A stretch of 64,000 bases of DNA from Oryzias latipes. Taxonomy: Eukaryota; Chordata; Actinopteri; Beloniformes; Adrianichthyidae. Of the stretch, positions 1 to 64,000 are shown in pieces (the stretch's first letter is position 1; the number at the start of each line of letters is the position of its first letter). The DNA is taken from the NCBI RefSeq assembly GCF_002234675.1, contig NC_019876.2:23169871-23233870 (forward strand), written 5' to 3'. A program made the position numbers and the translations under genes. The notes beneath the pieces are model-generated. The model saw nothing but the letters and a program-made list of their open reading frames with translations, was not told the origin of the DNA and made no database searches.

Positions 1-805
1 CAACATTAGATTAGCCTTGATGGACACAAAATGCAGGACCGTGCGAGAAACGCAGCAATCTGCATCTTAGCTGCACGTAAATGTATGGAAATAACATCAG
101 CCTTTATTTGTTGAGACACAACTGGAAACACAAATCCACGTGACACCACGCAACATTTATTTTTTGCTCTGAAAAGTTCACACAGACCGCCCCAAAGCCA
201 CTCTGTGAGCTAGCGGCCCGAGCTCTGTTCGAACACGGTTCCTCCTGAGTCCTGCAGCCGCTAACCCAGAGCGGCGGGGCGGCTCGCAGTCTGAATTCTC
301 CCACACATAACAAAACGCACACGTAACAAAGCATCCTCCCCCCTCGGACACAAAATTATTAATCCAGCTCCTCTGTTCACTCTGGTGCCAGTGGACCGAG
401 TGAGCGTCGGGGGGCACGAAGCAGTCCTTCCCTGCATCTCCCTCGTGAGGGGTGAAAGAGAGGGGAGAGCCAGCGGGGCGAGAGCGGAGCGGCGCTTTTC
501 ACGGGGCGTCCGCAGAGCTGGTCGGTCCCGTATGAGCTCCAAAGCTTTCTCACAGCCAAACACCGTCTATGCATGACGTAAATCAGAGCAATAGTGACAC
601 ACGATCGGAATGACCGTTTACATGCTCCACGTTCGGATAAATGATGGGTATAACCCACCTATCTCGATCGGAAAGAAATTCGGATCCGAATGAGTCTGAT
701 CGGGGCAGAGTATTCTGAACGGCACGTTTACATGACGCATTTTCTTTCCGATCAGGCGTTCTTTCCGATTACTTTTGCCCATGTAAAAACGCAGCTAATG
801 ACTTT
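1..805 (-). repeat. Terminal-repeat DNA element, family A, copy 1 (cut by window start)
   Basis: GC-rich repeat in reverse orientation. Its right end (about 720-805) carries the terminal motif that reads AGCTGCGTTTTTACATGG on the minus strand. The same motif recurs at 38011 and, diverged, at 43441 and at the ends of the 10424-11484 copy. The interior repeats the phrases 'catgtaaac' and 'gatcggaaagaaat'. The left end lies outside the window. Short ORFs inside it show no transposase resemblance, so it is probably non-autonomous. The superfamily is not resolved. Confidence 0.6.
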
Positions 806-1181
806 GACCAGTTCAAGGTGGAACTACTGTAGGTGTGATTGACTGCAGTCATGTTGAAACTGAGAAAGGAGTTCAGGTTAGAGGCAAACTTGAAAAGTTT
901 CAAAGTAAATGAAAAAGTGGGAGAGCACAAACAGGATCATCTGACTTCTTTCATGAAACAAACTCAGAATACTGAAATGCTGCCTTCATTTGAACCTTTA
1001 CTGTCCTGTTTGATCTTTCTGTGTCATGTTGTTGAGAAGATTTTGGACTTTGTGTCTCTTTCTAATTCTGATACATGCATTTCAAAGAACAGGACACGAA
1101 TGTTGGTACGTGCTCAGTGCTGAGCCTGCAAACTGCAAACATGAAGGATTTGTTAAAGTCCTAAAAAATAGGATTTCTAAC
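806..1181. other. Unassigned stretch containing the breakpoint of the inverted gene copy
   Basis: From about 1088 to 1181 the minus strand matches the intron that precedes the macro exon of the complete gene (34474-34540). At about 1088 the match stops, close to where the next splice acceptor should be. From 806 to 1088 I see no recognised feature. A 94-codon plus-strand ORF (839-1123) resembles no family I know. Confidence 0.5.
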
Positions 1182-1558
1182 TCCCTGTGTCTCCATGGTT
1201 TCCTGAACAATCTCAACATGAACACGCCCCCCAGCAGCAGCAGATCGTTTGAATTCTGCTTGTCCAGCAGCGGCCATGTTTACCTCTGGATCCATGCCGT
1301 GGTCTATTCTTGGTCCATCTTCATCCCGCTCTGGTTTCTCATGACTAACTTCTCCAGAATTTTCAGCTAACATCCCCGATGAAGACCCCCCCTTCTCTGT
1401 CAGGGGCGGAGGCTGTTGATCACAAAGGTGCAGCTCAGCATCTTCATCAGGAACGACCTCGGAGTTCTGTGAAAAACTCAGGAATGTTTGAAGGATCTGA
1501 CTTTTCAAACCCCAAAAAAGTTTTGCTCGTTCCTTTTATTCATCTGTAATAAAATATT

Positions 1559-2951
1559 TACCGTTATTTCTGGACTATAAGCTGCTCCCTTTGTCATACG
1601 CTTTCAACCCTGCGACTTATTCAACAATGCGGCAAATTTATGGATTTATTTCACGCCGCCGGGAGCGCTCGTGCAGTCTCGGATGGGAGGCTGAATGCAT
1701 GATCCAACTTCCAGCAACAAGCAGCCAAACAGCATGGAGCTCACTTCAGCTTTTAGACACCTCAGTCAGGGTTCAACAAAAAGAAACACACATGCCCAGC
1801 CGCATCTCACAATCCTTTGGGGCCATTAGACCCAAAGTGCCTGTGACCGCCACTACAATCTGACGCAGCTTTCAAGTTAGAAGCAATTGTTAAAAACAGT
1901 GTAAAAAAAACACACCATCACCAACGGGTTTAGAAAAGACAGCGCATGCTCAGGAGTGAATTTACCTCAGAGTCACAGTGACACTAGCCCATCTATTTAG
2001 CAGCGAGATGATCTTTTAGATATGGTTCTCCTGAATTCGGTTGCTCGTTCACATAGAGCTGCGGGACAGATGTCAGTCTGAAGCCACCCTCCCCGCCCCT
2101 CAAACACAAAACGTATTAAGTCCGGTTGTTCTGCTCAGAGACACGGTTCGCTCCGTCCACCGGCAGCCGCGTCCCACGTGCAAGGACCGAACGTCAGGGG
2201 GCATGAAGCGCTCCTCCCCGGCGCCCCCATCGTGAGGGGGGTCGGAGAAGATAGGAAAGGAGAGACAAGGAGCCCGCGGGGCAAGGGCGGAGCGCAGAGG
2301 CGTCCGGGGAGCAACAGTGTGTCACTGTTGTGGAAGGAAACTTCTGGTGCACGCGCTACGCAGAGGTGCGCGTGCCGCGCTGAGGTGCATGCTTTTAAGT
2401 CCCTGCTGCTCTCTTTTACTGGTATGTTTTTTTAACCAGCCCTGTTACTACCATATTGCTGCCGTATCACAGGCGGAAGGAGAGGAGAGCTGCTCTCCCG
2501 TTCTCCCCTCTTTCCGCTGCTGCTCCCTGCTCCTTATTAAACACGCACGCGGTTTCAGCACATATACATCCTCTATCTACAACACAGTGTGGTGACCTGG
2601 GGGTTAGCCCCACCTTAAGCTCCTAAGACTCATGGGAAGTGGGGAAACGGGGGTGTAAATTTCCTCACCACAACTGAGGGAGCTGTGAGCAGAAGTCAGC
2701 TGCAGCTGTTTGACAGATGTGGTTGTGTTCAAAGGAATGGGTTGACGCACTGTTAACTCCTCCTGCAGTGAGACTGCAGTCAGTTGCCTAGTCTGTGTGT
2801 CAAGATAATCAGTGATGGGCCGATAGTAATGGTAACAACATGCGACTTGTATACAGGTGCGGCTTATGTGTGTAAATTGTATCTTAACCTCCTCAAATTG
2901 AGTAGGTGTGGCTTGTCATCAGGTGCGCTCTATAACCCGGGAATTACGGTA
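1559..2951. mobile_element. TA-flanked terminal-inverted-repeat DNA element
   Basis: The left end reads TACCGTTATTTCTGGACTAT at 1559. The right end at 2922-2951 is its imperfect inverse (ending GAATTACGGTA), with TA at both outer borders. That is what a Tc1/mariner-type target duplication would leave. The interior (about 2040-2350) is GC-rich and resembles the core of repeat family A. There is no transposase-like ORF, so the element is probably non-autonomous. It lies in intron 2 of the partial gene copy. Confidence 0.6.
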
Positions 2952-3097
2952 AGTCATTACAGACAGATAAGATACAGGTACATTTCAACACTAAGTAGGG
3001 TCAACTTAAATAGCCCTTGTGTCTTACTTGTGCATCTATGTTTACTTATGTGGGTAATTTGATCATTATTTTCAACAGGACTGTTGTACTCTTACCC

Positions 3098-3452
3098 CTG
3101 GGGGGTATTCCAGAAAGCAGGTTATGCTAGCTCCCATGGTAAGTTTGAGGCTAAGGAAGTTGACAACCTCAGCTTTCGGTTCCAGAAGTGGAGGTATGTT
3201 TCAGGGTAGGTCAAGTTACCATAGCAACTCATGCTCTGAACATAACCTGGCCTGGAGCAGGTTTAGTTGAAGGTTAGTTTGTTTTCAGAGAGGTGAGGCA
3301 GCATGGCGTGTCCATTTGAAGATGATTTAGTGGATGAAGAAGCTCAGATAATACTTTTTCCACCGTGAGAGGGTGATAAGACCACATATGGATGTTGGAA
3401 AAATGAACTTTTTTACATTGTTGATCTAACTGCTTCCTGGAATACCCCCTTG
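3098..3452 (+). mobile_element. PIF/Harbinger-derived MITE with transposase N-terminus remnant
   Basis: Short element with inverted ends: GGGGGTATTCCAGAAAGC at the left, and the inverse of GGGGGTATTCCAGGAAGC at the right. At 3303 an ATG opens a short frame beginning MACPFEDDLVDEEA. This matches the first residues of the HARBI1-like transposase at 60905 (MACPFLEDPIDEEA). The frame then breaks. This is an internally deleted, non-autonomous derivative. Confidence 0.65.
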
Positions 3453-4044
3453 CTCCCCTTCATGGAATGGTCCGTACTTCTCACGTCATAAAAACTTGGC
3501 TTGTTATTGGCTGAACACTGGCTGGCCCAGTTGTGTCACATTTAGTCATGAAGACTTGATTTACCTCAAGACTGTTGCTTAACCCTTTTAACACCAGAGC
3601 TGTCACCGACCGGCGACAAGAAACATGACTTCAAGATACAATAACTAAATTATGCAATGAACGTAATTCCCAAAGATTCTGCAGTTGTTATTCACTGCCT
3701 CAGAATCTGTTGGTTTACGTCTATTACTTAAACAATTTGCTGCTGTATTGCAAATCAATACAAAGCTGCTTTTGTCCATGTCAGAATATGTGGAATTCTG
3801 TTAATTGCATAAACGATAGAATTACAGTTATGGTATTAAAGACCCTCTCTGATCATTCTTTAGCTGTTTTAAAATCGTTCTCTGTAGTCTTTAAATTATG
3901 ACTATGCTGATTTTAGCCCAAATACAAATCTATCTTCTATCTAAAAAAAAAGGTCCATGCTGTTGTTGTTTTAGTTTGTGAAAGGTTTTGATTAACATTT
4001 AGAATCAGAAAAAATATACATTTGCAGTTTTGCTGCAAATGCCT
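3453..4044. other. Unassigned AT-rich intronic sequence
   Basis: No coding potential or recognised repeat was seen in this stretch of intron 2 of the partial gene copy. A 63-codon ORF (3710-3901) has no recognisable features. Confidence 0.4.
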
Positions 4045-4230
4045 CTGAACATAACCTGGTCTGGAGCAGGTTTAGTTGAAGGTTGGTTTGTTTACAGAGA
4101 GGTGAAGCAGCATGGCGTGTCCATTTGAAGATGATTTAGTGGATGAAGAAGCTCAGATAATACTTTTTCCACCATGAGAGGGTGATAAGACCATATATGG
4201 ATGTTGGAAAGATAAACTTTTTACTTTGAT
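4045..4230 (+). repeat. Second Harbinger MITE fragment, near-duplicate of 3237-3430
   Basis: The phrase 'gaacataacctgg', the ATG with MACPFEDDLVDEEA, and the following 'tgagagggtgataagacca' recur almost unchanged from the copy 800 bp upstream. The outer ends of the element are missing here. Confidence 0.6.
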
Positions 4231-5387
4231 CTAACTTAATTATTTGGTTCAGTTAAGATAAATCATTTATTTTTGTTAAGTCATCTTAAAAATAACACGT
4301 AGTTATCAGACATTTATTTTAATTTCATTTAAATTAATTCAATTAAGTAGGTGTAACTTTGGTGCTGGCTTTTGATCGGCACCGCAAGGAATTGTGGGAT
4401 ACCATTCTCTTTGCCTATCTGGACGGATTTGGGTTTAAGTGTGGGTTTTTGACCAAATGCGTTTAGTTGTTTAGCTGTTTTACTGTGTTTTACCAAGTTA
4501 TTTTGTCCTACTATGTTTAATTCTTTCTTTATTTAGCACCACTAGTACTGCATTAAATCGTAAGAACTGAAGTTAAAGTCATAGTCTTGATAAATAAATG
4601 CATGATATATATTATAAATCCACAGTTCATCATTCATTTTAATGTTATGAAAATTAGTATATCGGCAGCCTCTAACTTAGACATATGAGAGTTCAAGAAG
4701 TACAATAAATTAAGATGGAAAAACATTTAATTGAATTGGAGTAATATGACATTTAGTTAGATAAATATGTAAATTTGAGTTTTATAAATAACAATTGAGT
4801 TTTATAGACATAAGAAATTAGGTTGATTAAATTTAACTCACTTACTTGTTACCAAATGAATTAATTCATTTAAGTGATATATAAATATATTCATCACAAT
4901 GTAATTGGAAATAAGATCAGAAACTCGTGCGTTTACTTTGTTCTTTTTCTCCAACCAGAAACTCTTTCTTTTGCTGATGATGCAGCCGTATTACTTTTTT
5001 GATGGACGTATAATCTTTTTTGGGGAGGAAAGGAGGGAGTTAAAATTGTGTGCCCTGTCTAGGCTACCCCACCTTGGTGGGACATAGCCTGGGTATATAG
5101 ATAGATATTCTTTATTATTCTAACCCATACGCCGTCATTCAAATCTCAGACTCTGTCTCACTGAAGTATAGCGCTCTCTTTTGTTCTCCACGCGTTTCCA
5201 TGGTGACTCCGGAAATCTGCGATCCATTGAGAATGTCTTTATGTACTTGACGAGCACGTGCATTAACCCATAGTTACCAAGTTGAGCGTAATTACGCCAA
5301 CTCATATCCGGTCTTTTGGAACCGACATACCTCGAGTAAGCAAGTTCAGGTGGATTTCAGCCAGAGTTCAGGGTTAAAGTCAGGCTA
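4231..5387. repeat. AT-rich region with an inverted match to 60372-60562
   Basis: The segment 4672-4860 is the reverse complement, with scattered differences, of 60372-60562. Shared phrases include 'cttagacatatgagagttca' and 'agtaatatgacatttagtta'. No gene is visible. From 4860 to 5387 nothing could be assigned. Confidence 0.5.
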
Positions 5388-5395
5388 GTTTAAAC

Positions 5396-6219
5396 CAGTG
5401 TCTTTCAACCTTTTTTGACCCACAGCACACTTTAACCATGAAAAAAATCCCATGGCACACCAGCATCCAAAAAAAAAAAAAGAGAAACACATAGTCTGTA
5501 TTGATCTACAGCCCCTCTGCAATCTCACGTGCATTTTTGTGATAATTGTGGCAGTAAAAGCTGGAAGCTGCAGCTGTTTTTTCTAAAAGATGTAATAAAA
5601 GTTAAGTTAGAAGATTTAAAAACTGTTAAGATGTGTGTTTGTTGTGGTTTCAAGACGTTTAACAACAGATATTGTGCGCTGAGAGGCAGTAACTTTAACC
5701 CAATGCATCATGGGAGATGCAGTGCGCAAACGGCCGGAGATCGCTTCTCTGAGCTTCATTGTTTTTTTCACTTGTTCCACGGTCAGATACCAGATTCTGT
5801 GGAAAGCTACACCGCTAAAGACGAGTTTTAGCTGGTATTTTTGTTGGAACTGAGAGACTTTATGAGAAGATTCGGAACAAGGAAGTGAAGACTTTAACCA
5901 CCTCTGATTGGTCAGACTGATGACGTAGGATTAAGCCTCCAAGAATGATTGGTGGAGACAGTTAAAGGGGCGGGACTTTTCCAAAAAACAGTTGAAGCTG
6001 CGGCTAAATCACGGTACCGTCATTCTTATCAAAATGTCTTTAATAAAATAAAATAAACACAAAGAAAAAAGTATTTTATGATCTTTCATATTCCTAACTA
6101 CTCAGTGTTTTATCAGGACCTGTTTGGATGAACAAAGAGCTGAAATCCTGGAGATGGAAGATGTTTTTAGATCAGTTAATGAGGGCAATTTCCCGAGGCA
6201 CACTGGTTGAAAAACACTG
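5396..6219. mobile_element. hAT-type non-autonomous element with 8-bp target duplication
   Basis: The left end is CAGTGTCTTTCAACC and the right end is GGTTGAAAAACACTG, an imperfect inverted repeat. It is flanked on both sides by the 8-bp direct repeat GTTTAAAC (5388-5395 and 6220-6227), as expected for hAT. It is 824 bp long and has no transposase ORF. It lies in intron 2 of the partial gene copy. Confidence 0.75.
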
Positions 6220-6510
6220 GTTTAAACGTGTTTTCTGGAATACTCACCTGGAGAGAGCATTTTTTAATATTAAAAATGTTACACTAAAAATTAATTATTC
6301 CATTCCTTAGTTTCAAAGGATCCTTTTGATGCTTTTTTGTTGCTTTCTAAACTTTAAATCTGTGTGCTCCCACACTGACCTCTGCTGGAGAAGATGGGGT
6401 GGTGCAGCCGGAAGAGGCAGGAGGCTCCAAGCTGCTTCTGACTGTGATCTCCACAGGACCATCTTCCAGCTCCACAACATGCAGGGATCTTCTCAGGACT
6501 TCCTGCTGGT

Positions 6511-8224
6511 CTGAGTCAGAAGGTTTCTAACATGAACCACAGCTGCATTAATGACCAAACCGCACAAAGGACGATAAACCCCTGAATCAGACATGTTCAA
6601 ACTCTGAGTTTAGCATTTACTCAACTGAAAAAATAGAATTTCCGAAAAGCCGATTTTCACATTCTAATCTAGAACATCAAAGTAAAAAATCAAAAGTCTG
6701 ACAGACAGTTATTGTGAGGCTGAAGGACTTTTTTGGGTTACTGTCTCTGCCAACATACAGGTATCACTCCATTGGTGTTTAAGAAAAATCCTAATGATAG
6801 TTTTGGTTACTCTGTTTGCAGTCAATTAAGTTTCATCATTTATGTTAAAATGATTAATATGTCAGATAACCGGTAAAAGGCTAAACCCACTGTGACAGGG
6901 GCTTAGTTTTAGAATAATCATCTTATTGCAGTTCCATGTATAGATAAAAAAAAATGATTCTACACCAGTATCGTCCTGTTTATATTCAATGGTAGACGCA
7001 GAAACAGAATGAAAGTCTACCAAAGTCGTCATGACAGAAAATATATTATGTTTGACTTGGTTTTCTTGCATTTTGATTCCATTTCAAGCAGGAGGAACTT
7101 ATTTAACACAGGGTGTATTTTATTTTGAAAGGACTTTGGATTTGCTGCTGTCAAAAATGTTCACATTGATAGATATAGAAAAGCAAAATACCGTCATACT
7201 GCAGAAAATATTTATAAGCTATATATAATAAATGGAGGCTTTAAAGTCCACAAAACATAAAAAGGAGTATTTTCTAAACAAAAACGTGGGACTTTGTGGC
7301 TCCTGTTTGGTTTTTGTCCATGAGAAACTGGGGCCCAAATGGCTCTTTCAGTATAAGTGGCAGACCTCTGCGCTGGACTATGAAGAACAGAAATTATAAA
7401 CTATATATCCTGACTGTGGAGCTCAAACAAGAAAAGCTCATTTTGAATTTTTAAAACAGTTTTGCTTTGTTTGTCCTTAATGCACAGAGGAATGTTTTCG
7501 TCCATTTGCCTTTCAGTTTGAGTTCCTGACAGTTCTTCTGTGTGAATCTTTTTCCGTCTGCCTTCACATTTAGCTGCTGCAAAATCAGCCTTAAAGTTAA
7601 AATTATATTTTTTAGGTAAAATCCAAAAACCTGTGTTGTTATAAGAGTTTCTGCAGAGCTGCAGGAGTTCATTACAAAATTCACTTCAGAGTTGTGTGTG
7701 GGACTGTTGATGTGGAGTACGCCCACCCCTACTTCCCATCATCCAACTGTTTGTTTACACTCCCCTGCTAGCTTACAGTCCATCACAACTCCATCCTAAT
7801 TCTACAGGTTTAACAAAAATACTGAGCAATAGTGGAGCTATCCAGCCGTACAGTTCTGATCCAGATGCAGCTCAGACGAGGAAAAGAAGACGTGCATGGA
7901 TCTGTTTGTCTGCAGGTGGAGACATCAGAATGGAGCGGAGCAGTTCTGCATAACAACTATAGGCCACAAGCTTTATCCAATCACATCATTTCATCCATTC
8001 CTGCTTTGCAATAATGTGAATAAAGAAATGTTCAAAAATGCTACTTTGAGCTTCATTTTTCAAATAAATGTCCTCCATGATGAGAAAAAAGCTAAAACAG
8101 CAAAAACACCATTTTCATCGGAGTGGGCCTTAATCACAGCCGACCTTTGTTTCAGAATGTTGGTGGCCACGCCCACTCGTGACGTCAAACGGAGGAAACC
8201 AGAGCTGGATCACATCATGAGTTA
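6511..8224. repeat. Intron 1 of the partial copy; unassigned repeats
   Basis: No coding exon is visible. About 7750-7940 is a diverged relative of 32660-32870: both share 'agatg.cagctcagacga' followed by a putative remnant frame. They appear to belong to one dispersed fish repeat, which I cannot name. Confidence 0.4.
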
Positions 8225-8237
8225 GGTTTCGTTTTCC
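8225..8237 (-). promoter_or_regulatory. Interferon-stimulated response element (ISRE), intron 1 of partial copy
   Basis: The minus strand reads GGAAAACGAAACC, a perfect GAAANNGAAACY core. The same 13 bases occur at the corresponding place in intron 1 of the complete gene (29394-29406). The call rests on motif and conservation only. Confidence 0.5.
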
Positions 8238-8936
8238 TGGTTCGGTTTCCCAGTTTTCCCTGTTTTCTGTTTTCATTTCCACTTTTCATCTCCATAAAAA
8301 AGTCTCTGAGCTACAAAGTTTCTGACCCAACGTGAAGAAAAGAAATACGACGGAAGATGTTTTTCACGTTTTTTTTTACAAGAGAATCAGATCAAATTCT
8401 ATTATAGCAGACAAACGACGAAGCATCCCCGCTCTAGTCCAAGAGAAAGTTTTCAGCCTTTAACATGTTAAATCTTTGTCACAGCAGCTGCAGGTTTTCC
8501 CTGCAGAATTCCTCAGTACCTTGTCTGTGTCTGAAGTGGATCCTGTAGATGTTTTGGCTCACGGCGGTCAGAGGTCCGCAGTCTCCTCCGCCAGATCTGC
8601 GCCTCACGCAGAAATAGCGCTGGACTTTCTTCCTGACTTCTTCCAGAGGTCTGGAACTCTCCAGGAAAACGGGATGCTGGTGGATGTCCTCCATGGTGGC
8701 AGAACAGCAGAGGAAACTCCTGGAAGGTTTGCAGCTCTGACTCTGATCAGCTAAAAACAAACACAAACAAAGAACCTGTGGGAGGAGCTTCCTGCCTGTC
8801 ACATCTAATGTTCCTCATTAGTGACGTGCAGTCAAAGTATAGCTTAAAGGTACATCCTTTCGTTTAAAATGGCAGAATGTCCAATAAGGTTTATAAAACA
8901 ACACACACTTTCATTTATGAAATAAATATATTAACA

Positions 8937-9591
<655 letters not shown>

Positions 9592-9797
9592 CCTTGTGCC
9601 ATCCTAGGCACTTTAACATTTGAGTTGGGTCATCTAGACCCACTAGACAGTGCTCTGAACCTTTTTTCTTCAATGATTTGTGATCTTCACTGGTGTCCAT
9701 GGATTACATGAAATCTTTCCACCTTTATCCACCTTTGTCATGGTAGGGAGAACACGTCAATGTAAGGGTGGGGTCATCTAAGATAACACAAGGGTTA
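9592..9797 (+). mobile_element. piggyBac-like MITE, copy 1
   Basis: About 205 bp, beginning CCCTTGTGCCATCCTAGGC and ending GATAACACAAGGG followed by TTAA. The inverted ends CCCTTGTG and the TTAA target fit the piggyBac type. Other copies lie at 12372, 51176 and 54285. It has no coding capacity. Confidence 0.7.
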
Positions 9798-10423
9798 AAG
9801 GTTGTCTTCTTGATTGTTTGTTTGTTGGTGTTGGATGGAAAAAGATAGCAAATTCACATTTCTCAGTCCCGGCAGCACGGACAGGTACAGGCAACATCAG
9901 CTTTCGGTTAAACAAAAGCCAGCTCTTTTAAGGTCTCATCATTGACCACCAGTTTGAGTTTTTCTGCCTCACCAAAACTAGGCAACAACGGAACAATATT
10001 TCCCAGTGAGCCAATCCACACTGTAAAAAATACTTTACATTTGTCTGCCTCAATACTCTGGATGGGGCGGAGGCCTCTCGATGTTTGAACATTAGACCTT
10101 GAAGTTCTGGCATTTCTTTGTCCCTATCTTAAACAGCAATGCACCATCTACCAGCAGTCTGGGCCAGCCTTTTACAGCACCCATAAAGCTAACAAAGATA
10201 TTGGAGGTGACTTTGCTGCTCTATTCACAAACCTTTCCATGTTCTCACTAAAAAGCAGCCTTGTTGGAGACTTCAATGTTTAGATGGATCCTCTCACAAG
10301 AGATTCCCCCTCCTGCAACAGTTTTAGATTTCGGCAGAACATGGACTCCCCGCCAGTGTTGCCAGATAGTGTCACAGTTTTCTAGCCCAAAGGTCATCTG
10401 AAAACCGCCAGACAGTCAGTGCG
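9798..10423. other. Unassigned intergenic sequence
   Basis: No coding region recognised between the MITE and repeat family A copy 2. Confidence 0.4.
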
Positions 10424-11484
10424 TTAACATGGGCAAAAGTAATCGGGAAGAACGCCTGATTGTAAAAAAAAAAAGGCGTCATGTAAACACGCCGTTAGGA
10501 ATACTCTGCCCCGATCAAAATTTCTTTCCAATCGAGATAGCTGGGTTATACCGATTGTTGATCCGATCGTTCATGTAAACGGTTCATTCCGATCATGTGT
10601 CACTACTGCTCTGGTTTTACGTCATGCATAGACGGTGTTTCACTGAGAGAAAGCTTTGGAGCTCAAACCGACCGGCTGCTCTGCGGACGCCCGGGGCGAA
10701 GCGCCACTCCGCCTCTCACCTCTATTACATCCCTCACGAGGGGGGTGCCGGAGAGGAGCGGGACCCTGCGCGGTCCTGGCTCGTGTGCCGGTGGACCGAA
10801 CAAACTGTGGGGAGGGGAGGAGGATGCTTTGTTGCGTGTCCGTTTTGTTGTTTGTGTGACTGCGATTCGTCCCGCCGCTCTCGGTTAGCTGCTGTCAGGA
10901 AAACCGTGTGTCCAAGCAGAGCTCGGACCGTCAGTTCACACAGCGGCTTTGGGGCGGTGTGTGAACTTTTCAAAGCAGAAATGTTGCTCAGTCCTTAGAA
11001 ACTGTTCAAACAATCACGTTGATTTGTGTTTCCAGTCGTGTCCCGACTAAATAAAGGCTGATGTTGTTCCCACATATTTACGTGCAGCCAAGAGGCAGAT
11101 TGCGGAATTTCCCGCACAAGTCAAACAAGGCTAATATTGTTAGCGCGTGTGTTAGCCTCTCCTGGGAGCTCCGTTCTTCTTCTTCCACAAAAAAAGCACT
11201 GACCACACGGATTAAAAATAAAATGATGAGCGAACAGGCAACAAACTGGCATTGAACTGTGGCGTCGGGTCTCCTTTTGAGCAGCAGAGTAGATGAGGTG
11301 AGTGAAGTCAGCTGGTGGCAATCAGGAGGAGCAGGCCAGGCAGAGCTGGAGGGGGAGGAGTCTGACAGGCACCGTGACAGTTTCTTCTAATCGGAAAAAG
11401 GTTTTCTGGGCCCATGTACACGGTTGAATTTTAATCCGACCATTGATCCGATCAAGATATTCTGCCCATGTAACCGCGGCTATT
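10424..11484 (+). mobile_element. Terminal-repeat DNA element, family A, copy 2 (complete)
   Basis: About 1.06 kb. The left end reads 'aacatgggcaaaagtaatcgg' style sequence. The right end 'ctgcccatgtaaccgcggct' is its approximate inverse. The GC-rich core resembles 1-600, 39000-39750 and 43620-44280. Several overlapping ORFs up to 133 codons exist in the core, but no protein family is recognisable. Probably non-autonomous. Confidence 0.6.
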
Positions 11485-12371
11485 GACTTTGACAGTCCCT
11501 CCACCGCTGTAAGTTATTTTGTGAATATGTGTTACTTTGAACAGCTTGTAACTCAGTACGACACCAGTCTTTATTTCATTTGGGACTCATCTGCCCCTCT
11601 CACATACAAATCAGTTTCTTTTTTTTTTTTTTTGTTACACCAGGTATTTGGTTCATGAACGCTTAAGGTTCATGAGCCTTTGAGGAAATCTGGTCTTTAT
11701 CCATAAAGACATATATAAAAGTCTTAAGTTACACTACAAGGAGTGTTTTGCTTAATCTAAAGCGAATTACCAGTAAATAACTTCAAATGAAGGAAATTCC
11801 AAGTCTCTTTTCTATCTGTTCTCTTCCTCTCCTCAGGGAAAGAGTCTCGTGTCTCAACAGTGCATCCGTCTTCTTCTCCTGGCAATATTTCGTTAGTGCT
11901 GTCTACTGACATTTTTTGCTGGATTACTGGCAGGGATTCTTGACACACCTGCAACCTGCAACGCCACTCACACTTGCTCTAAATTAATTACAGGTCTGCA
12001 GCCTTATCTACTAATCTCTCTACTAATGGTTTGTGGTATTGAGCCCACAGTGGTTTAAAGATGATTCTGACCTTCTCCCTGCTCCCTGACTCTAGTTGTC
12101 TTCCTCTTCCAGCCCGATCAACCTCTTGCTAATTCTAGAGTTCTAAATAAAACGCCACAGATGATGCTGTGACACGCATGCCGGATGTGGGGAAACTGAT
12201 ACCTCATAAGAGAGAAGCAGAGCCTTAAGGTAAAGCTGCAAAGAGGAAAAACATTTGTAGTTTGAAGTTTTCAGTGATCCCTTCTGAATCTGAAGGTCTC
12301 TAGGGGAGCAGCACTGATTCAGTGGGTAATGATGCATTCAGGAAACTCCCCTCTTTCCTCTCAAATGCTTT
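11485..12371. repeat. Intergenic sequence with a repeat shared with 15420-15540
   Basis: About 12000-12120 ('actaatg..ttgtggtattgagccc' and following) resembles 15430-15540. No gene is visible. Confidence 0.35.
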
Positions 12372-12582
12372 AACCCTTGTGCTATCTTAGATGACTCCAC
12401 CCTTATATTGACGTGTTCTCCCTACCATGACAAAGGTGGATAAAGGTGGAAAGATTTCATGTAATCCATGGACACCAGTGAAGATCACAAATCATTGAAG
12501 AAAAAAGGTTCAGTGCACTGTCTAGTGGGGTCAAGATGACCCAACTCCCAACGTTAAAGTGCCTAGGATAGCACAAGGGTTA
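12372..12582 (-). mobile_element. piggyBac-like MITE, copy 2 (reverse)
   Basis: Reverse-oriented copy of the 205-bp MITE. The left border is TTAACCCTTGTGCTATC and the right border GATAGCACAAGGGTTAC, so one TTAA has mutated. Confidence 0.75.
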
Positions 12583-14122
12583 CTTGGTAACCTCCTCATC
12601 TCTGACATTCCTCCAGGTGCTTATGTTTGGCAGAGAAGCTGCAGTCTTCAACTCTGACTGACAGACTGCATTCACACTTGCAGGTTTGATTCCTGTTGTG
12701 AAAGCTCAGCTGATTTTTATGTGTTGATATCAGACGATTTCATTGAGAGACATGACATAAGTTTCCACTATTATGCAGATGATGCATAACTTAATGTTGC
12801 TGTGTGTCAAAGGACCTATTGACATCCTTCTTCACCACATTTTAGACATGAGGAAGTGACAATTATACACATCTCCGCTTTAAAGACCACACTGACAATG
12901 AGATGAGATGTTGAATCATGAATGTCTTAAATCTTGGATTGTTTATCGGATTGTCCCTTTTTCAGGTCTTAATAAAAAGTCAAAACTAAACTACACCTCA
13001 CACATAATTCAACAGCTCAGCTTTTGAAGGAAGAAGGAGTTTTGAAGTGTTTACACTGACTCAGTTTAAGGACCAGTTGGAATCCTCTTAAATCCTCAGT
13101 TTAAGAGGCTTAAAAATGCTTTAAAATACTACAACACTTAAAGAAAAAAATGACACAGAGCAACTTGTTAAATAATTTATAGAATTTTTAAAATTTTACA
13201 AGGATATCATTGAGAAAACAGGGTTAAAAATCATTTAGTGTTTCAAAAATGTAAAACCAAAATCAACAGACCATAAATACAAATTTCCAAAGATCCCAGA
13301 TTGAGTATCTAAATGTTCTTTTTAAAAACACATCAAAACACTAAACCATCATTCTTAAAGTCATTCTAAATACATTAAAACTTTTAGTCCCTCTTACAAA
13401 TTAAGTCACTTTTTTAATTGTGTGAAGATTCTGTCCCCAGTTTTATTTATTTACTACATGAGGATAATAAATCATCATTCTGCAGACTCAGGAGTCGCTC
13501 ATTACCAAAGGTATTGTTCAGTGTTAGAAAAGATGATAGTTTTTGCTGTAAGTAGTGTAAGGCTTGCCAAAATCTGTGTAATATTTTATCCAATGAAACT
13601 GCTGTCTGTCTTGTTACAGATAGAAAAGTGGTGATTTGAATCTACTATTAGAATGTCAGTTGTTTTTCTTGTTTTCATCTTTCTCGAGGACACAGGCCTC
13701 TGGTTCTTTGTCTGGTCTGTCTTTTTTTATATATAAATAGCCTATAATTTTAGTTTTTTGCACTAAACTGACTCAAGCTGTTTTAACTTGATCAAAAATA
13801 AACCATACAATTAGTAATCATTGTTTAACCAGATCACCTCTCACCTACAAGTAAGACATTTTTCACTTCAGAAGGTTCATTAAAAAAAACAAAAAACTTT
13901 TTTCAGATTTGGATAAAAAAACAAACTTTTACAAAATTTGTTCTTTCTCAAGAACCCGGTACCAACTGTCCCACGGACCGCACCGTTCTGCAGCCCGGGG
14001 ATTGGGGACTACTTAGAGGAAATACATAGAAATAACATAGGTAATCTGTAATGTGTTACAGTTTTCGAAGTAACTCACAGAACACAGTTTGTCAGCTTGT
14101 CACATGTTTGTGACAAACTGTC
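12583..14122. other. Intergenic AT-rich region 3' of GIMAP-A
   Basis: No coding sequence recognised. Likely includes the 3' UTR of GIMAP-A near 14122. A small inverted repeat around 'tttgtca' lies at 14088-14120. Confidence 0.4.
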
Positions 14123-17070
14123 TTACTTTTTCGAAAACGGATTAAGAGAATTTTTCCAGAATGCATCCGTGGTTTTGTAAACAGCCTCGCGAAGACTTTG
14201 TGCTTTTTCAGCTGCATCCCACCCCACCCAAGCCCCCTGCTTGGCTGCAGCCAAAGCAGGAGACATGGATTCATTCTTTGATATCGCTGTTAAATTTGAT
14301 GGTTCAACTGTAGAAAACACACCAAGAAGGAATCCTAACACTGCACCTGTTGCAACACCAACAAACCTGGTCAGTAGTTTGTCGTAAGCAATATTTTTAG
14401 CTCTGATAGTTATTTCCTCTGGTGACATATTTATAGATGACTGACTCAGCTTGTGTTCCTCCTCCTGCATCTGTCTTTCTGCCTCTTGGAGCGTCTCATT
14501 GGTGTACCACCTCCCATTGTTTGCCTCAGTTATCCTGTCAATGGTTCTCAACAGCTCTGCCACCTGGAACTGATTGCTCCTGTAATGTCCTCTGCCTTGT
14601 TTCCAATATTTATTATCAACTACGTGGCATCTGCCTCCACATTTCTCCACCAGATCCCTCAGCTCTGTATTCATGGAAACAAAGTCCTGAATGGTCATGT
14701 CCTCTGGGAGCTGATCTCCATGAGTGAACACAACAGCGGTGTATTTCAGAGCTTCCTCAGAAAAATGTTGGCATATCTCTTTGAAGACTGCTTGTTCCTG
14801 CTCTGTGAACTTTTCCACTTTGAAGACAATGAGAAAAGCATGAGGCCCAGGAGCGCACTCTGTGATACACCTCACCAAATCTTCCTTCAGCACCGCCTCA
14901 GACATGCTTGTGTCAAAAACACTGCATGTGTCTACGAGAGTGAGGCTTCTTCCATGGACATGTTTGGTTTGGGAACAAGTCTGACTTGATTCAGTGATGG
15001 GAAGGTGGTTTATCTTGAAGACATCCTCTCCCAGGATGGTATTAGCCAAGCTGCTTTTTCCTGATCCAGTTTTCCCCAGAAGGACAATCCTCCTTGAAGT
15101 TGACACTAGAAGACAAGAACAATTTATTTTACTTTATGATATTTTTCCTTTCATTGTGTATTTTTGCGTGGTGGTGCAGTGATTAGTGCTCTTGCTTCAC
15201 AGCAAAAGGGTCCTGGTTCCACGCTCTGGCGACCCCATGACCCCAAAAAAGATACAGCAAGATAAGAAAATGGATTGGATTGGTATTTTGCCAGGGAGCA
15301 TGACTGTCATGGTTTGGCATGTTCCTGACCCTCTGTCTCCCTTTTCTGGTCGTATTTTATAATCGCTTTCTTCTGGCCCTTTTCCTGATTTTCTGCTGCC
15401 CATAGAAATTAATACCATTTCTACGTGCCATCTACTAATGTCCAGTGGTATTGAACCCACACTGTTTCAAATATTACTCTCCTTTTTTTCAGTGTTTTTC
15501 CTGCTCCTTGATTCTAGTGGTCTTCCTCTTCCAAACCCTTGGATGATATTTACCTTTTGCACAACACTGATCACCTCCTGAACCAGTTTCTGGATTTCAC
15601 CACCTTCCTTGAATCAATAAACTGTATTATAAACATAATTGGAATCATTTTAAAAAGTCTAAACAAATAGACCCCACGTTTTTCCTGCTGCTTGAATTGT
15701 AAGGCTCAGCCTGTAATGTGGTGTTAGAGAACCCATGATGTAGTTTTCTCCTGTCTGTGAGTTTCAGCAGTTCAATGTTAGAAAATGTTCAAAAAAGCTC
15801 CAGACACTGACCATTCAAACTCCTTTATTTTACAAATAGGCATATTTTCTCAGGATAGGCCCCTTGAGCTCAAAGATTTCCTCTCTGCTGGATCAGAGAG
15901 GAAACCATATTCATTACCACAGTTTTTCCACACTTTTTCCACGGTCCAGTTTGACTGATCATGTAACTGATGCCAAGACAAACGTTCAAGAGGGGAATTG
16001 CAATACAAATATAAGTCCAGAATTGCAGGAGAACAAATGGAAATAGGTCAAATCCAAACAAATACAATAACTAAAATGAAAATGAACAAAGAAAAAAATA
16101 TCAAACATTTGGCTTTTTCCATATTATATTTTTATTAGTGAAAATCAGACTTCTGGTTTTAAATTCCAATACAATTCAAAATCAATTTTTAAGCTTTTAA
16201 ATGTATTATAATGTTTTCTTCACACAAACAGAAACTACAAAGCATTATTTTGATCCGTTCACGCATTTCTGAGTATTTCACTAAAAACCTGCTCTCTGAG
16301 CAGCAGCCACTCTTAACCCATGAAAACATGGGGCTTCTCACATTGTGACATGGAGCAGTGAGAACAGCCCCTTCTAGGAAGAGTCTGCGCTGCCGGCACC
16401 ACCCCCAGGTTAACACAAACGCCCACTTTCTCTGTGGAGCTAGCAGTGTTTGGCTAAATCACTTTCATTTTATAAACACAATTTGCAAAGGTTTGGATGT
16501 TGTTTGTTTTGGCGGGCGAGACGCAGACAAGCTGCCGAGGCCGACTCTAGGATGACATCATGAAACGGGCGGCACCCACACAGAGCCAAAGGCGGTGCCT
16601 CAGAGATCGATTTGCTTTACTTCCTTGTAGGAAAATGAGCTCCAAAAATAACTCATATTTCATCAAAAAATCTGTCTTTAGTGTGCCAAAGGTGAAATAT
16701 TTTCATTTACATGGAGATTGTTCACTATAAAAGGCTTATGAATAGCATATTAAAGTCCCTTTAAGACATTTATTTGTTGTACTTTGATTGATCCACTGAT
16801 TTCTTTTAGCAAATCAAACTGTTCCTGTTGACATAAAATTAATCATTAAGCCTACTGCATGCAAATTATCATTTTAAATACCTGACAGTAATACGTATTG
16901 AACAAGTGAATTCTACTGAAGAATTTTGATAGGTTAATTAAAAAAATCATAACCTGAAAGCAGCTTATACAGATTAGTTTTTAATTTGAACCCCCCTTTT
17001 TTTCAATGATAAAAAGCAGACTGTCTGCAGAGCTCAAACAGAAATCCCTTCTGTAAAACTCACCGTTCAT
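14123..17070 (-). CDS. GIMAP-A: AIG1-type GTPase (GIMAP family) with C-terminal membrane segment
   Basis: Two exons on the minus strand. Exon 1 is 17070-17064 (ATG AAC G), followed by GTGAGT. Exon 2 is 15105-14123 after a TTCTAG acceptor. The joined frame starts MNVSTSRRIVLLGKTG and gives 329 residues. GIMAPs are immune GTPases that assemble on intracellular membranes in lymphoid cells. Visible motifs are a P-loop (GKTGSGKS, about 13-20), THGD (G4) and the family box [14 protein letters not shown] hydrophobic segment near residue 250 (VGVATGAVLGFLLGVF) is probably a membrane anchor. The G3 motif is abnormal: the usual DTPG reads DTCS, losing the glycine that contacts the gamma phosphate. The protein may therefore bind but not hydrolyse GTP, or be inactive. 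The intron is about 2 kb. The start is chosen because the large exon has no ATG near the P-loop, while the 7-nt exon gives a matching phase. Confidence 0.85.
15164..15300 (+). repeat. tRNA-like SINE fragment in the GIMAP-A intron
   Basis: Contains 'gtggtgcagtgattagtgct' (A-box-like) and 'gtcctggttccacgct' (B-box-like), a head common in fish tRNA-derived SINEs. The downstream body is not clear. Confidence 0.4.
16100..17063. other. Intron of GIMAP-A, unassigned
   Basis: No further exon needed or seen. A segment at about 16270-16620 is less AT-rich than its surroundings and has the look of an old repeat, but I could not classify it. Confidence 0.35.
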
Positions 17071-17176
17071 GCTGTCAAAAGAAATGAGCACCAAAACAGA
17101 TCTCTGCAGTCTCTTCAGGGGAGAGGAGAGTTTTGTCTGTTCTGTTCTTTCTGTGTTTGCAGCTGAAGTTCTGTTC

Positions 17177-17205
17177 ATGCAAATAGTTTCATGCTTTCAC
17201 TTTTG
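17177..17205 (-). promoter_or_regulatory. Putative GIMAP-A promoter: octamer plus IRF half-sites
   Basis: About 110-135 bp upstream of the ATG, the minus strand carries ATTTGCAT, a perfect octamer for Oct factors. AAAAGTGAAAGC and GAAACT lie close by, and AANNGAAA is the core of IRF sites. This fits lymphoid or interferon-responsive expression but is motif evidence only. Confidence 0.35.
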
Positions 17206-17210
17206 ACCGG

Positions 17211-19205
17211 TTTGACCTGTTTGCCTGCTGTGCTTTCATAATCAACGTTTATAAGTGTTAATAACAACTAACAGGTGTAATGTAGAAAACATCCTCATAG
17301 TTTTTTGTCGTTAATAAACTTGATGAAAAGACTGGAAAAAAAAATAGAAACCTCAGAAAAAAGACTTGAAACAAATGTTGGAGTATCCATTTATCCATTT
17401 TTAAAAGATGATGATTTTTATTCAGAGTTGTGGGGTTGCTGGAGCCTATACAGCTGCTATCAGGTGAAGGGGGGGTAAAACCTAAACAGTTTAGCAGTCC
17501 ATGACACGTTTGAGAAACCCCAGCGTTTACAAGCTTTTTTTTGCTGACAGTGATTTTTTGAAGGTGACAAAAATATTAGTTTACATTTTATATGCAGCAA
17601 CATGCAGGTAAAATGTAATATTTGTACACAGAAAGGGTGTTGGATTTTACATTGTTTTCAATAAATACTTTTTGAAATATGCCAATGTCTTTCAATATTT
17701 TAATGTCCTGTTCCTTGCTTTTGCATTCTTTGTTTTCAAATGATCACCAAAAATAGACAAATATGAGAATAATGTCATAGCTTTAATTCAAAATGTTGTC
17801 TGTGAATAAAATAATGTTTACATCCATCATCATTAAAATGTGTGACTTAAAGTCAGCGTTGAATGAGTTAAACTTTGATAAAAGTATAGTTATATGCCCA
17901 ATATCAATATTAGAGCTGTTACGAATATGTTTAGAAGGTTTAGAAGGTATGACTGATATTTGAAATGATCAAAAATTAATTGTAAAATAAAAATATAGAA
18001 TTCTGAAAGAGAACAGCATTTGTTTGTGTTTTTGAGCACTTAAACCGTTTCATTATTTTTTATTCAGGTAAAGACTAACTAGACCTGTTAAGTCTTGTTA
18101 TTTTAAAAAAAACCACTCCCTATCAGTGGAAAAATAAAAACAGCTTTTCTTTGTGGTTGGAGGTGGAGTACATTTTTATTCATGCGACAAAAGAGACCTG
18201 AGGTTGTGTGTTTATTTTTAGAAACACAATAGCTTCAGGAAACAATAAAACCTTGTGTTCAACCAGATAAAAAGATAAAGCTGTTATGCATCAGGAATAT
18301 CTTCATTCCTATTTCAGTCAAGGTAACATGATTGTTACATGACTGGTTTAAGCGAATGTTTTTGTTTTTTGCAGAGGGGTCAAATATCATTCTATTGTTA
18401 AGTTAAAAAATACTTTTTGTGATTGTCTGAAACCCTTTTTCACAATAAGAGCTTAAAGCTAAAACTAATTTTTAGTTTGTTTCCCAAAGCAAAGATTTCT
18501 TCTCTGGTGAGTCCTCAGATCAGAGATAGAAACAGTGAACACCTATTAAACATCTTAAAAGCAAACACAACTAAATACTTTTAAGCCGCGTTTTTATCAA
18601 AAAATAAAATAATAAACTTAAAACAGACTCTTTTTTCAGGCGTGTGTAATAAATATTGGTGTGAAAAATAAAGGCTTGTTTTATAATTTTCTGCTAATTC
18701 TTCATTACAGACAGATCATTTGTATGAATGCTCCTGTTTTACTGCAAACATAGTGTTGGAGGCCCCTTATGGCCTCCCCAGGTTCGGATGGTTTAAGATC
18801 ACCAAAGTTCTAATGTGCAGTGGGAAAAGAAACAAATTTCTCAAGAGTCTGTGTAAACGTTCAAACCTTTGCAAAGGAAAAGATTCAGATGAAAGGGAAA
18901 CCACCATGTCAATCCTACACTGTCGTCTGCTCTCTCTCTGCTCCCCAGCAGACAGCTTTTTTTTAAATTATCCAACAAAGCAACAAGTATGTAAAATATG
19001 ATATTAGATAGATTTTGTGTCTGTGCGTGCATCAGCTATTTGTTGACAGTCAAGGACAGTCACGTCCACGATCCACAGATGTCTCCACTCCATAAACAAC
19101 TCAGTGCAGACAAGAAAACACAGACAACCCTTGAGCTGAGTTCAGCACTTGTTCAGTTTATTGCAAGCACAGGTGTTATTACAAGACACACAATGTTCAT
19201 ATATA
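17211..19205. other. Intergenic AT-rich region between GIMAP-A and a Tc1-like element
   Basis: No gene recognised. A segment near 18760-18900 ('ttcggatggtttaagatcacc') is a diverged match to 32905-33040, so both are copies of an unnamed dispersed repeat. Confidence 0.4.
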
Positions 19206-20645
19206 TACAGTTCTCAGCATAAATGAGTACACAACACTACATTTGTCGGAAAACCTTTACCGTCCTTTCAGAATCAACATTTTCTGTGAAATATTATACT
19301 ACAAAATACACCTACAAAGGTGGGTGTCACAAGAACAGGCAGACGGATGGATCCAAATGCAGCAGGTTTATTAGCTCAGCCAAAAGGCCACAAAGCTAAA
19401 TCAGGGTCAGGCAGGCACGGGTCAATTAAAGGCAATAAGTTCATCAGAGAAGAGACAGGGGTAGTCAGGATCCAGGCAAAAATCGGGGCAGGGCAGCTGG
19501 CAAACAGGGTCGGATACAGGGTTAGGAGACAGATGATCAGGTCTGGAGTTCACACTCAGTAAGGAAAGCAGAGTGGCAGAAACAAGAATTTTCAATGAGG
19601 GAAGCTCTGTACAGTGAATAAGTATGCTGTGAATGAGAATCAGGTGAGGGGCATCCAGGAAGTGTGTGCTGTGGATGCTGGGAGCTGTAGTGTGGAAAGA
19701 ACTCAGGAGACAGTTCCTGCTGGTGACCAGACTTCTGACTTCTGACAGTGGGCCATGAATTGCAAACAAGATGTTCATTTGCACACACAAAACAGTTATT
19801 TTCTAACAGATTAATTCAAACCCATGTTGCAAAAATGAGTTCACCCCTATAGTCTTAAGAGAACAGCCGAACTCTTAAGAGAACAGACGAAGACTTCAAA
19901 ATTCTAATCAACAGGCAGTCAACCACAGGTGAGTCTATGGATTCATTTAACAGGTGTCCAACACACAGGTGACTATAAAAAGACTTTTTTAAAACAAAAG
20001 TCCTTCCCATTTCATACTGTCAGCAATGGCTCTCCATTGAAAAGAAATATCACAAAATCTGAGGAAATCATCTTTTTCATTGCACAAAAAAGGAGAGGCC
20101 TACATAAAGATCAGCAAAACTTTAATCTAAGAAATCTAAGAAAGATGGAAGTGCAACCATCTTACACGAAAGCTCACATCTCGACATAAGCGTCTTCTGA
20201 TTAGAAGGTTGAAGAAAATCGCCATGCTGAATTAGAAGACAGCCATAATGGAGTGACTGTTTCCCGTGACACCATGGGATGCTCACTGCAGAGGAATGGC
20301 ATGCATGGTTATCGTCCACAGAGGATGCCTTTCCTAAAGCCAATGCACAAAAAAAGCACAACTAGAATTTGCTGAGGCCCATGCTGAAAAAGATGAAGAC
20401 TACTGGGACTCAATACTCTGGAGTGATGAGACAAAAATCACCGTTTTTGGAACAAATGGTTTCAGAACTGCATGGCGTCAAAAAGGTGAGGATTTCATAG
20501 AAAAATGCATGGTGCCTTCAGTGAAACATAGTGGTGGCAGTGTCCTTATATGGGGCTGCATGAGTGCTGCTGGTGTGCCTAGAAGACTTTGTGCTGTCCT
20601 TGAGAATAACGGCGCTCGTACAAAATGTGAAGCTACAAACTTGAT
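19206..20645 (+). mobile_element. Tc1/mariner-like element, decayed, split by a solo LTR
   Basis: The left end 'tacagttctcagcataaatg' resembles Tc1 termini. At 20240-20580 the plus strand reads broken pieces of a Tc1 transposase: GVTVSRDT, GYRPQRMPFLKP, then SDETKITVFG and GGSVLIWGCMS. These are landmarks of the DDE region. Frameshifts and stops interrupt it throughout. The 3' end is not clear. A solo LTR has inserted at 19325-19747. Confidence 0.7.
19325..19747. mobile_element. Solo LTR (423 bp) with 5-bp target duplication
   Basis: Begins TGTCACAAGAACAGG and ends CTTCTGACA. It is flanked by the direct repeat GTGGG (19320-19324 and 19748-19752). The TG...CA ends and 5-bp duplication are what LTR-LTR recombination leaves. 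No internal region is present. It sits inside the Tc1-like remnant and is therefore younger than it. Confidence 0.75.
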
Positions 20646-21030
20646 CAAGTCTACAGACCTCCAGAGCAGTTTGCTGTGATGGACATCCACATTTAGAGGA
20701 GACACCTTTAAATCTTTTCAGTATTTTCCAGAGACTATCAGATATTTACCAACTCTAGACTCCACTTCAATATTAACAGGACTGTCAAAGAGTTTGTTTT
20801 TAAACTGTCATTTATTCTCTCTCTCTCTCCCAAAAAACATATATCAGATTTAACAGTTCTGCTTGGTTCCGTAGTGTTTAAAAATAGACTCCAGACACAC
20901 AAGTATTGTTCTAACCAAAAAAGTTAGAATTACTTTATTACCCATCACATTTCTGTAATTACAAGTTGTTGTTTTTTCTACTGTTTTTTAGATGATATCA
21001 AGATAATATCATGTAGTCGTTAATCAATTT
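20646..21030. other. 3' flank of GIMAP-B
   Basis: No gene. Probably contains the 3' UTR of the minus-strand GIMAP-B. Confidence 0.35.
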
Positions 21031-23822
21031 TTACTCAAAGATGTTAAAACTTCTGAATGCTTTCTTTAGAAAATATTCCATCCAGTCATCTTCTGTTCCT
21101 TCCACGGCTCCTTCAATCTGCTGCACTGCTGCACCAGCGTCAGGCTGCATGCTAACAACCGTTTCAGCTAACTGTTGTCCTGCTGTCCCTGCAGACTCCA
21201 ACAGAGTGTCTTCAGGTGGTGATTCAGGTACTTTTATCTCTGGCAGGGCTATTTCAGCTTCTCCCTGCAGATATCTTTGAATGACCCACGCCGCTAAAAT
21301 CAGAGCTAAACCTGCAAGAACTCCAAAGCCCAGAAAGTTCCAACGCCATGGTTTCCTTCCCCCTTCCAGATGTTTCTTGAAGGTGTTTATTTTGGCCTGC
21401 TTTAAAATCTCTTCCTCTGACATGTTGGGCGATGATTTTCTAATACAATCTGCTTCTTTTTGTATTTTTTCCTTCACTTTCTTAAGCATGGAGTTGGTGT
21501 AGTGATTCAGCTTTAGGATGGTGTCGATGTTATTCAGCAGCTGTTGAACCTGGGACTTGTTGCTCCTGTAGTCGTCCTGCTCGCCCGTCTTCCAGTATTT
21601 GTTGTCAAAGACGTGGCAGCGACCACCACACCTCTGCACCAGGTCTGACAGATCCTCACTCTCACGGACATACTCCTCAATCGTCATCCTTTCAGGGAGC
21701 TGGTCACCATGAGTGAAGACCACCACAGCGTGAGTCAGGACCTCCTCTGAGAAATGCTGGTAAATCTGTCTGATGACAGCCTGCTCGTGCTCCGTGAACT
21801 TCTCCACCTTCAGCACGATCAGAACCACATGAGGCCCAGGAGAGCACTCAGTCAAGCACCGCACCATCTCACGGTTCATGTCTTCTTCTGACCTGTCGGG
21901 CGCCATGAGACCTGGGGTGTCGATCAAAGTGAGGCTTCTTCCATTGACTCGTCTGGTCTGGCTTTCAGAAACACAAAAGCTGGAGTCAAAGTGATTCACT
22001 GTGAACACAGTAGTTCCAAATATGGTGTTGGCCAGACTGCTCTTTCCAGTCCCTGCTTTTCCCAGCAGGACAATCCTTAGAGATTTTGGCACTAATGAAG
22101 AAAAAACAATTAAAAAGAACTTTAAATGTATGAGATGATTGTTTGTTCAAATAATAAAGGTAAACACTGATACACTAAATGGAAATTGACATCTTTCACA
22201 AAACTGTAATGAAAGCCCTTTTTTAAAATTAAATGAGTCACTCGACCAACAAGTGGATGGCAATGCGCTTCTCGGTAGGAACTGGCTGCCTTGGGCACTG
22301 CACAACGGGCGCCACAGGAGTTCCCACCGCGTTTCACAGCTCATCAAAGGTTGAGTGTGTCATGTGGAATTGTTGGATCCACAGCTCCTCTGGAAAATCA
22401 CCAACCACCATTTCCCCAGAATCGCTTCATCCATATAGCCGCTCCTATGTGTAAGGAGCTTGGTGCTCCTTGGCCTGAATAAGACGCAGACATCTCCTTT
22501 GATAAGTGGGCAGCCGCGGTGCAGCTGAAGGGCAGTCGACTGCTGATCAGAACATTGTAGGTTTGATTCCCGCCTTGTCTGCTCATACAGTATGTCGAAG
22601 TGTCCTTGGGCAAGACACTGAATCCCACCTTGCCTGCGGTGGTTGGTTTATGCCAGTATCCAGGAGCGGAGCAGCCATCAGTGTATGACTGTGTGAACGC
22701 GACTGTGACTGCAAAATGTTTTGGGCCTTCGAGGAAGGCAGAACAGCACAAATATACACCATTTGATAGATGGTGATGAGCACTAGTGCTGTGGCAGAAA
22801 TTTGAATAAATCTGCTGTAAATCAAAGGATTGCTCACATCCGTTGTCATGTTGATGACTTATGACTTAGTTGAGTGAGTTGCATAATTACAATTTAACGG
22901 AAACTGTGTAATTGCAGAATTGTGTTGTATCGAAATTTCTAGAATCGAAATGTTTTGCGCATGCTGATGGTTTTGTGCTTTACATCCATTTATAAAGAAT
23001 CTCACCCCCTCAGCTGCCCACTTATATCTTCAGTCCATGGGATTACACCTAAAATTTCTCCATGTAATCTGCTGCTCACTCCTACAGGCCAACATTATAT
23101 TATAGTTGTTGTTGCAACAATCTAGATTGAGCCTGACAATAGCCATCTTCGGTTGCTTAGAAACAATTGTAGAAACCTTAAATATGAATTGGAGCTTTAG
23201 GAATAAACAGAAAAGATGCAGGTGGAGATGTTTGCTCTTACATCTATTCAGCATATTTAGGACCAGGTTTGCCTAAGAAAACACATCAATAAAGCCTAAT
23301 TGTTGACATAAATGTTACTTTTTTAAGTAAAATACAAAACCAGTGCTTTTGTCAATTTTGTCTTTTGAAAAAATATTAAGAATAAAAAAGAGGAAACATC
23401 TACAAATGACATTCCTCACTTTTTCCGACCTTAAGCAGAAAAGCCCCCACCAATTGATTTATTTCTTTGTTTTGGCAGAGAACACAAAGAACAGTTTTAT
23501 TTAGTCAGAATTTAAAAATGTGTACAATTAATGTAAAAGAAAAATTAAATATTTAGGAAAAGGCATGATTACAAACATTTTTTTCCTCATAAGCCTAAAA
23601 CTATTCCTAGTAACAAACAAAAATGTGATTGACATCTTTAGCCGATAAAATGAAAAAATAAGAAAAGCTTTTTAGTAAGATCAAAATTAAAAAATCATAA
23701 TAAATAAATCAACTTTTCCCTTATTTAGTTGCCATCTCTGGACTTTTGCCAAATGTCACTAATGCTATGTTTCCGTAATTTCTAAATTCAGTCTTTACCT
23801 AAGATGAAAACTCACCGTCCAT
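21031..23822 (-). CDS. GIMAP-B: AIG1-type GTPase (GIMAP family), membrane-anchored
   Basis: Exon 1 is 23822-23816 (ATG GAC G), then GTGAGT. Exon 2 is 22091-21031 after an ATTAG acceptor. The joined frame starts MDVPKSLRIVLLGKAG and gives 355 residues. All GTPase motifs look intact: P-loop GKAGTGKS (about 13-20), DTPGL (G3) and THGD (G4). The family box reads CGGRCHVFDNKYW. A coiled, charged stretch (KKVKEKIQKEADCI) follows. Then comes one strong hydrophobic helix (FLGFGVLAGLALILAAWVI), after roughly 260 residues. The tail of about 75 residues is rich in Glu and Ala. The role is inferred from the family: membrane-associated GTPase of immune cells. Exon layout and phase are the same as GIMAP-A and GIMAP-C, pointing to tandem duplication. 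Confidence 0.9.
22500..22800 (+). repeat. SINE-like repeat in the GIMAP-B intron
   Basis: Contains 'agtgtccttgggcaagaca', 'cagtgtatgactgtgtgaa' and 'tgttttgggccttcgagga', which are hallmarks of a widespread fish SINE tail. The tRNA-like head is at about 22508-22575. Confidence 0.6.
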
Positions 23823-24135
23823 GTTGGAAAGAAACGTGAGCAGAAAATGCAGCCGTCTTTATGCTGGATCTTTACTTCTCTTCTGTTGCTCTGACTTTTT
23901 TCTAACCTCACCGTTTCTATACCTGTCAAACTTGTTTATTTGCACAGGTGTGACAGCAGCTCCAACGCCTGCTGTTATTAATGAAGCAGTACCTCACCTA
24001 CACTTTATTGTACAGAGGAAATGTCCAACTGCCACATTAAATCCGATGTTTCCTTTTCAAGGATTTCATTTTCATTGTTTATTTCAGTCAAAAAACAATT
24101 TAAAAAGTTTAACATTCCATTTAGATGAATAAAAG

Positions 24136-24154
24136 CTTTCCACTTTCACTTTTC
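24136..24154 (-). promoter_or_regulatory. Putative IRF-binding cluster upstream of GIMAP-B
   Basis: The minus strand reads GAAAAGTGAAAGTGGAAAG, three spaced GAAA units including an AANNGAAA core. It lies about 315 bp upstream of the GIMAP-B ATG. Confidence 0.35.
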
Positions 24155-25404
24155 TGAATTTAGGTGTTTAAAAACTTTGGTTCCATTTAAAAATATCAAT
24201 ACTTTGTCTATTTGTAGATCTTGTTGGTAAGGCTTTCAGGTGTTGTGGTGGCCCTCACACACCTGCCTGAGGATCGGGTGACACGCAGCTGCTCTGCATC
24301 CATTCAGACAACCTTTAACAATCATCCACGCCTTTTCCAGTGTCGGTTTGTCCGGTTCCCTATGGAAGAATTCACCGATCTCTGCTGTAGCCTTGCTGAA
24401 GCCAAGCTTAGCCAAGCCACATAAAGCCAATCCGGCTGAGCCACTTCAAGTAAGGCCAAGTCAAGTCAACTCCAGTCTAATCTAACCAAACCAAGCCAGC
24501 CGCGTCAAGACCTTCTGGATTCATTTTCTCCACACCATCGACCTCCCCCAGGAAGTAAACTCTGGACCAACTGCCCTCCTGCCAGTTTGCCGCTTCACCA
24601 GATCAACCATCCACAGTACTCAATTTCTATGTTTAGTAAACTGCACAACTTCAAACCAAATCCCTGTCTCCTTTTGGGGTTCAGCTTGTTCAATATCTGA
24701 CAAAGGCTTTCTGACGTGGCTTAAATGTCGTCTCCAGAATAGTAAATTCTACTGACTTATCGAATTTACTGTTTCACTGTATAAATGTAGGGGTTTGTAG
24801 GATCCCTATAGTACCTCTGCTGCCCCTGAAGTGCAGATGACACCAACAATCACTATTTTAAACATTTCATTAGGATTTCTGGATATTACTTTTGTTTTCC
24901 AAAGTGTTTTTTTCTTTTACAGAAACCAGAAAAGGATCCTGGAAATTATGTTTTGATTTCTAAAAGAAATCGAGTTGTGAGAGCAAGTTATGTCAAATGC
25001 GTTCCTGTTTGTAGTCAGCAACAATGCAGAGAATCCTGTTCCGGTTAATATCAGGCAACTGCCACAGAAATATTCATTTGAAACACTGTAATGCAGTATT
25101 TTTTTTGCCCACAGATGTTGGAACTGTGACAAAAGTCTCTTACTTAAGATGTTTCTATTCACTGTTGCATTATTAAAAGGCTCATGAATGATTCTGCATA
25201 CAGAGCTGGGTGTTTTCCAGTAACAAAGCTGAAAATAACTGATTTAATCCACTTTTGAGGGCTTGACTTCTGGTCATACAAGAACTTTAAAGTGTAACCT
25301 GATTGTTAGGACACAGTTCAGGGAGTCTGAGCATGAGAGGAAAATAATTATAAGTTTAATAAATGAAAAATCATTGCATTAATTAATACTATATACTCAT
25401 TTTT
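24155..25404. other. Intergenic sequence, unassigned
   Basis: About 24220-24600 is less AT-rich, with a short run of repeated 'aagccaa' units (24400-24500). I saw no coding family. Confidence 0.35.
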
Positions 25405-25428
25405 TTGGCCCTTAACACAATCCACCAC

Positions 25429-25835
25429 ATAACTGCAGGGTGCAGGATGCTGGCTGGGAAAGGATGCATGGAGCGCCACAATCAAGTGGCTGATAGAGAA
25501 CAGAGGAAAGTCGTTGTGGTGGATGTGGCAGTGCCAAGTGATGGAAACATCTGGAAAAAGGAACATGAGAAACTGGAGAAATACCAGGGACTCAGAGAAG
25601 AACTGGAGAAAGCCTGGAAAGTGAAGGTGACAGTGGTGCCAATGGTAATTGGAGCACTCGGGGCAGTAACCCCCAAGCTGGAGGAGTGGCTACAACAGAT
25701 CCCTGGAAAGACCTCAGACCTCTCAGTCCAGAAAAGCGCAGTGCTAGGAACAGCTAAGATACTGCAGGACCCTCAAGCTCCCAGGCCTCTGGTAGAGATC
25801 ATTTATAATCATGATTTTGAAATTAAACGTATGTA
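25429..25835 (+). mobile_element. Non-LTR retrotransposon C-terminal fragment (restriction-like endonuclease type)
   Basis: An open frame reads KVVVVDVAVPSDGNIWKKEH, LEKYQGLREELEKAW, VVPMVIGALGAVTPKL and VQKSAVLGTAKIL. This resembles the C-terminal region of restriction-like-endonuclease LINEs (R2/R4/NeSL group), where a PD...VDVA motif forms the nuclease core. The RT part is absent. It ends by frame drift after AKIL, so it is a 5'-truncated, dead copy. Confidence 0.6.
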
Positions 25836-26839
25836 ATGTGGAAGTCTCTACTGTAGCTGCACAAAGAAAAATTCTGGAATAGGAAGTAAATCAAAGTAGA
25901 AATTCAGAGAGATTTGGGTCAAGTTTGTTAATTTCTTTGAGGAAAAAATGTTGAATTGACAATCTTTCTTTCTGTATTAGTCTAAACAATAAACATATAA
26001 TGAATTTGTCTTGATTGCCAACTATATGTACTAAATTGCTGTTTTATGAGTCCAATCGTTTGAATGCCATAAAACTATAAAGCATTCAACTTACTGTTTT
26101 CCTGTTTCTCTTTATTTCTTTGTTTTAGTATCTTCCGCCATTTTTTGCCGTTTGACTCCTACAATTCTTCAGCTGTATTTGTCTGTCAGATACACATTTT
26201 CAGGACTTTAGTTTCTTGCTGACTCATCCTCTAATTTAGCTTTCATTGTCTGTATTTCATGTTTTTAACCTGATTTTACCACTGCAGTTGGAATTTTAGG
26301 ATGATTTACAATAAAAACAAAGATCTACATCATTTCAAAGATAGTGTGCTTCGTTTCGTTGGTCATTTTGGATCCACATGATCCAGGCGCACATGAAAAT
26401 AGTGAACACGTGAATACGTTTGTGATTCATCATTTTTTTATTGAGCTTAATTAACTCCATTAAACAAGCAAAATGAAATCAAACCAGAACTGTTAGCATA
26501 TGATTTTAAATTGCGACAAATAATGTAGATAAAATAAAATGGTCTTCAGAATCTAGACGTCACCAGCTTCTAGTTTCATGTTTGAACTTGCTGTATTTGT
26601 AGCATCTACACATGTAAGATGAGGAGAAACTGACAGGTTTCCTGATTTTCTCATCAGTTATTGGCCAGACATTCCTTTCTTCCAGAGCTCAGCTCCTCAT
26701 GATCCTCAGTTGATCCTTTCTTCACTCTTCCAGCTTCTCCTGTGAGGATTGTAAACTTTGGTTTGGTTTTTGTCAGTTACAGTTTTGTTTTTAAGTGTCC
26801 CTTTTTATCAGTGACGCTATTTTTCTAGTTTATCATGAT
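25836..26839. other. Intergenic sequence 3' of the GIMAP pseudogene
   Basis: No gene or recognised repeat. Confidence 0.35.
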
Positions 26840-27487
26840 TCACAGCTGGTTTCGTTTCAGTGAATTGCTCTCAGTGTCTGGTTTTCTTCTGTGAACTGCT
26901 TGAAGCATGTCACTGGTGTAGTAGTCTCCATTGTTTGTCTCAACAATCTTGTCAATGGTGTTGAGCAGCTCCTTTATTTGGAAATGGTTGGTCCTGTATT
27001 CTTCCTGCTGGTTGTTATTCCAGTACTTGTTATCAACAACGTGGCACCAGCTGGAACACTTCTTCACCAGGTGATGGAGGGCTTAGCTTTTTCTGACAAA
27101 ATCCTCGATTGTAGTTTCTTCAGGCAGCTGGTCACCATGAGAGAAGACCACCACTGTGAATCTCAAAGCATCTTCTGAGAAGTATCCGATCATTTTCTCC
27201 ACAATAGCCTTTTCCTGGATGGTGTACTTGTCCACTTTGAGAACAATGAGGAACACGTGAGGACCAGGAGCACACTCAGTGATGCACCTCACAATCTCGC
27301 GCTTCATGTCCTCCTCTGGTCTGTTAGTGTCAAAGAAGCCTGGAGTGTCAAAAAGTATGACCCTTCTTTGATTCAATGACTTAGTTTCTGCTTTCCGTTT
27401 ACTTGTTCCAGCAAAATGGTGGACGTCCAACAGCTTCTCTCCAATGATGGTGTTGGCTAGGAGGGTCTTTCCAGCTCTTGTTTTCAA
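26840..27487 (-). pseudogene. GIMAP pseudogene (AIG1 GTPase with nonsense codon and lost 5' end)
   Basis: One frame on the minus strand encodes most of an AIG1 domain: [50 protein letters not shown] codon at 27085-27083, in the short stretch after FVRKS, interrupts it, and the same frame continues cleanly beyond. The P-loop is damaged: where GKTGAGKS is expected it reads LKTRAGKT, without the first glycine. Upstream of 27487 the family sequence (RIVLLG) stops. RTE-like LINE tail sequence lies a few tens of bases away. No 7-nt ATG exon was found. The low number of lesions suggests recent inactivation. Confidence 0.85.
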
Positions 27488-27499
27488 ATTTTTAGGAAT

Positions 27500-27640
27500 A
27501 CTGATGATACTGGTAAAAGGACGCTAAGGATGAAGCTACCAGAAAAAAGGTCTAGAGGAAGAGCGAAGAGAAGTCTCACGGATGATGAAGAGGAGGGAGA
27601 CGATTCACTGTGTCAACCCCTAAAGGATGTAGCTCAAAAA
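27500..27640 (+). mobile_element. RTE LINE 3'-end fragment next to the GIMAP pseudogene
   Basis: The run 'aagctaccag..gaggaagagcgaagag' and 'gacgattcactgtgtcaacc' parallels the last 160 bp of the intact RTE (59700-59865: 'gcctggcagg..aagaggacgg', 'gattcgctgtggcgaccc'). It is a diverged tail. Confidence 0.5.
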
Positions 27641-28950
27641 TAAACAAGAATAGAGTTTGATAGTTTCCTCACAAAAAATAAATATTCCAATTTGGACATA
27701 TTTGATACATCCTGTTGCAAACATTTAATATATTTTTATTCATCATATAAGCCTTTAAGGTGAAACGTTAGAACATGTAAATATAATAATGCAGCAAAAT
27801 CTTCAAATTTGATTTAGATTTTAACCTTTTATTTACTTCTCATTCTCTGTATTTCAGCTTCTTTCAGTTTAACTTCACATGTATCATTTAATCAATGTAT
27901 TAATAGTTTACCACGGATGTGTAACAGTCAGAAAAACTCCCGAAGTTGTCTTTAATGATCAATACATGTAGCTTTTGAGCTTAAACTGAAAAAAAGCTTC
28001 ATATACAAAAGAATCTGATCATCTAAAAGACTTTGTTGCAGACTGAACAATCTTTAGTTCACAAAGTTTTTAATATTTCTCACAGTCTCACTGTTGGTTT
28101 TCTTTTTTTTCAAAATTTCGGTGTTAGGCTTTTTTAAGGGGTTCATATCAGTAGTTGTACAATCTGAACAGAATCCTTTTACAGACTGACATCCAGACAT
28201 GATGCAGTCTGGGCGAGGCTCTATAAGGCCCAAAATTAGAATATAATAATTCTTATTTTCACTAATATGTAAAAAAAGTTATTTTTCTTTATTTTACAAT
28301 TGATATAGATTCAATTAAACTTGTATTTGATGAAATATTTTTTTTCAGAGAAAAATCAATAAGAAATTTGCAATTGATCTGAACCAAATTTTGGCAAAAT
28401 TTTATGGTATATAAAAAAAGAAAGAACTCAAAAGTTATTCTGTTTATATAAATAGTGATTCTCACTATATATATAGATATTCACTTCTTTTCACCCTTTT
28501 CTCAAGCAACAAATACAACTCTATTTGACTTTATCTGATAAAAATTATATTTAATTAGTTTAATATAATATGTGTGTGTTGTATACATTTGTCCAAATAA
28601 GGGAAGCCTATTAGAGTATTTACACTGACAAGTAGATTGCATCATCTTCAATCACTGTCAGTAATTTATTTATTTTGTATTCAGTGTATTACATAGTATC
28701 TGAAATGAGTTTAATGTATCTTTGTTCGTTTATATTTTTTTTAATAACAGGCTTCAAATGTTTAATGTTTGAGATCGATCCATCAATCAATAATTGAGCG
28801 CGTCTACAATTATGAGGGCTTTAAATTCATGAACTTGTTGCATAATTGATTGGCTCCTCCCACTGCACAGGTTGTGGTTTGTGTTTGTTTTTAGCTGATC
28901 AGAGTCGGAGCTGCAAACCTTCCAGGAGTTTCATCTGCTGTTCTGCCACC
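27641..28950. other. Intergenic region upstream of the RRM-macro-GIMAP gene
   Basis: AT-rich to about 28800. From about 28880 to the ATG the sequence matches the flank of the partial copy (8695-8770). Both contain TTTTTAGCTGATCAGAGTC, which may be the acceptor of a 5' UTR exon. No promoter could be fixed. Confidence 0.4.
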
Positions 28951-31736
28951 ATGGAGGACATCTACCAGCATCCCGTTTTCCTGGAAAGTTCCAGACCTCT
29001 AGAAGAAGTCAGGAAGACTAAGACAGTCCAGCGCTATTTCTGCGTGAGGCGCAGATCTGGCGGAGGAGACTGCGGACCTCTGACCGCCGTGAGCCAAAAC
29101 ATCTACAGGATCAACTTCAGACACAGACAAGGTACTGAGGAATTCTGCAGGGAAAACCTGCAGCTGCTGCAAAATAGATTTATATTAAACGCTGAAAACG
29201 TCCTCTTAGGAGATGCTTCAACATTTGTCTGCTGTAGAATTTGATCTGATTCTCTTATTAAAACATGAAAAACATTATTTGTAATTTTCCAGAGGTGGTC
29301 AGAACATTTTTAACTAAGAAATGTTTTTAGTTTTGACCGTAATTTACACATTTTTTTCCCCTTTTGGTTGAAAACTCAGAATGAAAACAGAAAGGAAAAC
29401 GAAACCTAACTGCTTCCGTCATTCCTGCGTCTGACGTCATGAGTGGGTGTGGCCTCCATGTCAGGAAGCTATCAGGGATTAGCCCAATTATTGAATATGG
29501 AGTAAGAAAACTGTCAATAAGAAACGTATGCATTAAAACAACGTAAAAAATGAATAAAACATTTAGTTTTACGTTTGACACATCCTGAATACGGCTCCCG
29601 CTGGTCTTGAATACGAAATAAGAGAAAAACGAAACATGAACAACTCTGCGGAGGGGATTCCCCTCTTCCTGCTGCCACGGCTCTCCAGTCTGGGGAACGA
29701 GGGATCCCCGCTTTTTTTTAAAAAAACTTTATCAATCACAGCGAGCCAATACAAAACAGTGGAAACGATAATAGGAAAAGAACAAGCAAGGGGGTGATTA
29801 TTACACGTTACACAAAGACATTGAAACTGACTGACGTGTTTTAATGCTTTCCTATTGAGTTCATGCATTGTTTGACCTCATTGACAAAGACAGAGAAAGA
29901 AATGAGAGGTATGATTTGAAAGATGTGCCATTTGCATAAAAGAATCTGAGATTAATTATGTATAACTGTTTTTTTTAATGAGATGGACAATGAGTGAGGC
30001 CAAACAGCACATGTTCTAAGCAAAGGCGGACGTTTGAGTCTGTGTGGGCGGAAATGAAATTAGAAACTTTAGACCAGATTTTAGTGGAAAAGGGAATGAC
30101 CAAAAGAAAAGTATGGCATCTTCAGGGTGTTCTTGACACAAAGAGCAGGTTACATCAATGTCTTTTTTGGAATCTTTGCAGATATAGTCTGGATGGGTAG
30201 AATTTATGGATTAATTTAAAGGAGATTTCTTGCACTTTATTGGTTAAAATATATTTTTGCTGAAATATTCTAGATTTGTTTCCACTCTAACAGGTAAACT
30301 AGATAATTCCATTAACGAACTACATAGGGAATGGACACGACATTCTGAAAAGGTTCATACAGCGATTTATATGACATGAAGAGGAGAAACTAAATTGGCC
30401 TATTTCTATTTTAGTCGGGTCAGTTGGTAATAAAGTTGGATTCTGCAATGAGGAGCTTTTGAATAACATACAAACACATTCAGGGATTGCTTTTAGGATC
30501 ATGTTAAACTCAGTTTGAGGTATTTGGATGCTGTATTTAAAGCAGAATTCTTCATGCATCATTAAAAATCCGTGTGAGTCAAACAGTTGATGAAGCAAAA
30601 GGATGTTTGAGTAAACCTAAGATGGATAGAATAAAGATTTATGTCTGCATGTAATGACTTTGTTATTCCATATGTATTATTCGTGTGGAGAAAAATTGGG
30701 ATTGCATACAAGTGACCAGGAGAAGAGCATTTGTTTCTGAAAGTTGGAAAGTTTCAGTGGGATCTTTTCCACTTTATAACTACAAAATAAAGTGAAATAA
30801 AATGTATGACTCCTAATTTGGAAAAAATATAATTTGGTATGAAATTCCAAATTGAAGTTGGACTCGTAGTAAAAATGTCTCAACCATTATTTTTAAGGTA
30901 TTATTTAATATACAAAAATTGAAAAAGTTAAAACCGCCCTTATCATAAACGTTTATTCTGTTTGTTTGTTTTTTTCCTATAATTTTTTTTTCCTCCAAAT
31001 CAAATTAAATAGCATTTTGTCAAGGATTCTTTAGAAATATATATGTATATATATATTTTTTGGTTATTTGTCTTTGCTGGCCTGCGATCTACCCTCATGT
31101 CCTTGAAGATCGGCCGGTCGATCACGATCGACGTAACCCTTGGAATAAATCAAGTGGTAATCTGATATCATTTGAGATCATTTGTCTATTTCTTATGAAG
31201 CCAGACTGAGTCTCATCAATTAGATGATCCAGAATATTTTTTATTCTTTCAGCAAAGATTAAGGCAAGTATTTTATAATTATTAAGTAGGCAGATTGGAC
31301 TCCAACTGTCTATGAGGAGTATGTCATTTTTAGGTTTGGGTATTAATGTTAGAAGGCCCTGGGTTAAAGTAGGAGGAAGGAAATAGTTGTCTAAGCTTTC
31401 CAAGAAGAGATGGAGGAGGAAAGGAGCAAGTTGTTTGGAGAATGTTTGGAAGAATTCAGAGGTCGTCCGAGGGATCCCCGCTTTGTCAGCCAGTTCATTT
31501 TCGGGATAGGCGGGGCGGGCGCGGCCACTCCAGCCCATGGACCTGTCCAGGTGTACCCTGCTTTTGCCCAACAGTAGCTGGGACAGGCTCCAGCAGCACC
31601 GTGACCCCGAAAGGGGAAATAGCGGGTTAAGAAAATGGATGGAAAATAGCAAAATCAAGAAAGTTAACTCAGAGCTAAAGTAGGATTAACTGATAGCCGA
31701 CTGTAGTGATAGTTAAAAAGAAAGAGACATTTTATT

Positions 31737-31788
<52 letters not shown>

Positions 31789-32970
31789 TTGGGTATTCTG
31801 ACTTTGTTATTTGATCTTTTTACTGCAGCAACAGTCAGCTGCCACATAGCCTACTTTAGCTCCGAGTCAGCTTAGCTGTTTTTGTTTTGGGATCCTCTTT
31901 TGACAGACATGGACCTTTTTAGTTTTTTACATCTAATACATAGAGTGGCATGTCAGGTAACGCTTTCTGGACTGTTTTCCACCACTTTTGAGTCTGAAAC
32001 TACCCACAGGTGCATTGTTTACAGTCCACAGCAGCTCCAGGTAATCAACAGCAGATAAGGCGGGGCTTCTGAAAAAGCAGCAGGAGGCCGGCCCTCCAGG
32101 CCTGGATTTGGGTGGTTTACACGATCAGCTGTTGACGCCCGGCACAGACCAAATCAGAAATACTGGTCAGACTGAAATGTTTTAGTTTGATTTGATCAAA
32201 ATAAATATGCAGAAGGATGTTGGAAAGATGACAACAGCTGTGCAAACCTTAAACTTTGTTATTAAAGTATTGACAGTTTTAAAAAGGAAATTCCTAATTC
32301 AGTGAAAGTTTTAGTCATCACCATATGAGAGCAAAATGTAATTCTCCTTCAGCGCTGTCACACGCCTCCTTCTGTTCTTCATGGTCTAGCATGTTCACTT
32401 GATAACAGCTCAGTCAGAAACAATAACCCAAAAAAGTCTTAAAAGTCCCAGTGAGACTATATTTGATCTATTTTGAAAGCATTCCCAGTGGTCTTTTATT
32501 AGGATTTTACAGTTTTAGCCAGAATCAAAAAGCTTGTGTCGTTCTTTGAGACGTATTTTCTGCAGAGCGGCTGGAGCTCATCAGAAATACGACTCTGGGA
32601 TGTGGGCGGGACTACTGGGGCAGAGGTAGCGTCCTGCTGATATCCCAGCATTCCTTTGTGTACACTCTCTCCCATTAGCTTACAGCCCCTCACAACCCCA
32701 AGCTAACATTAACGGAGCAAAAAAAATGGCGAGCAACATTAGAGGTAGGCATCCGTACAACTTTGAGCCAGATGGCAGCTCAGACGAGTAAAAAACAAAG
32801 ATGTTAGCGGATCAATTTACCTGCAAGTTGATGCATCCGAATGAATGGACGGAGCAGAGAGACTAAGGCCCGCCCATTGCAGTTGCTGTCATTGCGACTG
32901 CTTAAGGCCTTCCCAGGTTTGGATGGTTTAAGGATATCAAAAGTGGATGTGCCAATGGGAAAATAAAAAT

Positions 32971-33003
<33 letters not shown>

Positions 33004-36000
33004 GTCTGCATGAAGTTTCAAACCTTTTGCAAAAGGGAGAGCCAGGGGTGTCTATAGATTAGAAGAGATGCACTTCTTGTCTGTTCTGCTCTGGTGAAAA
33101 AGTATAATAAAATGTGTGATAATAAAATACGTCTTCATGCGACTCTGTGTCACAAACACAAACTTTTTAGATTTTTGTACATTCAAACTGCAGGATTTTA
33201 TCTGATCAATCATGATTTGAATAGGAAGAAACTCAGAAAAGCAGATTTAATCATACATTGTTTTATATATGTCCTCCATCATGAGAAAAATGCCAGAAGA
33301 ACATGTTAAAAACAAAAAAACACAATTTTTATTGGAGTTGGTCTCAAAGCCACACAACAGTCTGTCAGACTTTGTATAATTTTGTAGTACTTTTTAAAAT
33401 CCAGTTCAGTAAATGTTAAAATGTTGTTTATCGTCCCTCATATTGTGGTTCATGTTTTAAATCTTCTGTCTCAGACCAGCAGGAAGTCCTGAGAAGATCC
33501 CTGCATGTTGTGGAACTGGAAGATGGACCTGTTGAAATCAGAGTCAGAAGCAGCTTGGAGCCTCCCGCCTCCTCCAGCTGCACTACCCCATCGTCTCCAG
33601 CAGAGGTCAGTGTGGGAGCTTTATTAAAGTTATGGATTTGCATCTTTTTCTCAACGGCCTTTTTACCATTTACAAAGGAAAAGATTAATCCCCATTATAA
33701 CCATTTTAGGAACAAAAATACGAAATAAGGTGTTTAGATTCTAATACAAAACCAAACACAGATAAATGAGAAAAGTTGTGAGGTTTTAAAATTTCCCTGA
33801 AGTGTCTAAATCTGATCTGAAAGTTAGAGAAAATCTTATTTAAACTGGATTACATTGTCATTTTCTTCACAGAACTCCGACGTTGTTCCTGATGAAGATC
33901 AACAGCCTCGGTCACTGAAGGAAAACCAGTTTTCTGAGCCAGAGCTGGTCTCTGCGCGCTGCGCTTCACCTGAGACTTTAGCTGATTCTTCTGGTGAAGG
34001 TAGTCATGAGTGGGCCAAAGACTCTGAAGGGTCAGTGACCAGCTTTGAGGAAAGTCCAGACACAAAGGAGGCAGACCGGAGCACAGAGGAGTGTGGGGAC
34101 TTCAGCCCAGCAAGTCCTCCAGCACATGAAGACACATTTGCTTCGAGTTTGAGTGAAGCAAGCAGGATCCGACTCTGTGACACTGACACTGAGAAAAACA
34201 CGGATGCTGCTGGGGGGCGTGTCCATGTTCAGATAGTCCAGGGGAACATCGAGATGCAGAAGGTTGGATATTGTTTCATCTAACATGCTCAGTAGACATC
34301 GATTCCATGTTTTTTGTGAAAACTTGTGCTTTTCATCTTAAAGGTGCTTCTGCATTGGTTATGTTTGATCTTCAGGTTAAATGACAGGACTCATATTACA
34401 CTTTCTTTTTTATTCAAATTTAAAATTGTCCAGTTTATTTTTCAACTAAAAGTTGTTGTATCATTAACAGCAGTTTGCAGGCTCAGCACTGAGCCATGAA
34501 CAAACACTTGAACATCTTCCTCCACGTGTCCTGTTCTCCCCTCAGACAGATGCTGTGGTGTCTCCCATGGTCGGCCATCATCCTGTGTCTACTCGTCTTG
34601 GAAACATCCTAGAAAACATAGTTGGCTCTCGTCTGACTACAGCCTTCAGAGAAGTAGCAGCAGATGAAGGGATGCCAGGGGACTCTGTGCTGGTAGAGGG
34701 ACTGCCTGGACTTCCTTCTAAAGCTGTGTTCTTCACCCATCTTATTCCATGGGATGAAGATGAAGATGGACCTGCAGTTCAGGTGGGATCTTCTTTATGA
34801 AGAAGATCTAAATGTGAGAATTGGATCTGTCAAACAAACAAACTCATTGGGCTGTTTCTCTGTTCTCATCCTAAAAAAAATGAACTTTAACCGTCTTCAG
34901 GTTCTCAGGTTGGGGATCAACAACATCCTAACTTCCTGTGACGACAGAGGCTTCACATCCGTGGCTTTTCCTGCTCTTGGAGATGGGATTCTCCTGGGTT
35001 TTCCCATCAATTTGGTAGCAAGAGTTTTACTGGAGCAGCTTTATGAATTTGAACGTGAGCGAGCCAGCAGCACAGACCTCCAAGTTCATATTGTTCTTTT
35101 GCCTGAAAACAAGGAAGCTACAGAGGTGAGGACATCTGATTTGACTGCTTTTAGAGTTTAATAAACCATTTAAACTGTTTTTAGCTTTAGTGTCCAAATC
35201 CAGGTCTTGTAGGCAGGCCTTCTGCTGGTTTCCCAGAAAACCTGCCCTATTTGCTGCTGATTACCTTGATCAGGTGTGCTTAGCCAATAAGGGCCTTCAA
35301 TGGCAGGTTGGTTGGAAAATATGTGGGACTCTTGAGGCCTGGAATTGGACACCCCTGCTTAAGAGCATCATTTGACTTCAGATGATGCTGTAAAGTGCCG
35401 GTGTAATATGGTTCTGGCAACATTCAAGGGATGTTCTTAGACGGCCCAATCCTCAGTCATGGAATCTGGCTTTTCGGACATGGAATGTAGAGGTGTCTAA
35501 GCCTGAAATGGGTCTGAAAGGAGTCTAAGCTGCAGGAGATTGAGAGGTACTGGCTAGATCAGGTCTGGTCAACCTTTAGTCCTCCTGGAAGACTTTAACG
35601 CCTATGTGGGAAAGGTTTGTGCCATCTGAGAGAACGTGACTGGGAGGGATGGCCCCCCTGATTTGAACCCAAGTGGTGTTCTGTTGTTGGACTTTTGTGT
35701 TTGTCACAGTTTAATAAACATCATGTTTGAGCACAATGCTGTCCATTAGTGAACATGATACCAGGACACCCTGGGCAGAAGGTCAATGATCGATCTTGTA
35801 GTTATTTCAGATGAACTTCCACTGTCTGTTTTAGACAGTCTGGTAAAGAGAGGAGCCAGCTGTCCACCAATACCTACCTGGTGGTGAGTTGATCTCATGT
35901 TGGAGGAGGAGGAGGCTGGAAAGACTTGGCAGGGCCAAGCGCACTGTAAGGGATGCTGTCAAGATGAAGAAGGTTTTCTACTAAGCCTGGCTGACTTGTG

Positions 36001-37325
36001 AGACTGCTGAGGCAGCTGACAGGTACCATCAGTCCAAGGAAGCTGGGGGCCTATCGGTTGTAAAGGCAGAAACTTGGTCCTGGGAGAATTGAGGCCATGG
36101 TGAAAGACTATCGGTCCGGCTGTTAGCCACCACTGTTTCCAGAGCATGTTACACTCCGGCAGGGCCATCTTCTATCACAGGTTCTTTTCATGATCTTCCT
36201 GAACAGAATTTCTAGGCACAGCCAGGGGGCAGAGGGGGTTTGGTTTAGTAACCACAGAATCTCCAGTTTGCATTAGGACAGTTTTTGGACTGAGCAGGAA
36301 AAGGCTGGAATGAGGGTCAGGACCATCAAGTCTGCGACCATGGTGCAATGAAACGTGCCTGTAGTCATCGTAGCCCACATCAGTTCCACCTCATTGGGGA
36401 TTGATCCCCTTGACATTTGTTTAAACTCCTCCTCATTTCTGCAGGCCTTCACATCTGTGCAGGAAGATCTCAAATTCAAAGGTGAGTGTGGAAGTTCAAG
36501 ATAAAAACTAATTATTTTATAAATGTTGGAGCAGATCTTTACGATTAAGAGCCATTGAGAAAAACGTGAGATTATTGGGCTTAACAGTCATTCCCCTTCT
36601 CAGGATCAAGGAGGATCGTCCTGGTGGGAAAAACGGGATCAGGAAAAAGCCACTTGGCCAACACCATATTTGGAGAGGAGCTCTTCACTGCATATAATTC
36701 TGCCAACTCTGGAACAGTTTCATGTCAAGCTGAGACCAAATTCATCTACGGAGCAGACACCACTTTGGTGGACACCCCTGGTTTCTTTGACACAAAGCGA
36801 TCAGAGGATGAATTGAGGCCGGAGATCATCCGGTGTCTCGCAGAGTGCTCTCCTGGGCCCCATGCTTTTCTCATTGTGTTTAAAGTGGGCAAATTCACTA
36901 AGCAGGAGCAGGAAGTTGTTGATAAAATCTGCCATCTTTTTTCCAATGATCCATTGCAGCATGCTGTGATTGTTTTCACTCACGGTGACCAACTGCCTCC
37001 AGAGATGAAAATTGAAGAGTTTGTTGCGAAGCACAAGAATCTGAGCGATCTGGTACAGAAGTGTGGGGGTCGCTGTCTAGTTTTTGACAACAAACACTGG
37101 AACAACACACCGCCTGATCAATACAGGAGCAACCAGTTCCAGCTAAGGGCCCTACTCAAAACCATAGACAAGATGATGGCAGAAAAAAAAGGAGGCTACT
37201 ACACCGATGAAGTTTTACAGGAAGTAGAGAAAGAAATTCAGCAACAGGAAGAAGAATCAGCAACAAGCAACCCTGGTCCTGGGAGATTTTCTTGGATCTC
37301 CTCTTGGTTTCAAAGAAATCGTTAA
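28951..37325 (+). CDS. RRM - macro domain - GIMAP GTPase fusion protein (predicted, 7 exons)
   Basis: Predicted exons: 28951-29131, 33475-33605, 33873-34262, 34546-34782, 34901-35125, 36445-36481 and 36604-37325. All introns are GT/AG and the phases agree (1,0,0,0,0,1), giving 640 residues. The ATG sits in a strong Kozak context (GCCACCATGG). Residues 1-104 (HPVFLESSRPLEEV, YFCVRRRSGGGDCGPL) resemble the RRM of PARP10/14-type ADP-ribosyltransferases. An acidic Ser-rich linker of about 110 residues follows. A macro-like fold (VHVQIVQGNIE, DAVVSP, FPALGDG, GFPINLVARVLL) occupies about 217-388. It keeps the adenine-contact Asp but lacks the NAAN and Gly-rich loop residues. A complete AIG1 GTPase follows from about 401: GKTGSGKS, DTPGFF, THGD, CGGRCLVFDNKHW. 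The tail has no membrane helix. No PARP catalytic domain is present. Family knowledge suggests an interferon-linked immune protein; the joint function is inference. A transcript is needed to prove the join. Confidence 0.7.
29394..29406 (+). promoter_or_regulatory. ISRE in intron 1 of the fusion gene
   Basis: GGAAAACGAAACC, a perfect GAAANNGAAACY core, 443 bp after the ATG. It is identical to 8237-8225 in the inverted copy, while surrounding intron sequence has drifted. Confidence 0.55.
29990..31470 (-). mobile_element. Decayed L1-clade LINE (RT and C-terminal pieces)
   Basis: At 31470-31140 the minus strand reads an L1-type RT start: FFQTFSKQLAPFLLHLF, LTLIPKPKNDILLIDSW, SPICLLNNYKILALIFAERI, ETQSGFIRNRQMISNDIR. 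Further down (30170-30090) TCSLCQEHPEDAILFFWSF resembles the L1 C-terminal Cys-rich segment. The sequence between is broken. It lies in intron 1 of the fusion gene, antisense to it. Confidence 0.6.
31480..31650 (+). repeat. LINE/SINE 3'-tail fragment
   Basis: 'ggtgtaccctgcttttgccc', 'ggacaggctccagcagcacc' and 'gaaaatggatgga' form a tail very common in fish genomes. A related tail is at 52760-52860. Confidence 0.5.
31737..31788. repeat. (GAAA)n microsatellite
   Basis: About 13 units of GAAA. Confidence 0.95.
31789..33474. repeat. 3' part of fusion-gene intron 1, dispersed repeats
   Basis: 32660-32870 is a relative of 7750-7940. 32905-33040 is a relative of 18780-18880. A (CA)n run lies at 32976-33002. 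No extra exon was seen. Confidence 0.45.
35190..35352. mobile_element. Short MITE with GTGTCCAA termini
   Basis: The left end GTGTCCAAATCCAGGTC is the imperfect inverse of the right end GCCTGGAATTGGACAC. It is 163 bp long, non-coding, and lies in intron 5 of the fusion gene. Confidence 0.6.
35440..36140 (+). mobile_element. LINE endonuclease-domain fragment
   Basis: Broken plus-strand frames read EDFNAYVG-like text, then 'INIMFEHNAVH', YQDTLGRRSMI-like and VKRGAS-like strings. These are typical of the apurinic endonuclease part of fish LINEs. There are many stops. It lies in intron 5 of the fusion gene. Confidence 0.5.
36604..37325 (+). CDS. Last exon of the fusion gene: complete AIG1/GIMAP GTPase domain
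   Basis: This exon alone encodes the whole GTPase, as in the stand-alone GIMAPs. The exon before it (36445-36481, 12 codons plus 1 nt) ends AAAG|GTGAGT in the same phase as the 7-nt ATG exons of its neighbours but contains no ATG. The exon therefore has no start of its own nearby and appears to depend on the upstream RRM-macro exons. The fusion could have arisen when a macro-domain gene's last exon spliced into a neighbouring GIMAP exon. Confidence 0.85.
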
Positions 37326-37394
37326 GTTTGTGTTTGTGTGTCTGTCATGAAGGCAATATTTCAGGTTCAGGACTAACAACAGCTCAGCAAAATT

Positions 37395-37725
37395 GTTGAG
37401 TCTGCGAGCAGGATTGTTGGTGCATCTCTCCCGTTCATGGGGGAGTTATGGGCAGCCCTGCCTACGGAAAGCAGCGTCCATCATTAGGGACCCCCAGCAC
37501 CCCTCTCATGGACTGTTCTCCCTCATGCCATCTGGGAAGAGGTTCAGGAGGATCAGCTGCAGATCAAGCAGGATGTTAATCAGCTTCTTTCCACAAGCTG
37601 TGAGACAGAAGTTACCACCATCATTAATAATGAATGAGGAGTGAATGAATAATGGCGACGCCTTGGAAGCCAAGTGTCTGGAAAAGCGCAGATAAATCAA
37701 ATCTATTATTATTATTATTATTATA
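37395..37725 (+). mobile_element. LINE 3' end with (ATT)n tail
   Basis: The frame RKAASIIRDPQHPSHGLFSL, LMPSGKRFRRISCRSSRM and SFFPQAVRQ is the C-terminus typical of CR1/L2-like fish LINEs. An (ATT)n tail follows at about 37707-37724. 5'-truncated. Confidence 0.65.
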
Positions 37726-38010
37726 AAGCATAAAAATTATTGGGTTTATTTGTAGAGAACAATTTCAGAGAAGAATTTTACCCCAAAAAATGGTTTTTCA
37801 TAACAATGTGAGTTTGAGCTGCTTACTAAAGGTGCTAAAAATCATGGAGCTCTGAATGAGAAAATGATTTATACATTTTTCAAGGTTATTAATGGCATTA
37901 TTGCCACTTTTGTAAAGTAAAGAACAGATTTATTATACAACTTCAAAAACTGATAATAGCAAACATCTGTTATTTGTTTGAAAAATGTCTCCATAAGGTT
38001 TAAGTCTCAG
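37726..38010. other. Intergenic AT-rich sequence
   Basis: Nothing recognised. Confidence 0.4.
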
Positions 38011-39775
38011 TAGCTGCGTTTACATGGACAAAAGTACAGTGATTCCTCGCTATAACGCGGTTTACTTTCACAGTTTCGCTACTTCACGGATTTGCATCTT
38101 GCATTGTGTTCTGCAGTCTGATTGGCTAAAAAGTCACTCCGCTTCTTCTCTACCTGTGTATCAATAACGTTGCAGTTTAATATTTTCATGTACGTAAATC
38201 AGCTTGCCAAATTTACATTACGTGCGTGCATATTTTCTTGCAATTTCGAGTTTCTCTAAAAGCCATAGAATAAGAGCGACAACAACTGCCTATCACTATG
38301 TTTTTCTTCTGAACAAACACAGCTGCACCGCGGGCTTCAAAGGAAGAAAACACTGCAGAGCGGAGTCAGGATGCAGCGGCTCAGTCTGAAGAGCAGTGAA
38401 ATACACCTGAGTCACTATTTGTCTGACCGTACTTTGTATTTTTTTTAATAATCATTTTAAATTTTCTCCCGTTTCATCCAATTCTTCGGGTTGCGGTGGG
38501 CGGGGCTAATTTCCGCAATTTGAAGCCTTCTGTTCACATTGATGATTAAAATTATTTGACAGTAAAGTACAGAAGATATTTGTTTCTAAAGTACTTTTTG
38601 TTGTGAAACAAATTCTTGAGCCTGTAAAATGGTCTGTTCTTTCTTTTCAATGTATAATAGAGTATATAATTGTATATGAATTGTAAATACAGTATTTAAG
38701 TGTATAATAATAGTAAAAAAAATAAAGGTTTCTACTTCATAGACTTTGCCTATCACGGGTTCTTTTTGGAACGTAATCCCCGTGAAAAACAAGGGTTTAC
38801 TGTAATCGGAAAGAAAACTGGATTGGAAGAAAACTGCGTCATGTAAACACGCTGTTAGGAATAGTCTGCCCCGATCAGACTCCTTCGGATCAAAATTTCT
38901 TTCCGATCGAGATAGGTGGGTAATGCTGATTGTTGATCCGATCGTTGGTCACATAAACAGTTCATTCCGATCGTGTGTCACTACTGCTCTGATTTAACGT
39001 CATGCATAGACGGTGTTTCGCTCCAGAGGAAGCTTTGGTGCTCAAACAGGACCGACCAGCTGTTCTGCGGACGCCCTGAGCGAAGCGCCGCTCCGCTCTC
39101 GCCCCGCCAGCTCTTCGCCTGTACCCTCTTTTACACCCCTCACAAGGGGGGTGCGTGGGAGGAGCGCTTTGTGCCCTGTGACGTCTGGACCCTGTGCGGT
39201 CCTGGCTCGGGTGCCGTTGGACCGAGCGAACTGTGTCTCTGAGCAGAGCAGCCGGGTTTATTAATGTGTGTTTGAGGGGAGGATGCTTTGTTTCGTGTGC
39301 GTTTTGTTGATTTGTTATGTGTGGGAGACTTTGAAAATCGATCAGTCCTGCCGCTCTCGGTTAGCTGCTGTCAGGAGAACTGTGTGTCCGGGCAGAGCTC
39401 GGAGCACCAGCTCACACAGTAGCTTTGGGGGTGTGTGTATGTGTGTGAGCTTTTCAAAGCAGAAATGCTGCTCAGTCCTTAGAAACCGTACAAACAATCA
39501 CGTGGATTTGTGTTTACCGTCGTGTCCTGACAAAATAAAGGCTGATGTTATTCCCACATATTTACATGCAGCCAAGATGCAGATTGCGGAATTTCCCGCA
39601 TGAGTTAATCAAACAAGGCTAATGTTGTTAGCGCGTGTTAGCCTTCTCATAACCCTGGCTTCCTCCAGCTCCGTTCTTCCACAGAAAAAGCACTGACCAC
39701 ACGGAATAAAAATAAAATGATGAGCGAACAGGCGCTTCATAATATTCATAACAGTAATAAAGGCACGTTTAGAAG
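38011..39775 (+). mobile_element. Terminal-repeat DNA element, family A, copy 3 (carries nested pogo-like element)
   Basis: The left end TAGCTGCGTTTACATGGAC matches the family A terminus. The sequence is interrupted at 38035 and resumes at about 38803 with 'atcggaaagaaaactggat'. The GC-rich core matches copy 2 (10590-11060). The right terminus is missing. Confidence 0.6.
38035..38803. mobile_element. pogo/Tigger-like Tc1/mariner element, non-autonomous
   Basis: The left end TACAGTGATTCCTCGCTATA and the inverse of the right end (TACAGTAAACCCTTGTTTTT) share the TACAGT..CC pattern, with TA duplicated at both borders. It splits family A copy 3. There is no transposase ORF. Confidence 0.6.
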
Positions 39776-40873
39776 ATCGTCTCGTATATTACCAAACTGA
39801 GCTGCTGCATGCATTTATGTTTGGTTGGAGCTGGAAGTAGGACATTTTCTATGGGTGACGTCATTCTCAACATGAAAAATCCAATCAACAATAGCCCCAC
39901 AAACTAAAGCTAGACAAATCTCTACAATTTTCATAAAATCATTATTACCCAGAATGCACCTCACCCACTATTTCTCTGTACAACAGACTTTAATGTGACA
40001 GGAAACAGATTCAAGTCGTCACATTCCTGTATCTAAAACAACAGTCTGAACCATTTTGGTTTTTGCTATTAGATTGTCCTGCATGAGGTAAGAGTATTAT
40101 GAAGGATTTGAAAGGATAATGTTAAGTTAAATATGGGTGATGCTGCCGTGTGGCGCCCTCACGGTGCCCTCTAGTCATTAGAAAGGTGTCAGTGCTGCTT
40201 CCTCACTCACCGTGCGCAAACGCTGCATGCACGTGTGCACGTGATGCGTAAGTGCCCGTAGGACGCCCACTAAAACTGCACTCTGATTGCTTAATTTCCT
40301 CATTTCTAACAGCCAGGCTGCACACCAGGAGCACACGCTTGTCACCTGAACAGCACCAACAGGCTCTTTACGCACTACACAGGATTTGGGTGGGTGAAAA
40401 AAAAAAAAAGGAAAAATCTGTTCTAAGTGCCTGCATTTCACCTACTTCACCCTTATTTGCCCTTAAGTATTGCTCAAGTGTTCGCTACGACTTGCTGCCC
40501 ACAGCATGAATGAATCAAAAAGAACCTTTTGGCTCTACAGGCTCTCCTAGCATTGTGTGATATTTAGATTTTGCGATCTGTGTGCCTTATTCACCAGCAG
40601 ACAGCCTATATCCACCCGTACAGACAGTTGGGACTGAGGTTTTAGACAAACTTCCCCTCTGACTATGTTTAGGTTAAAAACTCTCATTTCAGTCTGGTTC
40701 CAGAGCAGCTCTGTGTTTCAGTGACATTGCTGCTACAGTTTTTTTGTAGCTTTTTATGGCAGAGGGCAGAGGGGAGGAGCTTCCGCTTCTCTTAGGGGTT
40801 AAACTCCACCAGTAGAAAATCAAAAACGAAAGTAAAAATACAGCTGAAACGGCTCCGATCGTTTCTCCTCGTC
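39776..40873. other. Upstream region of GIMAP-C
   Basis: No gene recognised. The last 60 bp before the ATG are purine-rich on the plus strand and contain the IRF-like site listed separately. Confidence 0.4.
40822..40833 (+). promoter_or_regulatory. IRF/ISRE-like site upstream of GIMAP-C
   Basis: AAAAACGAAAGT, a near match to GAAANNGAAAST, 41 bp before the ATG. Confidence 0.35.
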
Positions 40874-43800
40874 ATGTCTGGTGAGTTTTTCTTTTATTTT
40901 AACAACTGGTCTTTAGAATGTATCTTTAAAATACATTTGTGCCTATATAATATCTGAATAAAACATGCAATTAAGACACCAATGCAAAGACGGCACAAAA
41001 GAAAAGATTTCATAAGGTCCTGTAATTCTGTAACTTGTCTTTCTCCCCCAGACAATGAAAATGAGAAAAATATCTATTGATAACAATTATTTATCCTTTT
41101 GTCAGTCTCAACTCTGTAAAGAACTTTATCTCTTTATCATGATTATATCCATTGTACTGCTCATTACTACAATGTTATCAAACAGACCAAATTAAGAAAA
41201 AAATGAATTATGATGAAAAAAAGGAAATTATTATACATATGGTGATTAAAACACAAAGCAGAACAATTTGAACTTATATTATTTATTCAAAAGTAATAAT
41301 TGTGCAGATTTTTGCTCCTCTGCTACGTATCAAATTGATTGTCAGGAGGCCCTAATCATCTTCTCCTGAGAACAATTTCAACTCTAAGAAACATTCAGAC
41401 TCTGATGAGCTCCTCTGGCGAATTCTTTTGCATTGTTTTCAGCAGATAAACAGTCTTTAGAATTTTCAGTGTTTTAATGATTTTTTAGTTTTTTTCTGCT
41501 TTTACCTTTTATTTTTGTCACTTGTTTTTTTTAGACAAATAATTAACATGACATTAAAATATTAATATTATGTTATTAAAAAAGAAATGGGGGGGGGGGG
41601 GGACCAATATAAAAAAACACTTATAGGACCCTTTGCTCTTCAGGAGCATCATCAAACACTACACCTACAAAATGTATGCAGGGTTTTTATGGCTGTAACG
41701 TAAATATAGTGAATTCCGCCTGTTAGACTCTTTCTTTTCACTTTGGTGACTTAATGATTTCTAATATTAAAGAACATTTTAGAGCAATATATGCATTTTT
41801 GCTTTACATTTGAATGTTTTTTGTTTTGTTTTGGGGGATTTATTCATTATAGTATCAACAGAGAACATTTAACATACTGTTCATTGTTTTAAAGAGGACT
41901 GACTGCCTACTCCCCAAACTTCTCCAGAACCTGAACCTGAACCACACCAAATCGCTGTCATTCTCTTAGGCCCCCACATGGGTTATCTTCAAAACCTTCA
42001 AGAACACCTACCACGTGTCCCATACAATCAGTCTTATCAAACCGATCCAAGTTCTAGACAACAGGAATTATGCTAACCTAAAGCCAGTGCATATCCAGAA
42101 CTCATTAACCCTCCATGAACCTGGAAACAATAATCTGTTTCAACTGAATTTGGCACTTTTAAATGTACGCTCACTATCAAACTAATTATTTCTTATCCAC
42201 GACTTGATTTTAGATCATAGCCTAACTGGCCTTGTTTTTAACAGAAACTTGGAATTGTGGTTGAACTGGTTCACTGTCTGGAATGACTCCACCCCTTTTT
42301 TACTCTTTAACAAAGACACAAAACAAGGAAGGGGAACTGCCGCAATCCTGTTTGATGTAATTGATCTACAGACAGTAGAACAAGTGTTTCAGGAATCCAC
42401 ATCTTTGAATATCAGGCCATTGTTTTTAATAATCCCACTGTGTTGTGTTTGATAGTATACTACACTCCCAAAGTGTAGCTCATCTTTTAATTCTGACTTT
42501 GCAGAGCTGCTTTCAATTATTCACATATATTTTAGTAGAATAATTCTCTGAGGCGATTTTAACCTACATGTGGGCGATCCATCAGACTCACACATCAAAG
42601 AGTTTTTAAACATTTTAGCAACAACAGCTTTTACTCATCATGTCAGTGTTCCAACCCACAACAGGAGTCACACTCTCTGGATTTTTTAATCACTCGTGGC
42701 CTGGTGGCCACTGTGACCTCTGTTGTGGACGTTGGTATCTCAGATCACTCGTGTGTGTTTTTTTACTATCAATGGCTTTTTCACACAAAGACTTCCAAAG
42801 AGAACTGTTAGAAGGTGTTGTCTACACCCTGAAGTGGCAGCAAACTTCACCTCACATCTGGAAATCAACCAAATACTCCAATTTCATCTGTTGATTTATC
42901 CGTCCAAATTGTCATAAACAAACATCAATATTGGACAAAGTCGCAATATTGAAAAAATAGTTAAAAAATAGTTAAAACCATAGCACCTCCTCCTTGGAGA
43001 ACAGAGGAAACCATAATACTTAATAGAATCTCCAGGAGAGCAAAAGAAATAGGCGCAAAACCAAAACAATGCATTGCCCAATAAGGCAAAACTAACACCA
43101 TACAACAATTTTTTTAATTTTGCAAAACAGGAATACTATTCAAAAACTGTTGACAAACCAAAGATTCTTTTTTCCACTATTTACCGATTAATCAACCCAA
43201 ACTAATCCAGTCCGTGTTCTATTCTCAGCAGTTCAAAATGTGAAGAGTTTGCAGTCCACTTCACTGATAAGATAAATAACATTAGATGTAATATATCCCA
43301 ACGATCACTAACAGTTCATTCCGTTGCATTCCCTTTGGCTTGTGAGAACACACTTGAAAGTTTGGCATCGGAAATTGATTTCCCAACTTAAAACTAAAAC
43401 CTGTTCTCCTGATCACATCCCCACCTCACTTTTTAGGTCTGTAGCTGCAGTTACATGGACAACAGTAATTGGAATAAACGCCTGATCAGAATAAAATGCA
43501 TCATGTAAACACGCTGTTCAGAACACTCTGCCCGGATCAGACTCATTCAGATCATAATTCCTTCCGATAGAGATAGGTGGGTTATGCAGAATGTTGATCC
43601 GATCGTGGTGCAGATAAACAGTTTATTCCGATCGTGGGTCACTACTTCTCTGGCTTTGCGTCACTTGTAGACGCAAAGCCAGAGAAGGCTTTGGAGCGCA
43701 AACAGGACCGGTCACCTTCTCCACCCGTGCGAAGCAATGTCTCTGAGCAGTGCAGCTGGACTCAAGCTTCGTGTTTGCAGGCGGGGCAGTGTGCTTTGAA

Positions 43801-46800
43801 ATGGTGTGCACTCCAGAGGAGGCTCTGGACCGCAGTCTGTCCAGCTGTTTAGCGTGGGCGGGCTGCAGGACTCAGGAGAACCGTGTCTCCTGGGAGAACT
43901 TTGTCTCTGAGCAGAGGGACGGTTTGTGAGGTGGCGGCCTTTGCCATACAGAAATGCCGCGCAGTCCTGAGAAACCATGCAAACAGTCATGTGAAGTTGT
44001 GTTACCAGTTGTGTTTAGTCAAAATAAAGGCTGATGTTATTTCCACATATTTACATGAAGCCGAGATGCACAGTGCGCCATTGCCCGCATCCACGGCTAA
44101 ATGATGTTGCCACGTATTAGCCTAATCCTAACCCTTCTTCCAGGTCCGTTTTCCCAAGAATAAAGCACTGGCAACACAGATTTAGAAAATTATGAGCAAA
44201 CAGGCCCTTAATATTCATAATGAAAGCAGATTTAGAAGATGTTCTGGCTCTATGCGGCAGCTTTTGTTTACAGCAGAACTTGTCATGACTCTAGCGAGGC
44301 TAACAGACCCAGACGCTGGAACCCGGAAGGAGGACAGGAGAAGAGTGAAAGTAGAAATGGATTTAATGTTTCAGGGAAATGCGCAGTCCTGTTGTGGCAG
44401 GGGATGGCGAGATCGACGACCCGTTTGCGATCTTGAAGACGAGTCTAGGAATCCTGTGACGGCTCCGGGCGAACCTTGGACGAGGCGGGTGATTCGGCTG
44501 TGGCCTGTGGCGTGGCTGGAGGTTCGGCTGTGGCTTGAGCTGAGGCCTGGAGTTCAGACGGCGTGCTGGAAGGAGGTAGGTTTTCTGGGGGTATCCTCCG
44601 CTTGGATGGAAGTAGATTTGGGCGTCCACTCGTGGGTTTAGATGATCCTGAAGACAAGACAAAGGTTCGTGAGGCGAGAGCAATAACATAGGGCGAGAAA
44701 CTATGATGACCAGACTAAGCACCATCAGGGGCAACGAACTGGCGATGAATGATGATCCTGGAGCTCCTTAAGTAGGTCTGGCAGGGTGATGAGTAGAGTG
44801 GACGCAGCTGGGAGCAATCAGAGGCCAAGCAGAGAGGAGAGGGGGAGGAGTCCGCCAGAGGCACCATGACAGTACCCCCCCCTCAACGACCGCCTCCAGG
44901 CGGTCCAGGACGGCGATCAGGATGAGCCCGGAAAAAATCCTCAACGAGGGACGGGTCCAGAATGAGAGAGCGGGATATCCATGACCGCTCCTCAGGACCA
45001 TAACCCTCCCAATCAACCAGGAACTGGTGCCCGCGACCCCGCCGCCGGATGTCCAGGACGCGGCTGACAGTGTAGGCAGGGGCGCCGTCGATGACCCGGG
45101 CGGGTGGTGGGGAAGCGGACGGCGGGCACAGAGGACTGTCCTGAACGGGCTTGATTTGAGAAACGTGAAACGAGGGGTGTACCTTGAGGGCTCGTGGGAG
45201 GCGTAGACGGACACAGGTGGGATTGATAATCCTCTCAATCGTGTAAGGACCAATGAAGCGAGGAGCCAGTTTCCGGGAGGTGGCCTGGATGGGGATATTT
45301 CGGGCGGAGAGCCATACCTTCTGTCCGGGCTGATAAACGGGTCCCACCACCCTGTGACGATTGGCGATGCGACAGTTGCCCTCCTTGGTGCGGAGGAGAG
45401 CCTCTGTGGTCTGGCGCCAGACTCGTTGACAACGCCGGAGGTGTTGTTGGACCGAGGGCACCGCCAAATCGAATTCCTGGGACGGAAACAGAGGTGGTGA
45501 GTACCCGAGAGCAGCCTCAAACGGTGACACCCCAATAGCAGAAGATGCGTGAGTATTGTGGGCGTATTCGATCCATACTATATACTGGGACCAGTCCTCA
45601 TTGTTTTGTGCCGCCAGGCAGCGCAAGGCTGCCTCCAGTTCCTGGTTGGCCCTCTCTGCCTGACCGTTGGACTGGGGGTGATAGCCGGAAGTGAGACTGA
45701 CCGTGGCCCCCAGGGCGGAGCAAAAAGCCTTCCAGACTTGGGAGACAAACTGGGGACCACGGTCAGACACAATGTCCAAGGGGATGCCATGGTGACGGAA
45801 CACCTGGTCTACCAGGACTTGAGTGGTTTCAGTGGCGGAAGGTAACTGGGCTAGAGGGACGAAATGAGCCATCTTGGAGAAACGGTCAATGATGGTGAGT
45901 ATGACGGTGTTGCCCGGTGAGGGAGGCAACCCGGTGACAAAGTCCAAGGCGATGTGAGACCATGGCCGGCTGGGGGTGAGAAGTGGTTGTAACAGACCAG
46001 CAGGAGCAGAATTGGAGGTCTTGGAGCGGGCGCAGGTGGTACACGCCGCCACATATTCGCGGACGTCCTTATCCATAGACGGCCAATAGAACCTCCTACG
46101 GAGGAGATGGAGAGTGCGCTGGACGCCGCCATGGCAGGACAGCCGGGAGGAATGACCCCAGGAGATAACGTCCGCCCTGAGGGAGGTGGGAACATAAAGA
46201 GTGCCTTGAGGACATGGGGCATGACCAGGTTCCTCACCTTGGGCTTGGAGAACTCGATTTTCGATGTCCCAGGTGAGAGCCCCGATTATGCACGTGGAGG
46301 GGACTATGGTGTTGGTGATGGTGTTTTCTGTGGTGCTGTACTTGCGGGATAATGCGTCTGGTTTGACGTTCCGGGTTCCTGGACGGTAGGTGATGGTGAA
46401 CCGGAACCTGTCAAAAAACAGACACCACCGGGCCTGGCGGGAGTTGAGTCTCTTGGCGGTCCTAAGGTATGCGAGATTTTTATGGTCTGTCCAGACGATA
46501 AACGGGTGCTCCGCCCCCTCCAGCCAGTGCCGCCACTCCTCCAGGGCCAATTTTATAGCCAGAAGTTCACGATTTCCCACGTCGTAGTTTTGTTCCGCCG
46601 TCGATAGCCTCTTGGAAAAGAAAGCACAGGGTTTGAGTTTTCCAGACGTGAGTTCCTTCTGAGACAGGACGGCGCCGACCCCCGAATCCGAGGCGTCGAC
46701 TTCCACGATGAATTGTCGTGTGGGATCCGGCTGAATGAGAATGGGAGCGGTGACAAATAGTTTCTTTAGACGGTCAAAGGCCTGTTGGGCTTCTGGGGTC

Positions 46801-49800
46801 CATTGAAATCTTTGATGGGTGGATGTGAGGCGAGTGAGGGGAGCAGCAATGCTACTATAGTTGCGGATAAAGCGTCTATAGAAATTAGCGAAACCCAGAA
46901 ATTGTTGGAGTTTCTTGCGGTTGATAGGGGGTTCCCAGGCGGATACGGCCTCGATTTTGGAGGGATCTGGTTTAATACGGCCTGCTTCAATGATATAGCC
47001 CAAGAACTGTACAGAATTGACATGAAATTCGCATTTCTCCGCCTTAACAAACAGCTGGTTTTCTAAGAGACGAGTGAGGACTTGACGGACGTGTTGTTCA
47101 TGCTGGGTGAGATTGTCAGAGTAAACGAGGATATCATCCAGATATACAAAAACGAAGCGATTAAGAAAATCCCTGAGGACGTCGTTGACCAGCCTTTGAA
47201 AGACTGCTGGGGCATTAGTCAACCCAAAAGGCATAACCAGATATTCGTAATGCCCTAGGGGTGTATTGAAAGCGGTCTTCCATTCATCCCCCTCCTTGAC
47301 CCGAACCAGATGGTAGGCATTACGAAGGTCCAGTTTCGAGAAAACATGAGCTCCTTGGACGGAGTCGAAAACAGAGGAGATTAGAGGCAGAGAATATTTA
47401 TCCTTTATAGTAATTAGGTTGAGTTCCCGGTAGTCAATGCAGGGGCGAAGAGATTTATCTTTCTTTTCAACAAAGAAAAAACCGGCCCCTACAGGGGATG
47501 ACGAGGGACGAATGTGACCCAAGGCTAACGCTTCCTGAATATAGCTTTCCATCGATATTTTCTCTGGCCCAGATAGATTGTAAAGGTGACCCTTAGGTAG
47601 CGTAGAACCTGGTAGCAGCTTGATTTCACAATCATAGGGGCGATGGGAAGGTAGGGCGCTAGCCTTAGATTTGCAAAAAACGTCACGGAGATCATGATAA
47701 CATGAGGGGATCTTATCCAGATTTATTTTACTGGGAGAGTCAACAGCGTGATGAAGCGTGGAAGGTAAAGCAGACGAGAGACAGTTAGCAGAACAATAAG
47801 GACTCCAGTTAATGATGTGTCCCAAACTCCAGTTAAATTGCGGGTTATGCAGTTTTAACCAAGAGTAACCTAGTACTATGGGGGTCTGAGTAGATTGAGT
47901 AATGAAGAATTGTATTACTTCCCTGTGGTTGCCAGAGGTGAGCAGTTGTACTGGTTTGGTTCGATGTGTAATCCTGGAGAGGTGCTGTCCTCCTAAGCCT
48001 GAGGCCTCGACAGGAGCTTCCAAAAGTTCTACGGGTAAACCAAGTTTAGATACCAGTCCATGATCAATCAGACTCTGTTCTGCTCCTGAGTCAATAAGGG
48101 CCCTAGAAGCATGAGTTTGCGTTTTCCAGCATAACCTGACAGGAATGTACAGGAAGCTTTGCTTCTCCTGAGAGTTGACGTTGCCCCCCCGCGACCTGTC
48201 CCTTAGCGGGGGGTTCGGAAGTTTAAACGCCGAGCGCACTGTGAAACAAAGTGTCCTTGACCACCACAATAAAAGCACGAACCTTCCTCTTTGCGCTTCT
48301 GTCGTTCTTCCGCAGAGAGTTTGGAGTGGCCAATCTGCATAGGTTCCTCCGATGGTTTGGGGCTGGTGAGAAAATCCATTCTGTGAGGTGGCAGCGCAGT
48401 GATGGTTGAAAGGCCTGGACTGTTGAGGTTTTTCTTTGGGGCCTGTTGGCGATCATGATGCCTTTCTCTGAGGCGAATGTCTGAACGGAGGGCCGCTGTA
48501 ACGAGATCTTCGAAGGAGTTAGCTTCAGGCTGAGTACAGAGATGATCTTTTATAGTTTCGTTCAATGATTGATAAAATATGCCTTTTAGAGCCAGATCGG
48601 GCCAGCCTGCTTCAACCGCCAGGATGCGGAAGTCAATAACGTGTTCGCTAACCGTTCGGTTGCGTTGTTTAAGATTCAGAAGTTTTCGTGTAGCTTCCTC
48701 CCGTTTACGGGGCTGATCAAAAATTAGACGGAATTCATTCAGGAAGTGTTCGTAGCGGAGATGCGTGATAGGGTTGGCAGACACAAAAGCCTGAGCCCAC
48801 TGTAAAGCTTTGTTCCGGAGTGAGTTAATTATAAGGGTGATTTTACTGTGATCGGAGTGATAGTACCTGGGAGCCTGCTGGAATATGAGTTGGCATTGGA
48901 GTAAGAAGCCGCCACAAGCTTCTACGTCCCCCAGGAATGGTTCAGGCTGTAACCGGAAGTTTTCGGGTGGGTTGGCGGAACCGGAAGAGGAAGCTGCAAT
49001 GTTGCCGGAAGAAAGCACGGAAGATCCTGTAGCGGAATTAGCAGAGTGACCGGTTAGTTCCAGGAGTGTTTGGGTCAAACCGTCTAAGCGGCGAAATAAG
49101 TCCTGCTGCGCCGAAGCCATTTGGGTAAGGGCATCTGCTTGGCGTCCTAACATAATCCCTTGTTGAGTTACGGCGAGGCGGAGTCCCTCCGGGTCAGCTG
49201 GGTCAGGCGTCGGGCCAGTTCGTTCTGTCATGACTCTAGCGAGGCTAACAGACCCAGACGCTGGAACCCGGAAGGAGGACAGGAGAAGAGTGAAAGTAGA
49301 AATGGATTTAATGTTTCAGGGAAATGCGCAGTCCTGTTGTGGCAGGGGATGGCGAGATCGACGACCCGTTTGCGATCTTGAAGACGAGTCTAGGAATCCT
49401 GTGACGGCTCCGGGCGAACCTTGGACGAGGCGGGTGATTCGGCTGTGGCCTGTGGCGTGGCTGGAGGTTCGGCTGTGGCTTGAGCTGAGGCCTGGAGTTC
49501 AGACGGCGTGCTGGAAGGAGGTAGGTTTTCTGGGGGTATCCTCCGCTTGGATGGAAGTAGATTTGGGCGTCCACTCGTGGGTTTAGATGATCCTGAAGAC
49601 AAGACAAAGGTTCGTGAGGCGAGAGCAATAACATAGGGCGAGAAACTATGATGACCAGACTAAGCACCATCAGGGGCAACGAACTGGCGATGAATGATGA
49701 TCCTGGAGCTCCTTAAGTAGGTCTGGCAGGGTGATGAGTAGAGTGGACGCAGCTGGGAGCAATCAGAGGCCAAGCAGAGAGGAGAGGGGGAGGAGTCCGC

Positions 49801-52800
49801 CAGAGGCACCATGACAGAACTTGCCTTTTCTTCTTCTACAACCATTTAGTTTTTTTAGATAGTTCTGCGTATGTCCAAATGACTTATTCCGACCAAAAGT
49901 GTGGCATATTTAAACGTTTGTTTTTCTGGGTCCATGTACACAGTTTAATTCTAATCCGATCTTTGATCCGATCAAAGATATTTTGCACATTCAACCGCAC
50001 CTAGTGTGTTCGTCCTGTGAGGAGGAACATTGTTAACCGCTCTCTTCAGACTGGGATCTTTCCCACATCCTTACAGTGTGCTTTGGTGAGACCCACCCTG
50101 AAGAACAGTGGTTAAGATGCTTCAAACCTGCCATTTTTAAGTAAAATTTACAAAAAAATAGTTTTTATTCAATTAAATGATTTTATTAATAGAAATTATA
50201 TTTGAGAAACATTTCAGTCTGGTTTTAGATCCCATCACTCCACAGAGATGGCGCTGGTCAAGGTTATTGTCACGAATTGTTTCTGGGACCTAATAATAGG
50301 ACAAATTCAGGAGTGCAAGAAACCAGATTTATTTTATTCTTTAACTTGAAGTCACCCAGGTCCTGGAGAAATACAGCCAATGCACAGATGCTAAGAAAAT
50401 AGTACAGGTTAGTGATGGGAAATGTACGGAGCCCGTGTCCTGACATTAAGATATTAAAATATATCTTGTTCCTACAGATTATTATCTTGTTCGCTCGAAA
50501 TACTATTCCGTTCCCACAAGATACTATTGCCTTCCCTCAAAATACTATTCCGTTCCCTCGAAATGATTAACTCGTGCAAACGCAATAATTATTTTGTTCG
50601 AATGCAATAATTATTCACGTCATAAGTCATTCACACGGATATGCCCTTCGTCGGTACGGCCGCAAAAGCCGCTTTCAGCGGTAACTTCGAACGAAATAAT
50701 TATTGCGTTCGCACGAGTTAATCTTTTCGAGGGAACGGAATAGTATCTTGTGGCAATGCAATAGTATTTGGTGCGAACGAGATAATAATCTGTGGGAACA
50801 AGATATATTTTAATGTTTTAATGTCAGAACTCGGTCAGAGAAGAGAAGGGCACTTGTTGGAGCGTGGTAGAACTCAGGAACGTGGGGTTCAGTCACAAGC
50901 ACCCTTGATTTTGCAATCTAAATAATCTCCAGAAGGGTCTCTGGGAAACCGTTCCAAAACTGCATAGGTGTGGGGACTTACGAAGCTTGGGGCAAAAATG
51001 GTCTTAGCAGGATGAAGCTGAGAGTATAGACCAAAGAAAGGCTGACCAGGTTAGCAGGAAGCCAGGCTGAGTGGCAAGCAGACAAGTAGACAAGCTGGCA
51101 GAGACCAGAGCAGGTGACTGCTTGCAGTGCAACGGTCCGGTGGAGAGTGAAGGGAAGCGGCAGAGCTGTAACCCTTGTGCTATCCTAGGCACTTTAATGT
51201 TGGGAGTTGGGTCATCTAGACCCACTAGACAGTGCTCTGAACCTTTTTCTTCAATGATTTGTGATCTTCACTGGTGTCCATGGATTACATGAAATCTTTC
51301 CACCTTTATCCACCTTTGTCATGGTAGGGAGAACACGTCAATGTAAGGGTGGGGTCATCTAAGATAGCACAAGTTATAGGAGAAGGCACAGTTGGAGGAA
51401 ATCAGACAATTAGCAGCAGCTGCCCTGCTGCCATGACAGTTATAAATGATCTCAGGTCCAACACGGACAAAGAAGAAACATCAGTTTCAGTGCAGCATTT
51501 GGCACAGTCCATTCTTTTAAACAGACTACATGACATGGTTGGAATCACTGGAATGGTACTCAGCTGGTTTGAATCCTAGCTCAAAGAAAGAGATTTTCTT
51601 GTCAGTGTAAGTGATGCGTCATCTGGGAGGCACGGACTGACATGTGGTGTGTGACAAGGTTCAGTCTTTTTATGGTTATGCTGATAACACCCAGTTATAT
51701 GTGGCTGCGTCTCCTGATGACTTAGGACCCGTTGATGACCTTTTAAGTTGTGTTTTAGATATTGAAACAGGGATAGGAGAGAACTTTCTAAAGCTAAATC
51801 AAGACAAAACAGACATTTAAATTGTCTGTCTTGAAGCTGAGAGAGAAAGGGTCCAATTCTGTTTATCAACTTTTAATCTGAATGTGTGCAGTAAAGTCAG
51901 AAACCTCTGTAAAACCTCTGTGTGATTCTAGATGCAGATTTCACCTTTGAAGCACACGCAAACCAAGTTACAAAGACTGTATTTTATCATCTTAGAAATA
52001 TTGACCAGGTGAGACCCTTTCTCTCCAAAGCCAGTGCTGAAATATTTATCCATGCTTTTATAATAGAATAGATTATTGTAAGGCTCTTCTTTCTGATTTC
52101 TTTCTAGTTCACAAAAGTTCAAATGGAACTGGACTCTCATTTTTATCAGATTTACTTTTAGTATATGACCCTCCCAGATCCCTCAGGTCCTCAGGTGCAG
52201 GTCTGCTGGTGGTCCCAAAAGTCAGAACTAAAACCCACAGCGAGGCCTCCTTTCAGCACTGTGGGCCTCGCCTGTGGAACGGCCAGCCTGAGGACGTGAG
52301 GGCTTCAGCCACTGTAGAGGTTTTTAAGAGAAAAACTTAAAAGTCATCTTTTTAATAAAGCCTTTATGTAGTTTTTAATTGTCCATGTGTTTTCATTTGA
52401 TTTTGTAAATCTTATTAACAATTAATTCGATTTATTTTGTGCTTGTGCATGTGTTGGGTTTTTATGTGTTTTTATTTATTTTACTTTATTATTAGTAGTA
52501 TTATGTTTACTATTTTAACTACTACTTTTTATCTTACTAATATATATTTTACTATGGGAAGCACTTTTAGATGCTTTGTAGCAGGAAAAGTACTACACAG
52601 CTGAAGGTGAATTTGAATGTTTTCCCAACCTAATTCCCATTGGTTCAGCTAATTTAGGATTTAGCATTCAAACGTGTTTGTAGCACAGATGACCATTTTT
52701 TCATCCCCACAGCTTGAGATGGTCATAAAATAAATGTACCCTGAATAGGTTTTTTCTGCGTCAGACTGGCGACCTGTCCAGGGTGCCCCCTGCCTTCGCC

Positions 52801-53823
52801 CACAAGTGGCTGGGATAGGCTCCAGGACCCCGTGACCCCGAAAGGGAATAAACGGAAGAAGATGAATGAATGAATGAAAAAAGTTTTTGCTGCAGTATTT
52901 TCAGGAAGGCATTTTTTTTGTCATAAAAATCACATATTTTCTAAGGTCACTATGTTATAATAGTTTTTTTTAGAAACACTAATGACGGTTAAAGAAGAAC
53001 AGTATGTGTCTCTAAATACCTCTTTTCTTTACCTTTAGCACCAAGCAAGCTGAGGATCACTCTGCTGGGGAAAACTGAAGCTGGGAAAAGCAGTCTGGGA
53101 AACACCATATTAGGAAATGATGCGTTCCCAGTCTGTCATTTCACTAGGTCTGAGCCCAATATCTGTGAAGTGCGGTCTGGGCTTGTTCACGGAAGAACCC
53201 TCACTGTGGTGGACACTCCAGGCTTCTTCTGCCCAGAGAGCTCTGAGCAGGAGCTGAAGCAGGAGATCCTGAGGTGTACCACAAGGTGCCCTCCTGGGCC
53301 CCATGCCTTTCTGCTCGTATTCAAACTAGAGAAATTCACAGAGCAGGAGGAAGAGGTCATAACAAAGATAGAGGAGTATTTCTCGGCAGAGGTTTTCAAG
53401 TTCTGTGTCATTGTTTTTACGCATGGCGACCAGTTACCTGAAGACACAAGGATCGAGACATTCATCTCCCAAAACACACGCCTGAGCAGTCTGCTGGAGA
53501 AGTGCGGTGGACGCTGTCATGTGGTCGACAACAAATACTGGATCCAGAACCAGCAGGATGAATACAGGAACAACCAGAAGCAGGTGGAAGGACTGCTCCA
53601 AACTATTGAGGAGGTTGTGAGACAAGCTGGAGGAGGATGCTACACCATAGAGATGCTGAACACCGGGCAGAGAAAACCAAACCCACAAGGGATCAGATTA
53701 TTTGATTATATAATCAAATACACAAGGAGACACCCAATAAGAGTGTTACTTGGTGTTATCATGGTCATAGCGATGATCTTTAAATACAGACAGAGGTTTT
53801 TGACAGATCGCACAGAATCATGA
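40874..53823 (+). CDS. GIMAP-C: AIG1-type GTPase (GIMAP family) with a 12-kb transposon-filled intron
   Basis: Exon 1 is 40874-40880 (ATG TCT G, then GTGAGT). Exon 2 is 53039-53823 after an acceptor reading CTTTAG. The joined frame begins [16 protein letters not shown] and gives 263 residues. The motifs are P-loop GKTEAGKS (about 13-20), [15 protein letters not shown] and [13 protein letters not shown]. The C-terminal helix ([13 protein letters not shown]) is a probable tail anchor followed by a basic end. The assignment of exon 1 rests on the identical 7-nt/phase-1 arrangement in GIMAP-A and GIMAP-B and on the adjacent IRF-like site. It lies 12 kb away, so a nearer alternative first exon cannot be excluded. 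Exon 2 itself is secure. The role is inferred from the family: immune membrane GTPase. Confidence 0.75.
41589..41602. repeat. Poly-G tract
   Basis: Fourteen consecutive G residues in the GIMAP-C intron. Confidence 0.9.
41890..43440 (+). mobile_element. L2/Rex-like LINE, part 1 (endonuclease region), host of nested insertions
   Basis: Broken frames read [40 protein letters not shown] and, near the end, ISDHSCVFF-like text. This is the order of the endonuclease domain in fish L2/Rex1-type LINEs. The element is interrupted at about 43441 by family A copy 4. It resumes at 49999 with the RT start and again at 51439. Many stops show it is old. Confidence 0.6.
44281..44871 (-). repeat. 3' LTR of the chromovirus
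   Basis: 591 bp with TG...CA ends. Overlapping ORFs of 123, 70 and 149 codons in it recur in the other LTR and are not genes. Confidence 0.92.
44872..44888 (-). promoter_or_regulatory. Polypurine tract of the chromovirus
   Basis: On the minus strand a G-run preceded by GTTGA and followed by TAC abuts the 3' LTR, the expected plus-strand priming site for reverse transcription. Confidence 0.6.
44883..48278 (-). CDS. pol: Chromovirus pol polyprotein (protease-RT-RNase H-integrase-chromodomain)
   Basis: Open frame of 1131 codons; translation is probably entered by frameshift near 48221 rather than at its first ATG. Visible in order are the protease active site DSGA (about 63-66) and the RT with YLDD (379-382). 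RNase H follows, with a TDHKNL motif. The integrase has an HHCC finger ([11 protein letters not shown]..., CTTCARSK) and D,D-35-E landmarks ([27 protein letters not shown]). The end is a chromodomain ([32 protein letters not shown]). No break was seen. In this family the chromodomain directs integration to particular chromatin. Confidence 0.92.
48185..48227 (-). promoter_or_regulatory. -1 ribosomal frameshift signal (gag-pol)
   Basis: Slippery heptamer T TTA AAC at 48227-48221, in the correct gag reading phase (CGT TTA AAC). After a 7-nt spacer an 8-bp perfect hairpin follows, CCCCCCGC paired with GCGGGGGG. The gag stop is in the loop. Slipping -1 gives the pol frame AFKLPNPPL, which is open to the end of pol. 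Confidence 0.85.
48203..49231 (-). CDS. gag: Chromovirus gag protein
   Basis: 342 codons. The ATG at 49231-49229 lies in the last six bases of the 5' LTR, so no separate leader exists. The middle is capsid-like ([29 protein letters not shown]). The C-terminus has one CCHC zinc knuckle, [14 protein letters not shown] (CX2CX4HX4C). The stop TAA at 48205-48203 lies in the loop of the proposed frameshift hairpin. It overlaps pol by 76 nt in the -1 frame. Confidence 0.9.
49214..49224 (-). promoter_or_regulatory. Putative self-priming primer binding site
   Basis: On the minus strand AACGAACTGGC begins 1 nt after the 5' LTR. Its exact 11-nt complement (GCCAGTTCGTT) is at 49688-49678 in the 5' LTR, just downstream of a TATA-like TACTTAAG. 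No match to a tRNA 3' end was evident. Confidence 0.6.
49226..49816 (-). repeat. 5' LTR of the chromovirus
   Basis: Same length and ends as the other LTR. If transcription starts at about 49688, U3 is about 128 bp. A TATA-like TACTTAAG lies about 30 nt before that point. Confidence 0.9.
49999..50262 (+). mobile_element. L2/Rex-like LINE, part 2 (RT start)
   Basis: Plus-strand frames read [18 protein letters not shown]-like text and then the degenerate FRSHHSTE-like segment. This continues the LINE broken at 43440. It is interrupted again at 50268 by a solo LTR. Confidence 0.55.
50440..50827. mobile_element. Long palindromic MITE (388 bp)
   Basis: The left arm (CTGACATTAAGATATTAAAA and following) is the near-complete reverse complement of the right arm ending at 50827. 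Paired blocks include 'gattattatctcgttcg' and 'atactattccgttccc'. The axis is near 50633. It is non-coding and could form a long cruciform or hairpin RNA. Confidence 0.75.
51176..51373 (+). mobile_element. piggyBac-like MITE, copy 3
   Basis: CCCTTGTGCTATCCTAGGC at the left and 'gatagcacaag' at the right, where the last bases and the TTAA are lost. Confidence 0.7.
51439..52615 (+). mobile_element. L2/Rex-like LINE, part 3 (RT core to C-terminus)
   Basis: Resumes with [53 protein letters not shown] and [12 protein letters not shown]. It ends with [20 protein letters not shown] and [20 protein letters not shown]. These are RT thumb and C-terminal signatures of L2/Rex1-type LINEs. It has multiple stops. 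Confidence 0.7.
52760..52870 (+). repeat. LINE/SINE 3'-tail fragment with (GAAT)n
   Basis: 'gcgacctgtccagggtgccc', 'ggctgggataggctccagga' and a short (GAAT)n end. Related to 31500-31650. Confidence 0.5.
53039..53823 (+). CDS. Exon 2 of GIMAP-C (complete AIG1 domain)
   Basis: The frame is open from the acceptor at 53038 to TGA at 53821-53823. It encodes 260 complete codons of the GTPase and its tail anchor. The small exon 1 supplies only the start codon, serine and one base. Confidence 0.9.
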
Positions 53824-54284
53824 ACTAAACAGAAGTTATTTTCTCCAGATTCATTAAATACTTTCATTAAGTAAATACTGATGAAGAAATGGATCATTTG
53901 AATTTATGACTGCTTCCCTGCTTAGTCTGGGTCGATCTGTCTGTTAGCAACTTGTCTCTAAAACAGGGATAGGCAACTTTAATGGTTGGGAGGGCCACAG
54001 TTTTTCTTCATCACTGCCAGAGGGTTGCATCGGATTGCACACTTCCATAAATCAGATAGGAAAAAGGCTTTTTAGTTCAGATCAAAATATTTAAATTCAT
54101 TAATTTGGTTTATTGAACCAACATAGGACATCGTAACCTCAATTATTTCATGCTCAAATGTATTTCAAAAGGACTGAAGGAAACAAAAATAAACACATTC
54201 CTGAATTTTTCTTCAGTGGAAAGACTCTTGTGAATCAAAACCATAGTGGCACAAATTTGTTAAACAGCACTAAAACATTAACCC

Positions 54285-54483
54285 TTGTGCTATCGTAGGC
54301 ACTTTAACATTGGGAGTTGGGTCATCTAGACCCACTAGACAGTGCTCTGAACCTTTTTTCTTCAATGATTTGTGATCTTCACTGGTGTCCATGGATTACA
54401 TGAAATCTTTCCACCTTTATCCACCTTTGTCGTGGCAGGGAGAACACCTCAATGTAAGGGTGGAGTCATCTAAGATAGCACAA
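54285..54483 (+). mobile_element. piggyBac-like MITE, copy 4 (intact ends)
   Basis: Flanked by TTAA on both sides, with inverted ends CCCTTGTGCTATC and GATAGCACAAGGG. This is the best preserved of the four copies. Confidence 0.8.
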
Positions 54484-54589
54484 GGGTTAAGTGCAACAAA
54501 TACATTATGGTTAATTTCCGCATATACAGTAAGTGCAACCTCAGCCACAGCTCTCCGTAAGACCTGGTTCCCTCAATGAGACTTTTGCA

Positions 54590-54740
54590 GCTTCACTTGC
54601 TGGCGCACAATAGACTGAATGTCAATGTCAAACTCTGTGCATCAAATCTGCATCAGGTGAAAAAGTGTGTCATCCTTGAGCCTGTTTCTTTCTTTTGACT
54701 TGATGAGCTTCATTGTTGAAAAGCTGCTTTGTCTGAAGGT
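54590..54740 (-). mobile_element. hAT transposase C-terminal fragment
   Basis: The minus strand reads SSFSTMKLIKSKERNRLKDD, TLFHLMQI, a stop, then TEFDIDIQSIVRQQVKLQKS. The FSTMK.IKS..RNRL..D pattern is the hAT dimerisation region. The element probably extends to about 53960, where 'gggataggcaac' resembles a hAT terminus. Confidence 0.55.
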
Positions 54741-54752
54741 TCCTTTTTTACT

Positions 54753-54753
<1 letters not shown>

Positions 54754-54784
<31 letters not shown>
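54754..54784. repeat. (CA)n microsatellite
   Basis: About 15 CA units. Confidence 0.95.
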
Positions 54785-54788
<4 letters not shown>

Positions 54789-55488
54789 CTTCAGACCCAT
54801 GAGACATGTTGATAGACTGGGGAAAGGTGGGATGTGGTGTTACCCTTGCGTTTGGGCCTCACAACCAGCAGGCTTTGCAGTTGCTATGGGCTATGGGTCT
54901 GATTGTGTTTGTATATAAGATGATTTGCCCGCCTTTTTTCAGTTGTTGTTGGCATATGAATGAATAAAGCGTCACGTTCTGAAGTCCAGACGCGTCTCCT
55001 CATCATTTGCCACAGGAACACCATTTTCTAAATGAAATAAAATTATTGTTTATAGTTTAAAACATTTTGTAGAATTAATTATCGATAACTGACTAATAAA
55101 ATATAAAAATTTCTATATCTATATATTTAGTCTTGATTTCCTAACCTGAGGACATTGCTATTTTGTAGTACCACAAATCACCACAAGGGGATGCTCTTAC
55201 TGAATTGGGTTTGATAGAAAAAAACTAGTAAAAAATCATCCTCAGATTAGAAACATTTGGACATTTTATGTAATTTCTATTAATGTTTTGAAATGTATTC
55301 ACAGAGTCAAAATTGCTTTTAGCCAGGCCACTAACTTTAATTTGTTTGCTCACCTCAAAGCAACATAACAAAACATAGAAAACCTTCAACTTTAAAAGGT
55401 TTTTAACAGCATGACAGCTAAAATTTAAATAAAAAAGTGTTGATGCATAATTTGGTCAAATAAAAACACAGCAAATTTTAACAATAAC
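54785..55488. other. Unassigned intergenic sequence
   Basis: No gene recognised. 54940-55010 contains AATAAA and a GC-richer stretch that could be a retroelement end. Confidence 0.35.
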
Positions 55489-55582
55489 CTGTTTTTCCAG
55501 GGACTTTTCTCATTGTGATGAACTCCATTAAAGTTTTTTTGACAGCTTCCACTTCCTCGTCACTCGTGTTTCCTGGATGATC
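55489..55582 (-). CDS. Possible single coding exon of an unidentified gene or transposon
   Basis: The minus strand has an acceptor (TTTTTTATTCAG), a 94-nt open stretch (DHPGNTSDEEVEAVKKTLME, FITMRKVPGKT) and a donor (CAG|GTTATTG). The pattern EEVEAV...LM.FI....VPGK resembles a C-terminal motif I associate with many uncharacterised fish proteins. No partner exons were found, so it may be an orphan remnant. Confidence 0.35.
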
Positions 55583-55914
55583 CTGAATAAAAAACAATAT
55601 TCACTTAAAGTTTCTCAAATAAATGATAGGTGAGACAGACAAATGTATAGTGTGGTGCTATTTTGATAGTGTACAAATAAAAGGAAGAAGCCACTGGAAC
55701 ATGAAACTCAATTTTTAAATGGAGCCTGGTAGGTCACAAACCCCAGGAGAGCATTTCAAACCCCAGTGATGGTGATGTAATGTGTCCACAAAGAGGGACA
55801 GTGTTTTCATGTGCAGATACCAAAACCAAATAAATAAAGAAAGTTGTTTCACTTACTGATCACTACTTACTGGGAGAGTGAGTGGATAGCTACTTTGAAT
55901 GTAATGACTTAGAC

Positions 55915-56755
55915 AGGGAAAACCAGAGTTGACCAACATGATGGAAAGAAGAATAGTGGATGTCCAGTGAGTTTTTAGACAAGATAGCTGTTGTGGAGAA
56001 GAAAATAGGAGAAAGGAGAAAGTGAGTAAGAAGATTAAAGGCAGGTGGTCCTCTTAACAGAGTTTCTTACTGGACTGTTGAACAAGATCTTGGAGAGTGA
56101 GAAGATGTATGGGGAATGGAGGAGAAGTGTTCTGGTTCCATTTTCAAGAAGAAGGGAGATGTCCAGAGTTGTGGAAATCACAGAGGAATAAAGCTGATGA
56201 GTTACAAAGAAGTTATGGAAAAGAGTAATGGAAGCTAGACTGAGGTCAGAGGTGAACATTTATGAGCAACAGTATTGTATCCTCTACTGAAGACTATATT
56301 TGCTGTCATGTTCCAGGAGAAGAAGAGAGAAGGTCAGAAGGAGTTGCTTAGTGTCTTTGTAGATCCAGAGAAGGTCTATGACAGGATCTGGAGTCTGGAG
56401 CAGTCTGGAGCAGCTTAGAAGAACATCTGAGATGTTCAGGACATGGATGAGAGCTGGAAGACAGACGATCTGTAGGTGCGACAAAGGAGTTCAAGGTTGA
56501 GGCGGGACTGCACAAAGGATAAGCATTGAGGTTCTTCTGGTTTCTGTGATGATGGACAGACTGACAGATGAAGTTAGACAAGAATGTCTGTGGACCATTA
56601 GGTCAGCAGATGACACTGATCTGTAGTGAGCAGGGAGTAGCTGGAGGAACATCTAGAGAGGTGGAGATTTGCTCTGGAAAGGAGAGGAATAAAGGTCAGC
56701 TGAGTATCAGTGTGTAAATGAGAGGAAATCTAGAGGAGCAATGAGGTTACAGGGA
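55915..56755 (+). mobile_element. Older RTE LINE copy, decayed, host of the intact RTE
   Basis: From about 56050 the text parallels the RT region of the intact copy ('cttggagagtgagaagatg', 'ggaggagaagtgttctggtt', 'agaggtggagatttgctctg') with many deletions. It is cut at 56755 and resumes at 59902 for a few dozen bases ('gctgagggtgagacgatgg'). Confidence 0.7.
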
Positions 56756-59700
56756 ATCTAGCCACAGGGGTTGCAAGCCAGTAACTTCTGTGCCGGTCCC
56801 AAGCCCGGATAAATAGAGAGGGTTGCGTCAGGAAGGGCATCCGGCGTAAAAATTGCCAAAATAACCATGCGAATCATCCACAACACTTTAGACATACCGG
56901 ATCGGTCGAGGCCCGGGTTAACAACGACCGCCACCGATGCTGTTAACCTACAGGGTGTCGGTGGAAATTTGACTACTGTTGGTGGAAGAAAGAGGGGAGG
57001 CAGAAGGGTCCGTGGCCAGAGAGAGAAGGGAAAAGGCAGGAACATAGGTTTGAGAATAGGGACTCTTAACGTTGGCACAATGACAGGGAAAGGCAGAGAG
57101 CTGGCAGACATGATGGAGAGAAGGAAGGTAGATGTACTGTGTGTGCAGGAGACAAGGTGGAAGGGCAGCAAGGCACGTAGTATTGGAGGAGGATACAAAC
57201 TGTTCTATCATGGTGTTGATAGGAAGAGAAACGGGGTAGGAGTGATTCTGAAGGGGGAGTTTGTAAACAGTGTTCTAGAGGTGAAAAGACTCTCAGACAG
57301 GATGATGAGCCTAAAGTTAGAAATTGAAGGGGTGATGGTGAATGTAGTCAGTGGGTATGCGCCACAGGTTGGCTGTGAGTTAGAAGTGAAGGAGAGATTC
57401 TGGAGTGAGTTGGATGAGGTCATAGAGAGTTTTCCCAGAGGAGAGAGAGTTGTTATTGGAGCAGACTTTAATGGGCATGTTGGTGAGGGCAACAGAGGTG
57501 ATGAGGAGGTGATGGGCAGGTTTGGTGTGAAGGAAAGGAATCTGGAGGGACAGATGGTGGTGGACTTTGCGAAGAGGATGGAAATGGCTGTAGTCAACAC
57601 TTACTTCCAGAAGAGAGAGGAACATAGAGTGACATACAGAAGTGGAGGTAGGAGTACTCAGGTGGACTACATCCTATGTAGACGAGGTCATTTGAGAGAG
57701 GTTAATGACTGCAAAGTGGTGGTAGGAGAGAGTGTAGCCAGACAGCACCGCATGGTGGTGTGTAAGATGACTCTGGAGGTCAGGAAGAAGAAGAGAGGGA
57801 AAACAGAAAAGAAGACCAAGTGGTGGAAGCTACAGAATGAAGAAACTTGTGAGGAATTTAGGCAGAAGTTGAGGCAGGTCCTGGGTGGTCAGGATGAGCT
57901 TCCAGAGGACTGGGAAACTACAGCAGAAACTATCAGGGAAACAGGTAGGAAGGTGCTAGGTGTGTCATCTGGAAAGAGGAAAGACGGTAAAGAGACTTGG
58001 TGGTGGAATGAGGAAGTACAGGAATGCGTCCATAGGAAGAGGTTGGCTAAAAGGAAGTGGGATGTAGAAAGGACTGAGGAAGGTAGACAGGAGTACAAGG
58101 AAGCGCAGCGTAGAGTGAAGAGAGAGGTGGCAAAGGCCAAACAGAAAGCTTACGATGAGCTATATGACAGGTTAGACACAAAGGAAGGAGAGAAGGACTT
58201 GTACAGGCTAGCCAGACAGAGAGACAGAGATGGGAAGGACGTGCAACAGATAAGGGTGATTAAGGACAGAGATGGAAAGGTGCTAACAACCCAAGAGAGT
58301 GTACAGAAAAGATGGAATGAGTATTTTGAGGAGCTGATGAACGAGGAAAATGACAGGGAAAGAAGGGAGGAAGATGTGGTTGTTGTGGAGCAGGAAGTAG
58401 CAGAGATTGGAAAGGATGAGGTTAGGAAGGCTCTGAAAAGGATGAAGAGCGGAAAGGCCGTTGGTCCTGATGACGTACCTGTGGAGGTATGGAAGTGCCT
58501 AGGAGAGACAGCAGTGGAATTTCTAACAAGGTTGTTCAATAGGATTTTAGAGAGTGAGAAGATGCCTGAGGAATGGAGGAGAAGCGTTCTGGTCCCGATC
58601 CTTAAGAACAAGGGTGACACGCAGAACTGCAGCAACTATAGAGGAATAAAGTTGATGAGCCACACAATGAAGCTGTGGGAAAGAGTAGTGGAAGCCAGGC
58701 TTAGGAAGAAGGTGGAGATTTGTGAGCAGCAGTATGGTTTCATGCCCCGTAAGAGCACCACTGATGCCATTTTTGCTTTGAGAATGTTGATGGAAAAGTA
58801 CAGAGAAGGTCAGAAGGAGCTGCATTGTGTGTTCGTAGATTTAGAGAAGGCGTATGACAGGGTGCCGAGGGAGGAGCTGTGGTACTGTATGAGGTCGTCT
58901 GGAGTGGCAGAGAAGTATGTCAGAGTAGTTCAGGACATGTATGAGAGAAGTATGACGGTGGTGAGATGTGCTGTAGGTCAGACAGAGGAGTTCAAGGTGG
59001 AGGTGGGACTACACCAAGGATCAGCTTTGAGTCCTTTTTTGTTTGCTATGCTGATGGACAGGCTGACAGACGAGGTAAGACAGGAATCTCCCTGGACAAT
59101 GATGTTTGCGGATGACATTGTAATTTGCAGTGAGAGTAGAGAGCAGGTGGAGGAACAGCTAGAGAGGTGGAGGTTTGCTCTGGAAAGAAGAGGCATGAAG
59201 GTCAGTCGTAGTAAGACAGAATACATGTGTCTGAACGAGAGGGATCAAGGTAGAAGCGTTAGGTTACAGGGGGCTGAGGTGAAGAAGGTGCAGGAGTTTA
59301 AGTACTTGGGGTCTACAGTTCAGTGTGATGGGGAGTGTGGAAAAGAGGTGAAGAGGCGAGTGCAGGCAGGTTGGAGCGGTTGGAGGAAAGTGTCAGGAGT
59401 GTTGTGTGACGGAAGAGTGCCAGCAAGACTCAAAGGAAAGGTGTACAAGACAGTGGTGAGACCAGCTCTGCTCTATGGGTTAGAGACGGTAGCAGTGAGA
59501 CAGAGACAAGAGGCTGAGATGGAGGTAGCGGAGATGAAGATGTTGAGGTTCTCCTTAGGAGTGACCAGGTTAGACAGGATAAGGAACGAGTACATCAGAG
59601 GGACGGCTCATGTTGCCTGTATTAGCGGCAAAGTCAGAGAAGCCAGACTGAGATGGTTTGGACATGTTCAGAGGAGGGATAGTGGATATATTGGTAGAAG

Positions 59701-59885
59701 GATGTTGGAGATGGAGCTGCCTGGCAGGAGGGCAAGAGGACGGCCAAAGAGGAGATACATGGATGTCTTAACAGAGGACATGAAGTTGGCTAATGTTAGG
59801 GTAGAAGATGTCCATGATAGAGTGAGGTGGAAAAGGATGATTCGCTGTGGCGACCCCTGATGGGAAAAGCCGAAAGAGAAAGAAG
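56756..59885 (+). mobile_element. Full-length RTE-clade LINE with 16-bp target duplication
   Basis: Flanked by AATGAGGTTACAGGGA at 56740-56755 and 59886-59901. The 5' end carries 'ggaagggcatccggcgtaaa', typical of fish RTE leaders. The 3' end is 'ggcgacccctgatgggaaaa' with a short A/G-rich tail and no long poly-A. One intact ORF fills it. It looks recently active. Confidence 0.88.
56867..59860 (+). CDS. RTE retrotransposon ORF2-type protein (endonuclease + reverse transcriptase)
   Basis: 997 residues, uninterrupted. The N-terminal apurinic endonuclease has LRIGTLNVGTM (about 62), QETRWKG (about 94), GADFNGHVG and the SDHR-equivalent ARQHRMVV. The RT has GPDDVPVEVWKCLG, NYRGIKLMS, DLEKAYDRVPR, LHQGSALSPFLFAMLMD and the catalytic FADD at about 746. 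It ends in a Cys/His-poor C-terminus (GRPKRRYMDVLTEDMK). The protein nicks target DNA and primes reverse transcription there. Such ORFs are often annotated in fish as craniofacial development protein 2-like, which is a transposon artefact. Confidence 0.9.
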   Translation: MRIIHNTLDIPDRSRPGLTTTATDAVNLQGVGGNLTTVGGRKRGGRRVRGQREKGKGRNIGLRIGTLNVGTMTGKGRELADMMERRKVDVLCVQETRWKGSKARSIGGGYKLFYHGVDRKRNGVGVILKGEFVNSVLEVKRLSDRMMSLKLEIEGVMVNVVSGYAPQVGCELEVKERFWSELDEVIESFPRGERVVIGADFNGHVGEGNRGDEEVMGRFGVKERNLEGQMVVDFAKRMEMAVVNTYFQKREEHRVTYRSGGRSTQVDYILCRRGHLREVNDCKVVVGESVARQHRMVVCKMTLEVRKKKRGKTEKKTKWWKLQNEETCEEFRQKLRQVLGGQDELPEDWETTAETIRETGRKVLGVSSGKRKDGKETWWWNEEVQECVHRKRLAKRKWDVERTEEGRQEYKEAQRRVKREVAKAKQKAYDELYDRLDTKEGEKDLYRLARQRDRDGKDVQQIRVIKDRDGKVLTTQESVQKRWNEYFEELMNEENDRERREEDVVVVEQEVAEIGKDEVRKALKRMKSGKAVGPDDVPVEVWKCLGETAVEFLTRLFNRILESEKMPEEWRRSVLVPILKNKGDTQNCSNYRGIKLMSHTMKLWERVVEARLRKKVEICEQQYGFMPRKSTTDAIFALRMLMEKYREGQKELHCVFVDLEKAYDRVPREELWYCMRSSGVAEKYVRVVQDMYERSMTVVRCAVGQTEEFKVEVGLHQGSALSPFLFAMLMDRLTDEVRQESPWTMMFADDIVICSESREQVEEQLERWRFALERRGMKVSRSKTEYMCLNERDQGRSVRLQGAEVKKVQEFKYLGSTVQCDGECGKEVKRRVQAGWSGWRKVSGVLCDGRVPARLKGKVYKTVVRPALLYGLETVAVRQRQEAEMEVAEMKMLRFSLGVTRLDRIRNEYIRGTAHVACISGKVREARLRWFGHVQRRDSGYIGRRMLEMELPGRRARGRPKRRYMDVLTEDMKLANVRVEDVHDRVRWKRMIRCGDP

Positions 59886-59934
59886 AATGAGGTTACAGGG
59901 AGCTGAGGGTGAGACGATGGATTGAGGGAGACAT

Positions 59935-60570
59935 TTATTTCAGTTATGTTAAACACATAAAACTTAAAACATCAACATATTCATTGACACTGAACAATGT
60001 CAATATAAACATTGAACAAAATTAACCTAAAAGGGTGTAAGGTGAAGCCAAGGCTCATTTCCCCGACCCTCATTACAAACATCACATCTACCTACAAATT
60101 GACAGAACCTTAAAAAAAAAAGAAGGGAAAAAACAAACAAAAACACTTCTCAAAATTACTTCACAACCACAAGAGTCTCTCAGTCCAGAAGGTATTTTTG
60201 ACATATTTTAAATGTATACATTTTTTTAACTGATATATGGAGTTTGCATTCTTCAGATCGATTATAAATTCCACATGTTGACCACCTGAACAAAAATACT
60301 ATTCGTTATTGCATTAGTTCTGACCACTTTGTTTTTAAACATATCTTCACCCCGAAAATCATAATTATTAACTTCTATTGGTAACAAATAATTGATTTAA
60401 ATTTAATCAACCTAATTTCTTACATCTATAAAACGTAATAATTGTTTATACAACTCAAATTTATGTATTTATCTAACTAAATGTCATATTACTCCAAATC
60501 AATTAATATTATTTCCATCTAAATTAATTATATTTCTTGAACTCTCATATGTCTAAGTTTGAGCCGGCAA
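59935..60570. repeat. AT-rich region with an inverted match to 4672-4860
   Basis: 60372-60562 is the reverse complement of 4672-4860 with scattered changes. It abuts the Harbinger left end at about 60571. 59935-60370 is unassigned. Confidence 0.5.
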
Positions 60571-60904
60571 GGGCCTGTTTCGGAAAGGATGTTAAGTGTA
60601 AACTCTGAGTATGTTAACCCTGAATTTAGGGAAACCCTGGGTTTTCTGTTTCAGAATGGGAGGTTTATTAAACCAGAGAAAGCAGAGTAAGTCAAACCCG
60701 TTTCTGAAAGAGAGGTAACTTATACTCGGAGTCAGTGTCCATGGTTACTTACGCTGTGAACATAACCTGGTCGGGAACAGGTTTTATTCTCTAAACTCAA
60801 GGTTTCTGCTGGTCCCCTCCCCTTTTTAAAGACGAAGCGGTATTTTTCGCTTTAACCTTCATTGCCCACATGTCCGTCACACAGAGACGGTCTAAGTGAC
60901 AAGA

Positions 60905-62101
60905 ATGGCTTGTCCTTTTTTGGAGGACCCAATAGACGAGGAGGCTGCATTAATTCATAGAGAATTACATATACGTCGTACGAGGATTTTGAGACCTAGA
61001 CTCGATTTTCTGTCATTTCCCCATACGTTTTTGTTTGAGCTTTACCGTTTTCGTTACAGTCAATTACATACATACACAATCTCATCCAGCCTTCCATTAC
61101 TAACATCAGCCATCGTGGACGTGCTCTTACATCCGAGCAGATACTTTGTGCAGCTTTACGTTTTTTTGCCAATGGAAGCTTTCTGTACAATATCGGGGAT
61201 GCGGAGCATATTAGTAAAGCCACTGTATGCAGAGCTGTTCGGAAAGTGTGCCTCGCTCTCAAGCGCTTTCTGCACATTTTTATAGTGTTTCCTGGGCACA
61301 AACCCCTGAGAGCCATCAAAGAGGAGTTTCACAGGATTGCTGGTTTGTAGTGTTCGAATCAGTTCAAATGTGTCTATGCTGAACGGTTATGTTAAGTTAA
61401 TAATGTCTTACTGCATCCTCTGAAAGTTACCTAATATTTAAAATTGCCTTCAGGAGTTCCACATGTGGTTGGATGCATTGATGTCACACATATACCTATC
61501 ATTGCACCAACTGAAAATGAGGTGGACCATGTAAACAGAAAGTCAATCCACAGTATTAATGTGCAGGTACATAGAGATACATGCAGTTTATGATGGTGAA
61601 ACAACCTAGCAATGCTATATTTGAAATGTCTTATTCTTTCCACGGTAAAGATTATATGTGATGCTGCACATATCATGTTGAAGCCAAGTGGCCCAGCTCT
61701 CTTCATGACTCACGAATATTTCATGAGTCCATCCTAAGCAATGTGGTAAGTAAATGTATGGACTACATTTACACATGCACTTAACATGATTTTTGTTTTT
61801 CTTGTCTTTTTTTATACAGGAAAGATTGATGGCTTTCTGCTAGGGGACAGAGGTTACCCATGCCAACCTTAACTTCTAACCTCTTACCCAGAACCTGAAC
61901 AAGGCCCACAGCAGCGCTTTAATTTGGCTCACAGCAGGACTACAGCCAGGGTGGCTCTAGTCTAGTTTCCAGTGCCTACGTCACCTCAGGGTCACCCCTG
62001 AGAGGGCCTGCGACATCATTGTGGCATGTGTAGTTCTCAATATTGCCATATTTAGAGGGGAACAACACCCTGCCCTACACATACAAGACCCAGAGGAATA
62101 A
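60905..62101 (+). pseudogene. Broken HARBI1-like transposase gene of a Harbinger element
   Basis: Starts MACPFLEDPIDEEAALIHRE. Likely exons are 60905-61342, 61454-61566, 61651-61745 and 61820-62101, with GT/AG borders. A one-base frameshift near 61055 shifts the frame (SITYIHNL continues in the next one). A second lies near 61680 (before VEAKWP). The first DDE aspartate (GCIDVTHI) and the second (HDSRIF) are present. The segment carrying the third acidic residue is deleted near 61950. The C-terminus LHIQDPEE is intact. The transposase cannot be active. Confidence 0.75.
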
Positions 62102-62399
62102 CCCAACCACCCTTCGGATTTCCAGGATGGAAGGGTGGTCCGAGACCTTATATGCCACCATTCATTCTCAGATTGAATCAACAACCACAACAAGAAAAAA
62201 ATAAAAATAAAAAATAAAAAATCCCACAATGAATAAATTCAAGTCACAATGTATTTGGTCTTCCTTATGTCCTACAAATTGAAAAGCAACAGTAAGAATT
62301 CAATATTCTTCCAAAACCTTTATAGAATTCACCAATCACAATACACACCATACTTGTAGCTTGTGTTTCAGGATCTCAATTTCCAGATCTGCACATCCG

Positions 62400-63859
62400 T
62401 GCAGAGGAGTTTGATAGACCTTCCTCCTCCTCCTCCTCATCCTGCGGCGGTTGTTCCTCCACACTCTGGAGGGTGGGGACGGGGGAGGACAAGAATAGGT
62501 TAGTCGACACAATAATGTGAATGTGATTGTGAAGATTGTTTTACATGTACAAACATAAGATTACCTCTATAGGTCTGTCTGTGTCAGCAGACAGTGTGTC
62601 ATCCTCTACATCCTGAGAAGATGAGCATTTGGTTGAGCACACTTTATAATACTACCTGTGCTAATTTGTGGTGTGTTATGTAGGCTACTTACAACTGCAT
62701 GGGGTTCAGTTGTGACGGGAGGGTCTAAAAGGAAGATATCGAATCAGAATCTGTTGAGACCAATGCAAAACCCAATGCAATGTTAAAATATTATATATAT
62801 ATTTATCCAAGTATTGGTGCTTCTGAGTGGCTTGAGGCTGGCATTTTGCACATTTGAAGTGAAAATATATATAATGTGTGTGGGTGGGGGGAGGCCTCTT
62901 ACATTTTATGAAGGCACTTGTGTCCTGGGGAGTGACTGGCTCTGATGAACTCCCTGCAGGAATTCCCTCAGCCACCGGCCTTCCAGTTTTCAGACTCAGG
63001 GCCATCTCCTCAGCATTTGTCAGAGGTGGTGGTGCAGGGCCTCCCCCTGTTTTGCGAGCCTCTGCCTACTTTCTGTTGGCTGAAGACAAATCAAATGACA
63101 GTGAACAATGAAATCAACATTAGATATGTATTGCTATGTAGATGTTTCATATGTTAAATATTGTCAACAAAGCCTACATCCATGACATGCTCAGATTTTA
63201 CCTGATTGAATTATGTATTTATACTTCATTTTTAGCTGCTGCCATGTTCTTTTTATTCCTGCAGGATTGCATCTACATGAAAATGAAATCAGGGACATTG
63301 AATTAGATTAATGTAACAATTACTTTGTGGAAACACAATTTGCTAGCACTGCTTACTTTCTTAATCCCATTTTAACCTATACCAATTGATCAATACAAGG
63401 GTAGACAAAAGTTCACTTTTAAAAACACAATTGAATGTATTAATATTAAACTGACCAACGTTTGCAAAAGGGGAAGGTTAACAAAAAAAGTCCTCTAAAC
63501 ATTACCGACGTTAAATGCACTTTTCCCCCTGATTAGTTCTGTACACTATGCAGCATTTCATGCAATTACACCAGGAATAACACTTCAAAAGTACACCTAA
63601 ATATCGCCATTTTTTTATTTCACACCTTACGCTATTTAAAAAGTTATTACAGCCAATATTTTATAACAATGATTTAAATGCAAACTTACGCATTAACTTG
63701 AGCAGCAATGTTTTCCCACGCTAACTGTCTCTGTTTTGCAGATGCAGCGATGTTGCTTTTCTTCTCGAATATGTGCTCATATTCACTGTAACTCTGCAGC
63801 AGCACGTCAAGTTCAGCTGGCGAAAAATATGCAGACCTCTTTTTTTCCACGGTTGCCAT
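62400..63859 (-). pseudogene. Broken Myb/SANT-like DNA-binding gene of the Harbinger element
   Basis: Exon 1 at 63859-63690 reads MATVEKKRSAYFSPAELDVL, LLQSYSEYEHIF and AKQRQLAWENIAAQVNA, a Myb/SANT-like domain. Exon 2 at 63272-63202 reads CNPAGIKRTWQQLKMKYK, in phase. Exon 3 begins near 63083 with NRK followed by a TAG where a lysine is usual, then AEARKTGGGPAPPPL. Later pieces DPPVTTEPHAV and DVEDDTLSADTDRPI follow, and SVEEQPPQDEEEEEGL comes last. In Harbinger elements this protein binds the ends and brings the transposase to the nucleus. Confidence 0.7.
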
Positions 63860-64000
63860 GGTGACTCGTAATATCTGTGCTCCCTTAATAATGGCTTCTT
63901 ATAGTCGCGGTGCGCATGCTTAACTGATTGTGGGAATCAGTCCACTCAGAGTTGATTAACCTAACTCCGATCAGCTGCTCTGAAACAGAGAACTCAGAGT

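Follow-up and report, generated by a model that had tools for sequence, protein, structure and literature searches.

Results

The window, the whole 64,000-nucleotide stretch of Oryzias latipes (medaka) DNA analysed here, holds the gene LOC105357483, called copy A below. Its seven GT/AG exons in consistent phase splice to 1,923 nt and encode 640 amino acids free of stops, identical to the NCBI protein of this locus (100% identity over the full length). The original prediction read them as a fusion of a PARP10/14-type RRM, a macro-like domain and a complete AIG1 GTPase, and the profile search that it proposed finds all three above the Pfam cut-offs, namely RRM_PARP14_1 at aa 23-85 (37.8 bits, cut-off 27), Macro at aa 255-355 (27.9 bits, cut-off 22) and AIG1 at aa 403-617 (182.2 bits, cut-off 27). 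The ADP-ribosyltransferase (ART) profile PF00644 has no match in copy A by Pfam profile search.

A second medaka copy, copy B, is inverted and lies half within the window. Its losses are opposite to those of copy A, as it has the RRM, the GTPase and a tail but no macro domain. The features of both copies are as follows.

28951..29131, + strand: copy A exon 1, carrying the start codon and the opening part of the PARP14-type RRM, aa 1-61 (splice model, Pfam; the intron after it has the place and phase (1) of medaka PARP14)
33475..33605, + strand: copy A exon 2, second RRM part, aa 61-104 (splice model, Pfam, PARP14 intron comparison)
33873..34262, + strand: copy A exon 3, a linker predicted to be disordered plus the first macro strand, aa 105-234 (splice model, pLDDT)
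34546..34782, + strand: copy A exon 4, first half of macro2, aa 235-313 (splice model, Pfam, PARP14 intron comparison)
34901..35125, + strand: copy A exon 5, second half of macro2, aa 314-388 (splice model, Pfam, PARP14 intron comparison)
36445..36481, + strand: copy A exon 6, last macro2 helix and GTPase linker, aa 389-401 (splice model, structure model; PARP14 linker match in other fishes)
36604..37325, + strand: copy A exon 7, AIG1/GIMAP GTPase followed by a short aromatic C-terminus, aa 401-640 (splice model, Pfam, fold comparison)
8520..8694, - strand: copy B exon 1 (RRM), inverted paralogue
6380..6510, - strand: copy B exon 2 (RRM)
1185..1472, - strand: copy B exon 3 remnant with the first macro strand
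Beyond the left edge of the window, C18:23168227-23169440 (locus L014 2227-3440): copy B continued, with exon 6, the GTPase and the hydrophobic tail

Macro exons 4 and 5 were not found in copy B, while the linker exon 6 is retained there despite their loss. Between the two copies dN/dS is 0.14 for the RRM, 0.34 for the AIG1 core and 0.38 for all of exons 6-7. If exon 5 of copy A were left unspliced, the frame would run into a stop that an AATAAA at 35160 overlaps, and such a transcript could encode a truncated RRM-macro isoform. The region 26900-29131, upstream sequence plus exon 1, contains no interferon element of the pattern GAAANNGAAA.

The RRM of copy A is complete and confidently modelled by structure prediction, and pLDDT falls below 50 at aa 92-185 and 187-217. 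The macro fold is also modelled with confidence (pLDDT 79-96 per block of ten), with target TM-scores of 0.76-0.84 against macroH2A and PARP9 macro2. By sequence this domain is macro2, the reader type, and it is the only macro domain, so that copy A has no tandem macrodomains. GNIE and VSPM stand where hydrolases have GD(I/V) and VNxAN, and the motifs of MacroD-type or PARP14-macro1 hydrolases are thus absent. Since the GD motif has Asn in place of its Asp and VNxxN is missing, hydrolysis by this macro2 is unlikely. The same two losses leave ADP-ribose binding as no more than a candidate property.

The AIG1 domain of copy A carries GKTGSGKS (G1) and DTPG (G3). In the GRYT stretch, Lys occupies the position of the GIMAP7 Arg, which we take to be catalytic. 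The hydrophobic tail of the fish relatives is lost from copy A.

The relatives were drawn from the best 120 of 316 and the best 120 of 386 protein-search matches, making 220 proteins together with the query's own, nearly all of them gene predictions. Among the matches listed, macro and AIG1 occur together in 130/220, ART in 50/220 and ART with AIG1 in 0/220, and the order RRM-macro-macro-AIG1 is seen in 26/120. The RRM-macro-AIG1 order, to be sought in other fish proteins according to the prediction, is present in many percomorphs, and the combination of a PARP14 front with a GIMAP GTPase is, in these predicted proteins, common to many spiny-rayed fishes. The longer fish forms retain macro1 with GDI and VNxAN, a reader-type macro2 and the hydrophobic tail, and medaka copy A is pared down to RRM, macro2 and GTPase.

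Several features recur in these fusions among the matches listed: the G1 motif (124/131) and DTPG (128/131) in their AIG1 domains, a tail longer than 100 aa that always includes a hydrophobic stretch (116/131), the linker motif F..(V/A/I)Q (97/131) and the macro2 loop-2 glycines P.(L/I)G.G (123/131). The macro2 residue after the GD-type Gly, Asn in medaka, is Thr in 87/130 fusions and mostly likewise in the ART-bearing siblings (39/50) among the matches listed. Macro1 of the longer relatives keeps the eraser motifs GDI (75/76) and VNxAN (71/76), and its loop 2 reads SSG(V/I/L)(F/Y) in just 29/76 and GG(V/I/L)A in 53/76, again among the matches listed.

Four intron positions with their phases are common to copy A and medaka PARP14 at C18:18.81 Mb, with acceptors picked by eye. 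We also compared 28 same-species fish pairs of a fusion and a PARP14-ART, selected by eye from the listed matches (12 + 16). The two proteins match up to the GTPase domain and then continue as the ART half versus AIG1, and in 27 of the 28 the match ends somewhere from 15 residues before the AIG1 start to 6 residues past it; in Seriola dumerili it ends 38 residues past it. In five long pairs, the fusion is 63-76% identical to its own species' PARP14 sibling over 997-1,015 aligned positions. The two lie on equally long contigs in 23 of the 28 pairs and on unequal ones in three (Eleginops, Scomber scombrus, Stegastes); lengths are not given for two.

Because these pairs match up to the GTPase and then diverge into ART or AIG1, the fusion is most likely, by sequence comparison, a PARP14 duplicate with its writer half swapped for a GIMAP GTPase. 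In a percomorph ancestor, as strong sequence evidence suggests, the duplicate would have dropped everything past macro2, from macro3 to the ADP-ribosyltransferase. The GIMAP exon would then have been joined by splicing through the phase-1 intron preceding it.

As the prediction held, no separate start exon serves the GTPase exon. The preceding 37-nt exon 6 has no ATG, the intervening intron is 122 nt, and the GTPase exon relies on the upstream exons. The suggestion that exon 6 is a former GIMAP start exon did not stand, as the linker of other fishes aligns with PARP14 (e.g. KGFT..PDQ.S), the medaka exon itself being shorter, and the PARP14 match runs up to the GTPase in the twelve fusion linkers inspected. 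Most probably, exon 6 descends from PARP14 and encodes the final macro2 helix together with the linker.

A quick macro tree of 76 rows, hand-chosen from the 220 proteins, has four changes between fusion and PARP14. A careful 72-row tree, which leaves out two gadids (branch 1.54), Synchiropus and Knipowitschia, has two, and there the Betta fusion adjoins the Betta PARP14; one change is found in 12% of 200 bootstrap trees. These trees do not show the fusions as one clade, but a single clade for 42 fusion rows is not rejected either (p-AU 0.577). The AIG1 tree, built without three of the five medaka GIMAP loci as too short, places 4/29 fusion AIG1 domains outside the main group. That the GTPase was taken from the neighbouring GIMAPs of the window is unsupported, with 49-52% identity to them and full support for clustering of the Oryzias fusion AIG1s.

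Discussion

The linker kept in other fishes, the intron positions shared with PARP14 and the relatives of identical order confirm at the sequence level that the RRM-macro-AIG1 fusion is real, far beyond chance. It could be argued that gene predictors merged two adjacent genes, an RRM-macro and a GIMAP, given that NCBI and UniRef both list predicted proteins here, that the AATAAA follows exon 5 and that certain models among the matches could themselves be questionable joins (P0045, AIG1-AIG1-RRM). We reject such an artefact as barely credible. The linker is conserved among fishes and its exon survives in copy B without the macro exons, the intron ahead of the GTPase exon is so short, and unbroken macro-AIG1 ORFs cross the junction on contigs that do not exceed 4,568 bases (P0060) and 1,889 bases (P0112), which suggests spliced RNA.

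PARP14, a writer, reader and eraser of ADP-ribose, is linked to interferon responses. The GIMAPs are GTPases of the immune system, and several of them are membrane-bound. Like PARP14 (macro-PARP, ARTD8/BAL2), the medaka fusion has the first RRM, macro2 and the four introns, and the longer fish fusions have most of the front half, but the AIG1 GTPase replaces macro3 and the ADP-ribosyltransferase. Like GIMAP7 and GIMAP2, it has a complete AIG1 with the G motifs and C-terminal helices (37-38% identity to GIMAP7 in the fold comparison), whereas these lack the RRM and macro2 in front and the Lys for Arg. PARP9 macrodomain 2 is among the closest solved macros, along with macroH2A1.1 and PARP14, and has a similar IVQGxIExQ stretch, but it sits in PARP9 without a GTPase.

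Many fish genomes have additional PARP14 copies, according to Daugherty et al. (2014, PMC4038475), and the PARP14 sibling of the fusion is probably one of them. The words GTPase and AIG1 are absent from the main text of that paper. In open-access full texts, we found no description of an RRM-macro-AIG1 fusion, and none of the papers found there connects PARP14 with GIMAPs. Two other papers describe ADP-ribose binding by PARP14 macro2/3 with erasure by macro1 (PMC10470015) and GIMAPs as dimers and scaffolds (PMC8201404).

We favour, with modest confidence, that copy A is a shortened form of a fish PARP14-front/GIMAP protein, a GTP-switched scaffold steered by PARP14-derived modules to ADP-ribosylated targets; the ADP-ribose-reading scaffold role is one we infer. 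The RRM and macro2 would bind ADP-ribosylated protein or RNA, or PARP14/PARP9-type partners, and the AIG1 domains would dimerise when GTP-bound. The hydrophobic tail is predicted to anchor the assembly on membrane in most fishes, and macro1, where present, could remove the ADP-ribose mark. In medaka, copy A would act without macro1 and tail and copy B without a macro domain but with its tail. Their G domains are closely related, so mixed assemblies are possible, with B as the anchor and A as the reader.

It is unlikely, yet worth weighing, that the macro domain of the real fusion binds no ligand and that RRM-macro2 merely offers protein docking surfaces, as in PARP14/PARP9/DTX3L-type partners, to place the GTPase. 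The replaced pocket Asp and Asn and the constraint on copy B, wholly without macro, agree with docking, but the loop-2 glycines are widely kept and PARP9 macro2, with GHIE at the GNIE position, has a solved NAD+ complex (9qyh). The fusion might also be a dominant-negative or decoy partner that competes for PARP14 targets and partners, since it shares the PARP14 front half and not the writer. The high identity in the five long pairs and the presence of both proteins in all 28 fit this, but little of that front half is left in the medaka copy, where the KH-like region and macro1 are gone, and the conserved GTPase would go unexplained, so we think it distinctly improbable. A nucleic-acid sensor whose RRM binds viral RNA, with a vestigial macro, accords with the complete RRM, present in both medaka copies with a dN/dS of 0.14 between them, and we regard it as very unlikely.

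Returning to the ADP-ribose-reading scaffold, a bolder and quite tentative version is an ADP-ribosylation-gated GTPase. An ADP-ribosylated ligand on the PARP14-derived half would trigger GTP loading and membrane assembly of the GIMAP part, and medaka would have split this into a soluble reader, A, and a membrane-anchored partner, B. If true, spiny-rayed fishes would have an immune switch of a new type.

The apparent swap of the writer for a GIMAP, kept by many fishes, suggests that the PARP14 and GIMAP systems share one pathway. The medaka fusion, in a standard laboratory fish, would be a natural construct for testing what GIMAP scaffolds recognise.

Gene model and predicted fold

The medaka fusion (copy A; window 28951..37325, plus strand) was proposed to encode one 640-residue product, and this holds: its seven exons splice without a stop, the introns are all GT/AG, and the product is identical to NCBI LOC105357483 across 640 residues. 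The three domains assigned to it, the PARP14-type RRM, the macro and the GIMAP GTPase domain (AIG1), all score above the curated Pfam cut-offs. AlphaFold2, given an alignment of 90 sequences, folds the RRM and macro confidently and the GTPase with moderate confidence, and predicts disorder over residues ~92-217. The predicted macro-ending helix (384-398) covers most of exon 6 (389-401), the macro-GTPase linker exon, and GTPase strand 1 is predicted to begin at 403. The Foldseek matches include GIMAP7, GIMAP2, macroH2A1.1 and PARP9 macro2, and the G1 and G3 motifs of the GTPase are intact. At window 35160, an AATAAA overlaps the stop that follows exon 5 if unspliced; a truncated RRM-macro isoform with this signal is possible.

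The same architecture in other fishes

The relatives listed in the protein searches, named here by P-numbers, are the best 120 of 316 and the best 120 of 386 matches (220 proteins in all). The predicted architecture recurs in many other fishes. Among the best 120 of 316 matches, a macro is followed by AIG1 in 90, a count that leaves out P0014 (AIG1-macro-AIG1); RRM-macro-macro-AIG1 accounts for 26 of the 120 and RRM-macro-AIG1 for 37. The medaka macro-AIG1 linker is AFTSVQEDLKFKG, and the linker motif F..(V/A/I)Q is kept in 97 of the 131 listed proteins ending in macro-AIG1. Two proteins with the source label lgn, P0060 (979 aa, contig at most 4,568 bases) and P0112 (543 aa, contig at most 1,889 bases), are unbroken over the macro-AIG1 junction. 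They look like assembled spliced RNA, because the medaka gene has introns there. A gene-finding accident is made very unlikely by the recurring architecture, the kept linker motif and the unbroken P0060 and P0112. We regard the RRM-macro-AIG1 fusion as virtually certain.

PARP14 duplication in fish is known, as the covered part of PMC4038475 reports. For the fusion, no published description was found in the literature covered: there was none among the matches listed from mainly open-access full texts. The PARP14 review PMC13224862 has neither the word fish nor GTPase, and the covered passages of the GIMAP review PMC8201404 name no protein of this kind. Databases mostly label these proteins uncharacterized, hypothetical or PARP14-like.

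Probable origin from PARP14

The medaka PARP14 gene at C18:18.80-18.81 Mb has RRM, macro and ADP-ribosyltransferase (ART) exons. Four intron positions and phases are common to it and the fusion, some acceptors having been chosen by eye.

Introns common to medaka PARP14 and the fusion
Inside the RRM: phase 1
Before macro2: phase 0
Inside macro2, after SVQ/AVQ: phase 0
Before the last macro2 helix: phase 0

The two macros of barramundi P0031, used as query, retrieved fusions and ART-bearing PARP14-like proteins, often from the same species. From the listed matches, 28 same-species fusion/PARP14-ART pairs (12 + 16) were chosen by eye; one Lates pair, not fusion versus ART, was aligned alongside and lies outside the 28. 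The fusion is collinear with PARP14 in all 28 pairs, part of the KH-like middle being missing from the shorter fusions. In 27 of them the likeness stops close to the AIG1 start, anywhere from 15 residues short of it to 6 residues past it; in the Seriola dumerili pair it stops 38 residues past it. Identity is 63-76% over 997-1,015 aligned positions in the Trachinotus, Epinephelus, Centropristis, Sebastes and Plectropomus pairs; the first aligned pieces are weaker in some others (Cololabis 33%, Acanthochromis 45%). The linker is likewise PARP14-like in 12 of the 12 pairs shown, as in the Sander fusion and PARP14 (KGFTKNVHQPDQVS vs GGFTNDANPDQAS), and the likeness stops at the GTPase.

Contigs of equal size carry the fusion and PARP14 in 23 of the 28 pairs, which suggests one chromosome for both. 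The sizes are unequal in three (Eleginops, Scomber scombrus, Stegastes) and not given for both members in two (Labrus, Scatophagus). ART occurs in 50 and AIG1 in 159 of the 220 listed proteins, and none of the 220 has both. In the simplest history, which we hold to be very probable, a PARP14 duplicate received by intron recombination a GIMAP exon in place of its post-macro2 part.

Trees of the macros and AIG1

Fusion and PARP14 labels are strongly clustered in the macro1-macro2 trees, with four label changes in the quick tree (76 rows) and two in the careful one (72 rows). In the latter, the Betta fusion P0187 adjoins Betta PARP14 P0166, as gene conversion would produce. Of the bootstrap trees, 12% show a single fusion clade, a grouping that the AU test does not reject (p-AU 0.577). 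The AIG1 tree places 25 of 29 fusion domains in one group (SH-aLRT 87), which also holds Odontesthes P0014_2, labelled plain and itself after a macro.

Against the macros of the barramundi fusion, two entries of the moray eel Gymnothorax javanicus, P0183 and P0196, reach 73% and 70% identity, and the AIG1 tree places P0183 with percomorph fusions; these entries may reflect contamination, mislabelling or something odder. The cod-family P0122 and P0123 have an RRM with five and four macros, respectively, and neither ART nor AIG1.

Macro motifs and tail

Motifs were scored in the 76 listed relatives with a usable macro1: GDI is kept in 75, VNxAN in 71, GG(V/I/L)A in 53 and loop-2 SSG(V/I/L)(F/Y) in 29. 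In human PARP14, macro1 is an eraser and macro2-3 are binders, according to the covered parts of PMC10470015 and PMC10221186. Macro2 is the sole macro left in the medaka fusion. Its GD Asp is replaced by Asn in medaka and by Thr in 87 of 130 listed fusions; the listed ART siblings have Thr there in 39 of 50. VNxxN reads VSPMV in the medaka fusion.

A tail longer than 100 aa is present in 116 of 131 listed relatives, and all 116 contain a 19-mer with a Kyte-Doolittle mean of at least 1.6. C-terminal ends of 21-25 residues with F and W are seen in the medaka fusion, as well as in P0002 and P0004, its counterparts in Oryzias.

Inverted paralogue and other elements

The window covers C18:23,169,871-23,233,870, and an inverted medaka paralogue, copy B, lies half inside it.

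Features of copy B
Window 8694-8520, minus strand: exon 1
Window 6510-6380, minus strand: exon 2
Window 1472-1185, minus strand: exon 3, remnant
L014 2227-3440 (C18:23168227-23169440), just left of the window: linker exon, GTPase and hydrophobic tail

Macro exons 4-5 were not found in copy B. It once had the macro, because its linker exon and the opening strand of the macro persist. Its exons 1, 2, 6 and 7 make an open frame of 468 aa (RRM-AIG1-tail), close to UniRef medaka P0027 (RRM-AIG1, 469 aa). As DNA, the two copies can be aligned at and near exons 1, 2, 6 and 7; one further short match is in opposite orientation. Between them, dS is 0.16 and dN/dS 0.14 for the RRM, and 0.19 and 0.34 for the AIG1 core; dN/dS is 0.38 for exons 6-7 whole. 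The losses are complementary, copy A having the macro without the tail and copy B the tail without the macro.

A GIMAP exon at window 26849-27484 (minus strand) has an in-frame stop and its frame misses the first part of the P-loop, so it is likely a pseudogene. Near the GIMAP cluster, retroelement frames of 370 aa and 1189 aa (window 44186-49712, minus strand) lie between near-identical stretches, probably the LTRs of a Ty3-type element, that are separated by ~4.9 kb. A 1015-aa open frame at 56813-59860 (plus strand) presumably encodes a LINE endonuclease and reverse transcriptase, by its look.

Proposed mechanism

We give about even chances to a reader-scaffold mechanism. In the chief alternative, the macro serves solely as a docking surface. 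As a reader, macro2, helped by the RRM, would recognise ADP-ribosylated targets. The AIG1 domains of the scaffold would dimerise GTP-dependently by analogy with other GIMAPs, for which the covered passages of PMC8201404 describe such dimerisation. Membrane anchoring of the reader-scaffold would come via the tail in other fishes and via copy B in medaka.
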